A stretch of DNA of 64,000 nucleotides from Flavobacterium sp. LC2016-23 (GTDB taxonomy: Bacteria; Bacteroidota; Bacteroidia; Flavobacteriales; Flavobacteriaceae). The notes below the pieces were generated by a model. That model worked only from the letters and a program-made list of their open reading frames with translations. It ran no database searches and was not told where the DNA came from. Positions 1 to 64,000 of this stretch are shown here, piece after piece (the stretch's first letter is position 1; each line of letters begins with the position of its first letter). The translations under genes were made by a program, and so were the position numbers. The stretch is taken from assembly GCF_009674775.1 (NCBI RefSeq), contig NZ_WKKE01000006.1:124001-188000 (forward strand). Reading direction: 5' to 3'.

Positions 1-2
1 GA

Positions 3-2522
3 GAGCCGGGAGCAGGCGTAAATGTTACCATTCGTGGTGTGGGCTCTATCAGAAGTGGAAGTACGCCTTTGTTTGTTGTAGACGGTATGCCATTGGCTAA
101 CGATGATGTGAGTCCAAGCGGAAGTAATGTTGGTTTTGGTGCTTCGGCAGCAAAAAATCCATTAAACTTTTTGAATACCAGCGATATCGAATCGATTACC
201 GTTTTAAAAGATGCTTCTGCAGCAGCTATTTACGGAGCCAGAGGTTCTAACGGGGTTGTACTGGTGACGACTAAAAAAGGAGCAAAAGGCGAAGGAACAT
301 TAACATTTGACTCTTATATGGGAGTTTCTTCTATTGCTCATAAATTAGATGTCTTAGATGCAGGCCAATATAGAAACGCTATAAAAGATAAAGCCTTTGA
401 TCATGGCGGAAACACGGACTGGCAGGATGTAATTTTTAGATCTGCAATTACTAAAAACAACGCCTTGTCTTTTGCAAAACAAACAGAGTCAGGAAATTAT
501 TATGCATCTGTTGCACAAATGGAACAGGAAGGAATTATTCACAACAGTAATTTTAAACGTCTTTCAGGCAGAATTAATGCTTCTGAATCATTTTTAGACA
601 GCAAACGTTTAAATGTAAAACTGAATCTTACGGCGAGCCAGACTACAGATGACGGAGTTCCAACAAGTGATGATGGTGGTTCTAACGGACAATTAATCGT
701 GCATACTTTGATGGCTAATCCAACCAGATCAGTCTTTGATGCTAACGGAAAGTACACCAATTTTAATATGAACGCACATTATAATCCAGCTTATTTATTA
801 AGTATTTATGAAGATCAAACGCGTACATTAAGAGTTTTAGGAAATCTAGAGGCTTCTTTCAGAATTATCAACGGATTAGAATATAAATTAAATATTGGTG
901 TAGATCGCTCTACATCAGAAAGAAATACTACAATTTATCCCAACCTTACCGATTTAAATCCAAAAGGTAAATATGTTCAGAACAATCTTGATTCAAAAAA
1001 TTCATTGATTGAACATTATCTAACGTATAGTAAGGCATTAGATAATCATAAATTTGAAGTTCTTGGCGGATTCTCTTATCAAAAATTTGAAAGATCAGGA
1101 ACAAGTTTCAGTATTGATGGAATTTCAGCGCAGGGAGCAGGTGTAAAACCATCTATTAATCCAGGTTTTGCAGGAACGCAGTCCGGTACAACAGGTTATG
1201 CTCAGGAAAACGAATTGCAATCTTATTTCGGAAGATTAAATTACAGTTTTGATAATAAATACTTATTGACAGCTTCTATGAGAGCTGATGGTTCTACACG
1301 TTTTGGAGATAATAACAAATACGGTTATTTCCCTTCATTTGCTTTAGGATGGAATATTTCTAATGAAAATTTCCTGAAAGATTCCCAAACAATCAATAAC
1401 CTAAAGCTTAGAACAAGCTGGGGACAAACAGGAAATCAGGAAGTACCAAATAAACAAACTAAGGCAAGTTACTCTTTGGCTGGTCCGGACGGATATTATT
1501 TGTATGATGATTTAAATCTTGTAAATGGTGTCTCTGTTTCCAGAACAGCAAATCCGGATTTAAAATGGGAAGTTGTTACACAATATAATTTAGGTCTTGA
1601 TTTTAATTTATGGAATGACAAATTTTATGGAACTGTAGACTATTTTAATAAAACAACTACAGATGCTATTTTGTATATACCTTCAACTCCTTTGAGTCAG
1701 ACAAAATTTATCTGGACAAATATTGACGGTAAAATTGTTAATAAGGGTATTGAGATTACGCTGGGTTCTAAAATCATCGATAGAAAAGATTTCAGCTGGA
1801 ATGTTGATGTGAATGGATCAACATTAAACAACAAAATTGAAAACTTACCACTTTCAGAAATCTTAACAGGTGCTATTTCAGGTCCCGGACAATCAGGTGT
1901 TAATGCTAATATTTACAAAAGCGGTTATGCGGCTGGTTCATTCTATTTGTTAGAGCACACTGGCTTTGATCAAAATGGAGCAAACGTATTTAAAGACCAG
2001 AATGGAGACGGTAAAATTGATAACAGCGACAGGATTATTATTGAAGGCGCTTTACCAACTTTTTACTACGGTTTCAACAGTGATATGAGATATAAAAACT
2101 TTAGTTTTTCATTCTCAATTATTGGACAAACAGGCGGTTATTTGTTGAATAATACTGGATTGAATGCTTTAAATATTAACAACTTAGCATCAGATCGTAA
2201 CGTGGCAACAGGATATTATGAGTCAGGGGCAAACCCAACAAACTCACCAATTTTATCTACGCTTTTCTTGGAAAAGTCTGATTTTATAAGATTAAATGCG
2301 GCACGTATAGGTTACAATTTTGATTTGAAAGGATTGAACTGGATGAATGGCTTAACACTTTATGTTACAGGAAATAACCTAATTACAATTACAAATTATA
2401 CAGGATTTGATCCATTAGTAAATACTCCTAAAGCAACCGACGGAAATCAATCTATCGGAATTGATTACGCAGCTTATCCAACTTCGAGAACGTTCAGTTT
2501 CGGAGCAACTTTAAAATTATAA
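3..2522 (+). CDS. SusC/RagA-type TonB-dependent receptor, 5' end missing
   Basis: Outer-membrane beta-barrel that imports a glycan or other large ligand with its SusD partner, powered by TonB. The reading frame is open from base 3, so the start, signal peptide and carboxypeptidase-like domain lie before the window. What is visible begins inside the plug domain (TIRGVGSIRSG, PLFVVDGMPL, then SITVLKDASAAAIYGARGSNG, the family's plug signature) and continues through the barrel to an aromatic C-terminus (RTFSFGATLKL) typical of outer-membrane insertion. The SusD gene starts 4 bases after the stop, so the two are co-transcribed. The ligand cannot be read from the sequence. Confidence 0.93.
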   Translation, partial: EPGAGVNVTIRGVGSIRSGSTPLFVVDGMPLANDDVSPSGSNVGFGASAAKNPLNFLNTSDIESITVLKDASAAAIYGARGSNGVVLVTTKKGAKGEGTLTFDSYMGVSSIAHKLDVLDAGQYRNAIKDKAFDHGGNTDWQDVIFRSAITKNNALSFAKQTESGNYYASVAQMEQEGIIHNSNFKRLSGRINASESFLDSKRLNVKLNLTASQTTDDGVPTSDDGGSNGQLIVHTLMANPTRSVFDANGKYTNFNMNAHYNPAYLLSIYEDQTRTLRVLGNLEASFRIINGLEYKLNIGVDRSTSERNTTIYPNLTDLNPKGKYVQNNLDSKNSLIEHYLTYSKALDNHKFEVLGGFSYQKFERSGTSFSIDGISAQGAGVKPSINPGFAGTQSGTTGYAQENELQSYFGRLNYSFDNKYLLTASMRADGSTRFGDNNKYGYFPSFALGWNISNENFLKDSQTINNLKLRTSWGQTGNQEVPNKQTKASYSLAGPDGYYLYDDLNLVNGVSVSRTANPDLKWEVVTQYNLGLDFNLWNDKFYGTVDYFNKTTTDAILYIPSTPLSQTKFIWTNIDGKIVNKGIEITLGSKIIDRKDFSWNVDVNGSTLNNKIENLPLSEILTGAISGPGQSGVNANIYKSGYAAGSFYLLEHTGFDQNGANVFKDQNGDGKIDNSDRIIIEGALPTFYYGFNSDMRYKNFSFSFSIIGQTGGYLLNNTGLNALNINNLASDRNVATGYYESGANPTNSPILSTLFLEKSDFIRLNAARIGYNFDLKGLNWMNGLTLYVTGNNLITITNYTGFDPLVNTPKATDGNQSIGIDYAAYPTSRTFSFGATLKL

Positions 2523-2525
2523 ATT

Positions 2526-4292
2526 ATGAAGACAAAGACATTTTTAAGCATAAAAGTTTTAACATTATTCTCTTTTATTTTTCTTCTAAACAGCTGTACT
2601 GATCTGGATGAAGTTTTTTTAGATGAAATACCCGGAAATACAGTTTCAGATCCTGCGGGTTCACTTGCTGCCGCTTATGACAGACTGGGAGACGGAACTT
2701 TTACCGATCATGGAGCCATTTTTGCCATGCAGGAATACACTACAGATGAAGCAATCTTACCAACCCGCGGAAGTGACTGGGGAGATGGCGGAAAATGGAG
2801 AGATATGCACGAATTTACCTGGAGCTCCAGTAATTCAATCATAGTAGGTAACTGGGATTTATTAACAAATGGTATTACACGTTGTATAACAGCGATACAA
2901 TCGGCTGAACAAAGTTCAATTCCTGAAAAGAAATTATTTGCTGCAGAAGCAAAAGCACTTTTGGCTTTTTACACCTATACCACTTTGGATTTATACGGAC
3001 AGGCTCCATATAAAGATCCAATGGATACAAAAGCGACTTTACAAATTTTAAAAGCAGATACTCAGATTGACAAATTAATTACAGATGTTGAGGCTTTGCT
3101 TCCTGATTTAGCTGATATTGGTACCCAACGTACACACCACGGAAGATTCACCAAACAAGCTGGTTATGCTTTTTTAGCGACGATGTATTTAAATCGTGCA
3201 GTGTTTAAAGACCGTTACAATGCTGCATCCAATTTCAATTTTAATGAACCTGCTGTATCAGGTACCGGAACAGATATGGACCGTGTTATTTATTACACCT
3301 CATTACTAATCGATTCTGGGAAATATAGCCTGGAAAGTGATTTTTTCAAAAACTTCGCAAGAAATAATGAAAATGGTAAAGAGCTTATTTTTGCCATTAC
3401 TCAAAAGATAGATTATATCAGAAACGGCTCTAACAGTTTTGCTTATGTGTCTATGGAGCGAAACCAAAGAGCATCTGCGGCAAACAGAGGTACAAATGCT
3501 GCTTGTATTACGCCGGAATTCTATGCCTCATGGGCTGGTAATCATGATGATCCGAGATTTGAGCAGCATTACCAATATGCTGATGGGACCTGGTTTATGA
3601 ATGATGGTACAGACGTAAGTGTTCCTGCAACAGACATCGTACCGAAAAGTGCCAACCTGCCTTGGTTCCATTTCAACAGAGGAATTCAGGCCGGACTTCA
3701 GTATGGGCCTATATTATTGCCTTCGGGATCTCTTGAAATGATAGGAAACCGTATTAAAGTTTCTCCATTGTTTATGGAAAAAAGTACAGGTACAAGAATG
3801 AATTTTACGCCAACATTAACATTTGCAGATCCTAATAAATCTGTTTTTGCCCAAAATGAAATCAATCAGGGAGCACGTGTTTTTAAATATGAGTTTGATC
3901 CCGAAGGAGGAAACGGTAACAGTAATGTTGATATTCCGTTGTTCCGTTTGGGTGGAATGTATGCCATTAGAGCGGAAGCTTATTTCAGAAAAGGAAGCAC
4001 AGGTTTGGCAATGGACGATTTAAACAAATTGCGTACCAGCAGAACAAGGGAATCCCTGTTTGCAAATGCTCCGGGAAAAGCCCTTACTTCTTTAGATGCA
4101 GAGCAATTGTATAAAGAATTAGGTTTCGAATTGTACTGGGAATTGCAAAGAAGACCGGAAAGTATCCGTTTTGGCAAATTTGATTTGGCCGGAACTGCAA
4201 AATCAGCTTCTCAGCCCTTCAGAAGATTATTTCCAATTCCACAAACCGTTATAGATCAGAAAGTATTCAAACAAAATCAAGGGTATAATTAA
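2526..4292 (+). CDS. SusD/RagB-family outer-membrane lipoprotein
   Basis: Surface lipoprotein that caps the SusC barrel and binds its ligand. The 588-aa product has a lipoprotein signal ending FLLNSC at residue 24, so Cys24 is the likely lipidation site. Family features are a helical TPR-like fold, the early segment DEVFLDEIPGNTVSDPAGSL, and a C-terminal SusD region (FRLGGMYAIRAEAYFRKG, then ELGFELYWELQRRPESIRFGKF) ending in the usual FPIPQTVIDQ motif. The start directly follows the receptor stop. A strong hairpin terminator follows, so this closes the operon. Confidence 0.94.
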   Translation: MKTKTFLSIKVLTLFSFIFLLNSCTDLDEVFLDEIPGNTVSDPAGSLAAAYDRLGDGTFTDHGAIFAMQEYTTDEAILPTRGSDWGDGGKWRDMHEFTWSSSNSIIVGNWDLLTNGITRCITAIQSAEQSSIPEKKLFAAEAKALLAFYTYTTLDLYGQAPYKDPMDTKATLQILKADTQIDKLITDVEALLPDLADIGTQRTHHGRFTKQAGYAFLATMYLNRAVFKDRYNAASNFNFNEPAVSGTGTDMDRVIYYTSLLIDSGKYSLESDFFKNFARNNENGKELIFAITQKIDYIRNGSNSFAYVSMERNQRASAANRGTNAACITPEFYASWAGNHDDPRFEQHYQYADGTWFMNDGTDVSVPATDIVPKSANLPWFHFNRGIQAGLQYGPILLPSGSLEMIGNRIKVSPLFMEKSTGTRMNFTPTLTFADPNKSVFAQNEINQGARVFKYEFDPEGGNGNSNVDIPLFRLGGMYAIRAEAYFRKGSTGLAMDDLNKLRTSRTRESLFANAPGKALTSLDAEQLYKELGFELYWELQRRPESIRFGKFDLAGTAKSASQPFRRLFPIPQTVIDQKVFKQNQGYN

Positions 4293-4318
4293 GTTTTTGT
4301 GTTAGTTTATTTTTACGT

Positions 4319-4355
4319 AAAAGCCTGTTCCTTAATTGGAACAGGCTTTTCTTTT
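4319..4355 (+). terminator. Rho-independent terminator after susCD-like operon
   Basis: A 13-bp perfect stem (AAAAGCCTGTTCC and its complement) closes a 6-base loop, TTAATT, and is followed by a T-rich tail. It sits 27 bases after the SusD stop. Confidence 0.85.
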
Positions 4356-4381
4356 TACCCTGTTTTAGAATGTAAAACTGT

Positions 4382-4591
4382 TTAATCTTCCCAACCGCAA
4401 AGCGTCAGTCCGTAGCCCTGAGCCTGGGAAACAGTTACTTTTGTCAATTCATGTCGGCAGGCTGTTAGTCCGCGGCAGTTTTCATTATAATGGTATTTTT
4501 TTGCTCCTACAGGACCACAGATATACACTTTGGTTTCTACAGGATGAAAAGAGGTGAGGAGCATCAATAGCAGGAGAGGGGCATATTTCAT
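4382..4591 (-). CDS. Small secreted Cys/His-containing protein
   Basis: The 69-aa product has an N-terminal signal peptide (KYAPLLLLMLLTSF). The short mature domain reads KVYICGPVGAKKYHYNENC, then RGLTACRHEL and a C-terminal LTLCGWED. Four Cys plus His in the spacing C..HYNENC..C.H could bind a metal or form disulfides. I know similar short exported proteins from flavobacteria but no assigned function. Start is the only ATG before the signal peptide. Confidence 0.7.
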   Translation of the reverse strand: MKYAPLLLLMLLTSFHPVETKVYICGPVGAKKYHYNENCRGLTACRHELTKVTVSQAQGYGLTLCGWED

Positions 4592-4610
4592 AGGTTGAGT
4601 TTTGGAGTTT

Positions 4611-5018
4611 TTAATCGACTATTAAAAAGTATTCATTGGCCTGATGATCTTTTGCTTTTAGTTTTCCCTGACCAATCCATTCCGTTTTAATTTCAATATC
4701 GGGAATGGTATCGAAACGCAGTATTCCCGCACCATTTTTACCCTGAACATTAATATTTCCAAAAACAGAATCCCCTTTCGAATTAACCCCTTTTACATCA
4801 TAGTTGTACTCGTAATGACCCGATTTACCTGTCCTGTATTCGTACTGATAATCGGTATCAACATGATAGGTTTTAGCTTCTTCCGGCGTAATAATTTTTC
4901 GGTCATTGGCGGTAATGGCTTCTTTGTAGAAGGTATTTATTTTGGGGGGCTGTACCACTTTTTTGCAGCCGGTTAGCAGGGAAAGAAATAGAAAGGGAAA
5001 GAGTAGTTTTTTAATCAT
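4611..5018 (-). CDS. Hypothetical lipoprotein
   Basis: The 135-aa product has a lipoprotein signal peptide (LFPFLFLSLLTGC), placing Cys18 as the lipidation site. The rest is beta-rich and polar, with YQYEYRTGKSGHYEYNYDVKG and ending NEYFLIVD. No family is recognised. It lies on the minus strand just upstream of the 69-aa secreted protein with a 19-base gap, so the two may share a transcript. Confidence 0.65.
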   Translation of the reverse strand: MIKKLLFPFLFLSLLTGCKKVVQPPKINTFYKEAITANDRKIITPEEAKTYHVDTDYQYEYRTGKSGHYEYNYDVKGVNSKGDSVFGNINVQGKNGAGILRFDTIPDIEIKTEWIGQGKLKAKDHQANEYFLIVD

Positions 5019-5158
5019 AATTTTCAGCTGTTAAGAAAGGTTGTGGAACGATGCATCAAATACATCAGAATTTAATTCTGAATGTAATTGATAGATTTTA
5101 AACAGGTTATAAATTTAGAGTTGAATACGGTGCAATAGATGCGTATTTATACCTGAAT

Positions 5159-6217
5159 TTAAACAGTGTCATAACTATCAATCGTTTCCAGTAATTCTTT
5201 TTCAAATGAATAAATATCATCAATGGTTTGAATGGGCTGACGAACTTCACTTTTGTTATCATTGAAAAGACCTATGTATTTTTTGCTCCCGTTCAGATGT
5301 AACCGGCAAATAGGCTTACGGTTATTATCATCGAGCAGCACTCCAAAATAAGACTGCGTATCCCGATAAACAATTCGGCCCACCGGAAGTTTTCGTCTCA
5401 GGATAGCCACTACAATTCGGTAGCCATCCAGTTCTTCTTCGGTGGTCAGAATTTTGTTGTCCTCGGGAATTATAACTTCTTCAGATTCTTCTTTTTGCTT
5501 TTGACTTTCTTTTGTAATCGCTGCATTTAAACGGTCGTTTATTTTTTCGCTGATAAATTGATTAAACCCTTTTTGTACCAATTCTTTAAATTCATCGACT
5601 ACTTTTTCCGTTAGTCTTCCCGTGTATACTTTGTTGGCAAACAATTTTACAAATTCGTTTGATGGACTTTGCAATTCATTGTCAATCTGTTTCTTTATTT
5701 CGGTTGTATATTTCAGCAAACTGGCATTGCTTACAATTTTATTGACATCAAAATTCGACTTATGAAATTTGGTGATTTCACTGATGGCATTGTCTTTTAA
5801 GCTTGTGATGTCAAATTCTAAAAATGGTTTTTCATCCATTTTGTTTTTTTCATCCAGATCAGTAAAAAACTGATACGTAATTCCGTTCGTTAAAAGGGCA
5901 AATCGTGTTTTGGTCACATGAAAATAACGGAATAACTGAGAATTATGAATGGTAAGTTTCTCTTTCCAGCTTTTGCATTCAATAATCAATATCGGTGCGC
6001 CATCCTGAAAAATAGCATAATCTACTTTTTCTCCCTTTTTCAGGCCCAGGTCGGCCGTAAATTCAGGGACAACTTCTGTCGGATTAAAAGTATCATAACC
6101 CAGTATGTTGATAAAAGGCAAAACAAAAGCATGTTTGGTCGATTCTTCTGTTTCGATTTTATCTTTTAGCAATATAATTTTATCTGCTAAGGCTTTAAGC
6201 TGAATGTTGATTTCCAT
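5159..6217 (-). CDS. PD-(D/E)xK nuclease-like protein related to type I restriction R subunit N-terminus
   Basis: The 352-aa protein starts with an HsdR_N-like domain. The nuclease core is visible as KVDYAIFQDGAPILIIECKSW: Asp66, Glu80 and Lys82 fit the D-x(n)-E-x-K active site. The helicase motor of a full HsdR (about 1000 aa) is absent, and no HsdM or HsdS gene is nearby, so it is an orphan nuclease-like protein rather than part of a normal restriction system. Residues 150-245 are helical and charged; the last 100 (ILTTEEELDGYRIVVAILRR onward) form a separate domain often found fused to this nuclease fold. One of three copies of a shared regulatory palindrome lies 63 bases upstream of the start. 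Actual nuclease activity is inference. Confidence 0.8.
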   Translation of the reverse strand: MEINIQLKALADKIILLKDKIETEESTKHAFVLPFINILGYDTFNPTEVVPEFTADLGLKKGEKVDYAIFQDGAPILIIECKSWKEKLTIHNSQLFRYFHVTKTRFALLTNGITYQFFTDLDEKNKMDEKPFLEFDITSLKDNAISEITKFHKSNFDVNKIVSNASLLKYTTEIKKQIDNELQSPSNEFVKLFANKVYTGRLTEKVVDEFKELVQKGFNQFISEKINDRLNAAITKESQKQKEESEEVIIPEDNKILTTEEELDGYRIVVAILRRKLPVGRIVYRDTQSYFGVLLDDNNRKPICRLHLNGSKKYIGLFNDNKSEVRQPIQTIDDIYSFEKELLETIDSYDTV

Positions 6218-6251
6218 ATTGGTATAATTATTAGTGGTTTAATTATTTACT

Positions 6252-6301
6252 CAAATGTAAAACCAATAAAAATCAGGAGTTTATGGAAAACCGTAAATCG
6301 G
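6252..6301 (-). promoter_or_regulatory. Promoter with TTAYGG-N4-CCRTAA palindrome (copy 2 of 3)
   Basis: Reading the minus strand, CCG, two bases, the dyad TTACGGTTTTCCATAA (6281-6296), 21 bases, then the -7 box TACATTTG (6252-6259). The nuclease-like gene starts 34 bases further down. Copies at 9823-9872 and 12717-12766 have the same order and the same 21-bp spacing. The likely binder is the response regulator encoded at 9946-10614, by proximity only. Confidence 0.7.
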
Positions 6302-6332
6302 GAAATATTTAGCGGTTTTTTACAAGGGCTGC

Positions 6333-6362
6333 AAAAAAAAAGAGGATTATAAAAATCCTCTT
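6333..6362 (-). terminator. Rho-independent terminator of the vWA-TerB operon
   Basis: Read on the minus strand: a 9-bp stem AAGAGGATT / AATCCTCTT with a 5-base loop, followed by eight T. It lies 32 bases after the stop of the vWA-like lipoprotein gene. Confidence 0.8.
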
Positions 6363-6393
6363 GATACGTAGTTTTATTTCAATTTGCTGTCAA

Positions 6394-7296
6394 TTAATGC
6401 TGATTTTCCACTATAAAATCCCTGATGATCTTTTCCATATTAGAGGGTAAATCGGCATTTTTGATTTCGAAATGTTTGACTTTCATTTCAGAAAACCATT
6501 TTGCCCAGTAGGCTTTTATCACTTTCTCCTCATACGGATTATTTTTACCGGGATTAATTCCTAAAACCAGCACTTCCAGATTCGATAAATCATCTCCGGC
6601 TTTGATAAAACCAAAATCCTCTTTTTTAAATTTTTGCTCCCAGTCCTTCGTATTCAATCCATTTTTTCGAATAAAATCGGGCGTAATAAAAGTCGTTCGG
6701 TTGGCTTCTTTCATTATGGTGCTGTCGTAATACATATAACCGTCGGTTAAGATGACCAGTATATTGCGTTCTCCTTTTTCAATACATTGGTCTTTTACTT
6801 TAGTATCAAAAAAACTCCAGATATCCGAGCCAACAAAGTTATTGTCTTTTAGGGCCGATTCGTAGATTTTTGAGGTTCGGGCAGCATAATCGGAGTTGAT
6901 AGAATTCAGCAAATCCTTCGAAGCATTATTTTTATCAATAGCAATTTTCAGCTTTTGTGAAATCGAATTGATCTCCGGATCTTTTGGCTCGGGATTAAAA
7001 AACAATTGCATTTTATCATCAATCTGGCGTATTCTTTTGGATTTTAAATGGTGCGTAAAAGCCTCTGAAACCGATTTTATGTATCCCAAATCCCGCTGAT
7101 AATATTCCATCGTCGGATTTGGATTTTTTTCAACACTAATCCGGTCTGATAAGTCCAGAAGAATGCTAATGTTATAATTTTCTGCGGGAGGATTTTTAGT
7201 TACCGTTTCTTTTTCGTCTTTATCAGCATCGGGTTTGCAGGAAAAAGCAGAAAGGAATAACAAGCAGAGCGCGAATGTTTTCAGTATTTTTTTCAT
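6394..7296 (-). CDS. vWA-like lipoprotein
   Basis: The 300-aa product has a lipoprotein signal (LCLLFLSAFSC, Cys20). The folded part resembles a von Willebrand A domain: a first strand with a MIDAS-like ISILLDLSDRIS (Asp-x-Ser arrangement) and a later strand NILVILTDGYMYYDS carrying the conserved Asp after a hydrophobic strand. That suggests a metal-dependent protein-binding surface anchored to a membrane. It is last in a close-packed run on the minus strand (3-base gap to the membrane protein before it) and is followed by a terminator. Domain call is by motif only. Confidence 0.6.
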   Translation of the reverse strand: MKKILKTFALCLLFLSAFSCKPDADKDEKETVTKNPPAENYNISILLDLSDRISVEKNPNPTMEYYQRDLGYIKSVSEAFTHHLKSKRIRQIDDKMQLFFNPEPKDPEINSISQKLKIAIDKNNASKDLLNSINSDYAARTSKIYESALKDNNFVGSDIWSFFDTKVKDQCIEKGERNILVILTDGYMYYDSTIMKEANRTTFITPDFIRKNGLNTKDWEQKFKKEDFGFIKAGDDLSNLEVLVLGINPGKNNPYEEKVIKAYWAKWFSEMKVKHFEIKNADLPSNMEKIIRDFIVENQH

Positions 7297-7299
7297 AAA

Positions 7300-8568
7300 T
7301 TAATTTTTAAAATATACCAAATGCTGAAAGTCCGGATCGGTTAAGTTTAGCTTACTCAGATGTTCTTCAGAATGAAGTTCACAGTTTTCCAATAGTTCTG
7401 TTTTTTCTTTATGAGCCAAAGCGATTTCCGTATTGATGGCCTGAAACCAGCCTTCCTTGTATTGGTGATGGTAGTGCAGGTATTCTTTTACGGGAAATAC
7501 AAATCCATCAATTTTAGACTGAAGTTCAGCGATTTTTCCGGTAATGGTAATCACCTGTTGTTTGAAGTCATTGGTCTTGTTGATGTAATCTTTTTTTAGT
7601 TTTTCCAGGTCAAGAAGATTTTCTTTTTTACCTCTTATAAAAGCCCTGATTTTATCAATGTTTTCAAATTCCTTCATGACAAAATCAAAAACAAGTCCCC
7701 AAATGATGTAGACCACAAATCCGGCAAAAATGATCATCCAGAATTCCGCTTCTCCCAAAGCAATATTTAAATTATACAGTGCCGAGTCTGTTGTTTTATT
7801 AAACTCATAAATCTTCTTTTCGATCTGGTAAGCCAGCAGGGCATCAAACAAAAAGGTGGTCAGGAACAAAGCAATCATTCTAAAGACATTTTTAATACCT
7901 TTCCCTTTCTGAACCATATGAATGACATAGCCTAGTCCCATAAAGACAAACGGAATAGTGACTACCAAAACACCTTCAAGCCAGCTGGCCTTAAAGGAAT
8001 TGGTCAGTGCGTCCGCATCAAAAATGGCGGCCGTTAAGCTATCATTGGCAAACTCTTTAAAAAAGGCAGAATAAGAAGCCGAAATATAAAAAACCAGGAC
8101 ATAAAGCGTTATGGGAAGAAGCAAAAACAAACCGATATAAAACTGGACTTTCAGGCCTTTTCCGTCCTCGATTCCGTATTTGTCGGGATTGCGTTTTACT
8201 TCGATAATTTCATTTTTGATCTGGTCGACACTATCATTGATATCCTGTTCTTTCTTTTCGTAAATGCCAATCGCCGCTTCGCATTTCTTAAGCTCCGTTC
8301 TGTTTTTTTCCTGCTCTTCGCGATACGGCTGCTTCAGTCTGTCCTGTTCCAGTTTTTGTTTTCGGCACTGGTCTTCAAAACTCATATACAGGTTCTGGAG
8401 ACAGGCTTTCAGTACAATGGGTTTTCCGGTTGCTTTAATAGAAGCAGCGAATCCGCTTTGGTAGTAGGTGATTCTGATTTGTTCTCTGTCTTCTTCATTG
8501 TCCTCAAAGAGACTGAAGGAAGAATCCTCGGTTTTTTTCAGGCTGAATAGTTGTGTAAGTGATTTCAT
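7300..8568 (-). CDS. Polytopic membrane protein with coiled-coil arms
   Basis: The 422-aa product has a charged N-terminal coiled coil (about 70-135, rich in K/E/Q), four hydrophobic segments near 147-168, 195-218, 228-249 and 275-298, and a second coiled coil from about 305 to 360 before a soluble tail. No signal peptide is seen. I do not recognise a family. Its gene sits 3 bases from both neighbours (vWA lipoprotein and TerB-like protein), which argues for a joint membrane complex. Confidence 0.6.
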   Translation of the reverse strand: MKSLTQLFSLKKTEDSSFSLFEDNEEDREQIRITYYQSGFAASIKATGKPIVLKACLQNLYMSFEDQCRKQKLEQDRLKQPYREEQEKNRTELKKCEAAIGIYEKKEQDINDSVDQIKNEIIEVKRNPDKYGIEDGKGLKVQFYIGLFLLLPITLYVLVFYISASYSAFFKEFANDSLTAAIFDADALTNSFKASWLEGVLVVTIPFVFMGLGYVIHMVQKGKGIKNVFRMIALFLTTFLFDALLAYQIEKKIYEFNKTTDSALYNLNIALGEAEFWMIIFAGFVVYIIWGLVFDFVMKEFENIDKIRAFIRGKKENLLDLEKLKKDYINKTNDFKQQVITITGKIAELQSKIDGFVFPVKEYLHYHHQYKEGWFQAINTEIALAHKEKTELLENCELHSEEHLSKLNLTDPDFQHLVYFKN

Positions 8569-8571
8569 AAG

Positions 8572-8967
8572 CTACGCATTTAATTGACTAATAATTTCTT
8601 CTTTTTGAATGTTTTTCTGCACACAATCAATGAGATAGTTCGATAAATCAGTGATGTTTTCGTCCAGGAAATTAAACTTCCTGCAATACTTTTTCAGCAT
8701 ATTCAATTCATCATCAGTAATTTTTCCGTCCGCCCAGATGATTCTTGTAAAATCATATAAGTATTCTATTCGTGTGGTCAGCTCTTCCGGGACAACAAAT
8801 TCTGTATTCACCGGATTCTGGAAAAGTTTATCGAGTTCCTCTTTCGGAATGCCGCGTTCATCGGCAAAATGATACAGCATTTGAAGTTCTAAAACATCAA
8901 ACTGATCATCGGATAAGGCCATTTGATACAATCTTAGGAAATGGCTTTTAAGTTCTAGTGTTATCAT
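8572..8967 (-). CDS. TerB-like helical protein
   Basis: The 131-aa all-helical protein has the TerB-family pattern of paired acidic helices: LYQMALSDDQFDVLELQMLY and later IIWADGKITDDELNMLKKYC. In both, an Asp-x-x-x-x-x-E-L motif begins a helix, as in tellurite-resistance TerB and relatives that sit with vWA proteins and membrane partners. Soluble, no signal. It is translated 3 bases before the membrane protein. A role in tellurite resistance should not be assumed, since most TerB-like proteins have other, unknown stress roles. Confidence 0.65.
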   Translation of the reverse strand: MITLELKSHFLRLYQMALSDDQFDVLELQMLYHFADERGIPKEELDKLFQNPVNTEFVVPEELTTRIEYLYDFTRIIWADGKITDDELNMLKKYCRKFNFLDENITDLSNYLIDCVQKNIQKEEIISQLNA

Positions 8968-8978
8968 GTTTATAATTT

Positions 8979-9311
8979 TTATTTAGGCAAATTTTCACAG
9001 GCAATTCCGTCTCCGTCAGCATCTAGGTTTTTATAACAGTTTGTATTGCTGTTATAGGCAGATTGTGCAGCGGACTGAGATGAAAAATCACCGCAGGTTT
9101 TAGTTGGACAATTTGAATTTGATTTGGACGGCTTATCTGATGAGTCTGCAGATGAATCTGAACAAGACATTGGCAGACCTAATAACAAGCCTGCTAAAAG
9201 AATTACCAGACAGCCGTTATTTTTATTTGAAAATGATTTGGATCTGTTATTGGCATAATGTCCCTGAACATAAGTCCCGTCTTTTCTGTAATATCCTTTT
9301 CGGTATCCCAT
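8979..9311 (-). CDS. Excalibur-domain protein with one membrane segment
   Basis: The 110-aa product has a basic N-terminus (GYRKGYYRKDGTYVQGHY), a hydrophobic stretch (CLVILLAGLLLGLPMSC, about 34-50), a Ser/Asp-rich linker, and a C-terminal excalibur calcium-binding domain (CPTKTCGDF, then NLDADGDGIACENLP), where the DxDxDG loop and paired Cys are intact. The Cys at 50 could also be a lipidation site, although it lies far from the N-terminus. It sits between the DUF4236 and TerB-like genes with gaps of 2 and 11 bases. Confidence 0.75.
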   Translation of the reverse strand: MGYRKGYYRKDGTYVQGHYANNRSKSFSNKNNGCLVILLAGLLLGLPMSCSDSSADSSDKPSKSNSNCPTKTCGDFSSQSAAQSAYNSNTNCYKNLDADGDGIACENLPK

Positions 9312-9313
9312 AA

Positions 9314-9544
9314 TTAGATATGTTTTATTGTATAAATTAAAAATGTTATGACTCCTGTAAATAGAAAGAATACCATACAGCCACTATTCTGGTATCGTAC
9401 TCCGGATATACCGGTTTTGGTCGAATAGCCATTTTTGCTAAAAATTCCCATTTTTGTTCTTAAACTTGGAGAAATTCCGGATCTACTGATGTTTAATCCA
9501 AGTCCTCCTCCAAGTTTTACTCTTTTTTGAAATCGAAAGCCCAT
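9314..9544 (-). CDS. DUF4236-domain small protein
   Basis: The 76-aa protein has the DUF4236 pattern: GFRFQKRVKLGGGLGLNISRSG, then GISPSLRTKMGIFSKNGYS and GISGVRY, a compact Gly-rich beta domain. A single C-terminal membrane segment follows (CMVFFLFTGVITFLIYTI). The function of DUF4236 is unknown. The next gene starts 2 bases later. The 91 bases upstream separate it from the 52-aa secreted peptide gene, with no terminator seen, so it is probably read from the promoter at 9823-9872. Confidence 0.75.
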   Translation of the reverse strand: MGFRFQKRVKLGGGLGLNISRSGISPSLRTKMGIFSKNGYSTKTGISGVRYQNSGCMVFFLFTGVITFLIYTIKHI

Positions 9545-9635
9545 GATTTTTTAGGTTTAGTTAATTAAAGTTTTTTATTATACAGAAACTTCTTTTGACG
9601 TTTCCCGTTTTCATGTCAATCGAAGTCAGGAATAG

Positions 9636-9794
9636 TTATTTCCTCTTTTTATAGTGGTTATTAGTACTTGAATTTTTATACTTCCCACCTTTATGGGAAC
9701 TACCTTTTCCACTTTTATAATGACCACTTTGGGCTTCAACACTACCTCCTAAAACCAGGAAGAATAAACTAAACAAAACGACTAATTTTTTCAT
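9636..9794 (-). CDS. Small secreted Gly/Lys/His/Ser-rich peptide (52 aa)
   Basis: Too short for most gene callers, but well supported. ATG at 9794 begins KKLVVLFSLFFLVLGGSVEA, a clear signal peptide with cleavage near Ala-Gln, leaving about 30 residues, with SGHYKSGKGSSHKGGKYK and ending NNHYKKRK. The mature peptide is strongly basic with repeated HYK and SGK/KGG motifs. A promoter with the island's shared palindrome and a TAAGTTTG box ends 28 bases before the ATG. It may be the first gene of the run down to 6394. Confidence 0.7.
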   Translation of the reverse strand: MKKLVVLFSLFFLVLGGSVEAQSGHYKSGKGSSHKGGKYKNSSTNNHYKKRK

Positions 9795-9822
9795 AATTTT
9801 ATTTTTTAAATGATTAATTATC

Positions 9823-9872
9823 CAAACTTAAACCTATTTAAAACCAGTATTTTACGGAAAACCATAATCCGG
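9823..9872 (-). promoter_or_regulatory. Promoter with TTAYGG-N4-CCRTAA palindrome (copy 3 of 3)
   Basis: On the minus strand: CCG, two bases, the dyad TTATGGTTTTCCGTAA (9852-9867), 21 bases, and the -7 box TAAGTTTG (9823-9830). The 52-aa secreted peptide gene starts at 9794. The dyad is an upstream element at a fixed distance from the -7 box, as expected for an activator site. Confidence 0.7.
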
Positions 9873-9893
9873 ATTATTTTAATTTCCGGCCAT

Positions 9894-9917
9894 AAAAAAA
9901 GCCCCCGAAGGAGCTTG
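9894..9917 (-). terminator. Rho-independent terminator of the kinase/regulator operon
   Basis: On the minus strand AAGCTCC-TTCG-GGGGCTT followed by seven T, with a stable UUCG-type loop and one G-T pair. It lies 28 bases after the response regulator stop. Confidence 0.85.
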
Positions 9918-9945
9918 ATAGAGTAGTAACATTATGGTAATGAGA

Positions 9946-10614
9946 CTAAATAATCCCCATATCTTTTGTAATCGAAACCAAATGAATGGTATTATTGGCC
10001 TTAAAAAAGTCTTTGAGTTTTGAAAGCCTTTTTTCGATCGCACTTTTGCTGTTGGGCTTTACTTCCAGGCTTTTAAAAATTTCTATAATTTCATCTTGTG
10101 AAGTGCCTGATGCCAGGTGTTTTAGGATTTGAATGTCAACATCGTCCATTTCGAAATTATTTTTTTCCTGTAAGGCCGAAGCTACTTCAGGCGAAATAAA
10201 GGTCTGATCTGAAGTGGAGACCATATGGATGGCTTTTTTTAGTTCTTCGATACTGTTAAGCCCTTTCAGCACAAAGGCATCAATTCCTGAATTGTCGAAA
10301 AGGGATTTAATACGATAGCTTTTATCTTCGACGGAAAAAGCGATAATTTTAATATCCGGCTGTAAATCTCGTACTTTCTGAATCAATTCGTCACCGTCTT
10401 TAATTTTCACCTCGCGATGCCCTGTTTTGAATGACAGATCACTAATGAGCAGATCATAGGGTTCATTTTGATTAATGGCGGCGCGCATTTTCAGAAATGC
10501 TTCATCGCAATATTTGGAGTGTTGAAAATTTACAATATTTAAATCTTTTAAGACTTGTTCAATTCCTAAACTGATGGCATCAACGTCTTCGGCTACAATT
10601 ACTTTTTTAAACAT
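9946..10614 (-). CDS. Response regulator, receiver plus LuxR-like HTH
   Basis: The 222-aa protein has a receiver domain at 3-130 with the acidic pocket (AED at 8-10), phospho-acceptor Asp59 in YDLLISDL, and the conserved Lys in FVLKG. The C-terminal part (about 155-210: ILKHLASGTSQDEIIEIF then KSAIEKRLSKLKDFF) is a helix-turn-helix of LuxR/NarL type. Its gene starts 6 bases after the TPR kinase stop, so the two form a pair. It is the best candidate to bind the TTACGG-N4-CCGTAA palindromes found only in this part of the window. Confidence 0.85.
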   Translation of the reverse strand: MFKKVIVAEDVDAISLGIEQVLKDLNIVNFQHSKYCDEAFLKMRAAINQNEPYDLLISDLSFKTGHREVKIKDGDELIQKVRDLQPDIKIIAFSVEDKSYRIKSLFDNSGIDAFVLKGLNSIEELKKAIHMVSTSDQTFISPEVASALQEKNNFEMDDVDIQILKHLASGTSQDEIIEIFKSLEVKPNSKSAIEKRLSKLKDFFKANNTIHLVSITKDMGII

Positions 10615-10620
10615 ATAGAG

Positions 10621-12345
10621 TTATTTAGGCATAGTTATTTTTACTTTGAAACCTTTCCCTGGTTCTGTATCAAAAATAATAGATCCTTTCATGGCCAGAA
10701 TACGGTTTTCCATATTCTGAAGACCATTTTTAATAATTTTATTTTTTTCGGCTCCTTTTCCGTTGTCGCTGTAATTAATCAGGATAGAATTGTCCGAAGT
10801 GTCAAACTTTACGACCACAACAGAAGCACCGCTGTGTTTTTTCATATTGACCATTAATTCCTGTAAAACCCTGTAGATGGCTACCTTTTTTAAGTCGTCA
10901 ACATCCTCCCAATTGGCATTTTCGATGCTGGTAATAATTACGTTGGTACCTTCAGTATTAGTAGTACGTTCAATATTATAGGTAGAAAGCATTTCTTTCA
11001 AATTTACAGCATAATTGAGTTTAGTATCAATGGTATTGTTTTCCCTCGAAATTCTGCGAACCCGTGCATAAATATGATCCAGTTTCTGAATCAGTGTTTC
11101 TTTATTTTCCGTATCTAAGGATTGTGTCTGCGTAAATGTCATTGCATTAAAAACATCATTGGCCAGTTCATCGTGAATATCTTTGGCAATTCTGGTTTCG
11201 GTGTCGTAGGCTGTTTTTATTTTTTCAATCCGATTTCGCTTTCTGAGATAAAGAACAAAAAAGAAAAGTGCCAAAATGCCAATTATAAAAAAGATACGTT
11301 GGTATTTTACTTTCTGCAGCGATAATAAGTTTTCAGCCCGTTCTAATTTCAGTTTCTGATTCTCTTCTTTTTCCTTTTTGGAATCGTACTTAATCTTGGC
11401 AAATTTGTTTTTGAAATTGTTTCGGATTTTGATGATGCTATCGTTTATAACAATGTATTTTTGAGCATACTGAGTACCCGAACCATTCGAAATTAAAAAA
11501 GACAATGCTTTCAGCCGTTCATCAACACTATTGAATTTGGTGGCAAGTTCATAGGCCATCTGTGCATTTTGATTTGATTTTGCAAGATTAGTTCGGGAAT
11601 AATATTCGGCTAAATGGAGGTAGCTTTCAATGCTTCCGTACGGATCTTCAATCTGTTTTCTTAAGGCAAGGCTTTCCTTCATAAACGCAAGCCCTTTGTC
11701 CTCCATTCCATTTTTAAAATAAGCGAAACCCAGATTGTCCAGTACCCTGGCTTTACTTTTGTGGATTTCGGGCGATCTTTTATCTGCTATTTTATCGCTT
11801 AAAATATTGCTCTTTACTATGGATTCTAAAATAGCTATCGCCTCAGGATATTTTTTTTGTTTGATATAGACAACGGCAATATTATTTAAAGGCGCTTGTT
11901 TTGATAGTGTATCTTTTGAATCTTTAATGGCTTTCTTATAATAAAGTATGGCATCATCGTATAAGGAAAGTTCCTTATCTGCAATACCAAAAAAATTATT
12001 GATCGCTACTCCGTAGTTGTTGTCATTTTTAAGGTAGGGCAGTGATTCGGTTAAGGTTTCCTTGCTGCCATAATAATCGCCGTTTATTTGCTGGATATAT
12101 GCCATCTGCATCAAATTGTAGACAATATTGGCGCTATCCTTATAGGTTTCAAATGTTATTTTTGATTTATTAAAGTAATAGAAGGCACTATTAAAGTTGC
12201 TTTTTTGTAAATTAGAAAAACCCTTCTCCTGAAGTATTTTGGCTTCTTTGGTGAAGCGGGTAGGATCAATCGGTGTAGTGCTATGCTCATTGCAGGAAAG
12301 CAAAAAGAGAGAAACGAATAAATACAAAAACGGGGACCGTAGCAT
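10621..12345 (-). CDS. TPR-repeat sensor histidine kinase (lipoprotein-type N-terminus)
   Basis: The 574-aa protein begins with a lipoprotein-like signal (LYLFVSLFLLSC, Cys19). Several TPR repeats follow over about 30-280 (GFSNLQKSNFNSAFYYFNKS, NIAVVYIKQKKYPEAI, NLGFAYFKNGMEDKGLAFM), then a coiled coil (305-345), one membrane helix (351-367), a HisKA_3-type phosphorylation site (AKDIHDELAND, His391) and an HATPase domain with NMKKH, SDNGKG and GLQNMENR motifs. The sensor half is periplasmic and the kinase cytoplasmic. It is the partner of the regulator 6 bases downstream. The signal sensed is unknown. Confidence 0.85.
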   Translation of the reverse strand: MLRSPFLYLFVSLFLLSCNEHSTTPIDPTRFTKEAKILQEKGFSNLQKSNFNSAFYYFNKSKITFETYKDSANIVYNLMQMAYIQQINGDYYGSKETLTESLPYLKNDNNYGVAINNFFGIADKELSLYDDAILYYKKAIKDSKDTLSKQAPLNNIAVVYIKQKKYPEAIAILESIVKSNILSDKIADKRSPEIHKSKARVLDNLGFAYFKNGMEDKGLAFMKESLALRKQIEDPYGSIESYLHLAEYYSRTNLAKSNQNAQMAYELATKFNSVDERLKALSFLISNGSGTQYAQKYIVINDSIIKIRNNFKNKFAKIKYDSKKEKEENQKLKLERAENLLSLQKVKYQRIFFIIGILALFFFVLYLRKRNRIEKIKTAYDTETRIAKDIHDELANDVFNAMTFTQTQSLDTENKETLIQKLDHIYARVRRISRENNTIDTKLNYAVNLKEMLSTYNIERTTNTEGTNVIITSIENANWEDVDDLKKVAIYRVLQELMVNMKKHSGASVVVVKFDTSDNSILINYSDNGKGAEKNKIIKNGLQNMENRILAMKGSIIFDTEPGKGFKVKITMPK

Positions 12346-12404
12346 GATAGTTACTTTCCCCGAATTTACTAATTAATACTAAAAATAGTACCTAAAATAA
12401 AATA

Positions 12405-12584
12405 TTATTTTGGTGGCGGTAAAACAATTACCGGCTGGTCACCAGGTCCATCAGCATAAGACGGTACAGGATTAATTTTCTTTTGAACCTCTTTTGTGGC
12501 CGGAGTATCTAATTCATCTGCTGTGCAGGAAAATAATGTAGTTGTCAATAATGCAAACGCTCCCAATATCATTAATTTTTTCAT
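12405..12584 (-). CDS. Small lipoprotein with Pro-rich tail
   Basis: I place the start at the second Met (12584), because KKLMILGAFALLTTTLFSC is a normal lipoprotein signal and the eight codons before it would spoil it. The product is 59 aa. The mature part is short, with SYADGPGDQPVIVLPPPK at the end. It sits 59 bases before the TPR kinase on the same strand with no terminator between, so it may be the first gene of that operon, possibly a periplasmic partner of the kinase (inference). Confidence 0.6.
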   Translation of the reverse strand: MKKLMILGAFALLTTTLFSCTADELDTPATKEVQKKINPVPSYADGPGDQPVIVLPPPK

Positions 12585-12604
12585 GATTATAAAGTTTAAA
12601 AATG

Positions 12605-12740
12605 ACATAGGTATGGCCGTCCGGATTCTGTCCGGAGCTTGTAAACAATACCTATGAGGTGGGAAGTGAAGTGCGTAGAACTATAAGATTTTCATCTATA
12701 CTTCCCGGGATAAACTCCGTCTTACGGTTTTCCGCACTTG
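12605..12740. other. Intergenic region with three inverted-repeat pairs
   Basis: The 334-base space between 12584 and 12919 holds CATAGGTAT / ATACCTATG, GGGAAGT / ACTTCCC and AAGTGCG / CGCACTT, plus two direct TCCGGA copies. They could form the folded leader of the minus-strand lipoprotein transcript. The right edge overlaps the palindromic promoter that faces the plus-strand gene. Confidence 0.4.
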
Positions 12741-12766
12741 TTAATTGAACTAGTTTTGTACATTTG
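12717..12766 (+). promoter_or_regulatory. Promoter with TTAYGG-N4-CCRTAA palindrome (copy 1 of 3)
   Basis: On the plus strand: CCG, two bases, the dyad TTACGGTTTTCCGCAC (12722-12737), 21 bases, -7 box TACATTTG (12759-12766). Orientation points to the gene at 12919, leaving a leader of roughly 145 bases that contains a 28-codon ATG frame (12805-12891) of doubtful meaning and several TTCCTGAG/AATTCC repeats. Confidence 0.7.
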
Positions 12767-12918
12767 TTTTTGACCTGCAGATCAAAACGTTAACTAATTT
12801 TGTTATGGCAAAGATGCGACGCTTACAACCCTGCATTGACAAGGAATTCCCGGAATTCCTGCTGTTTCCTGAGTTTCCTAATTGTTCCTGAGAATTCCTA
12901 AAAAATCCTGAATGCCTT

Positions 12919-13854
12919 ATGCAAAAAATTACTTTTGAAGATTATAAAAATGCTGTGAGAGCAAAATTTGAGATTGAAAGAGAAGGCGTATATTTTAATT
13001 TTTTGACGCCTCCATCACAAGCCAATCTTAGAAATTTATGTTGGGAAAGATTTAAGTCAAACAGTAATAAAGATGATTTAAGTACTTTCTCTTCTTTCTT
13101 TGAATTTGAATTTGATCCCGAAAAGAAGAATCATTTTAGGGAGCAAACAGATCGATTTAGACCGATCGGCAGTTTCTTAAGAGGAGAAAAAGATCCGGCT
13201 AACCGATTTGCTGTAGAATTGGCAGCAGTTTTAGTTGATTTTCAACCGCGACCTTTTAGAAAATATAAAGAAAGAGGTATAGTGACAGTAGAAAATCCAA
13301 TTGACAGCCCTAAAATTCCTTTTGCATTTGCAATAAAAGAAGAAAATAATGAAGAAAAAGACGAAAGGGAAGAAGGTGAAAGAAAAAATAAATTTGAAAA
13401 TGCATTGATCGCTACTAGTCGATTTAATTATATCGAAAATTTAAGAGCCAGGTTTTCAGACAACTTCAAAAAGAAAGTAAAGTTTATTACAATAGGAGTT
13501 TTAGTTGTTTTTGGCTTGGGATTTATCATAAGCCGTTATGCTTTTCCAAAAAAACAATGTATGCAATGGTCTAATGATCATTATGAAAAAGTAGATTGTG
13601 ATTTAAGTGCAAACGGATTAATCCCTTTTACAATTGAACCATTTGATGAGATCAAGTTTGAACTAAAAAAAATTAAGGTGTGTGATACTACTACTTGTTT
13701 TAAAAATGGAAAACCAATTATCTGGTATGCCAAGACAGGTGATGCAGCAGATTTTTTTAATACCCACGGTATACATCCTGAAAATGAGAAAGCATTAAGA
13801 CCCGTTACACAATATATCTTTAACAAATACAAAAAACCATGCGGTTCAAAATAA
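12919..13854 (+). CDS. Membrane-anchored protein of unknown function
   Basis: The 311-aa product has a charged cytoplasmic N-terminal domain (1-185; FEDYKNAVRAKFEIEREG, SFLRGEKDPANRFAVELAAV), one membrane helix at about 191-210 (FITIGVLVVFGLGFIISRYA) and an outer C-terminal domain of about 100 aa with Cys at CDTTTCF and a GHIP-like HGIHPENEKALRPVTQYI segment. I do not recognise the family. It is controlled by the plus-facing copy of the island's shared promoter, so it probably belongs to the same response as the genes at 5159-9794. Confidence 0.65.
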   Translation: MQKITFEDYKNAVRAKFEIEREGVYFNFLTPPSQANLRNLCWERFKSNSNKDDLSTFSSFFEFEFDPEKKNHFREQTDRFRPIGSFLRGEKDPANRFAVELAAVLVDFQPRPFRKYKERGIVTVENPIDSPKIPFAFAIKEENNEEKDEREEGERKNKFENALIATSRFNYIENLRARFSDNFKKKVKFITIGVLVVFGLGFIISRYAFPKKQCMQWSNDHYEKVDCDLSANGLIPFTIEPFDEIKFELKKIKVCDTTTCFKNGKPIIWYAKTGDAADFFNTHGIHPENEKALRPVTQYIFNKYKKPCGSK

Positions 13855-13905
13855 AAAAAGCGGATATACCAAATAAGTATATCCGCTTTTTTTTCGCCAA
13901 TCTAA
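13820..13905 (+). repeat. 86-bp direct repeat, left copy (gene end plus terminator)
   Basis: Covers the last 35 bases of the 311-aa gene, its stop codon and its terminator (stem AAAGCGGATATAC / GTATATCCGCTTT then T8). The same 86 bases recur at 14054-14139 with one substitution in the T-run. The repeat therefore copied a gene end and its terminator. Confidence 0.9.
13854..13894 (+). terminator. Rho-independent terminator of the 311-aa gene
   Basis: A stem of at least 14 bp around AAGCGGATATAC, loop CAAATAA, then eight T. It begins at the stop codon. A second copy stands at 14088-14128 inside the right repeat, behind no gene. Confidence 0.85.
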
Positions 13906-13936
13906 ACCCGACAGGTTTTTAAAACCTGTCGGGTTT
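13904..13936. repeat. Perfect 16-bp-arm palindrome
   Basis: AAACCCGACAGGTTTT and its exact complement are separated by one base. This ACCCGACAGGTTTT hairpin is a common scattered intergenic repeat in flavobacterial genomes (from memory), and here it sits inside the duplicated zone. Confidence 0.7.
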
Positions 13937-13991
13937 GTCGTACTGTGTACTGTTATATTTTAAAATTGTTTTATATATAAAGAATCAGATT

Positions 13992-14054
13992 CTATTCATA
14001 ATTCACGACCGCTATAGTAATGTTATCCCATAATGTTCTGCTGCCTCCTAAGCT
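13992..14054 (-). pseudogene. C-terminal remnant of a PP2C-type protein phosphatase
   Basis: Minus-strand codons 14054-13992 read SLGGSRTLWDNITIAVVNYE and a stop. The S-x-DNIT-x-VVV pattern is the last conserved motif of PP2C/SpoIIE-type Ser/Thr phosphatases, where the Asp binds metal. Nothing of the rest remains: the fragment is cut at the start of the right copy of the 86-bp repeat. A lost phosphatase gene here would fit the vWA/TerB-type surroundings. Confidence 0.65.
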
Positions 14055-14139
14055 TAACAAATACAAAAAACCATGCGGTTCAAAATAAAAAAAGCGGATA
14101 TACCAAATAAGTATATCCGCTTTTTTATCGCCAATCTAA
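14054..14139 (+). repeat. 86-bp direct repeat, right copy
   Basis: Duplicate of 13820-13905, offset by 234 bases, one mismatch (T to A in the T-run). It contains the orphan end of the 311-aa gene and a second terminator. The near-identity means the duplication is recent or maintained by recombination. Confidence 0.9.
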
Positions 14140-14189
14140 TTATTTCAAAAAAAATTAGTGAAAATTAGTGCCATTCGTGGCAAACTTTT

Positions 14190-15038
14190 TTACCCCACAA
14201 TCTCCCCGCCATTTATATGAATAAACTGCCCCGTGATATAACTGCTGTCTTCGCACGCCAGAAAAACATAGGCAGGTGCGACTTCAGACGGCTGTCCGGC
14301 TCTGCCCATCAGATTGTCTTTTCCGAATTCGGAAATTTTATCAAAACTGGCTACAATTAATGGTGTCCAGATAGGGCCGGGCGCGACGCCGTTGACCCGT
14401 ATTTTTTTGGGAGCCAGCATAGTCGACAGTGATCTTGTAAAACTTACAATGGCACCTTTTGTACTGGCATAATCTACCAGATGCTCACTGCCGCGGTAAG
14501 CCGTCACGGAACTTGTATTGATAATCGTATCTCCTTCTTTTAAGAAAGGCAAAGCGGCCTTGGTAATGTAGAAGTACGGATAAATATTAGTCTCGAATGT
14601 TTTCTGAAGCTGGGCAGGCGTAATTTTTTCAAGTTCGGTCTGTGGAAACTGCACCGCGGCATTGTTGACAATAATATTGATTTTTTTAAACAGTGTCTGA
14701 CATTTTTTAATAGCCGATTTACAAAACTTCTCGTCTTTTAAGTCACCACTGATAATCAGACATTGCTGTCCTTCTTTTTCAACAAGTGCTTTGGTTTCAA
14801 GAGCATCTTTATCTTCCTTCAGATATACAATCGCAATATTAGCTCCTTCACGTGCAAAATGTACGGCAACACTTCGCCCAATTCCACTGTCACCGCCTGT
14901 GATAAAGGCAGTTTTCCCTAACAGCTTTCCGCTGCCGGTGTAGTTCTCCCGAATAATTTCAGGTTGTGGATTCATTTGATATTCATTACCGGGAAGCTCT
15001 TGTTTTTGCTCTGGAAATTTCTTTGGCTTTTTTTCCAT
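14190..15038 (-). CDS. SDR-family NAD(P)-dependent oxidoreductase
   Basis: The 282-aa protein belongs to the stress-type short-chain dehydrogenases that carry an N-terminal extension (KKFPEQKQELPGNEYQMNPQPE). The Rossmann motif is GGDSGIGR (about 49-56), then NNAAVQFP, the catalytic Ser in INTSSVTAY and the YASTK motif (Tyr-x-x-x-Lys), followed by NGVAPGPIWTPL. All catalytic residues are intact. The physiological substrate is unknown; relatives are induced by general stress. Confidence 0.9.
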   Translation of the reverse strand: MEKKPKKFPEQKQELPGNEYQMNPQPEIIRENYTGSGKLLGKTAFITGGDSGIGRSVAVHFAREGANIAIVYLKEDKDALETKALVEKEGQQCLIISGDLKDEKFCKSAIKKCQTLFKKINIIVNNAAVQFPQTELEKITPAQLQKTFETNIYPYFYITKAALPFLKEGDTIINTSSVTAYRGSEHLVDYASTKGAIVSFTRSLSTMLAPKKIRVNGVAPGPIWTPLIVASFDKISEFGKDNLMGRAGQPSEVAPAYVFLACEDSSYITGQFIHINGGEIVG

Positions 15039-15289
15039 GATCCATCATTTTTGAGTTAGTAATTTTTATCTAAAGTATCCGATTTCTGAAAAAACAGTTA
15101 ACCTGAAAAAATCAAAAAGTAACGCGATAAGTTCTTTTAAGTAATTGATAAATAGGGATTTTGTAAAATTATAAGGAGAGGATATAAGTCTGATAATAGC
15201 GATCCGAATTACTTTTGAGTACGAGAGTAGAACTTAGATTTTATCTTATTGGAAGAGAATACGACTTACTAATTTTAATGGAATAAATA

Positions 15290-15658
15290 ATGATACATCA
15301 AATTGATACCACAGACAATATAGTTGCTTTTCGCGCATTAGCCGAAGTAACCAAAGAAGATTTTCAGACTGTAGTAGTGCCTGCCGTGGAAAAATTAATA
15401 AATCAGACTAATGAAATTAATTTTTTACTGGTGTTGGATACGGACATTCAGAATTTTACGGCGGGAGCATGGCTTCAGGATGCCATGTTGGGAATTAAAC
15501 ATTTAGGAAAATGGAACAGAGCAGCCATTGTTTCAGATTCGGAAGAAATTATTTCTTTTACCAATGGCTTTAGTTATGTGGTTCCCGGGGAATTTCGCGG
15601 TTTCAGGAAAGCAGCTTTTAATAAAGCCTTAAATTGGGTGGAAGGAAATATCAATTAA
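15290..15658 (+). CDS. SpoIIAA/STAS-like protein
   Basis: The 122-aa protein matches the SpoIIAA-like family (formerly DUF3478): IVAFRALAEVTKEDFQTVVV, then INFLLVLDTDIQNFTAGAWLQD and HLGKWNRAAIVSDSEEI. These are stand-alone STAS-fold proteins, often membrane- or lipid-associated. It ends 35 bases before a bidirectional terminator. Neighbouring genes are small stress-type genes. Confidence 0.8.
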   Translation: MIHQIDTTDNIVAFRALAEVTKEDFQTVVVPAVEKLINQTNEINFLLVLDTDIQNFTAGAWLQDAMLGIKHLGKWNRAAIVSDSEEIISFTNGFSYVVPGEFRGFRKAAFNKALNWVEGNIN

Positions 15659-15693
15659 TCGTTCAATTTGCTTTTCGGTCACAATAAAGCAAT

Positions 15694-15724
15694 AAAAAAG
15701 CACTTCTGGAGGAAGTGCTTTTTT
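15694..15724. terminator. Bidirectional terminator
   Basis: AAAAAAGCACTTC / GAAGTGCTTTTTT hairpin with a 5-base loop. The A-run and T-run on the two sides let it end both the SpoIIAA-like gene (plus) and the 91-aa gene (minus). Confidence 0.85.
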
Positions 15725-15727
15725 GAT

Positions 15728-16003
15728 TTAATGCTCATAGTAATTTCCGGTAATATCTGTACTTTTATTTACATTTTCCAGTTTTTTTGACTTCATTTTT
15801 TTATAGACAGCTGATGTAAGCAAGGGGATAGCAAGGCCGGCTACAAAAGCGCCTGTTTTGGCATGTCCGGTTTTTTTTAGCGCAGCACCAATTAAAATTG
15901 AACCTACTCCGGCCAAAACCAATTGTTTTGCAGAAATTTTGGAGGTATTTTGCTCTAATTCTGCTGTATTTCCAAGTAGTAACGGATTAATGAAATTTGA
16001 CAT
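15728..16003 (-). CDS. Small membrane protein
   Basis: The 91-aa product has two hydrophobic stretches (LVLAGVGSILIGAAL, about 28-42, and AGAFVAGLAIPLLTSAVY, about 50-67) and a Lys-rich tail. It looks like the short stress-induced membrane proteins common beside SDR and STAS genes in flavobacteria. No family is assigned. Confidence 0.6.
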   Translation of the reverse strand: MSNFINPLLLGNTAELEQNTSKISAKQLVLAGVGSILIGAALKKTGHAKTGAFVAGLAIPLLTSAVYKKMKSKKLENVNKSTDITGNYYEH

Positions 16004-16125
16004 ATTTTTTTAATTTTTGGATTAAACATTTTTTAAAATCTGAAAATCAATTCAGATTCAGTTTTAACTGTAAAAGTATAGTGATTATTGTGTTTCATAC
16101 TCTTCAGTAAATTTTCTTTTTGGTA

Positions 16126-16314
16126 CTACTTTTTAGTATCAAATTTTTGCTTCAAATCTTTCACTTTATCTGAAGGAATACGATTTGGACTATCATCTAT
16201 AAATTCTTCAACAGACTCCGTTTTACTGGTACTTTGTTTGCGTTTGTGAAGATTTTCTACTGTGTCTTTTTCCGGACAATTATCATTATCAGGATCATAA
16301 TTCTTTTCTGTCAT
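16126..16314 (-). CDS. Small hydrophilic protein of unknown function
   Basis: The 62-aa product is all polar and charged (DPDNDNCPEKDTVENLHKRK, then SDKVKDLKQKFDTKK), probably disordered. The frame is open and ATG-started, and neighbours of this kind are usual in stress clusters, but no homologous motif is visible. Confidence 0.45.
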   Translation of the reverse strand: MTEKNYDPDNDNCPEKDTVENLHKRKQSTSKTESVEEFIDDSPNRIPSDKVKDLKQKFDTKK

Positions 16315-16546
16315 GACTTTTAGATTTATAAATTGGCATCAATTGTTTTATGTATCAAAATTAAGGCCATAAGGACATTTTTTATTATAGAATTAAATTT
16401 TCTGATTATATAATTTAGCCGTAACAGCCTTATTTCCTCCAATTTCGTATATAAATTCAGATTAAAATTACAATGATAATTATGTAATTTTTCAAAACGA
16501 TCCTGTAAAAAAATATTTCCTAAAATTTAGAATCTTTGTTTCATAC

Positions 16547-16575
16547 TATTGCAGTATAAAATAAATGCTGCAATA
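16547..16575. promoter_or_regulatory. Dyad before the receiver gene
   Basis: TATTGCAG and its complement CTGCAATA are separated by 13 bases and lie 43 bases before the receiver-only gene. It may be an operator or a 5' UTR hairpin. The rest of 16315-16617 is AT-rich and shows nothing else. Confidence 0.35.
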
Positions 16576-16617
16576 CTGATGTTCGATGCTCTTATTTATA
16601 ACCTAAAATAGACTATT

Positions 16618-17082
16618 ATGAATAACAATGGACCTATTGTGCTTATAGAAAATAATCAGGGAGATCGTAAATTATTTATGGAAATTTTCTCTGAATTGGA
16701 GCTTTCTAATGAAGTGCTCTACTTTAATTCAGCTAATAATGCGTATCATTACCTGACTTCAAGAAAAATTAAAGCGTTCTTAATATTTTCAGATATAGTT
16801 TTGCTCAATACCGCTGATGAAAAACGCATACATATAACGTATGAAAATCTAAGTATAGAATTAAATTGTCCCTGTTTGTTTTTTACGACAGCTTTTACAC
16901 AGTGTTTTGTAATAGATCTTTATTCTGTTCCAACTCAAACGTATGTCATTAAACCTTACAGTTATGACAAATTTAAAGAGATTATTAAAACCATTCTCGA
17001 GTATTGGTCAAAAATTAAATCGATAGAAGATTATAAAAGTGATCCTCTGAGAAGAAAAAATATTAAAAATAATCTGAATTAA
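16618..17082 (+). CDS. Divergent single-domain receiver protein
   Basis: The 154-aa protein has a receiver fold without output domain: first strand VLIENN (the usual E-D-D/N pocket is reduced to Glu11-Asn12), phospho-acceptor candidate Asp59 in FLIFSDIVL, LFFTTAF and the conserved Lys in YVIKPYS. It resembles the Rcp-type receivers that partner PAS kinases. No kinase gene is adjacent. The tail of about 20 residues is basic. Confidence 0.75.
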   Translation: MNNNGPIVLIENNQGDRKLFMEIFSELELSNEVLYFNSANNAYHYLTSRKIKAFLIFSDIVLLNTADEKRIHITYENLSIELNCPCLFFTTAFTQCFVIDLYSVPTQTYVIKPYSYDKFKEIIKTILEYWSKIKSIEDYKSDPLRRKNIKNNLN

Positions 17083-17084
17083 AC

Positions 17085-17122
17085 AAAACCCGGTAAATCG
17101 TTTAAGTTTACCGGGTTTTTTG
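17085..17122 (+). terminator. Rho-independent terminator
   Basis: AAAACCCGGTAAA / TTTACCGGGTTTT stem of 13 bp with a 9-base loop and T-rich tail, three bases after the receiver stop codon. Confidence 0.9.
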
Positions 17123-17210
17123 TTTTTTGATTGGCTAAAAACAGCTTTTTTCGCACTTTGTTCTTTGTATAATTTTTAGGATTTGTTACAGAATCTCCAT
17201 GTTCACAAAA

Positions 17211-17606
17211 TTAAGACTGGGAAATATGTTCCTCCTCAGTTTCAATTTTTTTAATTTCTACTTTCTCCTTTTTAATAGCCTGTCTCAGCAATCCGAAAAG
17301 ACTCATATAAATATTAGCTACAAAAACCAAAGAAAATCCCGCAATGATATAGCCGCGCCAGTCGTCCAGGAGTAACTTATAATCAGAGAAAATAATAAAA
17401 AATATCGTGACATAATGGCTAAAGCAATATTCGCAGGTAAAAAGGTAAAAAGCTTTTCGGATTAACAGAGTACGGCCGTTAGCAGCATTTTTGACACACC
17501 ATTCCCGGGGTTCGCGAAATATTTCTTCGTGGGTAACCGACCAGCTGATACAGGAAATAGGTATGGACAGAATAAAAAGCCAAATGATTTGAGTACTAAT
17601 ATCCAT
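17211..17606 (-). CDS. Small polytopic membrane protein with CxxC motif
   Basis: The 131-aa product has three membrane segments (IIWLFILSIPISCISWSV at the N-terminus, a middle one in YCFSHYVTIFFIIFS, and YIIAGFSLVFVANIYMSLFG near 88-107) and the motif FTCEYCFSHYVT. A CxxC next to a helix is found in DUF1360-like proteins; the link here is tentative. The tail is Lys/Glu-rich. Confidence 0.6.
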   Translation of the reverse strand: MDISTQIIWLFILSIPISCISWSVTHEEIFREPREWCVKNAANGRTLLIRKAFYLFTCEYCFSHYVTIFFIIFSDYKLLLDDWRGYIIAGFSLVFVANIYMSLFGLLRQAIKKEKVEIKKIETEEEHISQS

Positions 17607-17713
17607 GAGAGTTATTGTTTAATTTTTTTAGAATCAATTTCTTAAAATTACAACAATACCTGCTTCCAAATTTATATAGTTTTTAAATTCAGTTATAAAA
17701 TTTTACAATAAGA

Positions 17714-17750
17714 CAAAAAACAGCCGTCACGAGCAATTCGCAACGGCTGT
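17714..17750 (-). terminator. Terminator of the acidic protein gene
   Basis: On the minus strand ACAGCCGT / ACGGCTGT with a 15-base loop, then TTTTTTG. It starts 22 bases after the stop at 17773. Confidence 0.75.
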
Positions 17751-17772
17751 ATGTTAGTTTTTTTCAAATAAA

Positions 17773-18168
17773 TTATTCTCTGGGATGTTTTTCAGGAAAA
17801 TGCTCATCGGATTCTTCGAGGTCTTCACTGGCATCATCATTGTCTAAATCACCGTCTTTTTCAAGAGGATCGATATCGTTCTGATTGAAATCATCATCCG
17901 GATTATCAGGCTGATCATTAGTAATATGTTCATCCTCATTAATTACCCGTTCCTCATTCGGAATATTTTCATTCCGGTTATAATCATTTGTTTCGTGATT
18001 GATATCATGCAGGTCATCTTCCTTGTGTTCAACATCATCTTCGTTGAACGGATCTTTATCGAATAAATTTTCCACGGAAGCATCTCTTTCGGTATCGGTA
18101 AGTGTAGCTTCATCATGGTGAAAATTACGTTCTACCTGACCGTAATTTATGTTGTTATCTTTTTTCAT
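17773..18168 (-). CDS. Very acidic low-complexity protein
   Basis: The 131-aa product is dominated by Asp, Glu and Asn (for example DEHITNDQPDNPDDDFNQND) with no hydrophobic segment, so it is probably disordered and strongly negative. Proteins of this kind may be protectants or charge tags, but no function can be assigned. It lies among small stress-type genes. Confidence 0.55.
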   Translation of the reverse strand: MKKDNNINYGQVERNFHHDEATLTDTERDASVENLFDKDPFNEDDVEHKEDDLHDINHETNDYNRNENIPNEERVINEDEHITNDQPDNPDDDFNQNDIDPLEKDGDLDNDDASEDLEESDEHFPEKHPRE

Positions 18169-18625
18169 TAGAGTATATTTTAAAAATTAGTTACTTTTAA
18201 AGTCTGTTATGTTTCAAAGCTACCTGCAATCCCGCAATTTTATCTTACAGAAAATCACCTAAACATTTCATAATCTGTGGGTAAAGTCAAAAGGAGGATC
18301 AATAATTTTTATGTTTTAGTATTACTTTAGGGTAGTGTAATACCTCTGTTGTTTATTTTGTGCCGCTAAATTTTATTCAGGCTAATCAAAACAACGTCAC
18401 TGTAATTTTGTTAGTAAACTAAACTGGTAGTGAAGATTCTAAAACCCGGAATTCAAAGCTTTTTGACAAGTGTCAGCATTTTTAAGGTATTTTTAAGTTT
18501 GATTTTACGTTCTGATAATCAGTTGTTTAATTTGTTTTTTATGCCTTTTATGGATTCATTTTAAAAGAGCATGCTTCAATAGCGGATATGTATTCGTAAA
18601 TTAGCTTTCAAATAAATAAATCCAA
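18169..18625. other. Intergenic region, no gene seen
   Basis: 457 AT-rich bases between two divergent genes. A short imperfect dyad (GTATTACTTTAGGGTAGTGTAATAC, centred at 18333) is the only local structure noted. Promoters for both flanking genes must lie here, but I see no convincing -7/-33 pair. Confidence 0.4.
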
Positions 18626-19462
18626 ATGACAGTACTCACATTTACCCTGATCATGATTTTGGGGGCATTTTTAGCTGGTTTTATAGGTTCGTTATCAGGA
18701 TTAGGCGGCGGAATCATTATTATCCCGCTTTTGACCATTGTTCTGGGAGTCGATATTCATTATGCCATCGGGGCGGCTTTGGTCTCTGTCATTGCAACTT
18801 CGTCGGGTTCAGCTGCAGCGTATGTAAAAGAAGGCATTACCAATATGCGTCTGGGGATTTTTCTCGAAATAGCCACTACTTTGGGAGCCGTGGGAGGCGC
18901 ATTGCTTTCCGTTATTGCACCCACGTCCTTTATCGCCGTATTGTTCGGACTTACCCTGATTTTCTCAGCCATCAATTCGTTACGAAAAAAAGAAGAACAT
19001 ATTGTTTTGGAATCCAGTCTGCTGGCCAAAAAACTGAAGTTAGAAGGAACGTATCCTTCACACGATGGACAGATCATACATTACGGAACCAAAAATGTAA
19101 TAGGAGGGTTCAGCATGATGGGAATTGCCGGAATGATGTCGGGTTTATTAGGAATTGGTTCCGGAGCTTTTAAGGTAATCGCGATGGACAATATCATGCG
19201 AATTCCGTTTAAGGTTTCGACTACTACGAGTAATTTCATGATGGGCGTTACGGCAATGGCAAGTTCAGTAATCTACATCCAAAAAGGATATATCGAGCCC
19301 GGAATCTGCATGCCGGTGGTGATCGGTGTATTGTTTGGGGCAATGGCCGGAGCCAAAATATTAGTTCGTACCAACCCTAAAAAGCTGCGTATCTTTTTTG
19401 CCTGCCTGATTTTCGTACTGGCGTTAAACATGATTTACAGCGGACTTAATGGAAAAATCTAA
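18626..19462 (+). CDS. TSUP-family permease (TauE/SafE type)
   Basis: The 278-aa inner-membrane protein has about eight hydrophobic segments and the family's glycine motif repeated in both halves: FIGSLSGLGGGIIIIPLL near the N-terminus and SGLLGIGSGAFKVIAMD in the middle. TSUP proteins export or import sulfur-containing anions and other small organic acids. The DUF1634 gene overlaps its last 14 bases, a pairing commonly seen for this subgroup. Confidence 0.9.
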   Translation: MTVLTFTLIMILGAFLAGFIGSLSGLGGGIIIIPLLTIVLGVDIHYAIGAALVSVIATSSGSAAAYVKEGITNMRLGIFLEIATTLGAVGGALLSVIAPTSFIAVLFGLTLIFSAINSLRKKEEHIVLESSLLAKKLKLEGTYPSHDGQIIHYGTKNVIGGFSMMGIAGMMSGLLGIGSGAFKVIAMDNIMRIPFKVSTTTSNFMMGVTAMASSVIYIQKGYIEPGICMPVVIGVLFGAMAGAKILVRTNPKKLRIFFACLIFVLALNMIYSGLNGKI

Positions 19463-19856
19463 AGTTATGGCACAGGAAAAATTCGGAGAAAAAGATTTTC
19501 AGAAAATTGTCGGTAATTTATTGCGCTATGGCGTTTGGATTTCCTTATCGGTGGCCTTTATTGGAGGGATTGTTTATTTGCTGCATCACGGCAATGACAT
19601 CGAAAATTATTCGGTTTTTAAAGAAAATGACCGAAATATTTTTGAAGTAATCGGAGCTGTTTATAATGGTGTAATACAAGGCAGGGGAGAATCTATTATA
19701 TTTTTGGGGATTGTATTGCTTTTTCTGACTCCGGTTTTTAGGGTATTACTTTCGCTATTTTCGTTTCTTCTGGAAAAAGATTATCTGTATGTGGTGATTA
19801 CGGCAATCGTAATCGGTATCATTATTATGAGTATTTCCTTTGGATTTTCTCATTAA
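19449..19856 (+). CDS. DUF1634 membrane protein
   Basis: The 135-aa protein has three hydrophobic segments (GVWISLSVAFIGGIVYLLHH, IIFLGIVLLFLTPVFRVLLS and YVVITAIVIGIIIMSISF), fitting DUF1634. Its start overlaps the permease gene by 14 bases, so translation is coupled. It is likely an accessory subunit of the TSUP permease. Confidence 0.85.
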   Translation: MEKSKVMAQEKFGEKDFQKIVGNLLRYGVWISLSVAFIGGIVYLLHHGNDIENYSVFKENDRNIFEVIGAVYNGVIQGRGESIIFLGIVLLFLTPVFRVLLSLFSFLLEKDYLYVVITAIVIGIIIMSISFGFSH

Positions 19857-19882
19857 AGAATTTACGTTTTAATTGATTATCT

Positions 19883-20182
19883 AAGGTTCAAAGGAGCAAA
19901 GGTTCAAAGGAGCAAAGATGCAGAGGCGTAAAGTTATTTTATTTTTCTTTGCTCTTTTGCGAGATTATAAAAATAGCTTGTTGGGTGTCAGGCTGAGCGG
20001 AGTCGAAGCCCTTTTGATGTAAAAAGCCTTCGGCTCCGCTCAGGGTGAAAATGATTTCCATAACAATAAAGATATTTTATTCAAATTTATAACTTCATCT
20101 ATAGAAAGGTTTACTTCAAGCAAAGACGCGAAGTCGCAAAGTAAAATTTAATAAAAAAACTTTGCGACTTTGTGTCTTTGCG
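19883..20182. repeat. Cluster of three scattered-type repeats
   Basis: The 365-base gap holds two tandem copies of AGGTTCAAAGGAGCAA (from 19883), a near-perfect 18-bp inverted repeat CTGAGCGGAGTCGAAGCC (19993-20010 with 20026-20043), and a second long dyad around GACGCGAAGTCGCAAAGT (20121-20142 with 20159-20182). These are intergenic palindromes of the type seen many times in Flavobacterium genomes. The last can act as a terminator between the convergent genes. Confidence 0.7.
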
Positions 20183-20221
20183 TGATTAAAAAAAGACCAA
20201 AAATACAGACTTTAAAAAGTA

Positions 20222-21502
20222 TTATTTTTCAATAATCATAGTAATTCCCTGTCCACCTGCGGCACAAATAGAGATAAAACCTCTACCGGCACCTTTTTCA
20301 TGAAGCAATTTGGCCATTACACCAATAATTCTTCCTCCCGTGGCAGCAAAAGGATGCGCTGCCGCAAGACTGCTTCCTTTTACGTTAAGCTTACTTCTGT
20401 CGATCGCGCCCAGCGGTTTTTTAAGCCCAATGGCGGCACTAAGTTCAGGGCTTTCCCAAATTTTGAGGGTAGCCAGAACCTGGGCGGCAAAAGCTTCGTG
20501 AATTTCATAATAATCAAAATCCTGTAAGGTCAGGTTTGCTTTTTCGAGCATTCTCGAGGCAGCAAACAAAGGCGCGAGTAATAGATTCTGTTCGTTTTTT
20601 ACATACTCGATAGCGGCAACTTCGGCATGGGTAATGTACGCCAGAATCGATAAATTGTGTTCTTTGGCCCATTCCTCACTCGCCAGAAGAATACTGGAGG
20701 CACCATCGGTAAGCGGCGTAGAGTTTCCTGCCGTAAGCGTTCCGTTGGCTTTATCGAATGCCGGAGCCAGTTTGGCCAGCTTTTCTAAAGTACTGTCTTT
20801 TCGTAAATTATTGTCCCTGTCCAGTCCGTTAAAAGGCGTAATCATATCGCTAAAAAAACCTTCGTCATACGCTTTTGCCATATTCAGATGACTTTGCAAC
20901 GCCAGATGATCCTGATCTTCCCTCGCGATTTGATAATATTTAGCCGTAATTTCGGTATGACCTCCCATCGAAAGACCGGTTTGCGATTCTTCATTTCTGG
21001 GTACTAAAGGTGTCAGGTCTTTTGGTCGGATTTTCAAAAAGGTTTTGATTTTTTCTCCCAGCGATTTTGCTTTTCTGGCGTCGAGCAGTATTTTTCGCAG
21101 CTTTTCACTCACCGCAATCGGCATATCGCTGATGGAATCAACACCGCAGGCAATTCCGGATTCGATCTGACCCAAAGCAATTTTATTGGCAATGTAAATA
21201 GCACTTTCAATTCCGGTGTCACAAGCCTGTTGTAAGTCGCAGGCCGGAGTGGCGGGATCAAGAGCCGTTCTCATGACACATTCACGGATCAGGTTATTGT
21301 CGGTAGTATGTTTGATCACAGCGCCGCCCACTACTTCTCCTAGTAATTGGCCCTGCAGTTTGTATTTTTCAATAAGACCATCGAGTGTTGCGGTCATCAT
21401 TTGCAAATTACTAATGTCTGAATAAAACGTATTCGCTCTCGCAAACGGAATCCTGTTATACCCCACAATGGCTACTTTTCTAATGTTGTCCTGATTTCCC
21501 AT
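20222..21502 (-). CDS. Acetyl-CoA C-acyltransferase (thiolase, FadI-like)
   Basis: The 426-aa thiolase catalyses thiolytic cleavage of 3-ketoacyl-CoA or the reverse condensation, in fatty-acid beta-oxidation. Active-site features: nucleophile Cys94 in CDLQQACDTGIES, the HEAFAAQ motif (about residue 357) and CAAGGQG near the C-terminus. Length fits the long FadI-type class. No FadJ-like partner gene is next to it. Confidence 0.9.
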   Translation of the reverse strand: MGNQDNIRKVAIVGYNRIPFARANTFYSDISNLQMMTATLDGLIEKYKLQGQLLGEVVGGAVIKHTTDNNLIRECVMRTALDPATPACDLQQACDTGIESAIYIANKIALGQIESGIACGVDSISDMPIAVSEKLRKILLDARKAKSLGEKIKTFLKIRPKDLTPLVPRNEESQTGLSMGGHTEITAKYYQIAREDQDHLALQSHLNMAKAYDEGFFSDMITPFNGLDRDNNLRKDSTLEKLAKLAPAFDKANGTLTAGNSTPLTDGASSILLASEEWAKEHNLSILAYITHAEVAAIEYVKNEQNLLLAPLFAASRMLEKANLTLQDFDYYEIHEAFAAQVLATLKIWESPELSAAIGLKKPLGAIDRSKLNVKGSSLAAAHPFAATGGRIIGVMAKLLHEKGAGRGFISICAAGGQGITMIIEK

Positions 21503-21753
21503 ATCATGATGCTGTTTTGTTTTTGGTTTGATATTAAAAGTAATCCCTAAAAAGAGTACACATGTTTTTGTGCGTTCTGATTTAGGAGGTTAAATTTAAT
21601 ATTTTAAATTCTTATTCAGGAAACTTTTTGTTGGGAATGGAGCAGGATTATATTTCAGACTAAGTTTGTTATTCCGACACAGGAGAAAACACACTAGAAA
21701 TTCCTTGCCTAAAGTCGCGAGTCTTTATGGAATTACTGTTAAAATACAGCATG

Positions 21754-22524
21754 TTAGATAATTAAACTCTCCGAATTTTCGAGTTTCTTTCTCAGTTTGT
21801 TTACCGCACTTCTCTTTATTTTCCAGAGCCAGAGCGCACTATTTGGAATTAGTTTTAACGATGAATTTTTATCGCTATTAATTAAGTTCTCTAAAGTATT
21901 AGAATCGTCAATTTTTAATTTGAGCTGGCGCTCATTCAGAATGTTTATTGGATAAATTCCTCGAAGTTTCGTTTGCCGCTCTTTAGGCGCGGAGTCATAC
22001 CACTTGATTAGGCTTGAATTCTCTTTTTCACTTAGGTTACCGTCGTCCAGAGATAATATGTGGAACTCGGGATTATTTGTTTCACGTTGTGATGCCCCAT
22101 ATCCGAAGTCCCAGAATTTCAAATCTATCAAGGCGCATATGAATTGCTCGAATTTGTTTGATTGAGGATCAATTGCCTCTTCGTCAAATGCAAAGCATAG
22201 CAAGGTTTCCCCAGTCTCTTCAATATATCCTAATGAAGCAGAGACTAAGCTGTCGTAACCAGGCTCATTACTATTTTTTGGATTTGCCACTATTGATAAA
22301 GTAGTGATTTCGGAAAAATTTGTGCTTATTGCTTTAGTTTGCTGTTGCCCTCCAAATTTAGTTAGATTGCCACTATATCCATTTCCTAATGCGGCAAAAT
22401 AAGTTGGTGTTATTCCACAGCTGTCAAAAATGGCAGTAATTAGTATATAGAATTTTTTGAAGGTGTTTGAATCTACCGATTTGTTTGTATAACTATAAAG
22501 TCCTAAAGCAAAATTCATTTTCAT
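21754..22524 (-). CDS. Hypothetical protein, immunity-like
   Basis: The 256-aa soluble protein has no signal and no motif I recognise. Its first half (SYTNKSVDSNTFKKFYILIT, GYSGNLTKFGG) and calm, mixed composition resemble the cytosolic immunity proteins that accumulate beside polymorphic toxins. The context supports this loosely: a gene fragment and a SUFU-domain gene follow on the same strand, and the local base composition is lower in GC than the flanking thiolase. Confidence 0.5.
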   Translation of the reverse strand: MKMNFALGLYSYTNKSVDSNTFKKFYILITAIFDSCGITPTYFAALGNGYSGNLTKFGGQQQTKAISTNFSEITTLSIVANPKNSNEPGYDSLVSASLGYIEETGETLLCFAFDEEAIDPQSNKFEQFICALIDLKFWDFGYGASQRETNNPEFHILSLDDGNLSEKENSSLIKWYDSAPKERQTKLRGIYPINILNERQLKLKIDDSNTLENLINSDKNSSLKLIPNSALWLWKIKRSAVNKLRKKLENSESLII

Positions 22525-22603
22525 ATCGTATCATTGTTAAAATTTTAGTCCTTTTCTATATAGTTGAATTTAATTATTGTGAAAGGTTTAAACTGTTTTA
22601 TCT

Positions 22604-22816
22604 TTAAAGTAAAGAGTAATCATTTTTTTCCGGTCTTTCAACTGCATGGAGCCCGGCAATTTTGCCGTCATCAATTACAAATCCGAAAAAAAAATTATCA
22701 TCAAAACAAAAGAACCCGCCTAATTTATTTACTTCGCTTTTTATGGAAAACATTATAAGGCTTGCTTTGTATTCATGAGTAGTATTAAAATCTTCGTCTT
22801 TCTTCGATACGTCTTT
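22604..22816 (-). pseudogene. C-terminal fragment of a degraded gene
   Basis: In the 441-base gap 22525-22965, 70 sense codons run from an in-frame TGA to a TAA on the minus strand, with protein-like content: KKDEDFNTTHEYKASLIMFS, later KLGGFFCFDDNFFFGFVIDD and GKIAGLHAVERP. No start is placed sensibly (first Met is 30 codons in). Sequence upstream (22820-22960) can also be read as protein in another frame, so a frameshifted gene is likely. Family unknown. Confidence 0.5.
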
Positions 22817-22965
22817 TCAATCCTGATTTGATAAACCTGTTCCAACAGCAGGTTGCCTTTTTGTTGATTATGCCGCTTGGCTGATCATTTTGGGCAAAAA
22901 GTCAGACGTTTGCCTTTACTTTTCAGGAGAATACCTTTGGGAACTGATCCCGTTTTTTAAATCAT

Positions 22966-24066
22966 TTATACAACTTCTTCTCGCTCTAAATTAAAAATCT
23001 CTTCTCCAATATTGTCAAGTTTTGATAGCACTGCTTCAACTCCGGATTGTATCATTTCTTCTCTTTCCCTAAGTGAAATAGGTACAATCCATAAAAAGTT
23101 AGTATTTGAGCCTCTGTAGTTAGCTAACTTAATTTTGGGCAAAACATTTAATTGGTTCGTAAGGACTGCAAAGTTGAACTTTTTACTTACATTGGCATGA
23201 AGATCTATTGTGTGATTTTCTGCCAAAAAAGTAACAAAATCCCACGGTATTGCTGTTGTTCCGCTTATCCAGCTGGCGATGGTGTTTATCTGATCATTCT
23301 TTAGTCCCGATTTTAAAATCATCCCGAGTTCAATCCTATTCATTTTGCCTGGATTTTCAGAATACATTTCCACCTTTGGTTGTGGTCGTAATGATACGGC
23401 TACGGTTGCAAAAACAATCTTCTCATGACCTTCATGTACATACAAACCTTTTGGAGGCCACTCTGAATTATCAATTGCATAATACTTTTCACTTTTTCCA
23501 AATATTTCATCGTAGTACTCTAAAATCTCCGGCTGCAGAAAACCAAAAGGATTTGTGTCATTATCCCATAATTTTAAAAATTCGAGAGAGCGTTCAACAC
23601 GTTTATGCATTTCGTTTTCTTCTGTAAACTCCCAGGCAAAATCACCGGTACCAATGCAATCACGGGCGTACCCATAAAATCCGCCGCTACCACTCCAGCT
23701 CGGAATTACGCATAAAATTTCTCCATTTTCCAACAAAGCTGCTCCATCTCCTTCCTCCAGCCAGACAATTTCAAGGTTGTTTCTGTTTAATTTTGTTTGT
23801 CCTTCAGGGAATTTACAAAACTCTTTTGTTAGCATTGGAGGAATGCCTTTTTCCATCAATTTTTCCTCTAATTCCTTTGGCGCTTCCATCAAATTTCTGA
23901 TCCAGCAGCATTTCATGCCAAAATCTTCATTATCTCCGTATAAATAGAAATAAGCAACCCTATTATCCTGTTCAACAACCGCCGTGATTGGACAACTATG
24001 ACTTCTTTCTTCAATAAGAACTTCGGCCTTTTCGATTTTATTATTGTTTCTTTTGAATAATCCCAT
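22966..24066 (-). CDS. Suppressor-of-fused (SUFU) domain protein
   Basis: The 366-aa cytosolic protein ends in a SUFU-like domain (about 195-355): IVFATVAVSLRPQP, then a T-A-I-P-W-D-F-V-T-F-L-A-ENH stretch and the typical FLWIVPISLREREEMIQ near the end. Bacterial SUFU proteins are a widespread class of immunity proteins against secreted toxins. The N-terminal 190 residues (SCPITAVVEQDNRVAYFYLY, PSWSGSGGFYGYARDC) are a separate domain that I do not recognise. No toxin gene is next to it. Confidence 0.75.
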   Translation of the reverse strand: MGLFKRNNNKIEKAEVLIEERSHSCPITAVVEQDNRVAYFYLYGDNEDFGMKCCWIRNLMEAPKELEEKLMEKGIPPMLTKEFCKFPEGQTKLNRNNLEIVWLEEGDGAALLENGEILCVIPSWSGSGGFYGYARDCIGTGDFAWEFTEENEMHKRVERSLEFLKLWDNDTNPFGFLQPEILEYYDEIFGKSEKYYAIDNSEWPPKGLYVHEGHEKIVFATVAVSLRPQPKVEMYSENPGKMNRIELGMILKSGLKNDQINTIASWISGTTAIPWDFVTFLAENHTIDLHANVSKKFNFAVLTNQLNVLPKIKLANYRGSNTNFLWIVPISLREREEMIQSGVEAVLSKLDNIGEEIFNLEREEVV

Positions 24067-24227
24067 GTTTTAGTTTTTTTAGATGAAATTTTATATTGAA
24101 ATAACGATTTTATTTAATAAATATCATTTAATCTTAAATTTAATTGCTATTGAAAATCAATGCAAAAATAATTCATGATAATAGGCAGCAAGTTTGGAAA
24201 GTTATAAGTGGTACTTTTTTGAAATAA

Positions 24228-24389
24228 TTGGAAGAAAAAAGCTATAGCTGGCTTAGTAGCCGTTTCGCCATGATCTGGTTTTCTAAAGAAAATCACAGAG
24301 GTAAATCAATAAGATTGGCGGCTTTAGGGAAGGAAGTACCGGGTGTGCGATTCCTCATTCCCTGGAATGAGAAACCGTATGTAAAATAG
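24228..24389 (+). pseudogene. Possible short gene fragment
   Basis: Within the 383-base gap 24067-24449, 53 codons run from a TAA to a TAG on the plus strand and read like protein (SWLSSRFAMIWFSKENHRGK, then VPGVRFLIPWNEKPYVK). An ATG at 24270 would give 39 aa. No ribosome site is evident and I cannot name a family. It may be a remnant from the immunity patch or chance. Confidence 0.3.
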
Positions 24390-24449
24390 AAGAAATAGAA
24401 AAAAGAGTAATGGAAAAGATAAGAAATGACAGCTGTGTTACTCTAAAAC

Positions 24450-24815
24450 TTAACCTCCATAAACCCCATCCTTTTCCTTAAAAGCCCATTCGGCCATAGC
24501 ATGAATAACGGGAATCAAGCCGTTTCCGGCATTGCTCAGGCTGTAGGTCACAAAGGGAGGCACAACCGGTTTTGCTTCCCTGATCACAAGGCCATCGGTT
24601 TCTAATTGTTTGAGGTGCTGGATAAGCATTTTCTCGGTGATGGCCGGAATGGCTCTTTTCAGTTCGCTGTAGCGTTTGTCGCTGGTGGACAAATGATAGA
24701 GGATAATGGGCTTCCAGTAGCCGCCAATTTTTTCCATGACGTAGGTCACAGGACAGGTGTCGAGAGCGTATTGTTTGTTTTCCTGTATGGTCGAAGTTTT
24801 TTTGATTGCGGTCAT
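24450..24815 (-). CDS. HxlR-family transcriptional regulator
   Basis: The 121-aa winged-helix protein has the HxlR pattern: CPVTYVMEKIGGYWKPIILY, HLSTSDKRYSELKRAIPAIT, EKMLIQHLKQLETDGLV and VTYSLSNAG. The conserved N-terminal Cys20 is the redox- or electrophile-sensing residue in several family members. It is divergent from the NmrA-like gene, and the 81-base gap holds a dyad it probably binds. Confidence 0.9.
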   Translation of the reverse strand: MTAIKKTSTIQENKQYALDTCPVTYVMEKIGGYWKPIILYHLSTSDKRYSELKRAIPAITEKMLIQHLKQLETDGLVIREAKPVVPPFVTYSLSNAGNGLIPVIHAMAEWAFKEKDGVYGG

Positions 24816-24830
24816 GATACATACTTTAGG

Positions 24831-24869
24831 GTAAGTACTTGTATAAAAGTAAGTACAAATATACCTTTG
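24831..24869 (+). promoter_or_regulatory. HxlR-type operator and nmrA-like promoter
   Basis: GTAAGTAC occurs twice, 18 bases apart (24831 and 24849), and GTACTT / AAGTAC (24835-24840, 24851-24856) form a dyad. A -7 box TACCTTTG (24862-24869) follows directly, 27 bases before the NmrA-like ATG. Binding here would block that promoter. Confidence 0.55.
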
Positions 24870-24896
24870 TTTTTATAAATACAAAACAATTTAAAG

Positions 24897-25775
24897 ATGA
24901 AAATTATACTATCAGGTTCTTTAGGGAACATCGGAAAACCATTGACCCATAAACTTGTAGCTGCCGGACATGATGTGACGGTAATCAGCAGTAGTGCGGA
25001 CAAAAAAGAAGCCATCGAAAAAGCAGGTGCAAAGGCGGCTATTGGTTCTGTTAGTGATGCTGCTTTTTTAGCTGCGACTTTTGCAGGAGCAGATGCGCTT
25101 TTTGCCATGACACCGCCTAATTTAGGAGGCAGTAACGTGATTTCGAATACGGTTGAAGCGGGTAAAGCTTTCGCCAGCGCGATACAGGAAGCAGCTGTGA
25201 AACGTGTGGTAATGCTGAGCAGTATTGGTGCAGACTTACCGGACGGAACTGGACCTATTAAAGGACTTCATCAGATCGAGGGGGTGTATGATCAACTGGA
25301 AAATACAGCGGTTACCTTTTTACGTGCCGGATTTTTCTTTACCAATTTATACAATGACGTTCCGATGATAAAAGGAGCAGGGATTATGGGGGCTAATTAT
25401 CCCGCTGATGCGAAGATGCCACTGGTACATCATGAAGATATTGCAACAGCGGCAGCAGAAGAACTGCAAAAAGAAACCACAGGCAAAAATATCCGTTACA
25501 TTGTCAGCGATGTGCGTACTCCGGGGGAAATAGCAAAAGCCATAGGAGCAGCAATCGACAAAGCTGATTTGTCGTGGATTGAGTTCACTGACGAACAATC
25601 GCTGCAGGGAATGAAACAAGCCGGATTACCGGAAGAAATTGCCGGTTTGTATACCGAAATGGGTTCCGGTTTGCGAAGCGGTAAAATTGCGGCTGATTTC
25701 TTAAAAGGTAATTTTCCTGTGGATGGAAAAATCAAACTGGAAGATTTTGCTAAAGAGTTTGCCGGGAAGTTTTAA
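24897..25775 (+). CDS. NmrA-like NAD(P)-binding oxidoreductase
   Basis: The 292-aa Rossmann protein has the atypical SDR start (IILSGSLGNIGKPLTHKL; GxxGxxG) and fits the NmrA/QorB group: MLSSIGADLPDGTGPIKGLH, FLRAGFFFTNLY and PLVHHEDIATAA. Members sense NADP or reduce quinones. The divergent HxlR regulator suggests induction by an electrophile or oxidant. A bidirectional terminator follows. Confidence 0.88.
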   Translation: MKIILSGSLGNIGKPLTHKLVAAGHDVTVISSSADKKEAIEKAGAKAAIGSVSDAAFLAATFAGADALFAMTPPNLGGSNVISNTVEAGKAFASAIQEAAVKRVVMLSSIGADLPDGTGPIKGLHQIEGVYDQLENTAVTFLRAGFFFTNLYNDVPMIKGAGIMGANYPADAKMPLVHHEDIATAAAEELQKETTGKNIRYIVSDVRTPGEIAKAIGAAIDKADLSWIEFTDEQSLQGMKQAGLPEEIAGLYTEMGSGLRSGKIAADFLKGNFPVDGKIKLEDFAKEFAGKF

Positions 25776-25794
25776 TTCAAATAATGAATCCATG

Positions 25795-25829
25795 AAAAAG
25801 CCGTCAAGTATAATACTGACGGCTTTTTT
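25795..25829. terminator. Bidirectional terminator
   Basis: AAAGCCGTCA / TGACGGCTTTTTT stem with a 10-base loop between the convergent NmrA-like and mechanosensitive-channel genes; T-runs on both strands. Confidence 0.85.
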
Positions 25830-25851
25830 GGTTTTAATTAAAACTGATTTT

Positions 25852-28200
25852 TTATGCTGAAAAAGTCAGGCCTTTTGCTTTAAAATTAGTGAACAGTACC
25901 TGACGGGCAGTACTCACCGTTTCTTCTGTCCTGTAAATGCTGCACCAGAATTTGACCAGAATTTTATATTTTCCGTCAGAAATGGCAGTGTAATAAATTT
26001 GGGATGGTTTTGAGTTATTGACCAAAGTGATGCTTTCGAGGGCTTCCGTTATGGTAGTATTGATGTCATCAGGAGTGGTATCTCCGGTAATTTCAATAGC
26101 AATATCAACCAGTTTAAAATTGTCCGTATACGTCCAGTTGGTAATGTTTTGCGACAACAGGTTTCCGTTCGGAATAATAATTTCGGCGCCATTTGGAGCA
26201 TTGATTTTGGTGGTGCGAAGTCCCATTGATTTTACACGACCGGATTCAGAGCTTATATCGACTACGTCACCTATCTGAATCGGTTTGTCAAAAATCAGGA
26301 TAATACCCGAAACAAAGTTGTTTACGACGCTTTGAAGTCCAAGTCCGACACCAACACCCAAAGCGCCTAAAAGTATGCTTAATTTGTCCAGAGGCATGCC
26401 CGAAGCGGCTACTGCCAGCAGATAGCCGACGATTAACACAACAAGTCGTGTAATAAGCAGTTTGGAATGTTGTCTTTTATTGATGTTTTCTTCGTTTTCA
26501 TCGTCAATTTCGCCAAAAAAGTACGCTACATACTTTTGCAGTAAATGCGCGATCCAGATAATAATAAAAAACAATAAGATGTTTCCTAACGTGAAGGTAA
26601 TACTGCCTATGGTGTTCGGATGGCTGAGTATGGCTCCGAAAGAAGTCCGCAGGGATTCCCAGATATTCAGGTTCGATCCAATGACTACCAGCCACATATA
26701 ACTGATAATGATAATAAAAGGCTTTTTGAGGGTTTCTGATAAATTTTCGTGATCAAAAATCTTTTCAATGCCGCGTTTTACCCTTGTCGTGTAGATTTGC
26801 AGAATGATTACTTCCAGAATTATTTTTAAAAGCACACTCAGTGCAATAATCTGTGTAAGCGAAATAAAAGCGGTCAGGCTTAACATGTTAGAAAGGGAAA
26901 CCCTTCCGAAAATGTTGTACAAAATAGATAATCCGTTAAAAAGAATAAAAATAATACTGGCCCATTTAAAGAAGCCTTTAATGTATAATTCTTCTTTTAC
27001 ACTTTTGATTTGTACCAGCCCATAACGGATTCCGAGGGCATTAATAACAATAAAGCAACAACGTTGCAATAATCCGACGCTAATGAATAAGTCCAGGAAA
27101 CAAAGGGCTAAGAACAGTCCCAAAAGGAACGTCCAGTTTCTCATGGCGTTTGCCGGCCATTTATTTTTAAAAAGTATCGTAAGGATTCCAAGTAAGATCA
27201 GTTCCAGTATTTCAATAAACAGGGCCGGTGCATACAGGTTGCTGACCACGGCAATATTAAGCCCGATAATGGCTACGGGAATGATAACACCTTTGTTCAG
27301 GTATTTAAAATTAAAAAGTGCCAGACTGTCGGCATGTCCGTTACTTTTCAGGTATTTCAGATTGCGATAAATATACCAGCCCAGCAATCCCATCAGAAAA
27401 GCCAGCGCAATCAGTCCTCCGGCACGATAGCTCAGGTAGTACGCCGCAACACTCTCTTCGATTAGTACTTTTGCCTTAATGGTTTGGGCAACCTGTTTGT
27501 TTGTGATTGAATCGGTAATATTCCAGATAAAAGGATATTCCTTTTTCAGCATACTGATTCCAGACTTTTCAAGATTATTTTCTACGGTAATAAGCGCGTT
27601 AGAGACCGCAATTTTTCTTTCTACGGTCAATCTTTTATTTTTATTTAAAACCCCCTGATTTTTAGTCATCAGACTGTCGGTGTTCTTGTATTTTTTTCGA
27701 AGATTGGCAAATTCGTTTTTAAACTGCTTGCGGCGAATGGTATCTTTTATAAGACCTACGAGGGTTTTATCTTTACGCAATTCGATAAAACGGTCTTTGA
27801 TTTTTTCCAGGTTTTTATTGCGTAAGTTGATCGCGTCATTCTGCTCGTCCAGTTCCTGTTGAATTTCTTTTAGGACCACGCGGTACATTTGCTGGTTCCG
27901 AACATTCGGATTGGCTCCTTTCAGACTGGCTAAAATTAAATCGAGCTTGCTTTGGGTTCTTCTGATTTCGCCAAACAGATGATGGCTTGCCCCGTCAAAA
28001 TCGGCATCGTTATAGGCAGTTTCCATTACGGCACTGGCTTTTTCAATCGCCATCAGGTAATCACTGTCGGTTGTTGTTTCTTCAAATAATTTAGAACGGC
28101 TTTCTGTTTTTTTAGCAGTGGTTTGCGAGTAGGTGAGCGGTGCAAAAAAAAGGAATGCCAGTACCGCTGATAAACCAATAAAACTTCTCTTTTGAATCAT
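25852..28200 (-). CDS. Mechanosensitive ion channel, large MscS/MscK-like type
   Basis: The 782-aa inner-membrane protein has a signal peptide (GLSAVLAFLFFAPLTYSQ), a long periplasmic coiled-coil domain (30-240), about ten membrane segments (from 262), and a C-terminal MscS module: the pore helix around LSILLGALGVGVGLGLQSVV, then NNFVSGIILIFDKPIQIGDV and a beta domain (GLRTTKINAPNGAEIIIPNG). It releases solutes under hypo-osmotic shock. The large periplasmic part places it with MscK/MscM-like channels rather than simple MscS. Confidence 0.92.
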   Translation of the reverse strand: MIQKRSFIGLSAVLAFLFFAPLTYSQTTAKKTESRSKLFEETTTDSDYLMAIEKASAVMETAYNDADFDGASHHLFGEIRRTQSKLDLILASLKGANPNVRNQQMYRVVLKEIQQELDEQNDAINLRNKNLEKIKDRFIELRKDKTLVGLIKDTIRRKQFKNEFANLRKKYKNTDSLMTKNQGVLNKNKRLTVERKIAVSNALITVENNLEKSGISMLKKEYPFIWNITDSITNKQVAQTIKAKVLIEESVAAYYLSYRAGGLIALAFLMGLLGWYIYRNLKYLKSNGHADSLALFNFKYLNKGVIIPVAIIGLNIAVVSNLYAPALFIEILELILLGILTILFKNKWPANAMRNWTFLLGLFLALCFLDLFISVGLLQRCCFIVINALGIRYGLVQIKSVKEELYIKGFFKWASIIFILFNGLSILYNIFGRVSLSNMLSLTAFISLTQIIALSVLLKIILEVIILQIYTTRVKRGIEKIFDHENLSETLKKPFIIIISYMWLVVIGSNLNIWESLRTSFGAILSHPNTIGSITFTLGNILLFFIIIWIAHLLQKYVAYFFGEIDDENEENINKRQHSKLLITRLVVLIVGYLLAVAASGMPLDKLSILLGALGVGVGLGLQSVVNNFVSGIILIFDKPIQIGDVVDISSESGRVKSMGLRTTKINAPNGAEIIIPNGNLLSQNITNWTYTDNFKLVDIAIEITGDTTPDDINTTITEALESITLVNNSKPSQIYYTAISDGKYKILVKFWCSIYRTEETVSTARQVLFTNFKAKGLTFSA

Positions 28201-28469
28201 AATTGAATGTATGAATTAGGGTGCCCAAATTTAATTTTTTTTAACGGACTTTCGTTAAAAATCGGGAAGTTTTAAGCGGACGCTGATTTGAAGTTTTTAA
28301 AGCAGGGAAGCTCAATTATTTAGAAATTAAATTTGCTTTTTGAGGGACTTAAAATTGTGCTTTTTTGTTCAAATATCAATTTGTAGGAATTGGCATAAGT
28401 GTAATGTAAACCAGATGATTGTGTTTTGTTATCTGAATGAATAATTCACTATCAGGCCTGAAAAAAAAT

Positions 28470-28688
28470 AGCACCGCTATCGATTGTTTTTTTATGATCT
28501 CAGGAATTCAATCAGCGTATAACACGCTATTTTTTACGATTGATTTTCACCTTCCGTTGGTTAAATACGGCTGCTGAAGGTAAGCTTACGGGTATTTCGG
28601 GCGGCGAATTTGCAAAAAGACTGTTATACGCTCTTTTATTTGGAATTTCCACCATAGAACAGATATTAAAATGTGCAGCAGCGGTGCT
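28470..28688. repeat. 219-bp nested inverted-repeat element
   Basis: Inside the 645-base gap 28201-28845, three roughly co-centred perfect pairs are seen: AGCACCGCT (28470-28478 with 28680-28688), AGCGTATAACA (28514-28524 with 28622-28632) and ACCTTC (28549-28554 with 28576-28581). The arms between also match imperfectly (TATG, GGAATTC blocks). The whole can fold into one long hairpin: a MITE-like element, a structured RNA, or an attC-like fold. No intact gene is present. Confidence 0.6.
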
Positions 28689-28845
28689 TTTATTGTCAGA
28701 GCTGCAACAAAATTAAAATGATAGCGCAGGCTGCTTTTTTAGGCTAATATTAGTTTATCTTGTTAATTATAAATTATTGATTATCATTTATTTTACGGTT
28801 TTAATTTAAAGTTATTGTTTGCTTTAAAAAAAAAGAAAATAAGTA

Positions 28846-29034
28846 CTATTTTGTTTTTTTTTTTCGAAGCTGTTTTATGACTTTTTCGGCCCGTTTACTG
28901 TTAGCATCAAGAGTATAATTTTTTGCAAGGCCAGCTCTGTATTGAAGGCTATTTAAAAAGACGGACTTTTTACAAAATTTTGTTGTTTTTTTTGCTCCTT
29001 TAGCTTCCAAAACGGAAAGCCGATTTACTTCCAA
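28846..29034 (-). CDS. Possible small basic protein
   Basis: The 62-aa frame is ATG-started and Lys-rich (KRAEKVIKQLRKKKTK at the end). No domain is recognised and composition partly follows A/T runs, so it may be chance. Confidence 0.3.
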   Translation of the reverse strand: MEVNRLSVLEAKGAKKTTKFCKKSVFLNSLQYRAGLAKNYTLDANSKRAEKVIKQLRKKKTK

Positions 29035-29190
29035 TTCGTTTTAAAAAGCTCTCTTTTGATTAGAAGTCTACTGCGAATTTTAAGACAATTAAATGGTTGC
29101 AAAAAAAAAACGGAGCTGTCCATAAAAAGAATATTTTTGCTTTTCCGGTACCTTTCTAAAATTTAAAAATTATCCATTTCCCAAAACCGA

Positions 29191-29754
29191 ATGCATCAAA
29201 AACTAAGAGAACATATTGAGAAAATAATAACACTGACGGATGATGAATTTTCATTGGTACTTTCTCATTTTCATTTCCGAAGTTTTAAGAAGAAAGAATT
29301 TCTGATTGCCAAAGGCGACAGCAACGTAGAGTGCTATTACATCGTTTCAGGCCTTTTAAAGCTCGTTTACGGCGATGATAACGGAAATGAACACATTGTG
29401 TCCTTTTCGATGGAAGATTGGTGGGAAAGCGACTTTATAGCGTTTTTTACAAATTCGAAAGCCACGATGTCTCTTCAGTGTATTGAAGACACCGATGTTT
29501 TCTGTATTTCAATTGAAAATTATCAGAAGTTATGTACCGCATTGCAGAAGATGGAACATTTTCTTCTTAAAAAATCCAATGCAGGGCATATTGCCTCCCA
29601 AAGAAGAATATTATCTTTTTTAACTTCCAGCGCAAAAGACCGCTACGATTTGCTGCTGAAACAGCATCCTTCCTTATTTCAGCGGGTCAACAAAACCATG
29701 CTGGCTTCCTACCTCGGTGTTTCCCGCGAAACCTTAAGCCGGCTTTCGTCTTAA
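29191..29754 (+). CDS. Crp/Fnr-family regulator
   Basis: The 187-aa protein has an N-terminal cyclic-nucleotide-binding-type beta roll (FKKKEFLIAKGDSNVECYYI, then GLLKLVYGDDNGNEHIVSFS) and a shortened C-terminal helix-turn-helix (MLASYLGVSRETLSRLSS) ending right at the recognition helix. The Flavobacterium members usually control one neighbouring gene. A CRP-like dyad lies just after its stop and before ridA-like gene. Confidence 0.88.
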   Translation: MHQKLREHIEKIITLTDDEFSLVLSHFHFRSFKKKEFLIAKGDSNVECYYIVSGLLKLVYGDDNGNEHIVSFSMEDWWESDFIAFFTNSKATMSLQCIEDTDVFCISIENYQKLCTALQKMEHFLLKKSNAGHIASQRRILSFLTSSAKDRYDLLLKQHPSLFQRVNKTMLASYLGVSRETLSRLSS

Positions 29755-29776
29755 TTTTCCTTTCCCGTTAGAAATT

Positions 29777-29792
29777 TGTGATGTTTGTCACG
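29777..29792 (+). promoter_or_regulatory. CRP/FNR-type dyad
   Basis: TGTGA-TGTTTG-TCACG matches the classic TGTGA-N6-TCACA form with one mismatch. It stands 22 bases after the Crp-type gene and 55 bases before the RidA-family ATG, so that regulator probably controls the second gene. Confidence 0.6.
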
Positions 29793-29846
29793 CGTTAGAA
29801 TGCTTCAGTCGATTCAATTTTGCAGGTATAATTTAAAACTGTAAAA

Positions 29847-30314
29847 ATGAAAAATGTAGTAAAGATTCTGGCAATAGCATTGGTAAGTGCTTTGCCTGTA
29901 ATAGCCCAAACCAAAACCAACAAACTGGAAAAGAAGGTAATTAACCCCTGGGAATGGCAGGACAAACGAAGTTATGTACAGGCTGTAGAAGTTAAAAATC
30001 CGGCAGGAACGTTGTATGTTTCCGGGCAAACGGCAATTAATGCTGCGGGCATATCCAGTGATGCCGACATGAAATCACAATTGATTCAGACTTTGGGAAA
30101 TCTTGAAAAAGTGATAAAGGAAGCGGGTTATGACTGTAAAAACATAGTGCGGCTAAATGTCTATACCACTTCAGAAGCAGAACTTTTTGCCTGTTTCGAT
30201 ATTTTTCAGGACTGGATCGCCAGACACGGGATCCGACAAACGAGTACTTTACTGGAAGTGAAGTCGCTTTTCGAAACCTTAAAAGTTGAAGTAGAGGCAA
30301 CGGTCGTGAAGTGA
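29847..30314 (+). CDS. Exported RidA-family protein
   Basis: The 155-aa protein has a signal peptide (KILAIALVSALPVIAQ) followed by a RidA/YjgF domain: GTLYVSGQTAINAAG, IQTLGNLEKVIKEAGYD and NIVRLNVYTTSEAELF. The Arg that deaminates imines in true RidA (usually near an R-x-T/S-x-x motif) is present as IRQTSTLLEV. Export to the periplasm is unusual for the family. Paired with the upstream Crp-type regulator. Confidence 0.85.
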   Translation: MKNVVKILAIALVSALPVIAQTKTNKLEKKVINPWEWQDKRSYVQAVEVKNPAGTLYVSGQTAINAAGISSDADMKSQLIQTLGNLEKVIKEAGYDCKNIVRLNVYTTSEAELFACFDIFQDWIARHGIRQTSTLLEVKSLFETLKVEVEATVVK

Positions 30315-30540
30315 GGTAACTAAAAATTATAATTTAAAATGAATTACAAAGTCTTCTGGTAAATCGCAGTCAGTGGACCGTGTACTATTTACCTGACAAA
30401 ATGGCGCAAAAGGAATATAAACTCTAAAATTCGCGGACGAAGTTTACGTATAGGAGTGACGGAGCGGTGACGGAGAAATGACCTAAAAAAAGACCATGTC
30501 AAAAATGCAGTATTAGGGCGTCCGGTTCTTCAAAAAAATA

Positions 30541-30583
30541 AAAACAGCGTTTAGAAACAAGTATTCTAAACGCTGTTTTTTTT
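30541..30583. terminator. Terminator overlapping a stop codon
   Basis: AAAACAGCGTTTAGAA and its complement (16-bp arms, 7-base loop) span the last four codons and stop of the minus-strand ATPase gene. T-runs on both strands make it bidirectional. Confidence 0.85.
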
Positions 30584-31288
30584 ATGGGAAAGTTCCAATT
30601 CAGCAATGATTTGTTTTTTCATGAGGGTATGAGTGTAATCTTTGGCTTCGGCATACGAAATGTTATAATTTCGGGGAATGTCCTGCAGGTGAGAAGGAAA
30701 ACGTTCCAGTACGTTGTCGTAATACAGATCAAGCTGCTCTTCGTCGGGCATTTCGAATTTCAGACGGATCTGAAATCTTCTCAATAAAGCGGTATCGATA
30801 CTGTGGTAATGATTGGTAGCACAAATCAGTAAACTGTCAGACGGAAAATAATCAATCAGCTGGATAATGGTGTTGACAAGGCGTCTCATTTCGCCCACAT
30901 CTTTATCTTCGCTGTCTCGGCTTTTTCCAATCTGGTCAAATTCATCCAGAAATAAAACAGCTTTTTCACGGATTGCTTTGTCAAACAGGGCTTTTACATT
31001 TCGGGAGGTTTCACCAATTCGGGCATTAATTAATGTGCTCAGGTTAATAATGACGATATTTTTGTTTAAAGCAGTGGCAATCGCTTTGGCGGTGGTTGTT
31101 TTTCCGCATCCCGAATGACCGTAGAGCAATATCTTATGGTCTGCTTTGAGATCGTATTTTTTTAATTCCTCCAGATACTGATGCTCTTTGATGGTCTGCG
31201 CCAGTGCGGTTTTGTTTTCAGCACTAAAAAATAAATCATTCAGCGCAATTTTTTCAGTATCGTTTACGGTAAGTTCGAACAGATTCAT
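30566..31288 (-). CDS. AAA-family ATPase
   Basis: The 240-aa protein is a single AAA module: Walker A GHSGCGKTTTAKAI (about 56-69), Walker B AVLFLDEFDQIGKS, sensor-1 LLICATNHYH and the arginine-finger region ALLRRFQIRLKFEMP. It is short for the family, close to the stand-alone ATPases that sit beside proteases, yet no partner gene is adjacent. The substrate it remodels is unknown. Confidence 0.85.
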   Translation of the reverse strand: MNLFELTVNDTEKIALNDLFFSAENKTALAQTIKEHQYLEELKKYDLKADHKILLYGHSGCGKTTTAKAIATALNKNIVIINLSTLINARIGETSRNVKALFDKAIREKAVLFLDEFDQIGKSRDSEDKDVGEMRRLVNTIIQLIDYFPSDSLLICATNHYHSIDTALLRRFQIRLKFEMPDEEQLDLYYDNVLERFPSHLQDIPRNYNISYAEAKDYTHTLMKKQIIAELELSHKKNSV

Positions 31289-31450
31289 CAGGAGTTTTTA
31301 TTTTTCGCAAAATTAAAGCTTATTCCGGAATATCTTCACTTAAATTTTAAGAGGCAGTAATTCACGCTGGCAGTTCCTTTATTTTGTTAAAATTGGATCT
31401 AATAGTATAAAATGCAGGATTTGATTGTTAAAAATATTTGAGTATTAGTT

Positions 31451-31458
31451 TATATTTG
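31451..31458 (+). promoter_or_regulatory. -7 promoter box TATATTTG
   Basis: Matches the Bacteroidota TAnnTTTG -7 element, 45 bases before the TlpA-like ATG. Confidence 0.45.
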
Positions 31459-31503
31459 TAGGAAGTAATCCTGATATTCAAACAGTTATTACGCCATTAT
31501 ACC

Positions 31504-31980
31504 ATGAAAATAAGAGCCTTTATAATTTGTATTTTTTTTCTTTGCTGCCCGGTAATGTGTTACAGTCAGAAGGTAAAGCTGCTTAGTGTTGATCAGCTGC
31601 AGGAAAGAATAAAAAACGGAAAAGACAGCACGTATGTGGTCAATTTCTGGGCGACCTGGTGTGCGCCGTGTATTAAAGAATTGCCCCATTTTGAAAAACT
31701 GCGTCAGGAATATCGATCAGGGAAACTGGCAGTGTTGTTGGTGAGTGTTGATTTTAAATCGAAACTGAATACAGCGGTGGTGCCCTTTGTAAAAAGAAAG
31801 AAGCTAACCAGTCCCGTTTTTCTTTTGAACGAAAGCAATCCGCAGGAATATATCGACAGGATCGATCCGTCCTGGTCGGGCAGTATTCCGGCAACCCTTT
31901 TCATTAAAAACGACAATAGAAAATTTATTGAAACCGAACTTACCTATGAGCAATTATTAACCGAATATAAAAAATTATAG
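31504..31980 (+). CDS. TlpA-like periplasmic thiol-disulfide protein
   Basis: The 158-aa protein has a signal peptide (FIICIFFLCCPVMCYSQ) and a thioredoxin fold with the active site FWATWCAPCIKELPHF (Cys-Ala-Pro-Cys), a cis-Pro loop SIPATLFI and no second domain. It reduces or oxidises periplasmic thiols. The next gene starts 3 bases downstream and encodes another thioredoxin-fold protein, so they form an operon. Confidence 0.9.
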   Translation: MKIRAFIICIFFLCCPVMCYSQKVKLLSVDQLQERIKNGKDSTYVVNFWATWCAPCIKELPHFEKLRQEYRSGKLAVLLVSVDFKSKLNTAVVPFVKRKKLTSPVFLLNESNPQEYIDRIDPSWSGSIPATLFIKNDNRKFIETELTYEQLLTEYKKL

Positions 31981-31983
31981 ATC

Positions 31984-32592
31984 ATGAAAAAGTACATCAC
32001 TATTATGCTGATTTTCACAGCGATTTTAGCTCAGGCACAAGGCAAAACGCTAAAAGCAGGGGAAGCGGCACCGGATTTTAAACTAAAAAATGTCGATAAT
32101 AAAGACATTTCTTTCGAAAGTTATCCAAAAGCAAAAGGGTTTATTGTGGTATTTACGTGTAATACCTGTCCGTATGCCAAAGCCTATCAGCAAAGAATAA
32201 TTGATCTGGATCAAAAGTTCAGACCGGAAGGTTATCCTGTCATTGCCATCAATCCGAATGATCCTGAAGCTTCAAAAGCAGATACTTTTGATAAAATGCA
32301 GGATCTGGCGAAAGAGAAAAAATATGCTTTCCCTTATTTATTTGACCAGGGGCAGGTGGTGACCGACCAATACGGCGCAAAACACACCCCGCATCTTTTT
32401 GTGGTTTCTAAAACGGCAAAAGGGACTGTCGTAGAATATACCGGAGCGATCGATAATGATCCGGAAGGAACTAAAACCGAAAAGACAAAATATGTGGAAG
32501 AGGTGATTACTTCTTTAAAAAACAATCAAAAACCTGCTATCACCGAAACTAAAGAAATTGGCTGTACGGTCAAAAGAAAGGCAAAAGCATAA
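31984..32592 (+). CDS. Exported thioredoxin-family (redoxin) protein
   Basis: The 202-aa protein has a signal peptide (ITIMLIFTAILAQAQG) and an AhpC/TSA-type redoxin domain. GKTLKAGEAAPDFKLKNVDN leads to VFTCNTCPYAKAY, where a Cys-Asn-Thr-Cys replaces the peroxiredoxin site, as in a group of exported thiol proteins. Ends with a Lys-rich tail holding one Cys (EIGCTVKRK). Co-transcribed with the TlpA-like gene. Confidence 0.88.
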   Translation: MKKYITIMLIFTAILAQAQGKTLKAGEAAPDFKLKNVDNKDISFESYPKAKGFIVVFTCNTCPYAKAYQQRIIDLDQKFRPEGYPVIAINPNDPEASKADTFDKMQDLAKEKKYAFPYLFDQGQVVTDQYGAKHTPHLFVVSKTAKGTVVEYTGAIDNDPEGTKTEKTKYVEEVITSLKNNQKPAITETKEIGCTVKRKAKA

Positions 32593-32615
32593 AACTAAAC
32601 CGATAAATGTTTTAG

Positions 32616-32647
32616 AAAACGTCTCATCATCTGAGGCGTTTTTTTTT
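32616..32647 (+). terminator. Rho-independent terminator
   Basis: AAAACGTCTCA / TGAGGCGTTTT stem (one G-T pair), 5-base loop, then nine T. Confidence 0.85.
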
Positions 32648-32700
32648 GTGATACATTTAGATCACTCTGATTAAGGCACTTCAGACCGGATTACTGAATC

Positions 32701-32946
32701 TTAAGAATTGGCATCTATGATATTCTGTACAATGACGATAAAAGTTTCCGTATTTTTAATTTCCTGTTTCATGGATAATAAAACATGGTCGGATAATTTA
32801 AACTGTTCCATCATGTCTTTTTTCAGATATTTGATCATAGATTCCAGGCTTCTGGTATCGTTGCCTTTGTGGTTTTTTAGCTCCCGCTGTTTACTTTCCA
32901 AATAATCTAAAGTTCTTTTTAATCTCTGAACGTTTAATTTTTCCAA
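32701..32946 (-). CDS. Small helical protein of unknown function
   Basis: The 81-aa product is helical and charged (LKRTLDYLESKQRELKNHKG), probably a coiled coil or small helical bundle. No family is recognised. The gene is on its own and is opposite to its neighbours. Confidence 0.5.
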   Translation of the reverse strand: MEKLNVQRLKRTLDYLESKQRELKNHKGNDTRSLESMIKYLKKDMMEQFKLSDHVLLSMKQEIKNTETFIVIVQNIIDANS

Positions 32947-33215
32947 CTTTTAGCTTCTTAAAATTTAATAAAAAAAGAAAACGATAATCAAGAGTGTGAC
33001 AAATCCAATATGCTCCAAAAAACCTATTACCATTTGAATTTACCCCGATCAAGAGTACCGTTTTTTATACTTACGCTCAAATTGAAATTTTGGATTTGAT
33101 TTAGGTTGAAAATTTTTAAACTTTTAATTTTAGCTTCCGACGGGAAGTTTTTTAATAGCATGAAAAAACAGTTTATTTATTAAACTAGTTACATTTTTTC
33201 CTGAAATAGCAGCTG

Positions 33216-33223
33216 TAGGTTTG
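33216..33223 (+). promoter_or_regulatory. -7 promoter box TAGGTTTG
   Basis: TAnnTTTG match 26 bases before the SnoaL-like ATG. The rest of the 302-base gap 32947-33248 shows no gene. Confidence 0.45.
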
Positions 33224-33248
33224 TATCAAATTAAAAATATAAACCATT

Positions 33249-33629
33249 ATGAATGCATCAGTAGAAAAAATGATTGAACAATATGTTTCCGCCTGGAATG
33301 AAAATAACCTGGAAGCGTATAAAGAAGAATTTGAAAAATGTTGGGCAGTTGATGCCGTTTACATCGATCCCTATTCAGAGGTGAATGGTCTTGATGAATT
33401 AGCCCGTTTTGCACAAAAATCTTTTGAAATTATGCCAACGCGGAAATTCAGTATTCTGGAAAAACCGGAGTTTCACCACAGCTTTGGAAAGTATACCTGG
33501 GAAGTGGATATTTCAGGGCGAAAAAATCACGGGTATGATTACTTTGAATTCAATAGTAATTTTGAGATTACCCGATTAATAAGTTTTTTTAAATTACCGG
33601 AAGATTATCCGCTTGACAGGCTTCTTTAA
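33249..33629 (+). CDS. SnoaL/NTF2-like protein
   Basis: The 126-aa protein has the NTF2-like cone fold pattern: EKMIEQYVSAWNENNLEAYK at the start, then AVDAVYIDPYSEVNGLDELA and WEVDISGRKNHGYDYFEF. The fold serves as a polyketide cyclase or ligand-binding domain. The gene is followed after 67 bases by a Crp-type regulator on the same strand. Confidence 0.8.
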   Translation: MNASVEKMIEQYVSAWNENNLEAYKEEFEKCWAVDAVYIDPYSEVNGLDELARFAQKSFEIMPTRKFSILEKPEFHHSFGKYTWEVDISGRKNHGYDYFEFNSNFEITRLISFFKLPEDYPLDRLL

Positions 33630-33696
33630 AGCATAAAAAACAGTGATTTACTTCTTATCCTTCAAAAGAGTCCTTACATTTAGCTTTTAAATTAAA

Positions 33697-34275
33697 ATGA
33701 TGCACGGACTCTTTTTTCAAAATATTGCCAGACACATTCAGCTGGATGCTGAAGAAGAAGCGCTATTGAAAGCGAAATTACATTGCAGGGCGGTTTCTAA
33801 AAATGAATCCCTTTTAAAGGCAGGTGAGCATAGCAAAATGATTTATTTTGTGACTAAAGGCTGTTTGCGCATTTACCAAAGCCATCAAAACGGGGAAGAA
33901 ACCAATATTCTTTTTTGTCCCGAAAACTGGTGGGCTTCCGATGTTATGAGTTTTTCTACCGGAATTCCGGCTACGTATTCGATTGATGCACTGGAAGACG
34001 GAGAAGTAATTGGAATTGATTACAGGGATCTGGAAAAACTTTATATCCAGGTGACGAAGCTGGAACGTTTCTTCAGGATTCTGTTTCAAAACGGATTTGC
34101 CCTGTACCAAAATCGTCTTACACTGGCGTTGTCAACCTCTGCGGATGTCCGTTATGTACTTTTTAACCAACAATATCCAATGCTGAGGAATCGGATTTCT
34201 CAAAAGCAAATTGCTTCTTATCTGGGGATTACACCTGTTTTTCTGAGTATGATCAGAAAGCGACTGGTTTCTTAA
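33697..34275 (+). CDS. Crp/Fnr-family regulator
   Basis: The 192-aa protein has a cyclic-nucleotide-type beta roll (ESLLKAGEHSKMIYFVTKGC, LRIYQSHQNGEETNILFCPE) and a C-terminal helix-turn-helix (ISQKQIASYLGITPVFLSMI). It is a paralogue of the regulator at 29191. It ends only 4 bases from the stop of the hybrid two-component gene facing it, with no terminator hairpin in that space. Confidence 0.88.
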   Translation: MMHGLFFQNIARHIQLDAEEEALLKAKLHCRAVSKNESLLKAGEHSKMIYFVTKGCLRIYQSHQNGEETNILFCPENWWASDVMSFSTGIPATYSIDALEDGEVIGIDYRDLEKLYIQVTKLERFFRILFQNGFALYQNRLTLALSTSADVRYVLFNQQYPMLRNRISQKQIASYLGITPVFLSMIRKRLVS

Positions 34276-34279
34276 AACC

Positions 34280-37200
34280 TTATTTCAGATTACGTACATA
34301 TTCAGAAGGGGAGATTCCGAATTCATTTTTAAAATTAGCAGTGAATCGTTTAGGGGAATTAAAACCAACGGCATACGCAATTTCGGCAATCTGAAGCTGA
34401 CTTTTTTCCAGCAGCTGTCTGGCTCTTTTCAATCGGACGGTCCTTATGAATTCCGCGGGGCCTTTTCCGGTAATATGCATTAATTTTTTGTATAAATGGG
34501 TTCGGCTCAGTCCTACGACAGCACTGAGTTCCTCTACTGTAAAATCCGGATTGGCGATGTTTTCCTCGACGGTTCTGATTGCTTTTTCTATTAATTGTTC
34601 GTCAAGCGAAGTAATCGTGATTTCACCAGGTGCAACATCCATTTTCTGGCTAAAAGCCTGATGCGATTTTTTGGTCCAGTCTAAAAATTTATCGATGCGG
34701 AGTTTAAGCAGATTAAAATTGAAAGGTTTGGTCAGGTAATCATCAGCACCCAGCATAAGTCCTTCTATTTTGTATTCTTCGGCAGTTCGGGCGGTAAGCA
34801 GTATTACGGGAATATGTGACCATTCTATGGTCGTTTTGATCTGGGCGCACAATTCGGTACCATTCATTTTGGGCATCATGACATCGCTCACCACAATATT
34901 GACATTATTTTGCTGTAATTTTTCCAGGGCCTCAAGGCCATCATGGGCAACGAGAACCGTATAAAATTCTGAAAGGCTTTCGGACATGAAGTCGCAGAAA
35001 TCTTTGTTGTCGTCTGTAAAAAGCAATACCGGTTTTTCGTTGGCTCTCTTTTCAGGAATATTTTCCACTACCGGAATCTGTTCTTTGTTTTTTACTTTCT
35101 GAACCGGCAGCCTGAAGGTAAAAATGGTTCCTTTTGGGAAATTGTCCGTAACCGAAATACTCCCGCCATGCATCGTGATGTATTCGCTTACAATGTGAAG
35201 GCCAATGCCGCTTCCGGTATTTTCTTCGCTTTGTGCAGCCTGATAAAAGCGTTCAAAAATAGGTTTCTTGTCCTTTTCGGGAATTCCCTGACCCGTATCT
35301 GAAATCGAGACAGCCACCTGTTTGCCTTCGCGGTACAGGTGCAAATGGATGCTTCCTCCGTCCGGAGTATATTTAAAGGCATTGGATAACAGGTTAAAAA
35401 GTATTTTCTGGACTTTTACACTGTCAAATTTCATCATAAGCGTTTCCATTTCACTGGTATAAGTGAACTTCATATTCCGGTCTGTGGCATACGATTGAAA
35501 AAGGGAGCATCTTTCCTGAATGTAATACACAAAATCTCCTGAGGTAAGATTCAGGCTTTCGGTACCCACATCCAGTTTACGGAAATCCAGCAGCGAAGTG
35601 ATCAGCGTCATCAGCTGCTCTACATTTTTATAGACAATCGCCAGCTTGGCGCGAAGGCTTTCTTCGAGTTCCTTGTTCAGAATGTTTTGAAGCGGGATCG
35701 TAATCAGTGTCAGCGGTGTTCTCAGATCATGGCTGATATTCGTAAAAAACCGCAGTTTCATTTCATTCAGATTGATTTGCTGCAAATGCTCCAGTTGTAT
35801 GCGCTGCTGCTCCAGTTCTTTTTGATGTTTTTTCTTCGTATAACTGATAACGTATACTGCAATGGCTGCGATTGCCAGTGCATAGAAGAGAAACGCCCAA
35901 CCTGATAAATAGAAGGGTGGAGTGACCGTAATGGTTAAAACAGCCGGTTTTTCGTTCCAGATTCCGTCGCTGTTGGAGGCTTTTACCAAAAGGGTGTAAG
36001 TGCCCGGAGCAAGTGATGAAAACTCAATTTTATTTTTTTCTGTCGGAAGCCATTGATTGCTGAAGCCTTCCAGTTTATAGAGATAGCTCACTTTATCGGC
36101 ATTGACCAAATCAGACGTCGTAAACTGAATAGCAATTAACTGATCGTCATGGCTAAATGTAACTTCAGAGGTCTGCTCCATGGATTGTTTCAGTAAGCGA
36201 TGCCCGTTATAAAGCGAATCTACCTGAACGGGTACATTACCGAGGCTTAGTCCGGTAAAAATGACCTGTGCAAGAGGTTTGCTTTTTTCTGCCATTTTAT
36301 TCGGGTTTACAGTGGTATATCCTTCTGTTCCGCCCAAAAGAATGTCTCCGTTCCGGAGTTTGTAAATCCCGTGGGTGTTGAAGTAATTGTCGTGAAGTCC
36401 GTCTTTGGTTGAAAAGTTCCTGCTGCTTATTTTTAAGATGCCTTTTGCATTGGGTTCAACCGTCAGTACCGATAATCCGTTGCTTGTCGTGACCCAGATG
36501 TGCTGGTGATTGTCTTCAATAATTCCTTTTACAATATTGTCAGACAATCCATTGGTCTTGTCAAAATAGTAGACGGTATCTTTTTTGGTATCCCAGACCG
36601 ATACCCCTTTAGAATGCCCCAGCCAGATATTATTCCGGGTATCTTTATAAACACTGGAGGTAAATATTTGCCTGAATTTTTGGGTTTTGCTTTTGTTTCC
36701 CGAAGCTTTGACCTGATGTCCGGTCAGAATATCAATACTGAAAAGCCCGCTGTCTGTGCCAACGTACAATAGGTCTCCGTTGTCATAAAACATATCCAGG
36801 GTAAATTCGAGGCCTTTGACTGTTTTGGCTATGGTTTCAAAACGGGTTGCACCGTTTCTGAGGCATTGAATGCCGTGTCCGAGTGTACCAATCCATATGT
36901 TGCCGTAACGGTCTTCTTTTAGATTCCAGATGTCATTCGAGTTTAAAGTGCTGTTTTCTTTGGTAAAATGCTGAAAGCTTCCGTTTTCATAGCAAAATAA
37001 ACCGTTTAAGTAGGTGCCAATCCAGATTCTTCCCTTTTGATCTTCCAGTAAGGAAACAATTACATTGCTCGCCAGAGGCATTTTCCTGATTGTATTTGCA
37101 GCGGATTTTTCCTTGAAATACAGACCGTTCCCATCGGTTCCCAGCCAGAGATTTCCTTTTTTATCTTCCAGGAAAGTGCTGACGTCCTTACAGTCCTGTA

Positions 37201-38254
37201 ATTCGATATTCACGAGATTGCCAAAACTGGCATTATAATACGAAATTCCTTTTTTGTTGTGGCCCGCCCAAATGGTTCCGGTATCATCTTTATACAGACA
37301 GCCGATATTATTGGATGCGATAGAAGCAGCGTCATCCGGGTTGTGGGTAATGTGGGAAATGCTGCTGTTTTCGGTGTTAAAGATAAAAATTCCCTGATGG
37401 TCTGTGCCAATCCATACCTTGCCGTTTCCGTCATCTTTAATATCGAATATGACATCGCTTTGTACATTTACGGTATTGCTGACCGCGATTTTTTTCCATC
37501 CGGCGTGGATGCTTTTTTGATAATAAAGCGCCGCGGTATTCGAGAAAAGCCACAATCCGTTTTGGGAATCGACATAAATTTTATTCTTTTTGTTCTGAAT
37601 ATTCTGTGCTACAGCATCAGGCAGTTTAAAAAGTGATTCCTTTCCGTTTCTTTTGTCTGTTTTTAAAATAGTTCCGGATCGGAGCACTCTAAAAATAGAA
37701 TTGCCGTCATCGCCTAAAAATACAGTGGCAGCGTCGTTTATTTTTTCTTGGGAGGTAAAGGTTTTTAAGACTTTTTTACGGGTGTCGTACACAAAGATTT
37801 TGTTTTTGGACAAAACCCATAAGTCTTTGTTTTTATCGACGTAGATTTTATAATTTTCATCCGTTTTAATCCCCAAATCTTTGAGTACATTCGGAATATC
37901 GCTTCTGAAATTATCTTTATTACGCTGATAAACAATATAACTGGCTTCGGTACTGATCCAGATATTCCCCAGGCCATCTTCCTGTAAGTCACGAATATCG
38001 TCGTTGATGATGGACGAAGGTTTATCAGATTTTGTAGAATATATTTTAAATCCGTAGCCGTCATAACGGTTCAGGCCTGATTCAGTCCCAATCCACAGAA
38101 AGCCGTAACGGTCTTTTAAAATACTTTTTATTGTACTGTTCGAAAGTCCGTCGTTTGTTCTTAAATGATGAAACGTATACGATTGTCCCACAGCATCCAG
38201 ACAGGCCATGAGTGACAGAAAAAATACGTAAAGGAATCGGTTAAACGGTTTCAT
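34280..38254 (-). CDS. Hybrid two-component system (one-protein sensor/AraC regulator)
   Basis: The 1324-aa protein has a signal peptide, two periplasmic beta-propeller blade sets (from YTFHHLRTNDGLSNSTIKSI to about 680; repeats such as GFLWIGTESGLNRYDG), a Y_Y_Y domain, a membrane helix (around 785-805), HisKA (NISHDLRTPLTLITIPL), HATPase (DTGQGIPEKDK), a receiver (VVSDVMMPKMNGTEL) and an AraC-type DNA-binding end (YAVGFNSPKRFTANFKNEF). It senses a glycan fragment in the periplasm and activates nearby carbohydrate genes. The GH31 gene lies 169 bases upstream on the same strand and is the likely target. Confidence 0.93.
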   Translation of the reverse strand: MKPFNRFLYVFFLSLMACLDAVGQSYTFHHLRTNDGLSNSTIKSILKDRYGFLWIGTESGLNRYDGYGFKIYSTKSDKPSSIINDDIRDLQEDGLGNIWISTEASYIVYQRNKDNFRSDIPNVLKDLGIKTDENYKIYVDKNKDLWVLSKNKIFVYDTRKKVLKTFTSQEKINDAATVFLGDDGNSIFRVLRSGTILKTDKRNGKESLFKLPDAVAQNIQNKKNKIYVDSQNGLWLFSNTAALYYQKSIHAGWKKIAVSNTVNVQSDVIFDIKDDGNGKVWIGTDHQGIFIFNTENSSISHITHNPDDAASIASNNIGCLYKDDTGTIWAGHNKKGISYYNASFGNLVNIELQDCKDVSTFLEDKKGNLWLGTDGNGLYFKEKSAANTIRKMPLASNVIVSLLEDQKGRIWIGTYLNGLFCYENGSFQHFTKENSTLNSNDIWNLKEDRYGNIWIGTLGHGIQCLRNGATRFETIAKTVKGLEFTLDMFYDNGDLLYVGTDSGLFSIDILTGHQVKASGNKSKTQKFRQIFTSSVYKDTRNNIWLGHSKGVSVWDTKKDTVYYFDKTNGLSDNIVKGIIEDNHQHIWVTTSNGLSVLTVEPNAKGILKISSRNFSTKDGLHDNYFNTHGIYKLRNGDILLGGTEGYTTVNPNKMAEKSKPLAQVIFTGLSLGNVPVQVDSLYNGHRLLKQSMEQTSEVTFSHDDQLIAIQFTTSDLVNADKVSYLYKLEGFSNQWLPTEKNKIEFSSLAPGTYTLLVKASNSDGIWNEKPAVLTITVTPPFYLSGWAFLFYALAIAAIAVYVISYTKKKHQKELEQQRIQLEHLQQINLNEMKLRFFTNISHDLRTPLTLITIPLQNILNKELEESLRAKLAIVYKNVEQLMTLITSLLDFRKLDVGTESLNLTSGDFVYYIQERCSLFQSYATDRNMKFTYTSEMETLMMKFDSVKVQKILFNLLSNAFKYTPDGGSIHLHLYREGKQVAVSISDTGQGIPEKDKKPIFERFYQAAQSEENTGSGIGLHIVSEYITMHGGSISVTDNFPKGTIFTFRLPVQKVKNKEQIPVVENIPEKRANEKPVLLFTDDNKDFCDFMSESLSEFYTVLVAHDGLEALEKLQQNNVNIVVSDVMMPKMNGTELCAQIKTTIEWSHIPVILLTARTAEEYKIEGLMLGADDYLTKPFNFNLLKLRIDKFLDWTKKSHQAFSQKMDVAPGEITITSLDEQLIEKAIRTVEENIANPDFTVEELSAVVGLSRTHLYKKLMHITGKGPAEFIRTVRLKRARQLLEKSQLQIAEIAYAVGFNSPKRFTANFKNEFGISPSEYVRNLK

Positions 38255-38379
38255 TTAAAAGTAAGCAGCTTTTGGAAGCACAATATAGGATAATATTTCA
38301 AGAACTGTGTTTTTTGCGAAATCCTTCCAAAGGTATAAAGCAGTGCGGAATACTGCCAGAATTTTGGTTTTTATTTCAT

Positions 38380-38418
38380 AAAAAAAGAGGCTTATACTAA
38401 TGCGTATAAACCTCTTTT
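38380..38418 (-). terminator. Terminator of the GH31 gene
   Basis: AAAAGAGG..TATAC / GTATA..CCTCTTTT stem read on the minus strand, closed by TAATGC, with an A-run that becomes T-run on the transcript. It lies directly after the stop at 38423. Confidence 0.7.
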
Positions 38419-38422
38419 GATC

Positions 38423-41287
38423 TTATTTCAGCTTTACGGTTTGCTGATTTCCGTTGTAACTAATTTCTTTTCCTGTGGCATCGTAGGTAAAAGCCTGCGG
38501 TTTATCTTTACTGACGGGTACAATCACGAATTTACGATTTTGAATCATTCCGTCGAATTTTCCTTTTTGCGCCCCAATGGTCAGGGTTCCGGAAGCTTCA
38601 TTGTAATTAAAAGCGATATTCGAAAAGCTTCCTTTTTCGTAGTTGTAATTTTCGTTTTCATCTTCATACAAGGTGAATTTTCCATCTTGTCCCATGTAAA
38701 CGTAAAGTACAATTTTGTCCGCTTTTTTCTCTGTGCTGTATTGCATTTCAGGTCCAACCGGAATAATTGATCCTTCGCGAATGAATAACGGGATGTGCTC
38801 ATAAGGTGCATCCACATTGAGTTGCTGCCCGCCTGTAATATAACGTCCGGTATAGAAATCGAACCAGTTGGTGCCTTCCGGGAAATATACATTGCGGCTA
38901 CGGGCTTCGTATTTATAAACCGGGCAAACCATAAAGGATGGTCCGAACATAAACTGATCGCTCAGGTTCTGTACTTTTTTATCGGCTGCAAAATCCATAA
39001 ACAAAGGTCTCATGATGGTATAATCGTCAAAGTACGTCATTCCCGCCATGGTGTAGATGTACGGCATTAGTCTGTAACGCAAGTTGGTATAATACAAAAT
39101 AGACTGGTAAGCCGGATGCGTATCAGGTGCTATGTTCCAGGGCTCGCGGTACGGAAATTGGCCGTGTGCTCTGTATAAAGGAGCGAAGGCACCAAACTGA
39201 AACCAGCGGGTATTTAATTCTCTCCATTCTTTATAATCGGCATTTTCCTGGCCATTTTTGTCGTATTGCTGCTGTCCGCTTACATATCGGTCTTCCACAC
39301 AGAAACCGCCAATATCCATCGTCCAGTACGGAATACCGCTTACCGCGAAATTAAGTCCGGCAGAAATCTGAGCTTTCATATCTTCCCAGCGTGTCGCAAT
39401 ATCACCACTCCAGGTGGCTGTAGAATAGCGCTGTAAACCTGCAAATCCGGATCTTGTCAGCAGAAATACTCTTTTGTTGGGTTCCACGCTGCGTTGTCCG
39501 TCATAGATGGCTTCCGCGTTCATTAAGGCATAGGTATTAAAGAATTCGGTAGAAGAACCCAGCGCTGTTGGGCCGCATAACGCTTTTCGATACTCCATAT
39601 CGGTACAATCCAGTACGTTTGGTTCGCTGGCGTCCATCCACCAGGCATCGATTTTTAGCGGGTATAAGTTATCATAGATTTGTTTCCAGAATAATTTACG
39701 GGCACCACCGGAATAGGCATCATAAAAAGATCCGACATAACCAGGGCCAACCCAGTCCTTAACGTTGTCTTTTATGGCTTGCTGGTACATCCAGCCTTTT
39801 TCATCAAATTCCTTGAAATGTTCGGTTGTTTTGTAAAACTTCGGCCAGACTGAAATCATCATTTTTCCGTTCAGAGCATGAATAGAATCGACCATTCCCT
39901 GTGGATCCGGGAAACGTTTTTTGTCAAATTCATGGCTTCCCCAGGCATCTTCTTCCCAGTAATTCCAGTCCAGGACAATATTATCAATCGGAAATTTACG
40001 TTTTCTGAATTCTTTCAGATTACCGACAATTTCATCCTGTGTTTTATATCTTTCGCGGCTTTGCCAGTATCCCATGGCCCATTTTGGCATAATCTGGGAT
40101 TTCCCTGTTAAGGTACGGTAGCCTTTAATGACTTCGTCTGCAGAATTTCCGTGCACGAAATAATAATCGATTTTGGGTGTCATTTCGCTCCACCACACCT
40201 GATTGTTTTTTTCTTCTGCCGGCTGAGGCGTCAGTACCCGTAAACCGCAATAAGAAGTTCCGCCATCCGGTTTCCATTCAATGCGCAAGGGAACGCGTTT
40301 TCCGGCTTCTAACGGCAAAGAGAATTTATAACTATTCGGATTCCAGGCGGTTCTCCAGCGCTCCGGAACAACTAATTCGTTGTTTAAGTAGACTTTTACA
40401 TATCCGGCATAATACAACGTAAACTTATACGTCCCGTTTTCCGGTGCTTCAATTAATCCTTCATACGTAACGTCAGCTTTTTTTAAAGGGAAATTTTGCG
40501 GTAATTTTTTGATGCTTTTAATGTCTTCAAAGAAAATAGATTCTTCTTTGCGCTCGATGTCTTGCACGTCTTTGACATTAGAAACATATGTTCCGGTCAA
40601 AGCACCGGGATTTCCTTTTTTATCGTATAATTTAAAAACGGTATTCAATTGTGCATACGGACGGCTTTCACCAAAACGGCTCAAAGAATAACTGTCCCAT
40701 AAAACACCGTAGTTTTTATTCGAAACAATAAAAGGCACGGAAACTTTGGTATTGTATTGAAACAATTCTTCATTTTTACCTTTGTAATTGAATTCATCAG
40801 CCTGATGCTGCCCCAGTCCGTGGAAAGCTTCATCCGCAGGGGAGTCAAAGATCTGGCGAACCGTGTAGCCTTTGGTTCCTTCTACTTCAATCGGCGTGAA
40901 ATTTCGTCCTCCGCCTGCTTTTTCGGCTAAAATGAGTTTTCCGTCTTTGTCTCTAAAGTTGATTCCGCCATTTATTTTAGAAACCATCACTTTCAGTCGT
41001 GCAGTGACTACCGAAATAGAATCGGCAACATTCGTTTCTACTTTATAAGGAACTTTTGATTTTCCGGCGACAATTATCAGTGAAGAATCTTTTGCGAAGG
41101 CAGCATCAGGAGTTGCCGAAACATGTATGAGTTCGTCCTGCAGTACCTGGATACGTACTTTCTGCACATCTGTCTTGGTGTTTTGTTTCACGCTTACAAT
41201 GATGCCGTCGTCTATCGTCTGATATTGCTTCACCGAACAGGAAGCCAACAGCGTTGCAGCAAATAAGAAATGTATTTTTTGGCGCAT
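38423..41287 (-). CDS. Family 31 glycoside hydrolase, alpha-xylosidase-like, PA14-containing lipoprotein
   Basis: The 954-aa protein has a lipoprotein signal (FAATLLASC, Cys17). An N-terminal beta domain is interrupted by a PA14 insert (about 270-355: VTYEGLIEAPENGTYKFTLY). The TIM barrel contains the nucleophile Asp552 (DAWWMDASEPN) and the acid/base Asp629 (WSGDIATRWEDM). C-terminal beta domains follow, including a DUF5110-like part. The layout matches alpha-xylosidases that trim xyloglucan side chains, although alpha-glucosidase activity cannot be excluded. It is adjacent to the hybrid two-component gene. Confidence 0.9.
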   Translation of the reverse strand: MRQKIHFLFAATLLASCSVKQYQTIDDGIIVSVKQNTKTDVQKVRIQVLQDELIHVSATPDAAFAKDSSLIIVAGKSKVPYKVETNVADSISVVTARLKVMVSKINGGINFRDKDGKLILAEKAGGGRNFTPIEVEGTKGYTVRQIFDSPADEAFHGLGQHQADEFNYKGKNEELFQYNTKVSVPFIVSNKNYGVLWDSYSLSRFGESRPYAQLNTVFKLYDKKGNPGALTGTYVSNVKDVQDIERKEESIFFEDIKSIKKLPQNFPLKKADVTYEGLIEAPENGTYKFTLYYAGYVKVYLNNELVVPERWRTAWNPNSYKFSLPLEAGKRVPLRIEWKPDGGTSYCGLRVLTPQPAEEKNNQVWWSEMTPKIDYYFVHGNSADEVIKGYRTLTGKSQIMPKWAMGYWQSRERYKTQDEIVGNLKEFRKRKFPIDNIVLDWNYWEEDAWGSHEFDKKRFPDPQGMVDSIHALNGKMMISVWPKFYKTTEHFKEFDEKGWMYQQAIKDNVKDWVGPGYVGSFYDAYSGGARKLFWKQIYDNLYPLKIDAWWMDASEPNVLDCTDMEYRKALCGPTALGSSTEFFNTYALMNAEAIYDGQRSVEPNKRVFLLTRSGFAGLQRYSTATWSGDIATRWEDMKAQISAGLNFAVSGIPYWTMDIGGFCVEDRYVSGQQQYDKNGQENADYKEWRELNTRWFQFGAFAPLYRAHGQFPYREPWNIAPDTHPAYQSILYYTNLRYRLMPYIYTMAGMTYFDDYTIMRPLFMDFAADKKVQNLSDQFMFGPSFMVCPVYKYEARSRNVYFPEGTNWFDFYTGRYITGGQQLNVDAPYEHIPLFIREGSIIPVGPEMQYSTEKKADKIVLYVYMGQDGKFTLYEDENENYNYEKGSFSNIAFNYNEASGTLTIGAQKGKFDGMIQNRKFVIVPVSKDKPQAFTYDATGKEISYNGNQQTVKLK

Positions 41288-41629
41288 GGTTAAATAGTGG
41301 TTTTAGTAAAGTTTTAAGGTAACAAATTTCAGTATAAAAATTTTATTTAGGGTATGTGTATGTTTTGAAGAAGGTATCATGATGAATTATTTACCTGGTT
41401 TCCGGAGCGAAAATCCTTTAAATGCCGTCTCTTTTTGGGATTGTGGAAATACTAATTATTTCTCCGGTTTTTGATGTAGCAACAGGCCAAAAGTGTTGCC
41501 GCATAACTTTTGAATTTCCACTGGGGTTTGTCGGAGTAATTAATCTGTTGCATTATTTTGAATATTAAAAAGGAAAAGGGAATAGCTTTTTTAAACTATC
41601 CCCTTTTAAAATCTTAATTTTTGTATGGC
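41288..41629. other. Intergenic region
   Basis: 342 bases upstream of the GH31 gene. A hairpin AAAAGGGAATAG / CTATCCCCTTTT (41573-41609) ends the esterase gene on the minus strand. A 33-codon minus-strand ATG frame (41452-41553) has no supporting features. No HTCS-type operator can be named by eye. Confidence 0.45.
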
Positions 41630-42679
41630 TTATTTCAAAGTAGTTTTGATCACTACAGCAGCTTGTTCAACGGCAGTTTGTACAGCAGGTACATTCGCAA
41701 TTGGATTAAGAAGACCGTAGTCGTGAATCAATCCTGCATATCTTGTTAGTGTTACCGGAACTCCGGCTTCGTTTAGTTTTCTGGCGTACGCTTCGCCTTC
41801 ATCTCTCAAAACATCATTTTCAGCAGTTTGCACCAGTGCAGGAGGTAAGTCTTTCAGTTGGGCTAAGCTGGCCTGCAACGGAGAAGCGTAGAGTTCTTTT
41901 CTTTTGTTGGTGTCAGGTAAATAATTGTCCCAGAACCATTTCATCATGTTTTTGGTTAGGAATCTTCCGTTTGCAAAAGAATTGTACGATTCAGTTTCAA
42001 AATTAGCATCGGTTACCGGCCATAATAAAACCTGCAGTTTAATATGCGGTCCTTTTTTGTCTTTTGCCATTAAAGTGATCGCTGCTGTCATATTTCCACC
42101 CACACTGTTTCCTGCTACGGCAAGATTTTTACCATCCACACCAATTTCTTTTCCGTGTTCTGCTACCCATTGTGTGGCGGCGTAAATTTCATTGATGGCC
42201 ACCGGATATTGTGCTTCCGGAGAAGGAGTGTAATCCGGGAAAACCGCAACGGCACCACTTTTTACAACTAAATCACGAACCAGTCTTCTGTGGGTAGGAT
42301 AGTCTCCTAAAACCCATCCACCACCATGAATGAAGATAAATACGGGCGCATTGGCTTTAACTCCTTTTGGTTTTGTAATGTGAATTTTAACGTTGTATCC
42401 GTTTTGTGAAATTACTTTTTCAGATTCATCGATACCGGAATAATCAACTTCTACCGATTTTTGAGCGCCAACCAGGACATTTCTGGCATCAGAAACACTT
42501 AATTGTTCTAATGGTTTTCCGTCACCTGAATTTAAAGCTTTTAAAAACGAACGGACTTCTGTAAAGACCTGAGGATCATTTTCTCCTTTAATTTGTCTTT
42601 CTTGTGCTGTAGCCATTGTGTTTATCATAAACAATGCTGCAATAAATAAACCTTGTGGTAATAATTTAATAGTTTTCAT
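41630..42679 (-). CDS. Exported alpha/beta hydrolase (HSL-type esterase)
   Basis: The 349-aa protein has a signal peptide (LLPQGLFIAALFMINTMATAQ). The catalytic domain carries the oxyanion motif FIHGGGWVLGDYPTHR, the nucleophile elbow AVAGNSVGGNM (Ser193 region), the Asp in AENDVLRDEGEAY and the His in AGLIHDYGLL. This is the hormone-sensitive-lipase group, which cleaves short-chain esters; acetyl groups on glycans are plausible substrates. It lies 77 bases after the AraC gene that ends the Kai cluster. Confidence 0.9.
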   Translation of the reverse strand: MKTIKLLPQGLFIAALFMINTMATAQERQIKGENDPQVFTEVRSFLKALNSGDGKPLEQLSVSDARNVLVGAQKSVEVDYSGIDESEKVISQNGYNVKIHITKPKGVKANAPVFIFIHGGGWVLGDYPTHRRLVRDLVVKSGAVAVFPDYTPSPEAQYPVAINEIYAATQWVAEHGKEIGVDGKNLAVAGNSVGGNMTAAITLMAKDKKGPHIKLQVLLWPVTDANFETESYNSFANGRFLTKNMMKWFWDNYLPDTNKRKELYASPLQASLAQLKDLPPALVQTAENDVLRDEGEAYARKLNEAGVPVTLTRYAGLIHDYGLLNPIANVPAVQTAVEQAAVVIKTTLK

Positions 42680-42756
42680 ATCTTTTATGTTTTATCAGTT
42701 ATAATTTGATAGGGCAAAGATATGGCGGTAGTAAGGTGTTAAAAATAGATAAAAGT

Positions 42757-43629
42757 CTATTCTAATTGTACATTTTTCCCTTGAAGGTATTTTTTTCTGA
42801 AATTGGAAGGAGTGTCGCCAACTTTATTGGTAAAAAGCCGGTTAAAATAAGCCGGATCATCATATCCGAGCTGGTACGCAATTTCTTTTACGCTTAAAGA
42901 AGAATAGCCTAAAAGCCTTTTTGCTTCCAGTATGATTCTGTCTTTAATAATATCGTTGGGCTGTTTAAGTTCCAGACGATTGAATTTATTGGATAGTGTT
43001 TTTGGGGCTACGCCAAGAATATCAGCATAATCTGCCACGGTATGTTTGTTTCTGAAGTGAATTTCGACCAGGCGGCTAAAATCCCTGAAGAAATCCATTT
43101 CCCGTGAAGGTTCATTATTCAGAGCGCCTAATTGCTGTACTTTCCAGATTCGGGTTGCTTTTATGATAAGTTGTTTCAAATAGGTCCGGATCATTTCTTC
43201 CTGCGAAGCGTCGGGAGCATCAAATTCTTCCTGAATCTGATTGTAAATTCCTTCCACAAATAAAACTTCCTTGTCGGGCAGGGCTGTCATGGGCATTTCG
43301 AAAATATTATTAAATAATAAACCATCGCAGGCCACTTCGGCATCGTGAATTTGTACGCAATAAAAATCACGGTTATAGTACATGAAATAACCCTGCGTTT
43401 TTCCCTCTTTTTCAATTTGCAGATACTGATTGCTATTGATAAAAAACAAGGAAGACGCAGTGGTTTTGTACTGTTTAAAATCGATGGTTACAGAACAATC
43501 CTCAGGTAAATAAAGCACTTTAATGTAAGGCTTATAAGCATCAGTATTAATTTCGTCAACAGCATCCTGACTGAGCACCATAAAGCCCAGTTTTTTATAA
43601 TTGGATTCGAAAAAATTCAGGGTTTTCAT
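42757..43629 (-). CDS. AraC-family regulator, end of Kai cluster
   Basis: The 290-aa protein has an N-terminal cupin-like domain (YIKVLYLPEDCSVTIDFKQY) and a C-terminal double helix-turn-helix (VADYADILGVAPKTLSNKFN; SVKEIAYQLGYDDPAYFNRL). The gene begins 5 bases after the stop of the receiver gene, so it is transcribed with the Kai cluster. This makes it a candidate output of the clock-type module, or else an unrelated neighbour read through. The downstream esterase is a possible target. Confidence 0.88.
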   Translation of the reverse strand: MKTLNFFESNYKKLGFMVLSQDAVDEINTDAYKPYIKVLYLPEDCSVTIDFKQYKTTASSLFFINSNQYLQIEKEGKTQGYFMYYNRDFYCVQIHDAEVACDGLLFNNIFEMPMTALPDKEVLFVEGIYNQIQEEFDAPDASQEEMIRTYLKQLIIKATRIWKVQQLGALNNEPSREMDFFRDFSRLVEIHFRNKHTVADYADILGVAPKTLSNKFNRLELKQPNDIIKDRIILEAKRLLGYSSLSVKEIAYQLGYDDPAYFNRLFTNKVGDTPSNFRKKYLQGKNVQLE

Positions 43630-43634
43630 TACGA

Positions 43635-44042
43635 TTATTCTTGTGCTATAATACTAACAATGTTTTTTGGAATCTCTTCAAAAGCTTCAAAAGAATACGG
43701 TTTGATTAAATACGCTTTTACGCCCAGTGAATCACATTTTTCTTTATAGGACGGATTTATGCTGGTCGAATATACAAAACACGGAATCGTTTTTAAATTA
43801 GTATCATTTAAAATCTCTTTCAGCGCTTCAATACCATCCAGTATGGGCATATTTATATCGGTAAGAATCACATCGGGAACGGGATTAGAAACGTCTTTGA
43901 GGTAATTCAGAAGCTCTTCACCATTGTTTACAAGGCTTACTTTTCCAAAATCCGGGTTTTTATTAAAAGTCTCGTACATCACTTCAGCATCATCGCTGTC
44001 GTCTTCGGCAATAACAATATGGAGGTTATTTAGCATCGGCAT
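43635..44042 (-). CDS. Single-domain response regulator (Rcp-type)
   Basis: The 135-aa receiver has the acidic pocket IAEDDSDDAE, the phospho-acceptor Asp62 in VILTDINMPILDG and the conserved Lys in YLIKPYSF. No output domain is present, as in Rcp1-like partners of PAS or phytochrome kinases. Its ATG overlaps the kinase stop (TAATG), so translation is coupled. It probably receives phosphate from that kinase. Confidence 0.9.
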   Translation of the reverse strand: MPMLNNLHIVIAEDDSDDAEVMYETFNKNPDFGKVSLVNNGEELLNYLKDVSNPVPDVILTDINMPILDGIEALKEILNDTNLKTIPCFVYSTSINPSYKEKCDSLGVKAYLIKPYSFEAFEEIPKNIVSIIAQE

Positions 44043-45307
44043 TATACTATTGGAAAAAAAAGATTAAAGGTGGTTCCATGGTTCAATTCACTTTCAACAG
44101 TAATATTTCCCGAATGGTTTTCCATTATTTTTTTACAAATCGCCAGACCAATACCATTACCGGAATATTCGGTTTTAGCATGAAGGCGCTGAAATATAGT
44201 AAAAATTTTTATAAGATGGTTTTGTTCCATTCCAATGCCGTTGTCTTTGATTTGAATTTTTACAAATTTAGTGGATTGATTTGGTATTTCGGATTTAAAA
44301 TTTTCTATTTGTGAAATTTGAATAACCGGATGGACTTCTTTTTTGCTGTATTTAATGGCATTTGAAATAAGATTAGAAAAAAGCTGGCGCATCTGTACTC
44401 TTGAGGCCCTGATCAAAGGGAGTTTTCCCACTTCAATAGAGGCATTCCTGTCGCTGATTATTACTTCTAAATCATCTTTAACTTCAGTAATTATTTCTGC
44501 CAGATTTATTTCCAGACGTTCTTCCTGTGCTGTGTGGGAAGAATAGCGTACCAGATCATCTACAAGCGAATTCAGACGCAATGCGGATAATTTCATTACA
44601 TTCATGGATTTAGCATCCATTTCTGAAAGATAACTCCCGTCAATTTTGGTATTGTGCATAACGATTTTTCGAAGCGGCTCTTTAAGATCATGTGAAATTA
44701 CATGAATAAATTCTTCGAGATTGCTGTTAATCCTGTTCAATTCAAGAATTTTTCCCTCCAGTTCTTTCTGATGCTCTATTAATGCCTTTTCATGCTTTTT
44801 CTTTTCGGTTAAATCTGTAATCACAATTCCAATTCCCTGTACTGATGGTTCAAGATCTGTTAAGGCAATATAAGCCGGAAAAATAGTCTTCTCATTTTCG
44901 GTTTTAAACACAATTTCGTGTGTGGTAACACCATATTTCAGGGCTTCTATTAATGGGGTAAAGTTTTCCGGATTATCGAAATATTCGTACAGATAGTTTC
45001 CAATTATTTTTTCAGATGGCAGGTTTACAAGCTTTGCAAAGTAATCATTGCAGTATAAAATAAGTCCGTTTTTGGAAATACTTAGTGCGCCCTGTCCAAA
45101 TTTCTCTATTAAAAGTCTGAAAGTGTAATCGGCGGTCTCGAGCGAATAAAGCTGGGGAATTCCATTGGTATTGACTACTAATGCATCAACGTCTCCTTGT
45201 TTTATGGCATCGACAATGCCATTGGCTTCATAAAGTTGTTCCTTCAATGAAGCTATTTCTTCCAATAAGGATTCTATATTTTTATTGTTATATTCCAAAT
45301 TATTCAC
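44042..45307 (-). CDS. PAS-domain sensor histidine kinase of the Kai cluster
   Basis: The 421-aa soluble kinase has an N-terminal coiled coil with the motif GIVDAIKQGDVDALVV, a PAS domain (about 60-165, ISKNGLILYCNDYFAKLVNL), a linking coiled coil, HisKA with His206 (HVISHDLKEPLRK) and HATPase (KDNGIGMEQNH, GNGIGLAICKK). No membrane segment. It starts with GTG at 45307, inside the last codons of the second kaiB gene (8-base overlap), which ties its expression to KaiB. The motif before the PAS domain is shared with kinases that sit beside KaiB/KaiC genes. Confidence 0.9.
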   Translation of the reverse strand: MNNLEYNNKNIESLLEEIASLKEQLYEANGIVDAIKQGDVDALVVNTNGIPQLYSLETADYTFRLLIEKFGQGALSISKNGLILYCNDYFAKLVNLPSEKIIGNYLYEYFDNPENFTPLIEALKYGVTTHEIVFKTENEKTIFPAYIALTDLEPSVQGIGIVITDLTEKKKHEKALIEHQKELEGKILELNRINSNLEEFIHVISHDLKEPLRKIVMHNTKIDGSYLSEMDAKSMNVMKLSALRLNSLVDDLVRYSSHTAQEERLEINLAEIITEVKDDLEVIISDRNASIEVGKLPLIRASRVQMRQLFSNLISNAIKYSKKEVHPVIQISQIENFKSEIPNQSTKFVKIQIKDNGIGMEQNHLIKIFTIFQRLHAKTEYSGNGIGLAICKKIMENHSGNITVESELNHGTTFNLFFPIV

Positions 45308-45599
45308 TGATATTTAGTATCCGTAACACCTTTTGTTTATCTGATAAATCTCCCAGTATAATTCTTTTTGGTGCAGGATCTGTTTTTATTAATGTGGGCA
45401 CCGCTACAATCTGATAAATTAAAGCCTGTTCTGTGTCACGGGTGATGTCTATAATTTCCAGTTCGTAATTATTTGCCAGATACCTGTCACAGATTTTGCG
45501 CAGGTTTTCTATGGCATGTCCCGATTTTAGAGACATGCCCGAGACAAAAAGCATAAATTTATGTTTGCTTATATTTGTGCCGCCGGCGGAATCATCCAT
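45300..45599 (-). CDS. kaiB: Second, divergent KaiB-like protein
   Basis: The 99-aa protein has the KaiB thioredoxin-like fold: KFMLFVSGMSLKSGHAIENL, ELEIIDI, IVAVPTLIKTDPAPKRIILG and DLSDKQKVLRIL. Compared with the first copy it has a 12-residue extension at the start and differs in the central loop (TRDTEQALIYQI in place of [12 protein letters not shown]). Its ATG overlaps the stop of the first copy (TAATG). It may bind KaiC differently or act as a competitor. Confidence 0.88.
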   Translation of the reverse strand: MDDSAGGTNISKHKFMLFVSGMSLKSGHAIENLRKICDRYLANNYELEIIDITRDTEQALIYQIVAVPTLIKTDPAPKRIILGDLSDKQKVLRILNISE

Positions 45600-45895
45600 T
45601 AGTGAGAGATTACAGGTTTGATATTAAGTCCGACAAGTACTCTTTCCTCGTTAGAAAGATCTCCTATTATTTTACGGATGGGTTCCGGAAATTTTCTAAC
45701 TAACGTGGGTACTGCTAAAATTTGATCACCTTCTGCCAGTTGCGGACTTTTAAGTAAATCAATAATTTCAATACTATATTTACCTGCCAGATGTTCTTCG
45801 GCATATTTTTTTATGTTTTCGAGTGCTGTTATTGACTTAGGCGTTTGTCCCGCTATATAAAGCAATAACTGCCATTCTGCGACTTCCTTTTTCAT
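45599..45895 (-). CDS. kaiB: KaiB
   Basis: The 98-aa protein matches canonical KaiB along its whole length: [40 protein letters not shown] and [19 protein letters not shown]. In cyanobacteria KaiB switches fold and binds the KaiC CI ring. It starts 7 bases after the KaiC stop and is followed by a second KaiB-like gene with a 1-base overlap. Confidence 0.93.
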
Positions 45896-45902
45896 ATGAT
45901 CT

Positions 45903-47576
45903 CTATTTTTTTTTAGAAGCCAGCTTTTTCTGTAATTCTTCTGTTGCTTTGAGAATACTTAATTCTTCTTCAGCAGATTCGAATTCATTTCTAAGCGCTT
46001 CTATATTAGCTTCAAGAACCTTTCGTTTCCGCGCAATCTCCCTGTCTTTGCGACTGATTTCGTTTTGAAGTTTAATATCCGACATCGTTTTTTTGATCTG
46101 ATGTGATTTTCGGGCTGTTCCGGTTAAGATTCCTTGTGGTCCGAATTCGACATCCAGTAATTCAATTCCGTTGTTTGAGATAATAAATTCACGAACCTGA
46201 TTGGAATGTCCCATTCCTCTCGATTTTACGATAAAAACACCACGGTTTCGTTCCCCAATTCCTTCCATATCACGCACTGTTATCCACGTATCTACTAATG
46301 ACGATACGGACTCTTCTGCGAGATCCGGTCTGAAATTGTCATTTTGTTTATTCAGAGAAGTAAAAAGAGCCGTGATATTATTGGCTTTCAGCATGTCTAT
46401 TAATCGTACCAGCATGGAGCGGACTTCATGTTCACTGCCCACCGTAATCAGATTGCTGATCGGGTCGATAATGATGGTCGTGGGTTTAAAATCTTTAATT
46501 AATTTTCTTAGGGTAAGCAAATGCAGTTCAAGACCATTGAGTGACGGACGTGAAGAATGTATCTGCAAAGTACCATTCTTAATATATTTTTCCAGATTAA
46601 CATTTATCGATTTCATATTCCGAACCAATTGCTGTGGTGATTCCTCAAATGCAAAGTAGAGTGTTTTCTCCTTTTTTTCGCATTGTTCTGCTGCAAAATA
46701 GCATGCAATGGTTGTTTTGGCGGTACCTGCTGTTCCGGAAACTAATATGTTGCTGCCACGGAAAAAACCTCCTCCCTCAAACATGGTGTTCAATCCCGGT
46801 ACTCCGGTGGAAACTATTTCTGACGAAACTTCGTTATCGAGTTTTAAGGAGGTAATGGGCAGTACCGAAATTCCATCTTCGTCAATAAGAAACGGATATT
46901 CATTAGTACCATGCGTAGAACCTCTGTATTTTACAATTCGAAGTCTTCGCGTGGAAACCTGTTCGATAACACGGTGATCCAAAACGATCACACAATCTGA
47001 AACATATTCTTCCAGCCCCTGTCGTGTGAGGGTTGCTTCACCACGTTCTCCGGTAATAATGGCTGTTACGCCTTTCGTTTTAAGCCAATGAAACAGTCTT
47101 CGCAATTCAGCTCTCAGGATCGCCTGATTGTCCAGGCCTGAAAATAAGGACTCAATAGTATCCAAAACAACACGGGTCGCTTTTATCGAATCGATGGCAT
47201 GTCCTAATCGGATGAATAAACCGTCAAGATCGTATTCACCTGCTTCTTCGATTTCAGATCTTTCGACTCTTACATAATCTACTATAAGTTTCTTGTCTGC
47301 TTTTAACTTTTCAAGGTCAAACCCCAATGATTTAACATTGAGGGTGAGGTCGTTCGAGGGTTCTTCAAAAGACATGAAAACGCCCGGTTCGTCATACAAT
47401 GTAATACCTTTTATCAGGAACTGCATCGATAACAATGTCTTCCCACAGCCGGCTCCGCCACAGATTAAGGTTGGTCGTCCTTTTGGAAAACCTCCCTCTG
47501 TAATTTCGTCCAGACCGTCAACTCCGGTTGGAGTTTTAGGAAATATAAAATGATTTGATTTTGATTCTTTTTGCAC
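45903..47576 (-). CDS. kaiC: KaiC-type double RecA ATPase
   Basis: The 557-aa protein has two KaiC/RAD55 domains. CI (about 15-245): Walker A GGAGCGKT at 40-47, catalytic Glu71-Glu72, Walker [14 protein letters not shown] (about 250-490): Walker A GTAGTAKT at 281-288, Glu311-Glu312, [11 protein letters not shown]. The phosphorylation segment in CII is [12 protein letters not shown], so Ser425 and Ser426 stand where cyanobacterial KaiC has Ser431 and Thr432. The tail (500-557) is a long coiled coil instead of the KaiA-binding tail of the clock protein, and no kaiA gene is present. Autokinase activity is likely; a daily rhythm cannot be inferred. Confidence 0.93.
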
Positions 47577-47598
47577 GCTTTTAAATATTCTGTTTACC

Positions 47599-47626
47599 CA
47601 AATATACGTTTTCTTACAGAATTCAA
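47599..47626 (-). promoter_or_regulatory. Promoter of the Kai cluster
   Basis: On the minus strand TATATTTG (47599-47606) matches the TAnnTTTG -7 element; a TTG (47624-47626) lies 17 bases upstream as -33. The kaiC ATG is 23 bases from the -7 box, so the leader is short. Confidence 0.5.
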
Positions 47627-48034
47627 CATTAATATTTATTAAAGTTTTAACAGCTGTTTAGATAAATTCTCAGCTTAAATGAAGGTAAAAAGAGGAAAAA
47701 ATAATGGGATACAATTCATACAAAAAACGAAAAAAACAGTTAGATATCGGATTGGTTTTGAATCTTAATTGAACAGATTGAAGGCTTTTTCGTTTTATTT
47801 TAGCATTTACATTCGCAAATGTAAACCGGGACTAAAATTTCATTTTATGACTCAAATCATAAAAACTGAAATAATGAAATTAACGAGCAGTGAAGTGTTA
47901 TTTTAGATCATTTCTGCTTTTAGTAATAACTTATAAATGAATTTATTAGAAATTATAAAGATTTCTTAAAGTATTTTGTAGCTTTTTTCTCCTGTTGTAA
48001 ATTAGTAAAACAATAATTTTAAAACACACAAGCC
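47627..48034. other. Intergenic region, no gene seen
   Basis: About 400 AT-rich bases between the divergent kaiC and PepSY-like genes. It must hold promoters for both, but beyond the -7 box at 47599 I find no clear operator, repeat or small gene. Confidence 0.4.
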
Positions 48035-48469
48035 ATGAAAACGAGAATCACATTTGCTGTATTATTGCTGGGTTTTGCAATATCGGCCAACGCACAGAAG
48101 AAAATCGCAGTGACAGAGCTGCCACAGCCGGCTCAGGATTTTCTGAAAAAACATTTTAGCTACACCACTGTACACGTCGCGAAAAAAGACGCAGAACATG
48201 GTGAAAAAGGATACGAGGTTAAGCTGAAAGACGGAACAGAAGTAGAGTTCTGGAAAGACGGTTCCTACCGTGAGGTCGATGGTGGTGACCAACCTATTCC
48301 GACTGCCTTTATTCCCGATGCTGTCAAAGATTATGTGGCTAAAAACTATCCAAACGAAAAAATCACCCACATTGATTACGGACACAAAGACCTTGATGTA
48401 GATTTAACCCACAAAATTGACCTTGAATTTACTAAAGAAGGAAAATTGATAAAAGGGAAGAAAGATTGA
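48035..48469 (+). CDS. Exported PepSY-like protein
   Basis: The 144-aa protein has a signal peptide (ITFAVLLLGFAISANAQ) and two PepSY-like (BLIP-type) repeats: ELPQPAQDFLKKHFSYTTVH with KDGTEVEFWKDGSYREVDGG, then IPDAVKDYVAKNYPNEKITH with HKIDLEFTKEGKL. These small periplasmic proteins are common in Bacteroidota, with unknown roles. The transcript runs into the heptanucleotide array before its terminator. Confidence 0.85.
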   Translation: MKTRITFAVLLLGFAISANAQKKIAVTELPQPAQDFLKKHFSYTTVHVAKKDAEHGEKGYEVKLKDGTEVEFWKDGSYREVDGGDQPIPTAFIPDAVKDYVAKNYPNEKITHIDYGHKDLDVDLTHKIDLEFTKEGKLIKGKKD

Positions 48470-48472
48470 TTT

Positions 48473-48659
48473 GTAAAGAGTGGAGAGTAAAGAGTAAAGA
48501 GTAAAGAGTAAAGAGTAAAGAGTAAAGAGTAAAGAGTAAAGAGTAAAGAGTAAAGAGTAAAGAGTGAAGAGTAAAGAGTGAAGAGTGAAGAGTGAAGAGT
48601 AAAGAGTGAAGAGTAAAGAGTAAAGAGTAAAGAGTGAAGAGTAAAGAGTGAAGAGTAAA
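48473..48659 (+). repeat. Tandem array of the heptamer GAGTAAA/GAGTGAA
   Basis: About 26 consecutive 7-base units, mostly GAGTAAA, with several GAGTGAA variants grouped in the second half and one irregular unit near the start. The array begins 3 bases after the PepSY-like stop and ends just before a terminator, so it is in the 3' UTR. A unit of seven can change length by slippage without touching a reading frame. Confidence 0.95.
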
Positions 48660-48691
48660 AAGGAAATAGGGGATACTATTTCCTTTTTTTT
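48657..48691 (+). terminator. Rho-independent terminator
   Basis: AAAAGGAAATAG / CTATTTCCTTTT stem, 6-base loop and eight T, directly after the heptamer array. Confidence 0.85.
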
Positions 48692-48995
48692 ATCGTTACT
48701 ATTAAAGAAATTCCGGTTATCATTTTGAGTACTTTTCAAAATAAAAAACAAAGATGTACTACTTTAAAGCATCTGTATTTGTTGGGAATTTGGGCTGCCG
48801 GATACACACAAAACCTGTATAAACATTGTACAAGTGTGTAAACTTTATACACCATGAATTCTGTTGAATTATCCTAAAACCCTCAGAACGTATTTTATAG
48901 CATAATGGCACACGCATTGTTAATTGTGTAAATGTGAATTCCTGTTTACGGGAAAATTTTAAAAGCCATACGATACAAATCAACAGAAGTACAAT

Positions 48996-50462
48996 ATGAA
49001 AAGTGAAACAATTATTTCAGACCAATTTTATACTACAAACGACAATACAAACATTAACGGACATTCTATAAGCAGCTCCATTTTTCGTATTAACAGTCCA
49101 ACAGCAGTAACAAGCAAAACCAAAGAAAAAACGTCAAGCCCATTGGGATTAATAGTACTGATAAGTACTTTTGCCCTAATGCTGACAGGAGCATATATGG
49201 TGTATCAGTTCCAGCCTGACTTTGATCAGTTTCACATCGAAAGAATCAATTCTTCCTGGGGATTTCCTTTCCTGATTTTAGCCATTGCTTTGTTCGTTTT
49301 TCAAAGCGGTGTGTTTGTCTATAATTTATTCCTTTATTTGCGTTACAAACCAATTGAATCGGTTACCGATGATTTGCTGCCAACCTGTACGGTGATAGTG
49401 CCGGCTTACAATGAAGGTAAACTGGTTTGGGATACTTTATTAAGTCTCGCAGAGAGTGACTTTCCGGAACAAAAATTACAGATTCTTGCCATTGATGATG
49501 GAAGTAAAGACGATACCTGGTACTGGATGCAGCAGGCCAAAATAAAATTAGGCGATCGTCTGACTATTTTCCAACAACCTGAAAATGGTGGTAAACGTCA
49601 CGCCCTTTACCGTGGATTTGAACTGGGTACCGGAGAAATTTTTGTAACCGTAGATAGTGATTCGATTGTAAAAAAGGATACTTTGAGAAATCTGGTGAGC
49701 CCTTTCGTCGTAAACGAAAAATGTGGTGCAGTGGCAGGAAATGTTCAGATATTGAACAATAAAAAAGCATTACTTCCTAAAATGTTAAACGTAAGTTTTG
49801 TAATGAGTTTTGAATTCATGCGCTCTGCCGAAAGTAGGTTAGGATCTGTACTTTGTACGCCGGGAGCGGCAGCAGCCTACCGCAGGGATGCCGTACTAAA
49901 CTGTCTTCCGGAGTGGATCAACCAAACGTTTATGGGACAGCCTTCTGATATCGGAGAAGATCGTGCCATGACCAATATGATCCTGAAACAGGGACTTCAT
50001 GTGTTATTCCAGAAAAACGCCTATGTACTGACCAATGTTCCGGAAGAATACACAGGCTTATACAAAATGTTTATCAGATGGAGCAGAAGTAATGTTCGTG
50101 AGAACCTGATGATGGCACAATATGTTTTTAAAGATTTTAGAAAAGAATCTAAGTTTGGGGCAAGACTTTTGTTTATCAACCAGTCTTTAAAAATCATTTT
50201 AGCGTATCCGTTCCTGATCTTCATGTTGATTTTTATAGCGACACATCCGTTATTATTTTTAAGTTCAACCTTACTGGGTATTCTGATTGTTTCTACTTTT
50301 CCGGTTATTTTCTATGCCAAAAGGTACAATCTGGCAGAGTCATTCTGGGCCTATTCCTACAGCATCTTTTACACGTTCAGTTTATTTTGGATTACTCCGT
50401 ATGCCATTGTAACGGCTAATAAAAGAGGCTGGTTAACCCGCGGATTATCCGATAAAAAATAA
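48996..50462 (+). CDS. Membrane glycosyltransferase family 2
   Basis: The 488-aa processive-type transferase has two N-terminal membrane helices (about 50-70 and 87-110), the GT2 core (TVIVPAYNEGKLVWDTLLSL; DDGSKDDTW; DxD as TVDSDS; GEDRAMT; RWSRSNVREN in place of QxxRW) and three or four C-terminal helices. It resembles poly-N-acetylglucosamine and hyaluronan-type synthases, so it probably makes an extracellular polysaccharide. No synthase partner genes are adjacent. Confidence 0.88.
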   Translation: MKSETIISDQFYTTNDNTNINGHSISSSIFRINSPTAVTSKTKEKTSSPLGLIVLISTFALMLTGAYMVYQFQPDFDQFHIERINSSWGFPFLILAIALFVFQSGVFVYNLFLYLRYKPIESVTDDLLPTCTVIVPAYNEGKLVWDTLLSLAESDFPEQKLQILAIDDGSKDDTWYWMQQAKIKLGDRLTIFQQPENGGKRHALYRGFELGTGEIFVTVDSDSIVKKDTLRNLVSPFVVNEKCGAVAGNVQILNNKKALLPKMLNVSFVMSFEFMRSAESRLGSVLCTPGAAAAYRRDAVLNCLPEWINQTFMGQPSDIGEDRAMTNMILKQGLHVLFQKNAYVLTNVPEEYTGLYKMFIRWSRSNVRENLMMAQYVFKDFRKESKFGARLLFINQSLKIILAYPFLIFMLIFIATHPLLFLSSTLLGILIVSTFPVIFYAKRYNLAESFWAYSYSIFYTFSLFWITPYAIVTANKRGWLTRGLSDKK

Positions 50463-50499
50463 AAATTGTAATACTGACTAAATCGAAATTAATTTGTTT

Positions 50500-50537
50500 T
50501 AAAAAGCTTCTGTTCCGAGTGAATAGGAGCTTTTTTG
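50500..50537 (+). terminator. Probable terminator
   Basis: AAAAAGCT..TTC / TGAA..AGCTTTTTT imperfect hairpin with a T-run, 38 bases after the glycosyltransferase stop. The rest of 50538-50846 is AT-rich without a gene. Confidence 0.5.
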
Positions 50538-50846
50538 TTTTTTGCAATATGGTATTTTTCGACTATTAAGAATTGCATGTAAGTTGCTATAGTGGATGGC
50601 ATTTAACTGAGCCAGTCGTTTTTCAGCAAGTAATAAAGATGATTTTTTAATTATTAGATTGAAATCAATAAGTATATAAATATGAAAATCAATCTGTTGT
50701 ATTTAGTAAAAATTTTATATAAAAAATAAAAACATATTTCTTAATCCTTATTTTGAAATATTCTAAATAAGACCTAACTTTCGCCCTTGAAATCCCACAG
50801 TGGAAAGTTCGTTAAACAGATTAGGAACTCGTTGATTGTATACATT

Positions 50847-52328
50847 ATGAAAAAAATACTCTTTACTGCACTGCTTGCAGCAACACTACAGCTTAACGCT
50901 CAGGAAAATAAACTTTTAGACCAGAATTTCTGGAAAGCCGCTCCGGATTTAGCCACTTTAAAATCGGAAATAGAAAAAGGAAATAATCCTGCAGAATTAA
51001 ACGCAAATGCCTTTGATCCGGTTGTTTTGGCCATTAATAACAGTGCACCAATTGAGGATATCAAATATTTACTGACACTTCCGGGGAACGAAATAACAAA
51101 GCTGACGCACGACAATCGTATCTACCTGCATTGGGCGGCTTACAAAGGAAATACAGAATTAGTAGAATATCTTATTGCTAAAGGTTCCGATGTTAATTTC
51201 GAAGACAGTCATGGTACTACACCGCTTGTATTTGCTGCCGGTACCGGAACAACAACTCCCGCAACATTTGAAGCCTTTTTTAAAGCAGGAGTTGATCCGA
51301 AAAAGAAATACGATGACGGAGTCAATTTATTATTGCTTGCTATTCCTTCTGATAAAGACCTTTCCATTTCGAATTATTTGGTATCGAAAGGATTATCGCT
51401 AAAAGATGTCGATAAGAATGGGCATACCGCATTTGATTATGCCGCAAAATCCGGAAATATTGAATTATTAAAAACTCTGGCAGGAAAAGGAGTGAAGTAT
51501 ACGGATTATGCCCTAATAACAGCTGCTCAGGGAATGCGCAGAAGTGCAAACCCAATCGAAGAATTTAAATATTTAGTAGAGGATCTTAAACTTAAACCCA
51601 CAGCCACCTCTTCAAATGGCCAGACGGTGATTCACATTCTGGCACGAAAAGAAAAACAGTCTGAAATTGTAAAGTATTTTATAGATAAAGGAGTAGATAT
51701 TAATCAGGCTGATAAAGAAGGAAACACCCCTTTAATTATTGCTTCAGAAGGAAAAGACATTGAACTGATACAAACTTTGCTGGTAAAAGTAAAAAATATC
51801 AATACTGTAAATACTAAAGGAGAATCGGCATTAACTGCAGCAGTAAAAAGAAGTACTTCAGAAGTTGTGGCATTACTTTTAAGCAAAGGAGCAGATATCA
51901 ATGTTACCGACACTGCAGGAAACAATCTCGCCTATTATCTGATTGAATCGTACAGAGGTTCAAAAGGCGGAGCACAAAAAGATGATTTCGATGAGAAACT
52001 GAACTTATTAAAGAGTAAAGGGATTAACTTTGCAGCGCAGCAAAAAGACGGAAGTACCTTATATTATACTGCTGCAGCTAAAAATAATATCGCCTTGTTG
52101 AAAAAACTCGACGGACTGAATATAGATGTGAATGCCAAAAACAAAGAAGGATTAACGGCATTACACAAAGCAGCGATGATTGCAAAAGACGATACGATTT
52201 TGAAGTATCTGTTGTCAATCGGAGCTAAAAAAGACATTAAAACCGAATTCGATGAAACGGCTTACAGTCTGGCACAAGAAAACGAATTATTGAAAAAGAA
52301 TAATATATCTGTTGATTTTTTAAAATAA
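50847..52328 (+). CDS. Exported ankyrin-repeat protein
   Basis: I take the Met at 50847, because KKILFTALLAATLQLNAQ is a good signal peptide and the 20 codons before it are not. The 493-aa protein consists of about a dozen ankyrin repeats (for example HWAAYKGNTELVEYLIAKGS, GNTPLIIASEGKDIELIQTL and TALHKAAMIAKDDTILKYLL). It is the first gene of the flavin operon, with 7 bases to the DUF2271 gene. A periplasmic scaffold for the electron-transfer proteins is a reasonable inference. Confidence 0.85.
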   Translation: MKKILFTALLAATLQLNAQENKLLDQNFWKAAPDLATLKSEIEKGNNPAELNANAFDPVVLAINNSAPIEDIKYLLTLPGNEITKLTHDNRIYLHWAAYKGNTELVEYLIAKGSDVNFEDSHGTTPLVFAAGTGTTTPATFEAFFKAGVDPKKKYDDGVNLLLLAIPSDKDLSISNYLVSKGLSLKDVDKNGHTAFDYAAKSGNIELLKTLAGKGVKYTDYALITAAQGMRRSANPIEEFKYLVEDLKLKPTATSSNGQTVIHILARKEKQSEIVKYFIDKGVDINQADKEGNTPLIIASEGKDIELIQTLLVKVKNINTVNTKGESALTAAVKRSTSEVVALLLSKGADINVTDTAGNNLAYYLIESYRGSKGGAQKDDFDEKLNLLKSKGINFAAQQKDGSTLYYTAAAKNNIALLKKLDGLNIDVNAKNKEGLTALHKAAMIAKDDTILKYLLSIGAKKDIKTEFDETAYSLAQENELLKKNNISVDFLK

Positions 52329-52335
52329 ATACCAA

Positions 52336-52815
52336 ATGAAATCATTATCTAAAATCTGTCTGATGGCAGTAATTGCAGGCCTTTTCTCATTTCAGGCTTC
52401 AGCACAAACCACGAAATACAAATGCCTTTTGCAAATGGCGAATTATGTTGGGGAAGGTGCTTATGTGGCAGTATCTCTTATTGATGCTAAAGGAGAATAT
52501 GAAAAAACCCTGTATGTAATGGGCGACGATAAAAAGTGGTATAAAAGTTTGAAGGAATGGAATAAATTCAATACTAAAAAACCGGATGTAAGTGCTAAAA
52601 CAGGAGCTTCGGTTACGGGTGGAGACCGCAGCGTAACGGTATTCGAGATCGAAAACTCAAAAATTAATAAAGGCTATAAAATACGTTTTGAAACTGCTGT
52701 TGAAGATCAGAAATATTATGTAGGAGATGCCGAAATACCTTTGACAACAGCCGGCATTACCGAAAAAGCAGAAGGAAAAGGGTACATACGATATGTAAAA
52801 CTTAGCAATATATAA
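52336..52815 (+). CDS. Exported DUF2271 protein with candidate flavinylation site
   Basis: The 159-aa protein has a signal peptide (MAVIAGLFSFQASAQ) and a DUF2271 domain (KYKCLLQMANYVGEGAYVAV; MGDDKKWYKSLKEWNKF). The segment KTGASVTGG at 88-96 contains Thr-Gly-Ala-Ser, matching the [ST]GA[ST] core that ApbE modifies with FMN. The ApbE gene lies two genes downstream in the same operon and a flavin reductase lies between. The protein is therefore a likely FMN-bearing periplasmic electron carrier. Modification itself is inferred. Confidence 0.82.
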   Translation: MKSLSKICLMAVIAGLFSFQASAQTTKYKCLLQMANYVGEGAYVAVSLIDAKGEYEKTLYVMGDDKKWYKSLKEWNKFNTKKPDVSAKTGASVTGGDRSVTVFEIENSKINKGYKIRFETAVEDQKYYVGDAEIPLTTAGITEKAEGKGYIRYVKLSNI

Positions 52816-52820
52816 GGCAT

Positions 52821-55022
52821 ATGACATTATCCGTCTGGAGATATGCACACCTAACGCTGGCGGTATTTTCTTCACTCTTTCTTGTTCTGGCATCCGTTAC
52901 CGGAGTGGTACTTGCTGCCGATGCGATAGGGGAGAAAATACCGCCTTATCGTGTTGATAATTTTGAGAATCTCTACATTGCAGATGTTGTTCCGGCTTTG
53001 AGTAAGAATTATCTCGAAGTGAGCGAAATCAGTGTAGACCACAATCAGTTTACTACCTTAAAAGGGCTTGATGAAGAGGGTAACGATGTTAACGCTTATA
53101 TAAATCCGACAACTGGCACAGTAGTAGGGAAGACTGAAAAGAAAAGTGCTTTTATCCAATGGGTCACTTCACTTCATCGTTCGCTGTTTTTGCACGAAAC
53201 CGGAAGGCTTTTTATTGGGGTGAATGCTTTTTTGCTTTTTCTGATTGCCATTTCCGGTACCGCATTGGTATTACAGAGACAAAAGGGATTACGACGTTTT
53301 TTCTCGAAAATCATTAAAGACAATTTTGCACAATATTACCATGTCATCTTAGGAAGGCTGATGCTTATTCCGATTTTGATAATGGCGCTTTCGGGTACCT
53401 ATCTTTCCATGCAAAGATTTAAACTTTTTCCGGAGACCAAAATCAATGATAAAGAAAGTTCATTCGATACTAAAACTGCCAAAAAACAAAATAGTGCCGA
53501 TTTTGAGATCTTCAAAAAGATAAAACTTTCTGAGGTCCAGAAAATAGAATTTCCTTTTGATACCGAAGATCCGGAAGAGTTTTTTATACTGAAACTTACC
53601 GATCGGGAACTGAAGATCAATCAGTTTACAGGGCAAATTGTAAGCGAAGTCCGTTATCCGGTGACGGTATTGCTTGAAAATCTGAGCCTTGATCTTCATA
53701 CCGGACGCGCTAATGCGATCTGGGCTGTTGTTCTGGCCATTGCAGCTCTGAACATTCTGTTTTTTATTTATTCGGGTTTTGCCATGACGTTGCGTCGCAG
53801 GGAAACCAGAATAAAAAACAAACATACAGCAAAAGACAGTCGCTTCATTATACTGGCCGGTTCAGAAAACGGAAGTACTTTGCGTTTTGCAAATGCGATT
53901 CACACACAATTGCTGCACAAAGGTTTTTCATCTTATCTGGGTGGTTTAAATGACTATACCCAATTTCCAAAAGCAGAACATCTTATCATTTTTACGTCAA
54001 CACACGGGCTAGGGGATGCACCTTCCAATGGCGGTAAATTTTTAGCACTGGTGGATCAATATCCACAGGAACAAAAAGTTGCAGTAAGCGTTGTTGGTTT
54101 CGGGTCTAAATCATATCCTGATTTTTGTGGTTTTGCGAAAAAAACAGAAGAGTTGTTAGCTCAGAAATCATGGAGTAACCATTTTCTCGAACTCCACACG
54201 GTTGATGATAAGTCACCGAAACAATTTGTAGAATGGGTAAAAAAATGGAGCCAAAAAACAGACATTCCTTTAGCTGTGACACCGGCAACCTATGCACAAA
54301 AGCCAAGAGGAGTGGAGAAGATGATTGTTTTGGAAAAAACAGCGATTTCAGAAACCGATCATACCTTTAGGATCACCCTGCGTGCCGGAATGCGGACTAA
54401 ATTTACCTCGGGCGACCTGCTTGCCGTTTATCCGGCGGGAGACGGGAGAGACCGTTTGTATTCGATAGGCAAGAGCAAAGGGAATATCAGTTTAGTGGTA
54501 AAGCTGCATCCACACGGTCTTGGATCCGGTTATTTATACGATCTTAAACCCGGTTCTGTTATCAGAGCGCGCGTTATGCATAATGAAGGATTTCATTTTC
54601 CTAAAAAGAGCATGGGAGTGGCTCTGATTTCAAATGGAACCGGAATTGCACCCTTTCTGGGAATGATTGAGCAGAATAAAACTAAAACAGCCTGTCATTT
54701 GTATTGTGGTTTCCGAAACGAAACGGAATCGGTTTCTGCATACAGAGAATTCGCAAACGATCACATCAGCAAGCAATACCTGAAAGATTTTCACTTTGCC
54801 TTTTCACGCGAACAAAATCAATGTTATGTGATGGATTTGATTCAAAGAGACGCTGTTTTCTTTGCTGCTTTATTACAAAAGGGCGGAACAATTATGATTT
54901 GCGGTTCACTTGCAATGCAGCAGGATGTAGAAAAAGTGCTGGACACCATTTGCATTGAAAAAACCGGAAACGATCTGGCGTTTTATAAAACAAAAAAACA
55001 AGTACTGGCAGATTGTTATTAA
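52821..55022 (+). CDS. PepSY membrane - flavodoxin - flavoprotein reductase fusion
   Basis: The 733-aa protein moves electrons from cytosolic NADPH across the inner membrane. The membrane half has four PepSY-type helices (about 10-33, 130-155, 175-197 and 297-325) with His near membrane faces (HRSLFLHETGRLF, HVILGRL, LDLHTGRAN), probably binding heme. The cytosolic half has a flavodoxin domain (ILAGSENGSTLRFA), an FAD-binding motif (RLYSIGKS) and an NADP-binding motif (SNGTGIAPFLG). Relatives reduce siderophore-bound iron or feed periplasmic flavoproteins. It starts 5 bases after the DUF2271 gene. Confidence 0.9.
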   Translation: MTLSVWRYAHLTLAVFSSLFLVLASVTGVVLAADAIGEKIPPYRVDNFENLYIADVVPALSKNYLEVSEISVDHNQFTTLKGLDEEGNDVNAYINPTTGTVVGKTEKKSAFIQWVTSLHRSLFLHETGRLFIGVNAFLLFLIAISGTALVLQRQKGLRRFFSKIIKDNFAQYYHVILGRLMLIPILIMALSGTYLSMQRFKLFPETKINDKESSFDTKTAKKQNSADFEIFKKIKLSEVQKIEFPFDTEDPEEFFILKLTDRELKINQFTGQIVSEVRYPVTVLLENLSLDLHTGRANAIWAVVLAIAALNILFFIYSGFAMTLRRRETRIKNKHTAKDSRFIILAGSENGSTLRFANAIHTQLLHKGFSSYLGGLNDYTQFPKAEHLIIFTSTHGLGDAPSNGGKFLALVDQYPQEQKVAVSVVGFGSKSYPDFCGFAKKTEELLAQKSWSNHFLELHTVDDKSPKQFVEWVKKWSQKTDIPLAVTPATYAQKPRGVEKMIVLEKTAISETDHTFRITLRAGMRTKFTSGDLLAVYPAGDGRDRLYSIGKSKGNISLVVKLHPHGLGSGYLYDLKPGSVIRARVMHNEGFHFPKKSMGVALISNGTGIAPFLGMIEQNKTKTACHLYCGFRNETESVSAYREFANDHISKQYLKDFHFAFSREQNQCYVMDLIQRDAVFFAALLQKGGTIMICGSLAMQQDVEKVLDTICIEKTGNDLAFYKTKKQVLADCY

Positions 55023-55032
55023 GCTTGAAATT

Positions 55033-56019
55033 ATGTTAAAGAGAATACTAAATATAGTTCCAATTTGCCTGTTCCTGTACAGTTTTGCCTGCACAGGACA
55101 AGTGCTGCGAAAAAGAACCACATTGCTGATGGGAAGCCGTTTTGATATTACTATTGTGGCAGAAGATTCACTAACGGCTGAAACCCTAATAAAAGAAACC
55201 ATTGCAGAAATTATACGCATAGAAAACCTTATTTCGGACTGGAAATCGGATTCTCAGGTTTCAGAGGTCAATCAAAATGCGGGTATTCGCGCCGTAAAAG
55301 TAGACCCGGAAGTTTTTGATCTGACCAAGAGAGCAATTGCCATTTCTAAGATCACAAACGGGGCGTTCGATATTAGCTTTGCCGCATTGGAAAAAGTATG
55401 GAAATATGACGGCTCTATGACCAAAATACCGACACCGGAGCAGATCAAAAAATCAGTAGAAAAAGTAGGATATCAAAACATAGTCTTAGACAGTATTCAG
55501 TCGACGATATTTCTGAAACTACCCGGAATGAAAATTGGTTTTGGATCCATCGGAAAAGGCTACGCAGCCGATAAAGCCCGCGAAGTGATGGAAGCCAAAG
55601 GCGTAAAAGCCGGCATTGTGAACGCTTCCGGAGACTTAACCACTTGGGGAAAACAACCCAACGGAAAAGAATGGACTATCGGCATTACGAATCCATTTGA
55701 TACAGATAAATTCGTCAAAATATTTTCCCTGAAAAGAGAAGCCGTTACCACCTCCGGTAATTATGAAAAGTTTGTAGAATTAAACGGTAAAAGATATTCC
55801 CATATCATAAACCCCATCACGGGTTATCCCGCAACCGGACTGGTGAGCGTCACCGTCTTCGGACCAAGTGCGGAAATGGCAAATGGTTTCAGTACTTCAT
55901 TGATTGTTCTCGGAAAAGAGGCCGGACTTCAGTTAATCCATAAATATCCGGAGTATAGTTGTTTAATGATTACGGATAAGGGAAAAGTTTTTAAATCGAA
56001 AAATTTTAGGAGGAATTGA
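55033..56019 (+). CDS. apbE: FAD:protein FMN transferase (ApbE)
   Basis: I choose the Met at 55033 because it opens a lipoprotein-like signal (IVPICLFLYSFAC, Cys15), 10 bases after the reductase stop; the 26 codons before it overlap that gene. The 328-aa protein has the ApbE pattern: TLLMGSRFDITIV, ISDWKSDSQVSEVNQNAG, GFGSIGKGYAADKAREVM, GIVNASGDLTTWG and a C-terminal MANGFSTSLIVLGKEAGL. It transfers FMN from FAD to Thr/Ser in exported proteins. The DUF2271 protein upstream is its probable substrate. Confidence 0.93.
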   Translation: MLKRILNIVPICLFLYSFACTGQVLRKRTTLLMGSRFDITIVAEDSLTAETLIKETIAEIIRIENLISDWKSDSQVSEVNQNAGIRAVKVDPEVFDLTKRAIAISKITNGAFDISFAALEKVWKYDGSMTKIPTPEQIKKSVEKVGYQNIVLDSIQSTIFLKLPGMKIGFGSIGKGYAADKAREVMEAKGVKAGIVNASGDLTTWGKQPNGKEWTIGITNPFDTDKFVKIFSLKREAVTTSGNYEKFVELNGKRYSHIINPITGYPATGLVSVTVFGPSAEMANGFSTSLIVLGKEAGLQLIHKYPEYSCLMITDKGKVFKSKNFRRN

Positions 56020-56101
56020 GTGGAAGTTTTTTTATTTCTTAAAACAGATTTGCTCTTTATAATTAGATCATTTATGACACCTCTGAATACTAGCGAATTA
56101 T

Positions 56102-56881
56102 TTAATTGACATTAACATCAAAAGAAACTTCTTTATTAAGAACTGGTGTTACTTTATCATCAAAAGTATATTGAGCTATTATTTTTATTCTATTAATGCC
56201 TTTATTGTTTAAAACTTCTTCAGCAATAATTTCTGTTGGTAATTTACTTTTAATAATTCTCTTAACTTTCGGGTTATCACCAATGCTATTTTCTATTCTA
56301 AAACTTCTTTTTGCATTTGGTATGTTGGCTACTAAATAACTATATCTTATAGTATCTCCTATCTTTAAGATATCTTCAGTTTTAATCCCAATCTGTCTTT
56401 TATTTATTAGTTTATATTGAGCTACTGGCCAAATTGAATAACCATCATACATCTTTACTACTTTGTCTCCAAATCTTATAATAAAGGCGGTTTTTCCAAG
56501 GCTGTCACACATAATATATTTGTTGATTAAACCTTTTTTGTCGTAATAAATACATTCTAAATTTACTTTAGTATTTTTTCTATAATATACAGACTCAATT
56601 TTACCGTTATTATCATAGTAAGAACATACTCCGCTTGGTTCATTATTTATAAATTTTCCTTCTGCTATTTTAATTCCCTTTTCATTATAATTTATAAATT
56701 TCCCCTCCAAAATTGTATCACCATTGCTAAGAATGTATTCGTGTGTTTTTAGTAGTTTTCCTGTTTTGCTATATTCTTTTAAAACATAAACTTTTTTATC
56801 ATTAGAAGTTTTATTAAATATTATTAGTCCAATAATTATAATAGATAATATTAGGAATGTTATTTTATATTTTGTTTTCAT
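56102..56881 (-). CDS. YwqK/MORN-like protein, immunity candidate
   Basis: The 259-aa protein has an N-terminal membrane anchor (ITFLILSIIIIGLIIF) and two or three MORN/YwqK-like repeats (EGKFINYNEKGIKIAEGKFI; SGVCSYYDNNGKIESVYY) annotated elsewhere as antitoxin-like. The second half is beta-rich and unknown. The 50 bases before the gene match the segment before the lipoprotein gene at 60035, suggesting both once followed the same kind of Rhs toxin end. Confidence 0.65.
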   Translation of the reverse strand: MKTKYKITFLILSIIIIGLIIFNKTSNDKKVYVLKEYSKTGKLLKTHEYILSNGDTILEGKFINYNEKGIKIAEGKFINNEPSGVCSYYDNNGKIESVYYRKNTKVNLECIYYDKKGLINKYIMCDSLGKTAFIIRFGDKVVKMYDGYSIWPVAQYKLINKRQIGIKTEDILKIGDTIRYSYLVANIPNAKRSFRIENSIGDNPKVKRIIKSKLPTEIIAEEVLNNKGINRIKIIAQYTFDDKVTPVLNKEVSFDVNVN

Positions 56882-56946
56882 TATCTCTTTTTGTTACCGT
56901 CGATAAACATCTTTTCTTATTTGAACTCAGTTATATCAGCTTACCC

Positions 56947-56993
56947 AAGTCTTCATCAACTCTGATAAATGTGTCTGACTTTTGCGTCATTTG
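56947..56993. repeat. Rhs-end repeat, copy A
   Basis: About 47 bases (AAGTCTTCAT...CATTT on the plus strand) that align, with about 80 percent identity by eye, to 60418-60464. Both copies sit before a minus-strand immunity-like gene. Confidence 0.6.
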
Positions 56994-57000
56994 TAAGAAT

Positions 57001-57034
57001 AAAAAAAAATGCACAAAGTCAAATTGTGCATTTT
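57001..57034 (-). terminator. Terminator of the XRE-type gene
   Basis: On the minus strand AAAATGCACAA / TTGTGCATTTT stem with a 7-base loop, followed by nine T. Confidence 0.8.
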
Positions 57035-57063
57035 GTATATAAGAAATCCTCTACTTAAGAATA

Positions 57064-57465
57064 TTATTTCCTTTTCATCAATTTTTCTAAATACTCCACC
57101 TTATCCTTTTCAGCCTGAACCAAACGTTCGAAAAGTTCTACGACTTTTTCAAGAGGATTGAAGGTGCAATGAGATGGATGATTGTTAAATGATCCAGATC
57201 CAGCAGTACTGTTATCATAAAAGTTATTGAAATAACTAAAAACAGATTCTTCCGAAAAGTTTTCAATAGCTTCTACCGTAACACCAAGTGCTTTTGCAAT
57301 TTCTTTCAGTTTTGCGGGATCAACAGTTTCGCTGGATTCAATAACGGAAATATATTTCTGACTTGTTCCAATAGCTTCTCCAAGTACTTCTTGTTTCATA
57401 CCACGAAGTTCTCTGATTCGGCTTATATTTCGGCCAATGTGTCTGGGTTTGGTTGCTGTGCTCAT
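57064..57465 (-). CDS. XRE-type helix-turn-helix protein
   Basis: The 133-aa protein has an XRE helix-turn-helix at about 10-65 (RELRGMKQEVLGEAIGTSQK, YISVIESSETVDPAKLKEIA) and a C-terminal Lys/Glu-rich coiled coil (VVELFERLVQAEKDKVEYLE). It probably binds DNA as a dimer. Isolated, but near a second HTH gene on the same strand. Confidence 0.88.
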   Translation of the reverse strand: MSTATKPRHIGRNISRIRELRGMKQEVLGEAIGTSQKYISVIESSETVDPAKLKEIAKALGVTVEAIENFSEESVFSYFNNFYDNSTAGSGSFNNHPSHCTFNPLEKVVELFERLVQAEKDKVEYLEKLMKRK

Positions 57466-57496
57466 AGTTCAAAGATAATAATAATGAATAAAAAAA

Positions 57497-57540
57497 TTAG
57501 ATAATTTGGTAATTAGATAATTAGATAATTTGATAATGTA
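57497..57540. repeat. Short AT-rich tandem repeat
   Basis: Several copies of TTAGATAAT / TTTGATAATG-like units between the two HTH genes. Confidence 0.6.
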
Positions 57541-57573
57541 AACTGCGACTGAAAACCGCGACTGAAAACTTTC

Positions 57574-58095
57574 TTACAGAGCCGATAGTTTCTTTTTCAG
57601 GCACTTTTCCTCGTATTGCAGCAGTTGAAGTTTAAATTCGTATTGCTTCTGTTGGTGAGGACTGTTTTTCTGCATAACATCTTTTGTTCTGTCTTTTAGG
57701 TGCGGTAAAACTTTGTCTTTGATTTCTTTTTCTACTTCGTCTTCCAGAAAATCAGTAAGTTCGAAACCGTTGCGGGCACATTCGTATTTTTCCTGACACT
57801 TTTTGAGTTTAGCGGTGATCCTATATTGGTTGATTTTGTTTAGGTTCAACTGGTCCTCCCAGTACTCCATTTCGTTTAATTCCGGCTGCTGTATAGGAGA
57901 AGGATTATTTTCTCTCTTTATTTTTTGCTGTTCTACAAAAACCTCCATTTTAACGAGTCTCAGTTGGGCTGCCGACGGCAGAAGACGTTTCCCTAATACA
58001 TACATCGACCAAAGGCCTGGCTTTACACCCAATAGTGTGGCTATTTCTTCCTGCTGAAACCCCAATAGGTCTCCTGTTTTTTTCTCCCTTTTCAT
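57574..58095 (-). CDS. HTH protein with coiled-coil C-terminus
   Basis: The 173-aa protein begins with an XRE-like helix-turn-helix (GFQQEEIATLLGVKPGLWSM, YVLGKRLLPSAAQLRLVKME) and continues as a Lys/Glu-rich coiled coil. Family members are known near Rhs or toxin loci, with no known function. A cluster of TACAACA/TGTTGTA repeats lies 59 bases upstream of the start. Confidence 0.75.
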   Translation of the reverse strand: MKREKKTGDLLGFQQEEIATLLGVKPGLWSMYVLGKRLLPSAAQLRLVKMEVFVEQQKIKRENNPSPIQQPELNEMEYWEDQLNLNKINQYRITAKLKKCQEKYECARNGFELTDFLEDEVEKEIKDKVLPHLKDRTKDVMQKNSPHQQKQYEFKLQLLQYEEKCLKKKLSAL

Positions 58096-58153
58096 TACTC
58101 AGTTTATGGTTGTTGTATTTTAGTACTGTTTAAAATTAATTGCTATTCTCGCT

Positions 58154-58262
58154 TACAACATTCTGTTGTAAATTACTTGTTGTATTTTTTAATCAACATA
58201 AGTTTTTCAACACGTCTGTTGTGAATTATTTGTTGAATTTGTATTACAACAAAAGTTTTTCA
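58154..58262. repeat. Tandem pair of operator-like dyads
   Basis: Two imperfect 53-base direct copies (58155-58208 and 58209-58262), each starting with a dyad: TACAACA-TTC-TGTTGTA (58154-58170) and CAACA-CGTC-TGTTG (58208-58221), and each ending in AGTTTTTC. TTGTTG and CAACA half-sites recur between. They lie upstream of the HTH gene at 57574, so it probably controls itself. The remaining part of 58096-58535 is AT-rich without a gene. Confidence 0.65.
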
Positions 58263-58535
58263 ACACAATTTTTTAGACGTCATTTTAATTTTTGTTTTGC
58301 GAGGGAGATTTTTTATATCCTTACTTTAAATAAAAACAAATGTAATAAAAAGATTACAATTAAAAATAATTGGGGTAGAAAATATTTTTTGAGTAGTACT
58401 AGTTGTGCGAAGTAATTATCTACGCTGGCAAATATTTGTTACTTATTTCTCTTGCAAACAAATCTTGTCAAAAAACGATAGTCTTATAATATTTACGCAG
58501 CTTTCAGGAGAAGCCTCTCGAGGGTTGGATATTTT

Positions 58536-58796
58536 TTAGTAAATTCTAAAAACATAAAAACCCCACCATGTACTGATGAGGTTTGCTATTTTATTCTCTT
58601 TGTGGTTTATCATTGCGGGTGGGAAGTCACGGGACGTTCGTAGCTTTTCATGAGGAACACTTAGGAGAGCGGGGTCAATAAAATAAACAGGATTATTAAG
58701 AGCGTAAGTATATGAACTAAAACTACGAGATTTCTCTGCAAGCGGGGTGGTTAAATTATAAAAACACCTAATCTGTAACACTAGCATTACCAACAT
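58536..58796 (-). pseudogene. Rhs core fragment
   Basis: The 86-codon frame contains TTPLAEKSRSFSSYTYALNN and PVYFIDP, the hallmark of the Bacteroidota Rhs/YD-repeat core (normally followed by DGM). The remaining residues are out of frame with any Rhs end. No YD repeats or start region are left. Its beginning LQIRCF is encoded by a 16-base segment that recurs at 60001. Confidence 0.75.
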
Positions 58797-58802
58797 TACC
58801 CA

Positions 58803-59276
58803 TTATTGTAATTCAATACAATCAACTTCATTATTACAGCCTGTACAAATTAATTTAGGAAGACCGTTTTTTAATTTTACTTTATTAATACAATTATCTA
58901 ATTTAAAAAACAGAATGTTTTTTACTAGTTTTATGGGTAATTGATAATCAGTTGCAACATTATAATATCCTACGAATTCTTTTTTTGCATTATATACAAA
59001 AATTTGATTATCACTGTGTAAACTTTGCAAATTAACATAAGATGAATTAATAATATAAAACTTCTTGTCATTTTTTGTTATAAACTGCCCCAGATACTTT
59101 CCTTCGTATTCATATCCTTTTTCAAATTTTTTCTTACTAACTTTATTTATGAGGTTATTAGTAATTAAATATTTATTAAACTTATGCCGCTGTTGTTGGT
59201 GTGCGAAGACTTCTTGGCAATATAAATTATTAAATGCAAAGTTTAAAAGAAAAAGCAAAATTGTTAGTTGTTTCAT
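58803..59276 (-). CDS. Exported protein, immunity candidate
   Basis: The 157-aa protein has a signal peptide (QLTILLFLLNFAFNNLYC) and a beta-rich mature part of low GC (YIINSSYVNLQSLHSDNQIF), ending with GCNNEVDCIELQ. It starts 3 bases after the stop of the toxin-tip-like frame at 59280, the usual order of toxin then immunity gene. Family unknown. Confidence 0.55.
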   Translation of the reverse strand: MKQLTILLFLLNFAFNNLYCQEVFAHQQQRHKFNKYLITNNLINKVSKKKFEKGYEYEGKYLGQFITKNDKKFYIINSSYVNLQSLHSDNQIFVYNAKKEFVGYYNVATDYQLPIKLVKNILFFKLDNCINKVKLKNGLPKLICTGCNNEVDCIELQ

Positions 59277-59279
59277 AAT

Positions 59280-59576
59280 TTAATAGTCTGTTGGTTTAGG
59301 TTCTCTGCTATTCTGTTCCATAGTATTAATTTTATTTTGGTATTCTTTATCTTTAGAACCAGGACCAAATCTTCTTAGTGCTTCAGTCCATCCTTGACAA
59401 GTAAAGTTGCCTTTTCCATCTGATGTAAATCCTTTACCAATTGAATATCTTATAGCTAGATTTATTTCCTGATGTGGAGAAAAAACAGCTCCTTTAGTAA
59501 TTCCTAAACCGATTTTGTCACTGGTGTAATCCCCCGCTAGCGCGAGCGTCTCGCTCGTGAACGCAATCAACATCAA
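59280..59576 (-). pseudogene. Rhs toxin-tip-like fragment
   Basis: Codons 59530 to 59280 read TSDKIGLGITKGAVFSPHQE, then INLAIRYSIGKGFTSDGKGN and a polar end, fitting the variable tip of a polymorphic toxin. The nominal start (LIAFTSETLAL) is translated from an inverted-repeat element at 59541-59566, so the true N-terminal part was lost when that element arrived or recombined. Confidence 0.5.
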
Positions 59577-59801
59577 TTTATGTCAATTTCTAAAACATTT
59601 TGGTCATTATCACCGTAGCTTCTTGCCAAATTTGTATTTTATACTCATTATTACATTTTGTAGCTAATCTAAGAAATACTTTGTGATTACGAACTAGATA
59701 TTCGCACTAGCGAGTGAAACATAAAAAAACTCGCATCACTGCGAGTTCTTTGTTTTTATGCTTTGTCGATTCACTTTGCGTTCACGAGCGAGACGCTCGC
59801 G
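59541..59801. repeat. 26-bp perfect inverted repeat
   Basis: 59541-59566 and 59776-59801 are exact complements (each arm contains GCGAGCGTCTCGCTCGTG, itself partly palindromic). They enclose 209 bases with a terminator-like hairpin (59723-59747), and each is preceded by CCCC-GCTAG- or CCCC-TTGCTGG-like bases. GC-rich arms in AT-rich DNA point to a mobile or recombinogenic element. Confidence 0.85.
59723..59747. terminator. Hairpin terminator
   Basis: AACTCGCA-TCAC-TGCGAGTT with seven T on the minus strand. It ends any transcript entering from 60035. The rest of 59577-60034 holds a 16-base Rhs trace at 60001-60016 and no gene. Confidence 0.7.
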
Positions 59802-60034
59802 CCAGCAAGGGGAACAAAATTATATTTTGATTGATATTACTTTTGTATGCATTATAACCATAGTCAAACTGTTGTCGCTTTTGACACACACAGCATTTAT
59901 ATCTTTGGTTTCCGTTGGATTGAAATCCATTTTTTATGCATTTACTATTCAAAAATTACAAATTTTTATTCTCTTTCAGGCAGTTAAATTGCTAATATGT
60001 AAAAACACCTAATCTGATACACTACCGATTTTGT

Positions 60035-60373
60035 TTATTCTTTCTTTAAATAAAATTTTGTATTAACAATTCCCTTTTTTACAAAATAAAGTTTGTTTCC
60101 TTTTATTTTAAATGTAAGGGTATCTGGAGGAAAGTTATTTTTTGTTGCATCCAAAAAACAAATTACTTGTTTTTCTTTTAATATATAATGCCCTTTAGCA
60201 AAAATACTTATCGTATGTATTTCTGTCTTTTCAACAGTATTGTCAGAATTTAAAGTTATTTGAAAAAATGCGCTCTTATCTCTTGAATAACTAGTATTAT
60301 ATTTTCCGTAAATATTTTTACTACAAGAAGTAAATATTATCAAGAATCCTATCAATAGAATTATTTTTTTCAT
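60035..60373 (-). CDS. Small lipoprotein, immunity candidate
   Basis: The 112-aa product has a lipoprotein signal (LIGFLIIFTSC, Cys17) and a beta-strand-rich lipocalin-like mature part (GKYNTSYSRDKSAFFQITLN). Immediately before the ATG, minus-strand codons 60423-60379 read RLRGAGIGTTTYKPQ and a stop, like the end of an Rhs protein, spaced 2 bases from this gene. It is therefore probably the immunity gene of a vanished Rhs toxin. Confidence 0.6.
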   Translation of the reverse strand: MKKIILLIGFLIIFTSCSKNIYGKYNTSYSRDKSAFFQITLNSDNTVEKTEIHTISIFAKGHYILKEKQVICFLDATKNNFPPDTLTFKIKGNKLYFVKKGIVNTKFYLKKE

Positions 60374-60417
60374 CCTTATTGTGGTTTATATGTTGTGGTT
60401 CCAATCCCAGCTCCGCG

Positions 60418-60464
60418 AAGTCTTCATCGACACTGCGCAAATGTATTTGACTTTGCGCCATTTT
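60418..60464. repeat. Rhs-end repeat, copy B
   Basis: Partner of 56947-56993. It overlaps the trace of an Rhs C-terminus before the lipoprotein gene. Confidence 0.6.
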
Positions 60465-60574
60465 AGAAATAATTCGGATAGTGGACAATCTTTTTAAATC
60501 AAAAAACTTTAAGGGTAATGGAGTGGGAGATTACTATCGAAAGAAAAGAAATTAATGTATAATTTCGGGTTTTT

Positions 60575-61603
60575 TTATAACCTCATCGTAGATTCCCTTT
60601 CAATAATATGAGTCGGCAATTCCACAATCTGATGAACCACCGGAATGTGTTCTTTTATCTGGGCGATTTCATCAATTAAAATGGAGGCTGCACGATATCC
60701 GATATCGTAGCCGGGCTGATCGATTGTGGTTAGTTTTGGGGAAATTACGGTGCTCATAAACCAATTGCTGAATCCAAAAACGGCAACCTGTTCGGGAGTT
60801 TTTATTTTTTTGTCATTAAAATATTTAATAATTCCGATGGCCACCAGATCCGTAACGGCAAAAACAGCATCCACATCCTTGTGATCGGCCATTAATTTTT
60901 CGGCATTTTCGTAACCGTCTTCAAAATCCGTATTGTGATCACAAACATAGACCAAAGAAGGATCGTACTTTATGTTATGGTCTTCAAGTGCTTTTTTATA
61001 GCCTAAAAAACGGTCAATAGAATTCTGGGGAACATAAGAACCACGAAAATGCGCAATTTTTTTGAATCCTTTTTCTATTAAATACGTTACGGCATCATAG
61101 GCAGCTTTCATGTCATTGATAACTACTTTGGAACAATCGACACGTTTGGCAATTTTATCAAATAAAACCACCGGCGTATTTTTTCGGATGGCTTCGTTGA
61201 TGTGAAAAAAATCATCAGTTTCATTAGAGAGTGACATCAAAATACCATCCACTCTTTTTTGCAACAACAGGGCAACCTGTTTTTTTTCCAGTTCATATTT
61301 TTCACTGGACTGAAGGATAATAACCAGATAGCCTCTTTTCTCCGCCTCTTCCAGAATGCCGTTCAGGACGCTGGAAAAAAAGTGATGCACCGTTGCAGGA
61401 ATAATAACCCCAATCGTTTTGGTTTCATTGGTTCTGAGGTTTACCGCAACAGAGTTTGGCATATAATTCATCTTATCGGCCATTTCAATCACTTTTGCAC
61501 GGGTAGTTTTACTAATATCAGTATACCCTTTTAAAGCTTTTGAAACCGTAGTGACAGAAATTCCCAATGCCTCGGCGATATCAATTAATTTTGTATCATT
61601 CAT
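60575..61603 (-). CDS. LacI-family regulator
   Basis: The 342-aa repressor has an N-terminal helix-turn-helix (KLIDIAEALGISVTTVSKAL), the hinge (MNYMPNSVAVNL) and a periplasmic-binding-protein-like sugar domain (TIGVIIPATVHHFFSSVLNG; FAVTDLVAIGIIKYF). It is divergent from the TonB-dependent receptor, with two strong LacI-type operators in between, so it most likely represses that receptor until its sugar arrives. Autoregulation is possible. Confidence 0.93.
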   Translation of the reverse strand: MNDTKLIDIAEALGISVTTVSKALKGYTDISKTTRAKVIEMADKMNYMPNSVAVNLRTNETKTIGVIIPATVHHFFSSVLNGILEEAEKRGYLVIILQSSEKYELEKKQVALLLQKRVDGILMSLSNETDDFFHINEAIRKNTPVVLFDKIAKRVDCSKVVINDMKAAYDAVTYLIEKGFKKIAHFRGSYVPQNSIDRFLGYKKALEDHNIKYDPSLVYVCDHNTDFEDGYENAEKLMADHKDVDAVFAVTDLVAIGIIKYFNDKKIKTPEQVAVFGFSNWFMSTVISPKLTTIDQPGYDIGYRAASILIDEIAQIKEHIPVVHQIVELPTHIIERESTMRL

Positions 61604-61759
61604 GAAATAAATATACTAAAAATTACGAGAGTTCGATGTGAAAATTATGAAAGGCAATATTAGTAAAGATTTTTCAAAAATGGGAAGCCTTGTGTATTCT
61701 AAACAATCGTCATTGCGTACTTCGCGGTTAAATTAAACCAGTTTTTCTAAAAAAAATAA

Positions 61760-61799
61760 TTTTCGAAAACGTTTTAGGTGTTTTCGAAAACGTTTTCGA
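61760..61799. promoter_or_regulatory. Two tandem LacI-type operators
   Basis: TTTTCGAAAACGTTTTA (61760-61776) and TTTTCGAAAACGTTTTCGA (61781-61799) are 21 bases apart, two turns of the helix. The second is a perfect CGAAAACGTTTTCG palindrome. TAATTTCG (61801-61808) follows as a possible -7 element, about 70 bases before the receptor ATG. Confidence 0.85.
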
Positions 61800-61879
61800 T
61801 TGTAATTTCGTAGTCAGGTTTTAATTAGTTAGTAAGTTTACACTAACAAGTATAAATTTTACTAACCAAACCAAAAAAA

Positions 61880-64000
61880 ATGAAACTCATCAACTCGTAT
61901 GCAGGCCGACTATTTTTAATGTTGTGCCTAATTTCTGTACCAAACCACTTGTTTGCACAGGAGAAAAATACTATTTCCGGAAAAGTGTTCGACGAAAGCG
62001 GACAGACTGTGCCCGGAGCCAATGTATCCTTAACAGGAGCCGATCAGACTGTGACTACCGACGTAAACGGAACCTATTTGTTTTCGAATGTTGCTGCCGG
62101 AACATATACGATTTCAGCAACAAATGTCGGCTATAAAAGCTTCACGAAAAAAGTTACTGTAAAAGAAGGAGAAGCAGTAGTTGAAAATTTGTTTTTAGAA
62201 ACAGAATCGCAAAACTTAAAAGAAGTAGTGGTAACGGGTTCATCCAGTCCCAGATCGAAGCTCGAATCGAGTGTGGCGATTACTTCGATGGGAGCGAAAG
62301 CCATTGAAGACAGGGCTCCGGCAAGTACGGCAGCTTTACTTCAGACCATTCCCGGATTTGTGGTGGAAGCCTCAGGAGGTGAAATCGGAAACAACCTTTT
62401 TGCAAGGGGAATTCCATCTGCCGGAGCGTATGAATATGTACAAATCCAGGAAGACGGATTGCCTGTTTTTGAAGATGGTGCTTTGCAATTTGCCAACGCG
62501 GATACTTTTTACAGACTGGATGAAACGGTGAGTAAAATGGAAGCGGTTCGTGGAGGATCTGCCTCAATTTTTGCCAACAATGCGCCTGGTGGAATCATCA
62601 ATTTTATTTCTAAAACAGGGCAAAATGATTTTCAGGGAAAAGCAAAGTTTTCTACCTCAGATTACGGAATGTTCAGAACCGATCTTAATCTGTCTGGGGC
62701 TTTAATTCAGGACAAATTATTTTTTAATATCGGTGGTTTTTACAGAGCCGATAATGGAGTGAGAAATACCGGATTTACAGCCAATAAAGGAGGTCAGATC
62801 AAAGGAAACCTAACCTATAAATTTGACGATGGCGATTATTTAAGAGTGAACTTCAAGCACCTTGACGACAGAAATACTTTTTACCTGCCCATTCCATTAA
62901 AAAGCAATAACGGAAAAATCGAAGGTATCGATGGTTTTAATCCAAATTATGGAACTTTGACTTCTGTGAATTTCAGTCATCTGAACGTGCCTCAGTATGG
63001 CGGCGGAACTTTTAGTGCCGATTTAGAAGATGGTTCACATCCGGTAATCAACTCTGTCGGAGCGGAATTCAAAAAGAAAATATCGGATAAAGTAACTTTT
63101 AAAAATGCCTTTAAACAAACGGCTATCGATTTGAATTATAATGCCATTTTTCCAAATGGAGGTCCGTGGACACAAGATGCCTATGCCACAGGAGTTCAGA
63201 ATACAACTGCATCCAATCTGAATTTTACGTATGTAGACAATGGAGCAGCTGTTGATCCAAACGCATTAATCATGAGAGCCGATCATTGGTACATTCATAA
63301 AAAAATGAACAATTTCGCGAATAATTTCTCTTTTGCTTTTGATTTAGATCCTGTAAAACTGACCGCCGGATATTATTATTCGAACTGGAAATCAAACCAA
63401 TACTGGAACTGGAATTCGTATCTGGTTGGCGTTTCAGACAATCCGAGATTGTTAAATGTAGAAGACAAAACTACGGGAGTAAACCATACCTGGAACGGAG
63501 TGGAAAGAATCACCTGGCTGGAAAGAGATGCACAAACGAAAGGCGTACTGAATGATATTTATGCGGATGCTGAAATTAAAGCAACCGAAAATCTGACTTT
63601 TAATGCCGGGGTACGATACAATAAAGACAAGTATTCCGGATACAGGGACAATGCCCGTTTTTTTGCAGAGAATTTGGGAGTGCTGGATAACAATACTGCC
63701 GATGATGCGGTTACCACCGTAAAAGGAAACCCTTATACCTATTGGAGATATGATGTAAGCGAATTGTCTTATACAGGTGCTGCAAATTACAAATTCAATG
63801 ATAATATGGCTTCTTACGTTCGTTACAGCCATGGTTTCAGATCTCCGATTGAAGAATCGTTTTATGACAACGCAGCTGATTTAAGCAAGCTTGAAAATAC
63901 AAAAGTGAATCAGTTGGAATTAGGGTACAAATATTCCGGTTCGTTCTTCTCTGTGAATGCCAACGTATTTCACATGAATCTGAAAAATGTTGCTTTTACG
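61880..64000 (+). CDS. TonB-dependent receptor with carboxypeptidase-like domain, 3' end missing
   Basis: 707 codons are visible and the frame is open to the last base. A signal peptide (FLMLCLISVPNHLFAQ) precedes a carboxypeptidase-regulatory-like domain (NTISGKVFDESGQTVPGANV, GTYLFSNVAAGTYTISATNV), then the plug (KEVVVTGSSSPRSKLESSVA; EAVRGGSASIFANNAPGGII) and a beta barrel. It is not of SusC type: no SusD-like motif is expected and the plug resembles FecA/CirA-type receptors. The LacI-type regulator upstream suggests a sugar or oligosaccharide ligand. Confidence 0.92.
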   Translation, partial: MKLINSYAGRLFLMLCLISVPNHLFAQEKNTISGKVFDESGQTVPGANVSLTGADQTVTTDVNGTYLFSNVAAGTYTISATNVGYKSFTKKVTVKEGEAVVENLFLETESQNLKEVVVTGSSSPRSKLESSVAITSMGAKAIEDRAPASTAALLQTIPGFVVEASGGEIGNNLFARGIPSAGAYEYVQIQEDGLPVFEDGALQFANADTFYRLDETVSKMEAVRGGSASIFANNAPGGIINFISKTGQNDFQGKAKFSTSDYGMFRTDLNLSGALIQDKLFFNIGGFYRADNGVRNTGFTANKGGQIKGNLTYKFDDGDYLRVNFKHLDDRNTFYLPIPLKSNNGKIEGIDGFNPNYGTLTSVNFSHLNVPQYGGGTFSADLEDGSHPVINSVGAEFKKKISDKVTFKNAFKQTAIDLNYNAIFPNGGPWTQDAYATGVQNTTASNLNFTYVDNGAAVDPNALIMRADHWYIHKKMNNFANNFSFAFDLDPVKLTAGYYYSNWKSNQYWNWNSYLVGVSDNPRLLNVEDKTTGVNHTWNGVERITWLERDAQTKGVLNDIYADAEIKATENLTFNAGVRYNKDKYSGYRDNARFFAENLGVLDNNTADDAVTTVKGNPYTYWRYDVSELSYTGAANYKFNDNMASYVRYSHGFRSPIEESFYDNAADLSKLENTKVNQLELGYKYSGSFFSVNANVFHMNLKNVAFT

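Follow-up and report, generated by a model that had tools for sequence, protein, structure and literature searches.

In Flavobacterium sp. LC2016-23, a NarL/RcsB-fold response regulator and the adjoining TPR sensor kinase are likely to activate a dispersed regulon of operator–promoter units, which probably brings inducible defence or conflict genes under joint control. Both proteins are encoded in the 64,000-nt stretch of DNA analysed here (the window; NZ_WKKE01000006.1, positions 124,001–188,000, assembly GCF_009674775.1). The full signal is TTACGG-N4-CCGTAA-N21-TAnnTTTG, with the operator core TTAYGG-N4-CCRTAA. A sequence-only reading of the window had described three dyads, each at a fixed distance from a TAnnTTTG box; all three dyads and all three boxes lie where it placed them, the gap is 21 bases at 3/3 sites, and a re-scan agreed that the window holds no further intergenic copy. 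The same reading took the motif to be always intergenic, which proved incorrect, as a fourth copy with 21-bp spacing, conserved in relatives, lies within the kinase gene (10671–10715, minus strand). The operators and promoter boxes, in window coordinates, are as follows.

6281–6301, minus strand: operator 1, CCGATTTACGGTTTTCCATAA, in front of the gene for the HSDR_N nuclease-like protein
6252–6259, minus strand: -7 box of promoter 1, TACATTTG, 21 bp after operator 1
9852–9872, minus strand: operator 2, CCGGATTATGGTTTTCCGTAA, just 3′ of the regulator gene and at the head of the secreted-protein/TerB run
9823–9830, minus strand: -7 box of promoter 2, TAAGTTTG
12717–12737, plus strand: operator 3, CCGTCTTACGGTTTTCCGCAC, with a degenerate right arm, divergent and preceding the 311-aa gene
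12759–12766, plus strand: -7 box of promoter 3, TACATTTG
10700–10715, minus strand: operator 4, ATATGGAAAACCGTAT, within the kinase gene at its 3′ end, ~100 bp upstream of the ATG of the regulator
10671–10678, minus strand: -7 box after operator 4, TATTTTTG, at a 21-bp gap

The TAnnTTTG box present at the window sites is the -7 element of Bacteroidota sigma-A promoters, the consensus of which lies at -12 to -5 (PMC9723704). Together with the 21-bp gap, this places the operator at -49 to -34, and its centre, computed from gap and box as about -41.5, would be a class II activator position, which fits activation better than repression. An insertion element or repeat was rejected as the source of the motif, since nothing but the palindrome, gap and box is constant, the spacer and flanks varying freely.

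When the 5.4-Mb genome was searched for CCGNNTTAYGGTTTTCCRYA-N22-TANNTTTG at ≤2 mismatches, only the three window copies were found, and the backwards pattern gave 0 matches in the same genome. The sole copy with 3 mismatches genome-wide (C3:10517–10566) lies 15 bp past the regulator's only close paralogue (C3:9842–10507, 52% identity), which has its own motif copy right behind it. With a looser core consensus, another exact match appeared at C3:223962, together with four sites of 1 mismatch in other parts of the genome, thus contradicting the earlier picture of a purely local regulon; copies also occur across genera, before defence systems and in viral contigs.

Whether relatives are enriched for the spaced pair had been set as a test of the motif, and the outcome was strongly positive: the full signal occurs in 212/399 Flavobacterium genomes. 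One F. johnsoniae strain (L141) has both the kinase/regulator pair and an exact match to the motif. The motif was found in Flavobacterium, Chryseobacterium and Pedobacter, and the gap is exactly 21 bp in 132 of the 150 matches listed, with gaps of 8–38 allowed. Viral contigs contained 70 matches at gap 21, one at gap 16 and none reversed. Some 1-mismatch matches are coding, for example ...AAAATTATTAGCAAAAAGTAACGCACCTTTG, which reads LRKTVKLLAKSNAPL in frame, and those encoding this peptide were set aside; chance or coding coincidence as a general explanation is nevertheless refuted by the controls and retains a negligible probability, as the reversed pattern matched 0 of the 399 genomes, the spacing peaks at 21 and 69/71 viral copies fall outside long reading frames.

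The sequence-only reading had tied the palindrome to the adjoining kinase and regulator, and both co-occurrence and position strongly support this link. The two proteins are encoded at:

9946–10614, minus strand: 222-aa response regulator, NarL/FixJ (RcsB-like) fold, with invariant D10, D59 and K117
10621–12345, minus strand: 574-aa TPR sensor kinase with a HATPase_c domain

The three regulator residues are invariant among 50 homologues and represent the receiver acidic pocket, the phospho-acceptor Asp and the conserved Lys, while the Pfam Response_reg match falls right at the cut-off (30.1 vs 30.2 bits). In the AlphaFold model (pLDDT 91.8), four C-terminal helices past a linker form a LuxR-type tetrahelical DNA-binding domain, and the model matches RcsB, spr1814, LiaR and VraR over its full length, with profile matches to the same chains. 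The earlier label of a LuxR-type regulator thus holds at the level of the NarL/LuxR-type fold but not of Pfam, where GerE/LuxR returned no match on the 222-aa protein; no WYL domain was matched either, the model comprising a receiver and a helix-turn-helix. We infer that this is a NarL/FixJ-type response regulator, predicted to bind DNA on phosphorylation. It shares with RcsB, VraR, LiaR and spr1814 the receiver and C-terminal helix-turn-helix, the conserved phosphorylation residues, an adjoining histidine kinase and an inverted-repeat operator, but differs from them in sequence (~20% identity), in its operator (TTACGG-N4-CCGTAA, with the gap to a Bacteroidota -7 box fixed at 21 bp) and in its putative targets, among them many defence systems. 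Most homologous loci encode a kinase homologue upstream of the regulator, and the kinase N-terminus, read by eye, looks like a lipoprotein signal (LLSC).

Operator 4 (1–2 mismatches) was first read as a coding coincidence, a view overturned by codon analysis. The same intragenic arrangement is present in 84/92 kinase–regulator junctions (≤4 mismatches), where the Arg codon in the operator is CGT in 54/65 cases against a background of 12.5%, and the codon before it has C in third position in 63/65, with 19 expected. Codon-level selection thus preserves the hidden operator, and its position suggests that the regulator controls its own expression.

Copies with ≤1 mismatch were found in 107/111 genomes with the regulator compared to 21/88 without it (Fisher P 5e-29, a value overstated because related species are not independent), at a mean of 5.8 and 0.45 copies per genome, respectively, and ~0.23 in the control. 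A scan of DNA alone placed a kinase or regulator homologue in 54/119 matched loci. In loci centred on the regulator and not chosen by motif, the site lies directly downstream in 22/28 (≤1 mismatch), and an equally long window upstream gave one match. These data bear on the alternative that the palindrome belongs to a different protein, such as a one-component repressor or an SOS-like regulator, whose presence merely coincides with that of the two-component system. Exact copies, nine in all, do exist in 6/88 genomes lacking a close regulator, which could reflect either another factor reading the motif or transfer of the units; phage carriage is typical of SOS-like repressors; and the flanks differ, regulator-proximal copies running on as CCGTAAGG and distal ones as CCGTAAAA, so paralogues, or else a second factor, may use the same core. 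We nevertheless consider a different binder quite improbable, given the tight genome-by-genome co-occurrence, the site directly behind the regulator in species picked without the motif, the hidden site before the regulator, the copy behind its paralogue and an operator position better suited to an activator. Palindromes also lie beside more distant homologues where the close regulator is absent: most such homologues in regulator-free genomes lack the motif, but L330 and L335 have the palindrome without the exact 21-bp TAnnTTTG. A SOS/LexA-type reading in particular was rejected because most regulator-free genomes have no sites and the position is activator-like.

The genes assigned to the window operators encode:

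5159–6217, minus strand: 352-aa HSDR_N nuclease-like protein, operator 1 target
4611–5018, minus strand: 135-aa lipoprotein-like protein, probably operon 1, family at 14 operators
4382–4591, minus strand: 69-aa Cys-rich secreted-like protein, family at 10 operators
9636–9794, minus strand: 52-aa secreted-like peptide, whose gene comes first behind operator 2
9314–9544, minus strand: 76-aa protein, family at 9 operators, larger operator-linked relatives being DUF4236
8979–9311, minus strand: 110-aa Excalibur-domain protein, family at 5 operators
8572–8967, minus strand: 131-aa TerB-like protein, family at 8 operators
7300–8568, minus strand: 422-aa membrane protein, family at 4 operators
6394–7296, minus strand: 300-aa lipoprotein-like protein, family at 4 operators
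12919–13854, plus strand: 311-aa membrane protein, operator 3 target, family at 5 operators and always the first gene

Operator 1 is retained upstream in 20/21 orthologues of the HSDR_N gene (at least 74% identity), and 22/30 HSDR_N orthologues picked without using the motif have it upstream. Degenerate operators like operator 3 also precede homologues (L049, G065). PADLOC named none of the window target genes with confidence, and many operator targets are small uncharacterised secreted proteins.

The distal copies, by contrast with random genes, which belong mostly to housekeeping families, precede components of Gabija (GajA, GajB), Ssp (SspB/SspC), Hachiman (HamA), Zorya (ZorA/ZorB), CBASS (2TM effector, cyclase), CRISPR-Cas (Cas9, Cas6b) and restriction-modification systems (type I methyltransferase), as well as DUF4297; further families at these sites are SMODS, AbiGi, putAbiC, HSDR_N, DNA_methylase and BrxC. 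In a small random sample, PADLOC at 1e-15 recognized 7/20 distal first genes and 2/10 controls, which is not significant alone, and the defence excess is only roughly measured and draws more on the kinds of families. The same regulator and sites could instead serve a general envelope or Ter-type stress response, with defence genes caught up as variable islands acquire any inducible promoter. The recurrent core targets are secreted or lipoprotein-like, TerB, TerD, DUF4236, Excalibur and nuclease-like proteins, a set that extends beyond known defence, the kinase sensor looks extracytoplasmic, and the nearest folds, RcsB and VraR, are envelope-stress regulators. This explanation appears rather unlikely, however, as genuine defence systems of many unrelated kinds lie immediately downstream of the motif, the commonest family at operators in other loci is the HSDR_N nuclease-like protein, and the motif is present in viral contigs.

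A mechanism is proposed where the TPR kinase phosphorylates the 222-aa regulator, which would then bind TTAYGG-N4-CCRTAA as a dimer centred near -41.5 and activate, rather than repress, a sigma-A promoter with its -7 box exactly 21 bp downstream, class II activation standing in for a good -33 element. The operator in the kinase gene would provide autoregulation and the one behind the regulator gene would drive the linked cluster, while elsewhere the unit would head unlinked operons that often encode phage-defence systems, and temperate phages would carry it as well. With the unit present both at unlinked defence operons and in phages, the regulon probably serves to coordinate the induction of defence or conflict genes, presumably in response to a signal sensed by the kinase. 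More tentatively, and with a chance somewhat short of even, this could be a dedicated, dispersed immune regulon of flavobacteria and relatives in which one TPR-kinase/RcsB-like pair, self-regulating via its hidden operator, switches on unrelated defence systems (CRISPR-Cas, restriction-modification, Gabija, Ssp, Hachiman, Zorya and CBASS), with a portable unit acquired by new defence genes and captured by temperate phages to read the host alarm.

No earlier description of the operator or regulon was found in searches of open-access papers. The BrxR/CapW WYL regulators are likewise transcription factors that bind inverted repeats, and they are associated with a variety of phage-defence systems, but BrxR is a WYL-domain repressor encoded in its island (PMC9122601, PMC9122589), and repressors of this type act mostly within one island (PMC9122601), whereas here a two-component system probably activates unlinked promoters. 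Response_reg_2/paraMORC ATPase elements also link two-component parts to restriction-modification genes; they adjoin those genes (PMC8011034), in contrast to a TPR-kinase/regulator pair with promoters dispersed genome-wide. Rsm/Csr control of CRISPR-Cas in Serratia similarly has one host pathway coordinating several immune systems (PMC8450108), although this is post-transcriptional, gammaproteobacterial and without a dedicated operator common to many defence types.

The coordination of many bacterial defence systems is a poorly known field. A short operator with a candidate regulator, both readable from sequence, would allow inducible immune genes to be predicted in any flavobacterium, would flag new defence genes by guilt of promoter (the HSDR_N protein, an EEP nuclease and the 311-aa and 135-aa families) and would permit a direct test of infection sensing via an envelope-facing kinase. 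The phage-borne promoter copies suggest that the host's signal is read by phages too. If the proposal is true, the motif may be a way for Flavobacterium and its relatives to switch immune genes on together.

The sequence-only reading had proposed a local regulon of three promoters, each with a palindrome at a fixed 21 bases from a −7 box. All three units were found in the window, together with a fourth copy:

6301-6281, minus strand: operator 1, CCGATTTACGGTTTTCCATAA, 21 bases from −7 box TACATTTG
9872-9852, minus strand: operator 2, CCGGATTATGGTTTTCCGTAA, 21 bases from −7 box TAAGTTTG
12717-12737, plus strand: operator 3, CCGTCTTACGGTTTTCCGCAC, 21 bases from −7 box TACATTTG
10671-10715, minus strand: operator 4 and its −7 box, ATATGGAAAACCGTAT-N21-TATTTTTG, in the 3′ end of the kinase gene

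The fourth copy shows that the unit is not always intergenic, contrary to the earlier claim, which came from a pattern limited to intergenic DNA. Across the whole genome (5,391,218 bases), the full pattern of that reading gave no further copy at up to two mismatches, a single copy at three (C3:10517-10566), and none when run backwards. A looser core pattern gave four exact and four one-mismatch copies, some elsewhere in the genome, thus indicating that the regulon extends past the window and is not purely local. A possible leader peptide, a 28-codon reading frame seen by eye, sits at 12805-12891, downstream of promoter 3 and ahead of the 311-aa gene. Also by eye, the 3′ end and terminator hairpin of the 311-aa gene seem duplicated, forming a direct repeat of some 70 bp (13824-13895 and 14055-14128).

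Relatives carry the same spaced pair, as the earlier reading had anticipated: TTACGG-N4-CCGTAA-N21-TAnnTTTG occurs exactly in 212 of 399 genus genomes, versus none of the 399 for the backwards pattern. When gaps of 8–38 were allowed, 132 of the 150 matches listed had exactly 21, with the other 18 scattered over other lengths. In a set of 148 genomes from the order, the motif appeared in only two families, one of them the window's own, and controls gave zero. A blind DNA scan of 84,980 species' genomes matched at least 119 stretches. With two exceptions, the 80 matches listed were from Bacteroidota (genera include Flavobacterium, Chryseobacterium, Elizabethkingia, Pedobacter, Sphingobacterium, Mucilaginibacter and Winogradskyella). 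The exceptions were a pair of contigs, both in a single "Bifidobacterium" MAG; one of the pair bears homologues of both kinase and regulator and has probably been misbinned. We found no earlier description of the operator or regulon in the literature searched.

Several comparisons tie the operator to the 222-aa response regulator. With the regulator called at E≤1e-20 and sites at up to one mismatch, 107 of 111 regulator-bearing genus genomes have at least one copy (mean 5.8); the figure for genomes without it is 21 of 88 (mean 0.45), and in each group the backwards control has a mean of 0.23 (Fisher P 5e-29, overstated because the species are related). Of 28 loci picked solely by their regulator, 22 carry a downstream site at up to one mismatch, at a distance of 14 to about 400 bp from the gene, and 24 do at up to two; the equal-length upstream window gave one match. 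A kinase or regulator homologue accompanied 54 of the 119 stretches listed from the blind scan. Among HSDR_N genes picked without the motif, it lies upstream in 22 of 30, and in 20 of 21 at ≥74% identity. The regulon is real, and we are confident in its well-supported pairing of operator and regulator.

Operator 4 begins 101 bp ahead of the regulator ATG, and an in-kinase site with the exact 21-bp gap recurs at 84 of 92 distinct kinase–regulator junctions (≤4 mismatches). Codon choice in the 65 alignable kinases rules out a by-product of the protein sequence. The arginine codon in the operator is CGT in 54 of them, against a background in the same genes of 12.5% CGT and 43% AGA (P 4e-38 under an independence assumption that is not strictly valid). 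The codon before it (Asn, Ser or Thr) has a final C in 63 of the 65 kinases, versus 19 expected, and the codon of the variable left-arm residue (Val, Ala, Met or Thr) ends in G in 62. This pattern reflects DNA-level selection for an operator, which would control the regulator itself.

The regulator has an invariant D10, D59 and K117 in its receiver, and its model (pLDDT 91.8) adopts the NarL/FixJ fold over its whole length, with spr1814, RcsB, LiaR and VraR as the nearest structures. The kinase combines TPR repeats with HATPase_c. An inducing signal would act on this system, a phosphorelay would run from kinase to regulator, and the regulator would bind the palindrome. In Flavobacterium psychrophilum the −7 box lies at −12 to −5 (PMC9723704). 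With the 21-bp gap, the 16-bp palindrome thus falls at −49 to −34, centred at −41.5. This is the classical class II activator position, and the geometry makes activation of the promoters likely.

Other proteins could share the operator. The regulator's only close paralogue (52% identity; G000:C3:9842-10566 region, L029 and L037) has the three-mismatch copy 15 bp past its gene end; this operator heads an 84-aa membrane protein and an EEP-like nuclease, in a cluster recurrent across the genus. Copies near regulators continue as CCGTAAGG, whereas those at distal sites continue as CCGTAAAA, a sequence difference by which paralogues may divide the targets. Six genomes without a close regulator hold nine exact copies; those in G081:C1 (three in G081) and G194:C4 are near-identical (TTACGG..CCGTAATATAGTTAGAGAAAGTTTTAATATGTTTG). 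In two regulator-free genomes, G150 and G212, the palindrome lies beside more distant regulator homologues, in tandem or repeated as TTACGGGAAACCGTAA (L330 2177-2728; L335 ~1430-1492), and the exact 21-bp TAnnTTTG is absent at these palindromes. Regulator homologues with two in-frame TGA each (G207:C33:37855-38457; G203:C1:2886194-2886754) are possibly decayed copies.

The exact unit also occurs in 70 viral contigs (L350–L419), apparently Bacteroidota phages or prophages. The reversed pattern gave no match there and a 16-bp gap gave one; together with the location of only 2 of 71 copies within reading frames of ≥150 aa, this indicates that the phage copies are real. They mostly precede small uncharacterised genes, and two precede helix-turn-helix-like proteins. 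Such copies would either express the phage's own exclusion genes or respond to the host's alarm.

A survey of 260 distinct sites found these recurrent families: HSDR_N nuclease-like genes (24 sites; family of 5159-6217), EEP-like nucleases (19; read from sequences), a 110-aa family (16), a 135-aa lipoprotein-like family (15; family of 4611-5018), the window's TerB family (8), PLD-like nucleases (8; read from sequences and backed by a further family match), HsdM-like methyltransferases (8) and the window's 311-aa family (5). Recurrence of the window families marks the window genes as core members of the regulon. Uncharacterised small secreted proteins are numerous among the targets. At unlinked sites the unit immediately precedes GajA of Gabija (E 4e-277), GajB, SspB with SspC, ZorB with ZorA, Cas9, Cas6b, a type I methyltransferase, DUF4297, HamA of Hachiman, a CBASS cyclase and 2TM effector, and SMODS, AbiGi, putAbiC, Mrr, BrxC and cytosine methylase families; random genes of the genus belong mostly to housekeeping families. 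As a rough gauge of enrichment, PADLOC matches at 1e-15 were seen for 7 of 20 randomly sampled first genes at distal sites versus 2 of 10 control genes, or 5 of 20 versus none of 10 for established systems only. The best reading, which we favour somewhat, is that the regulon serves in defence.
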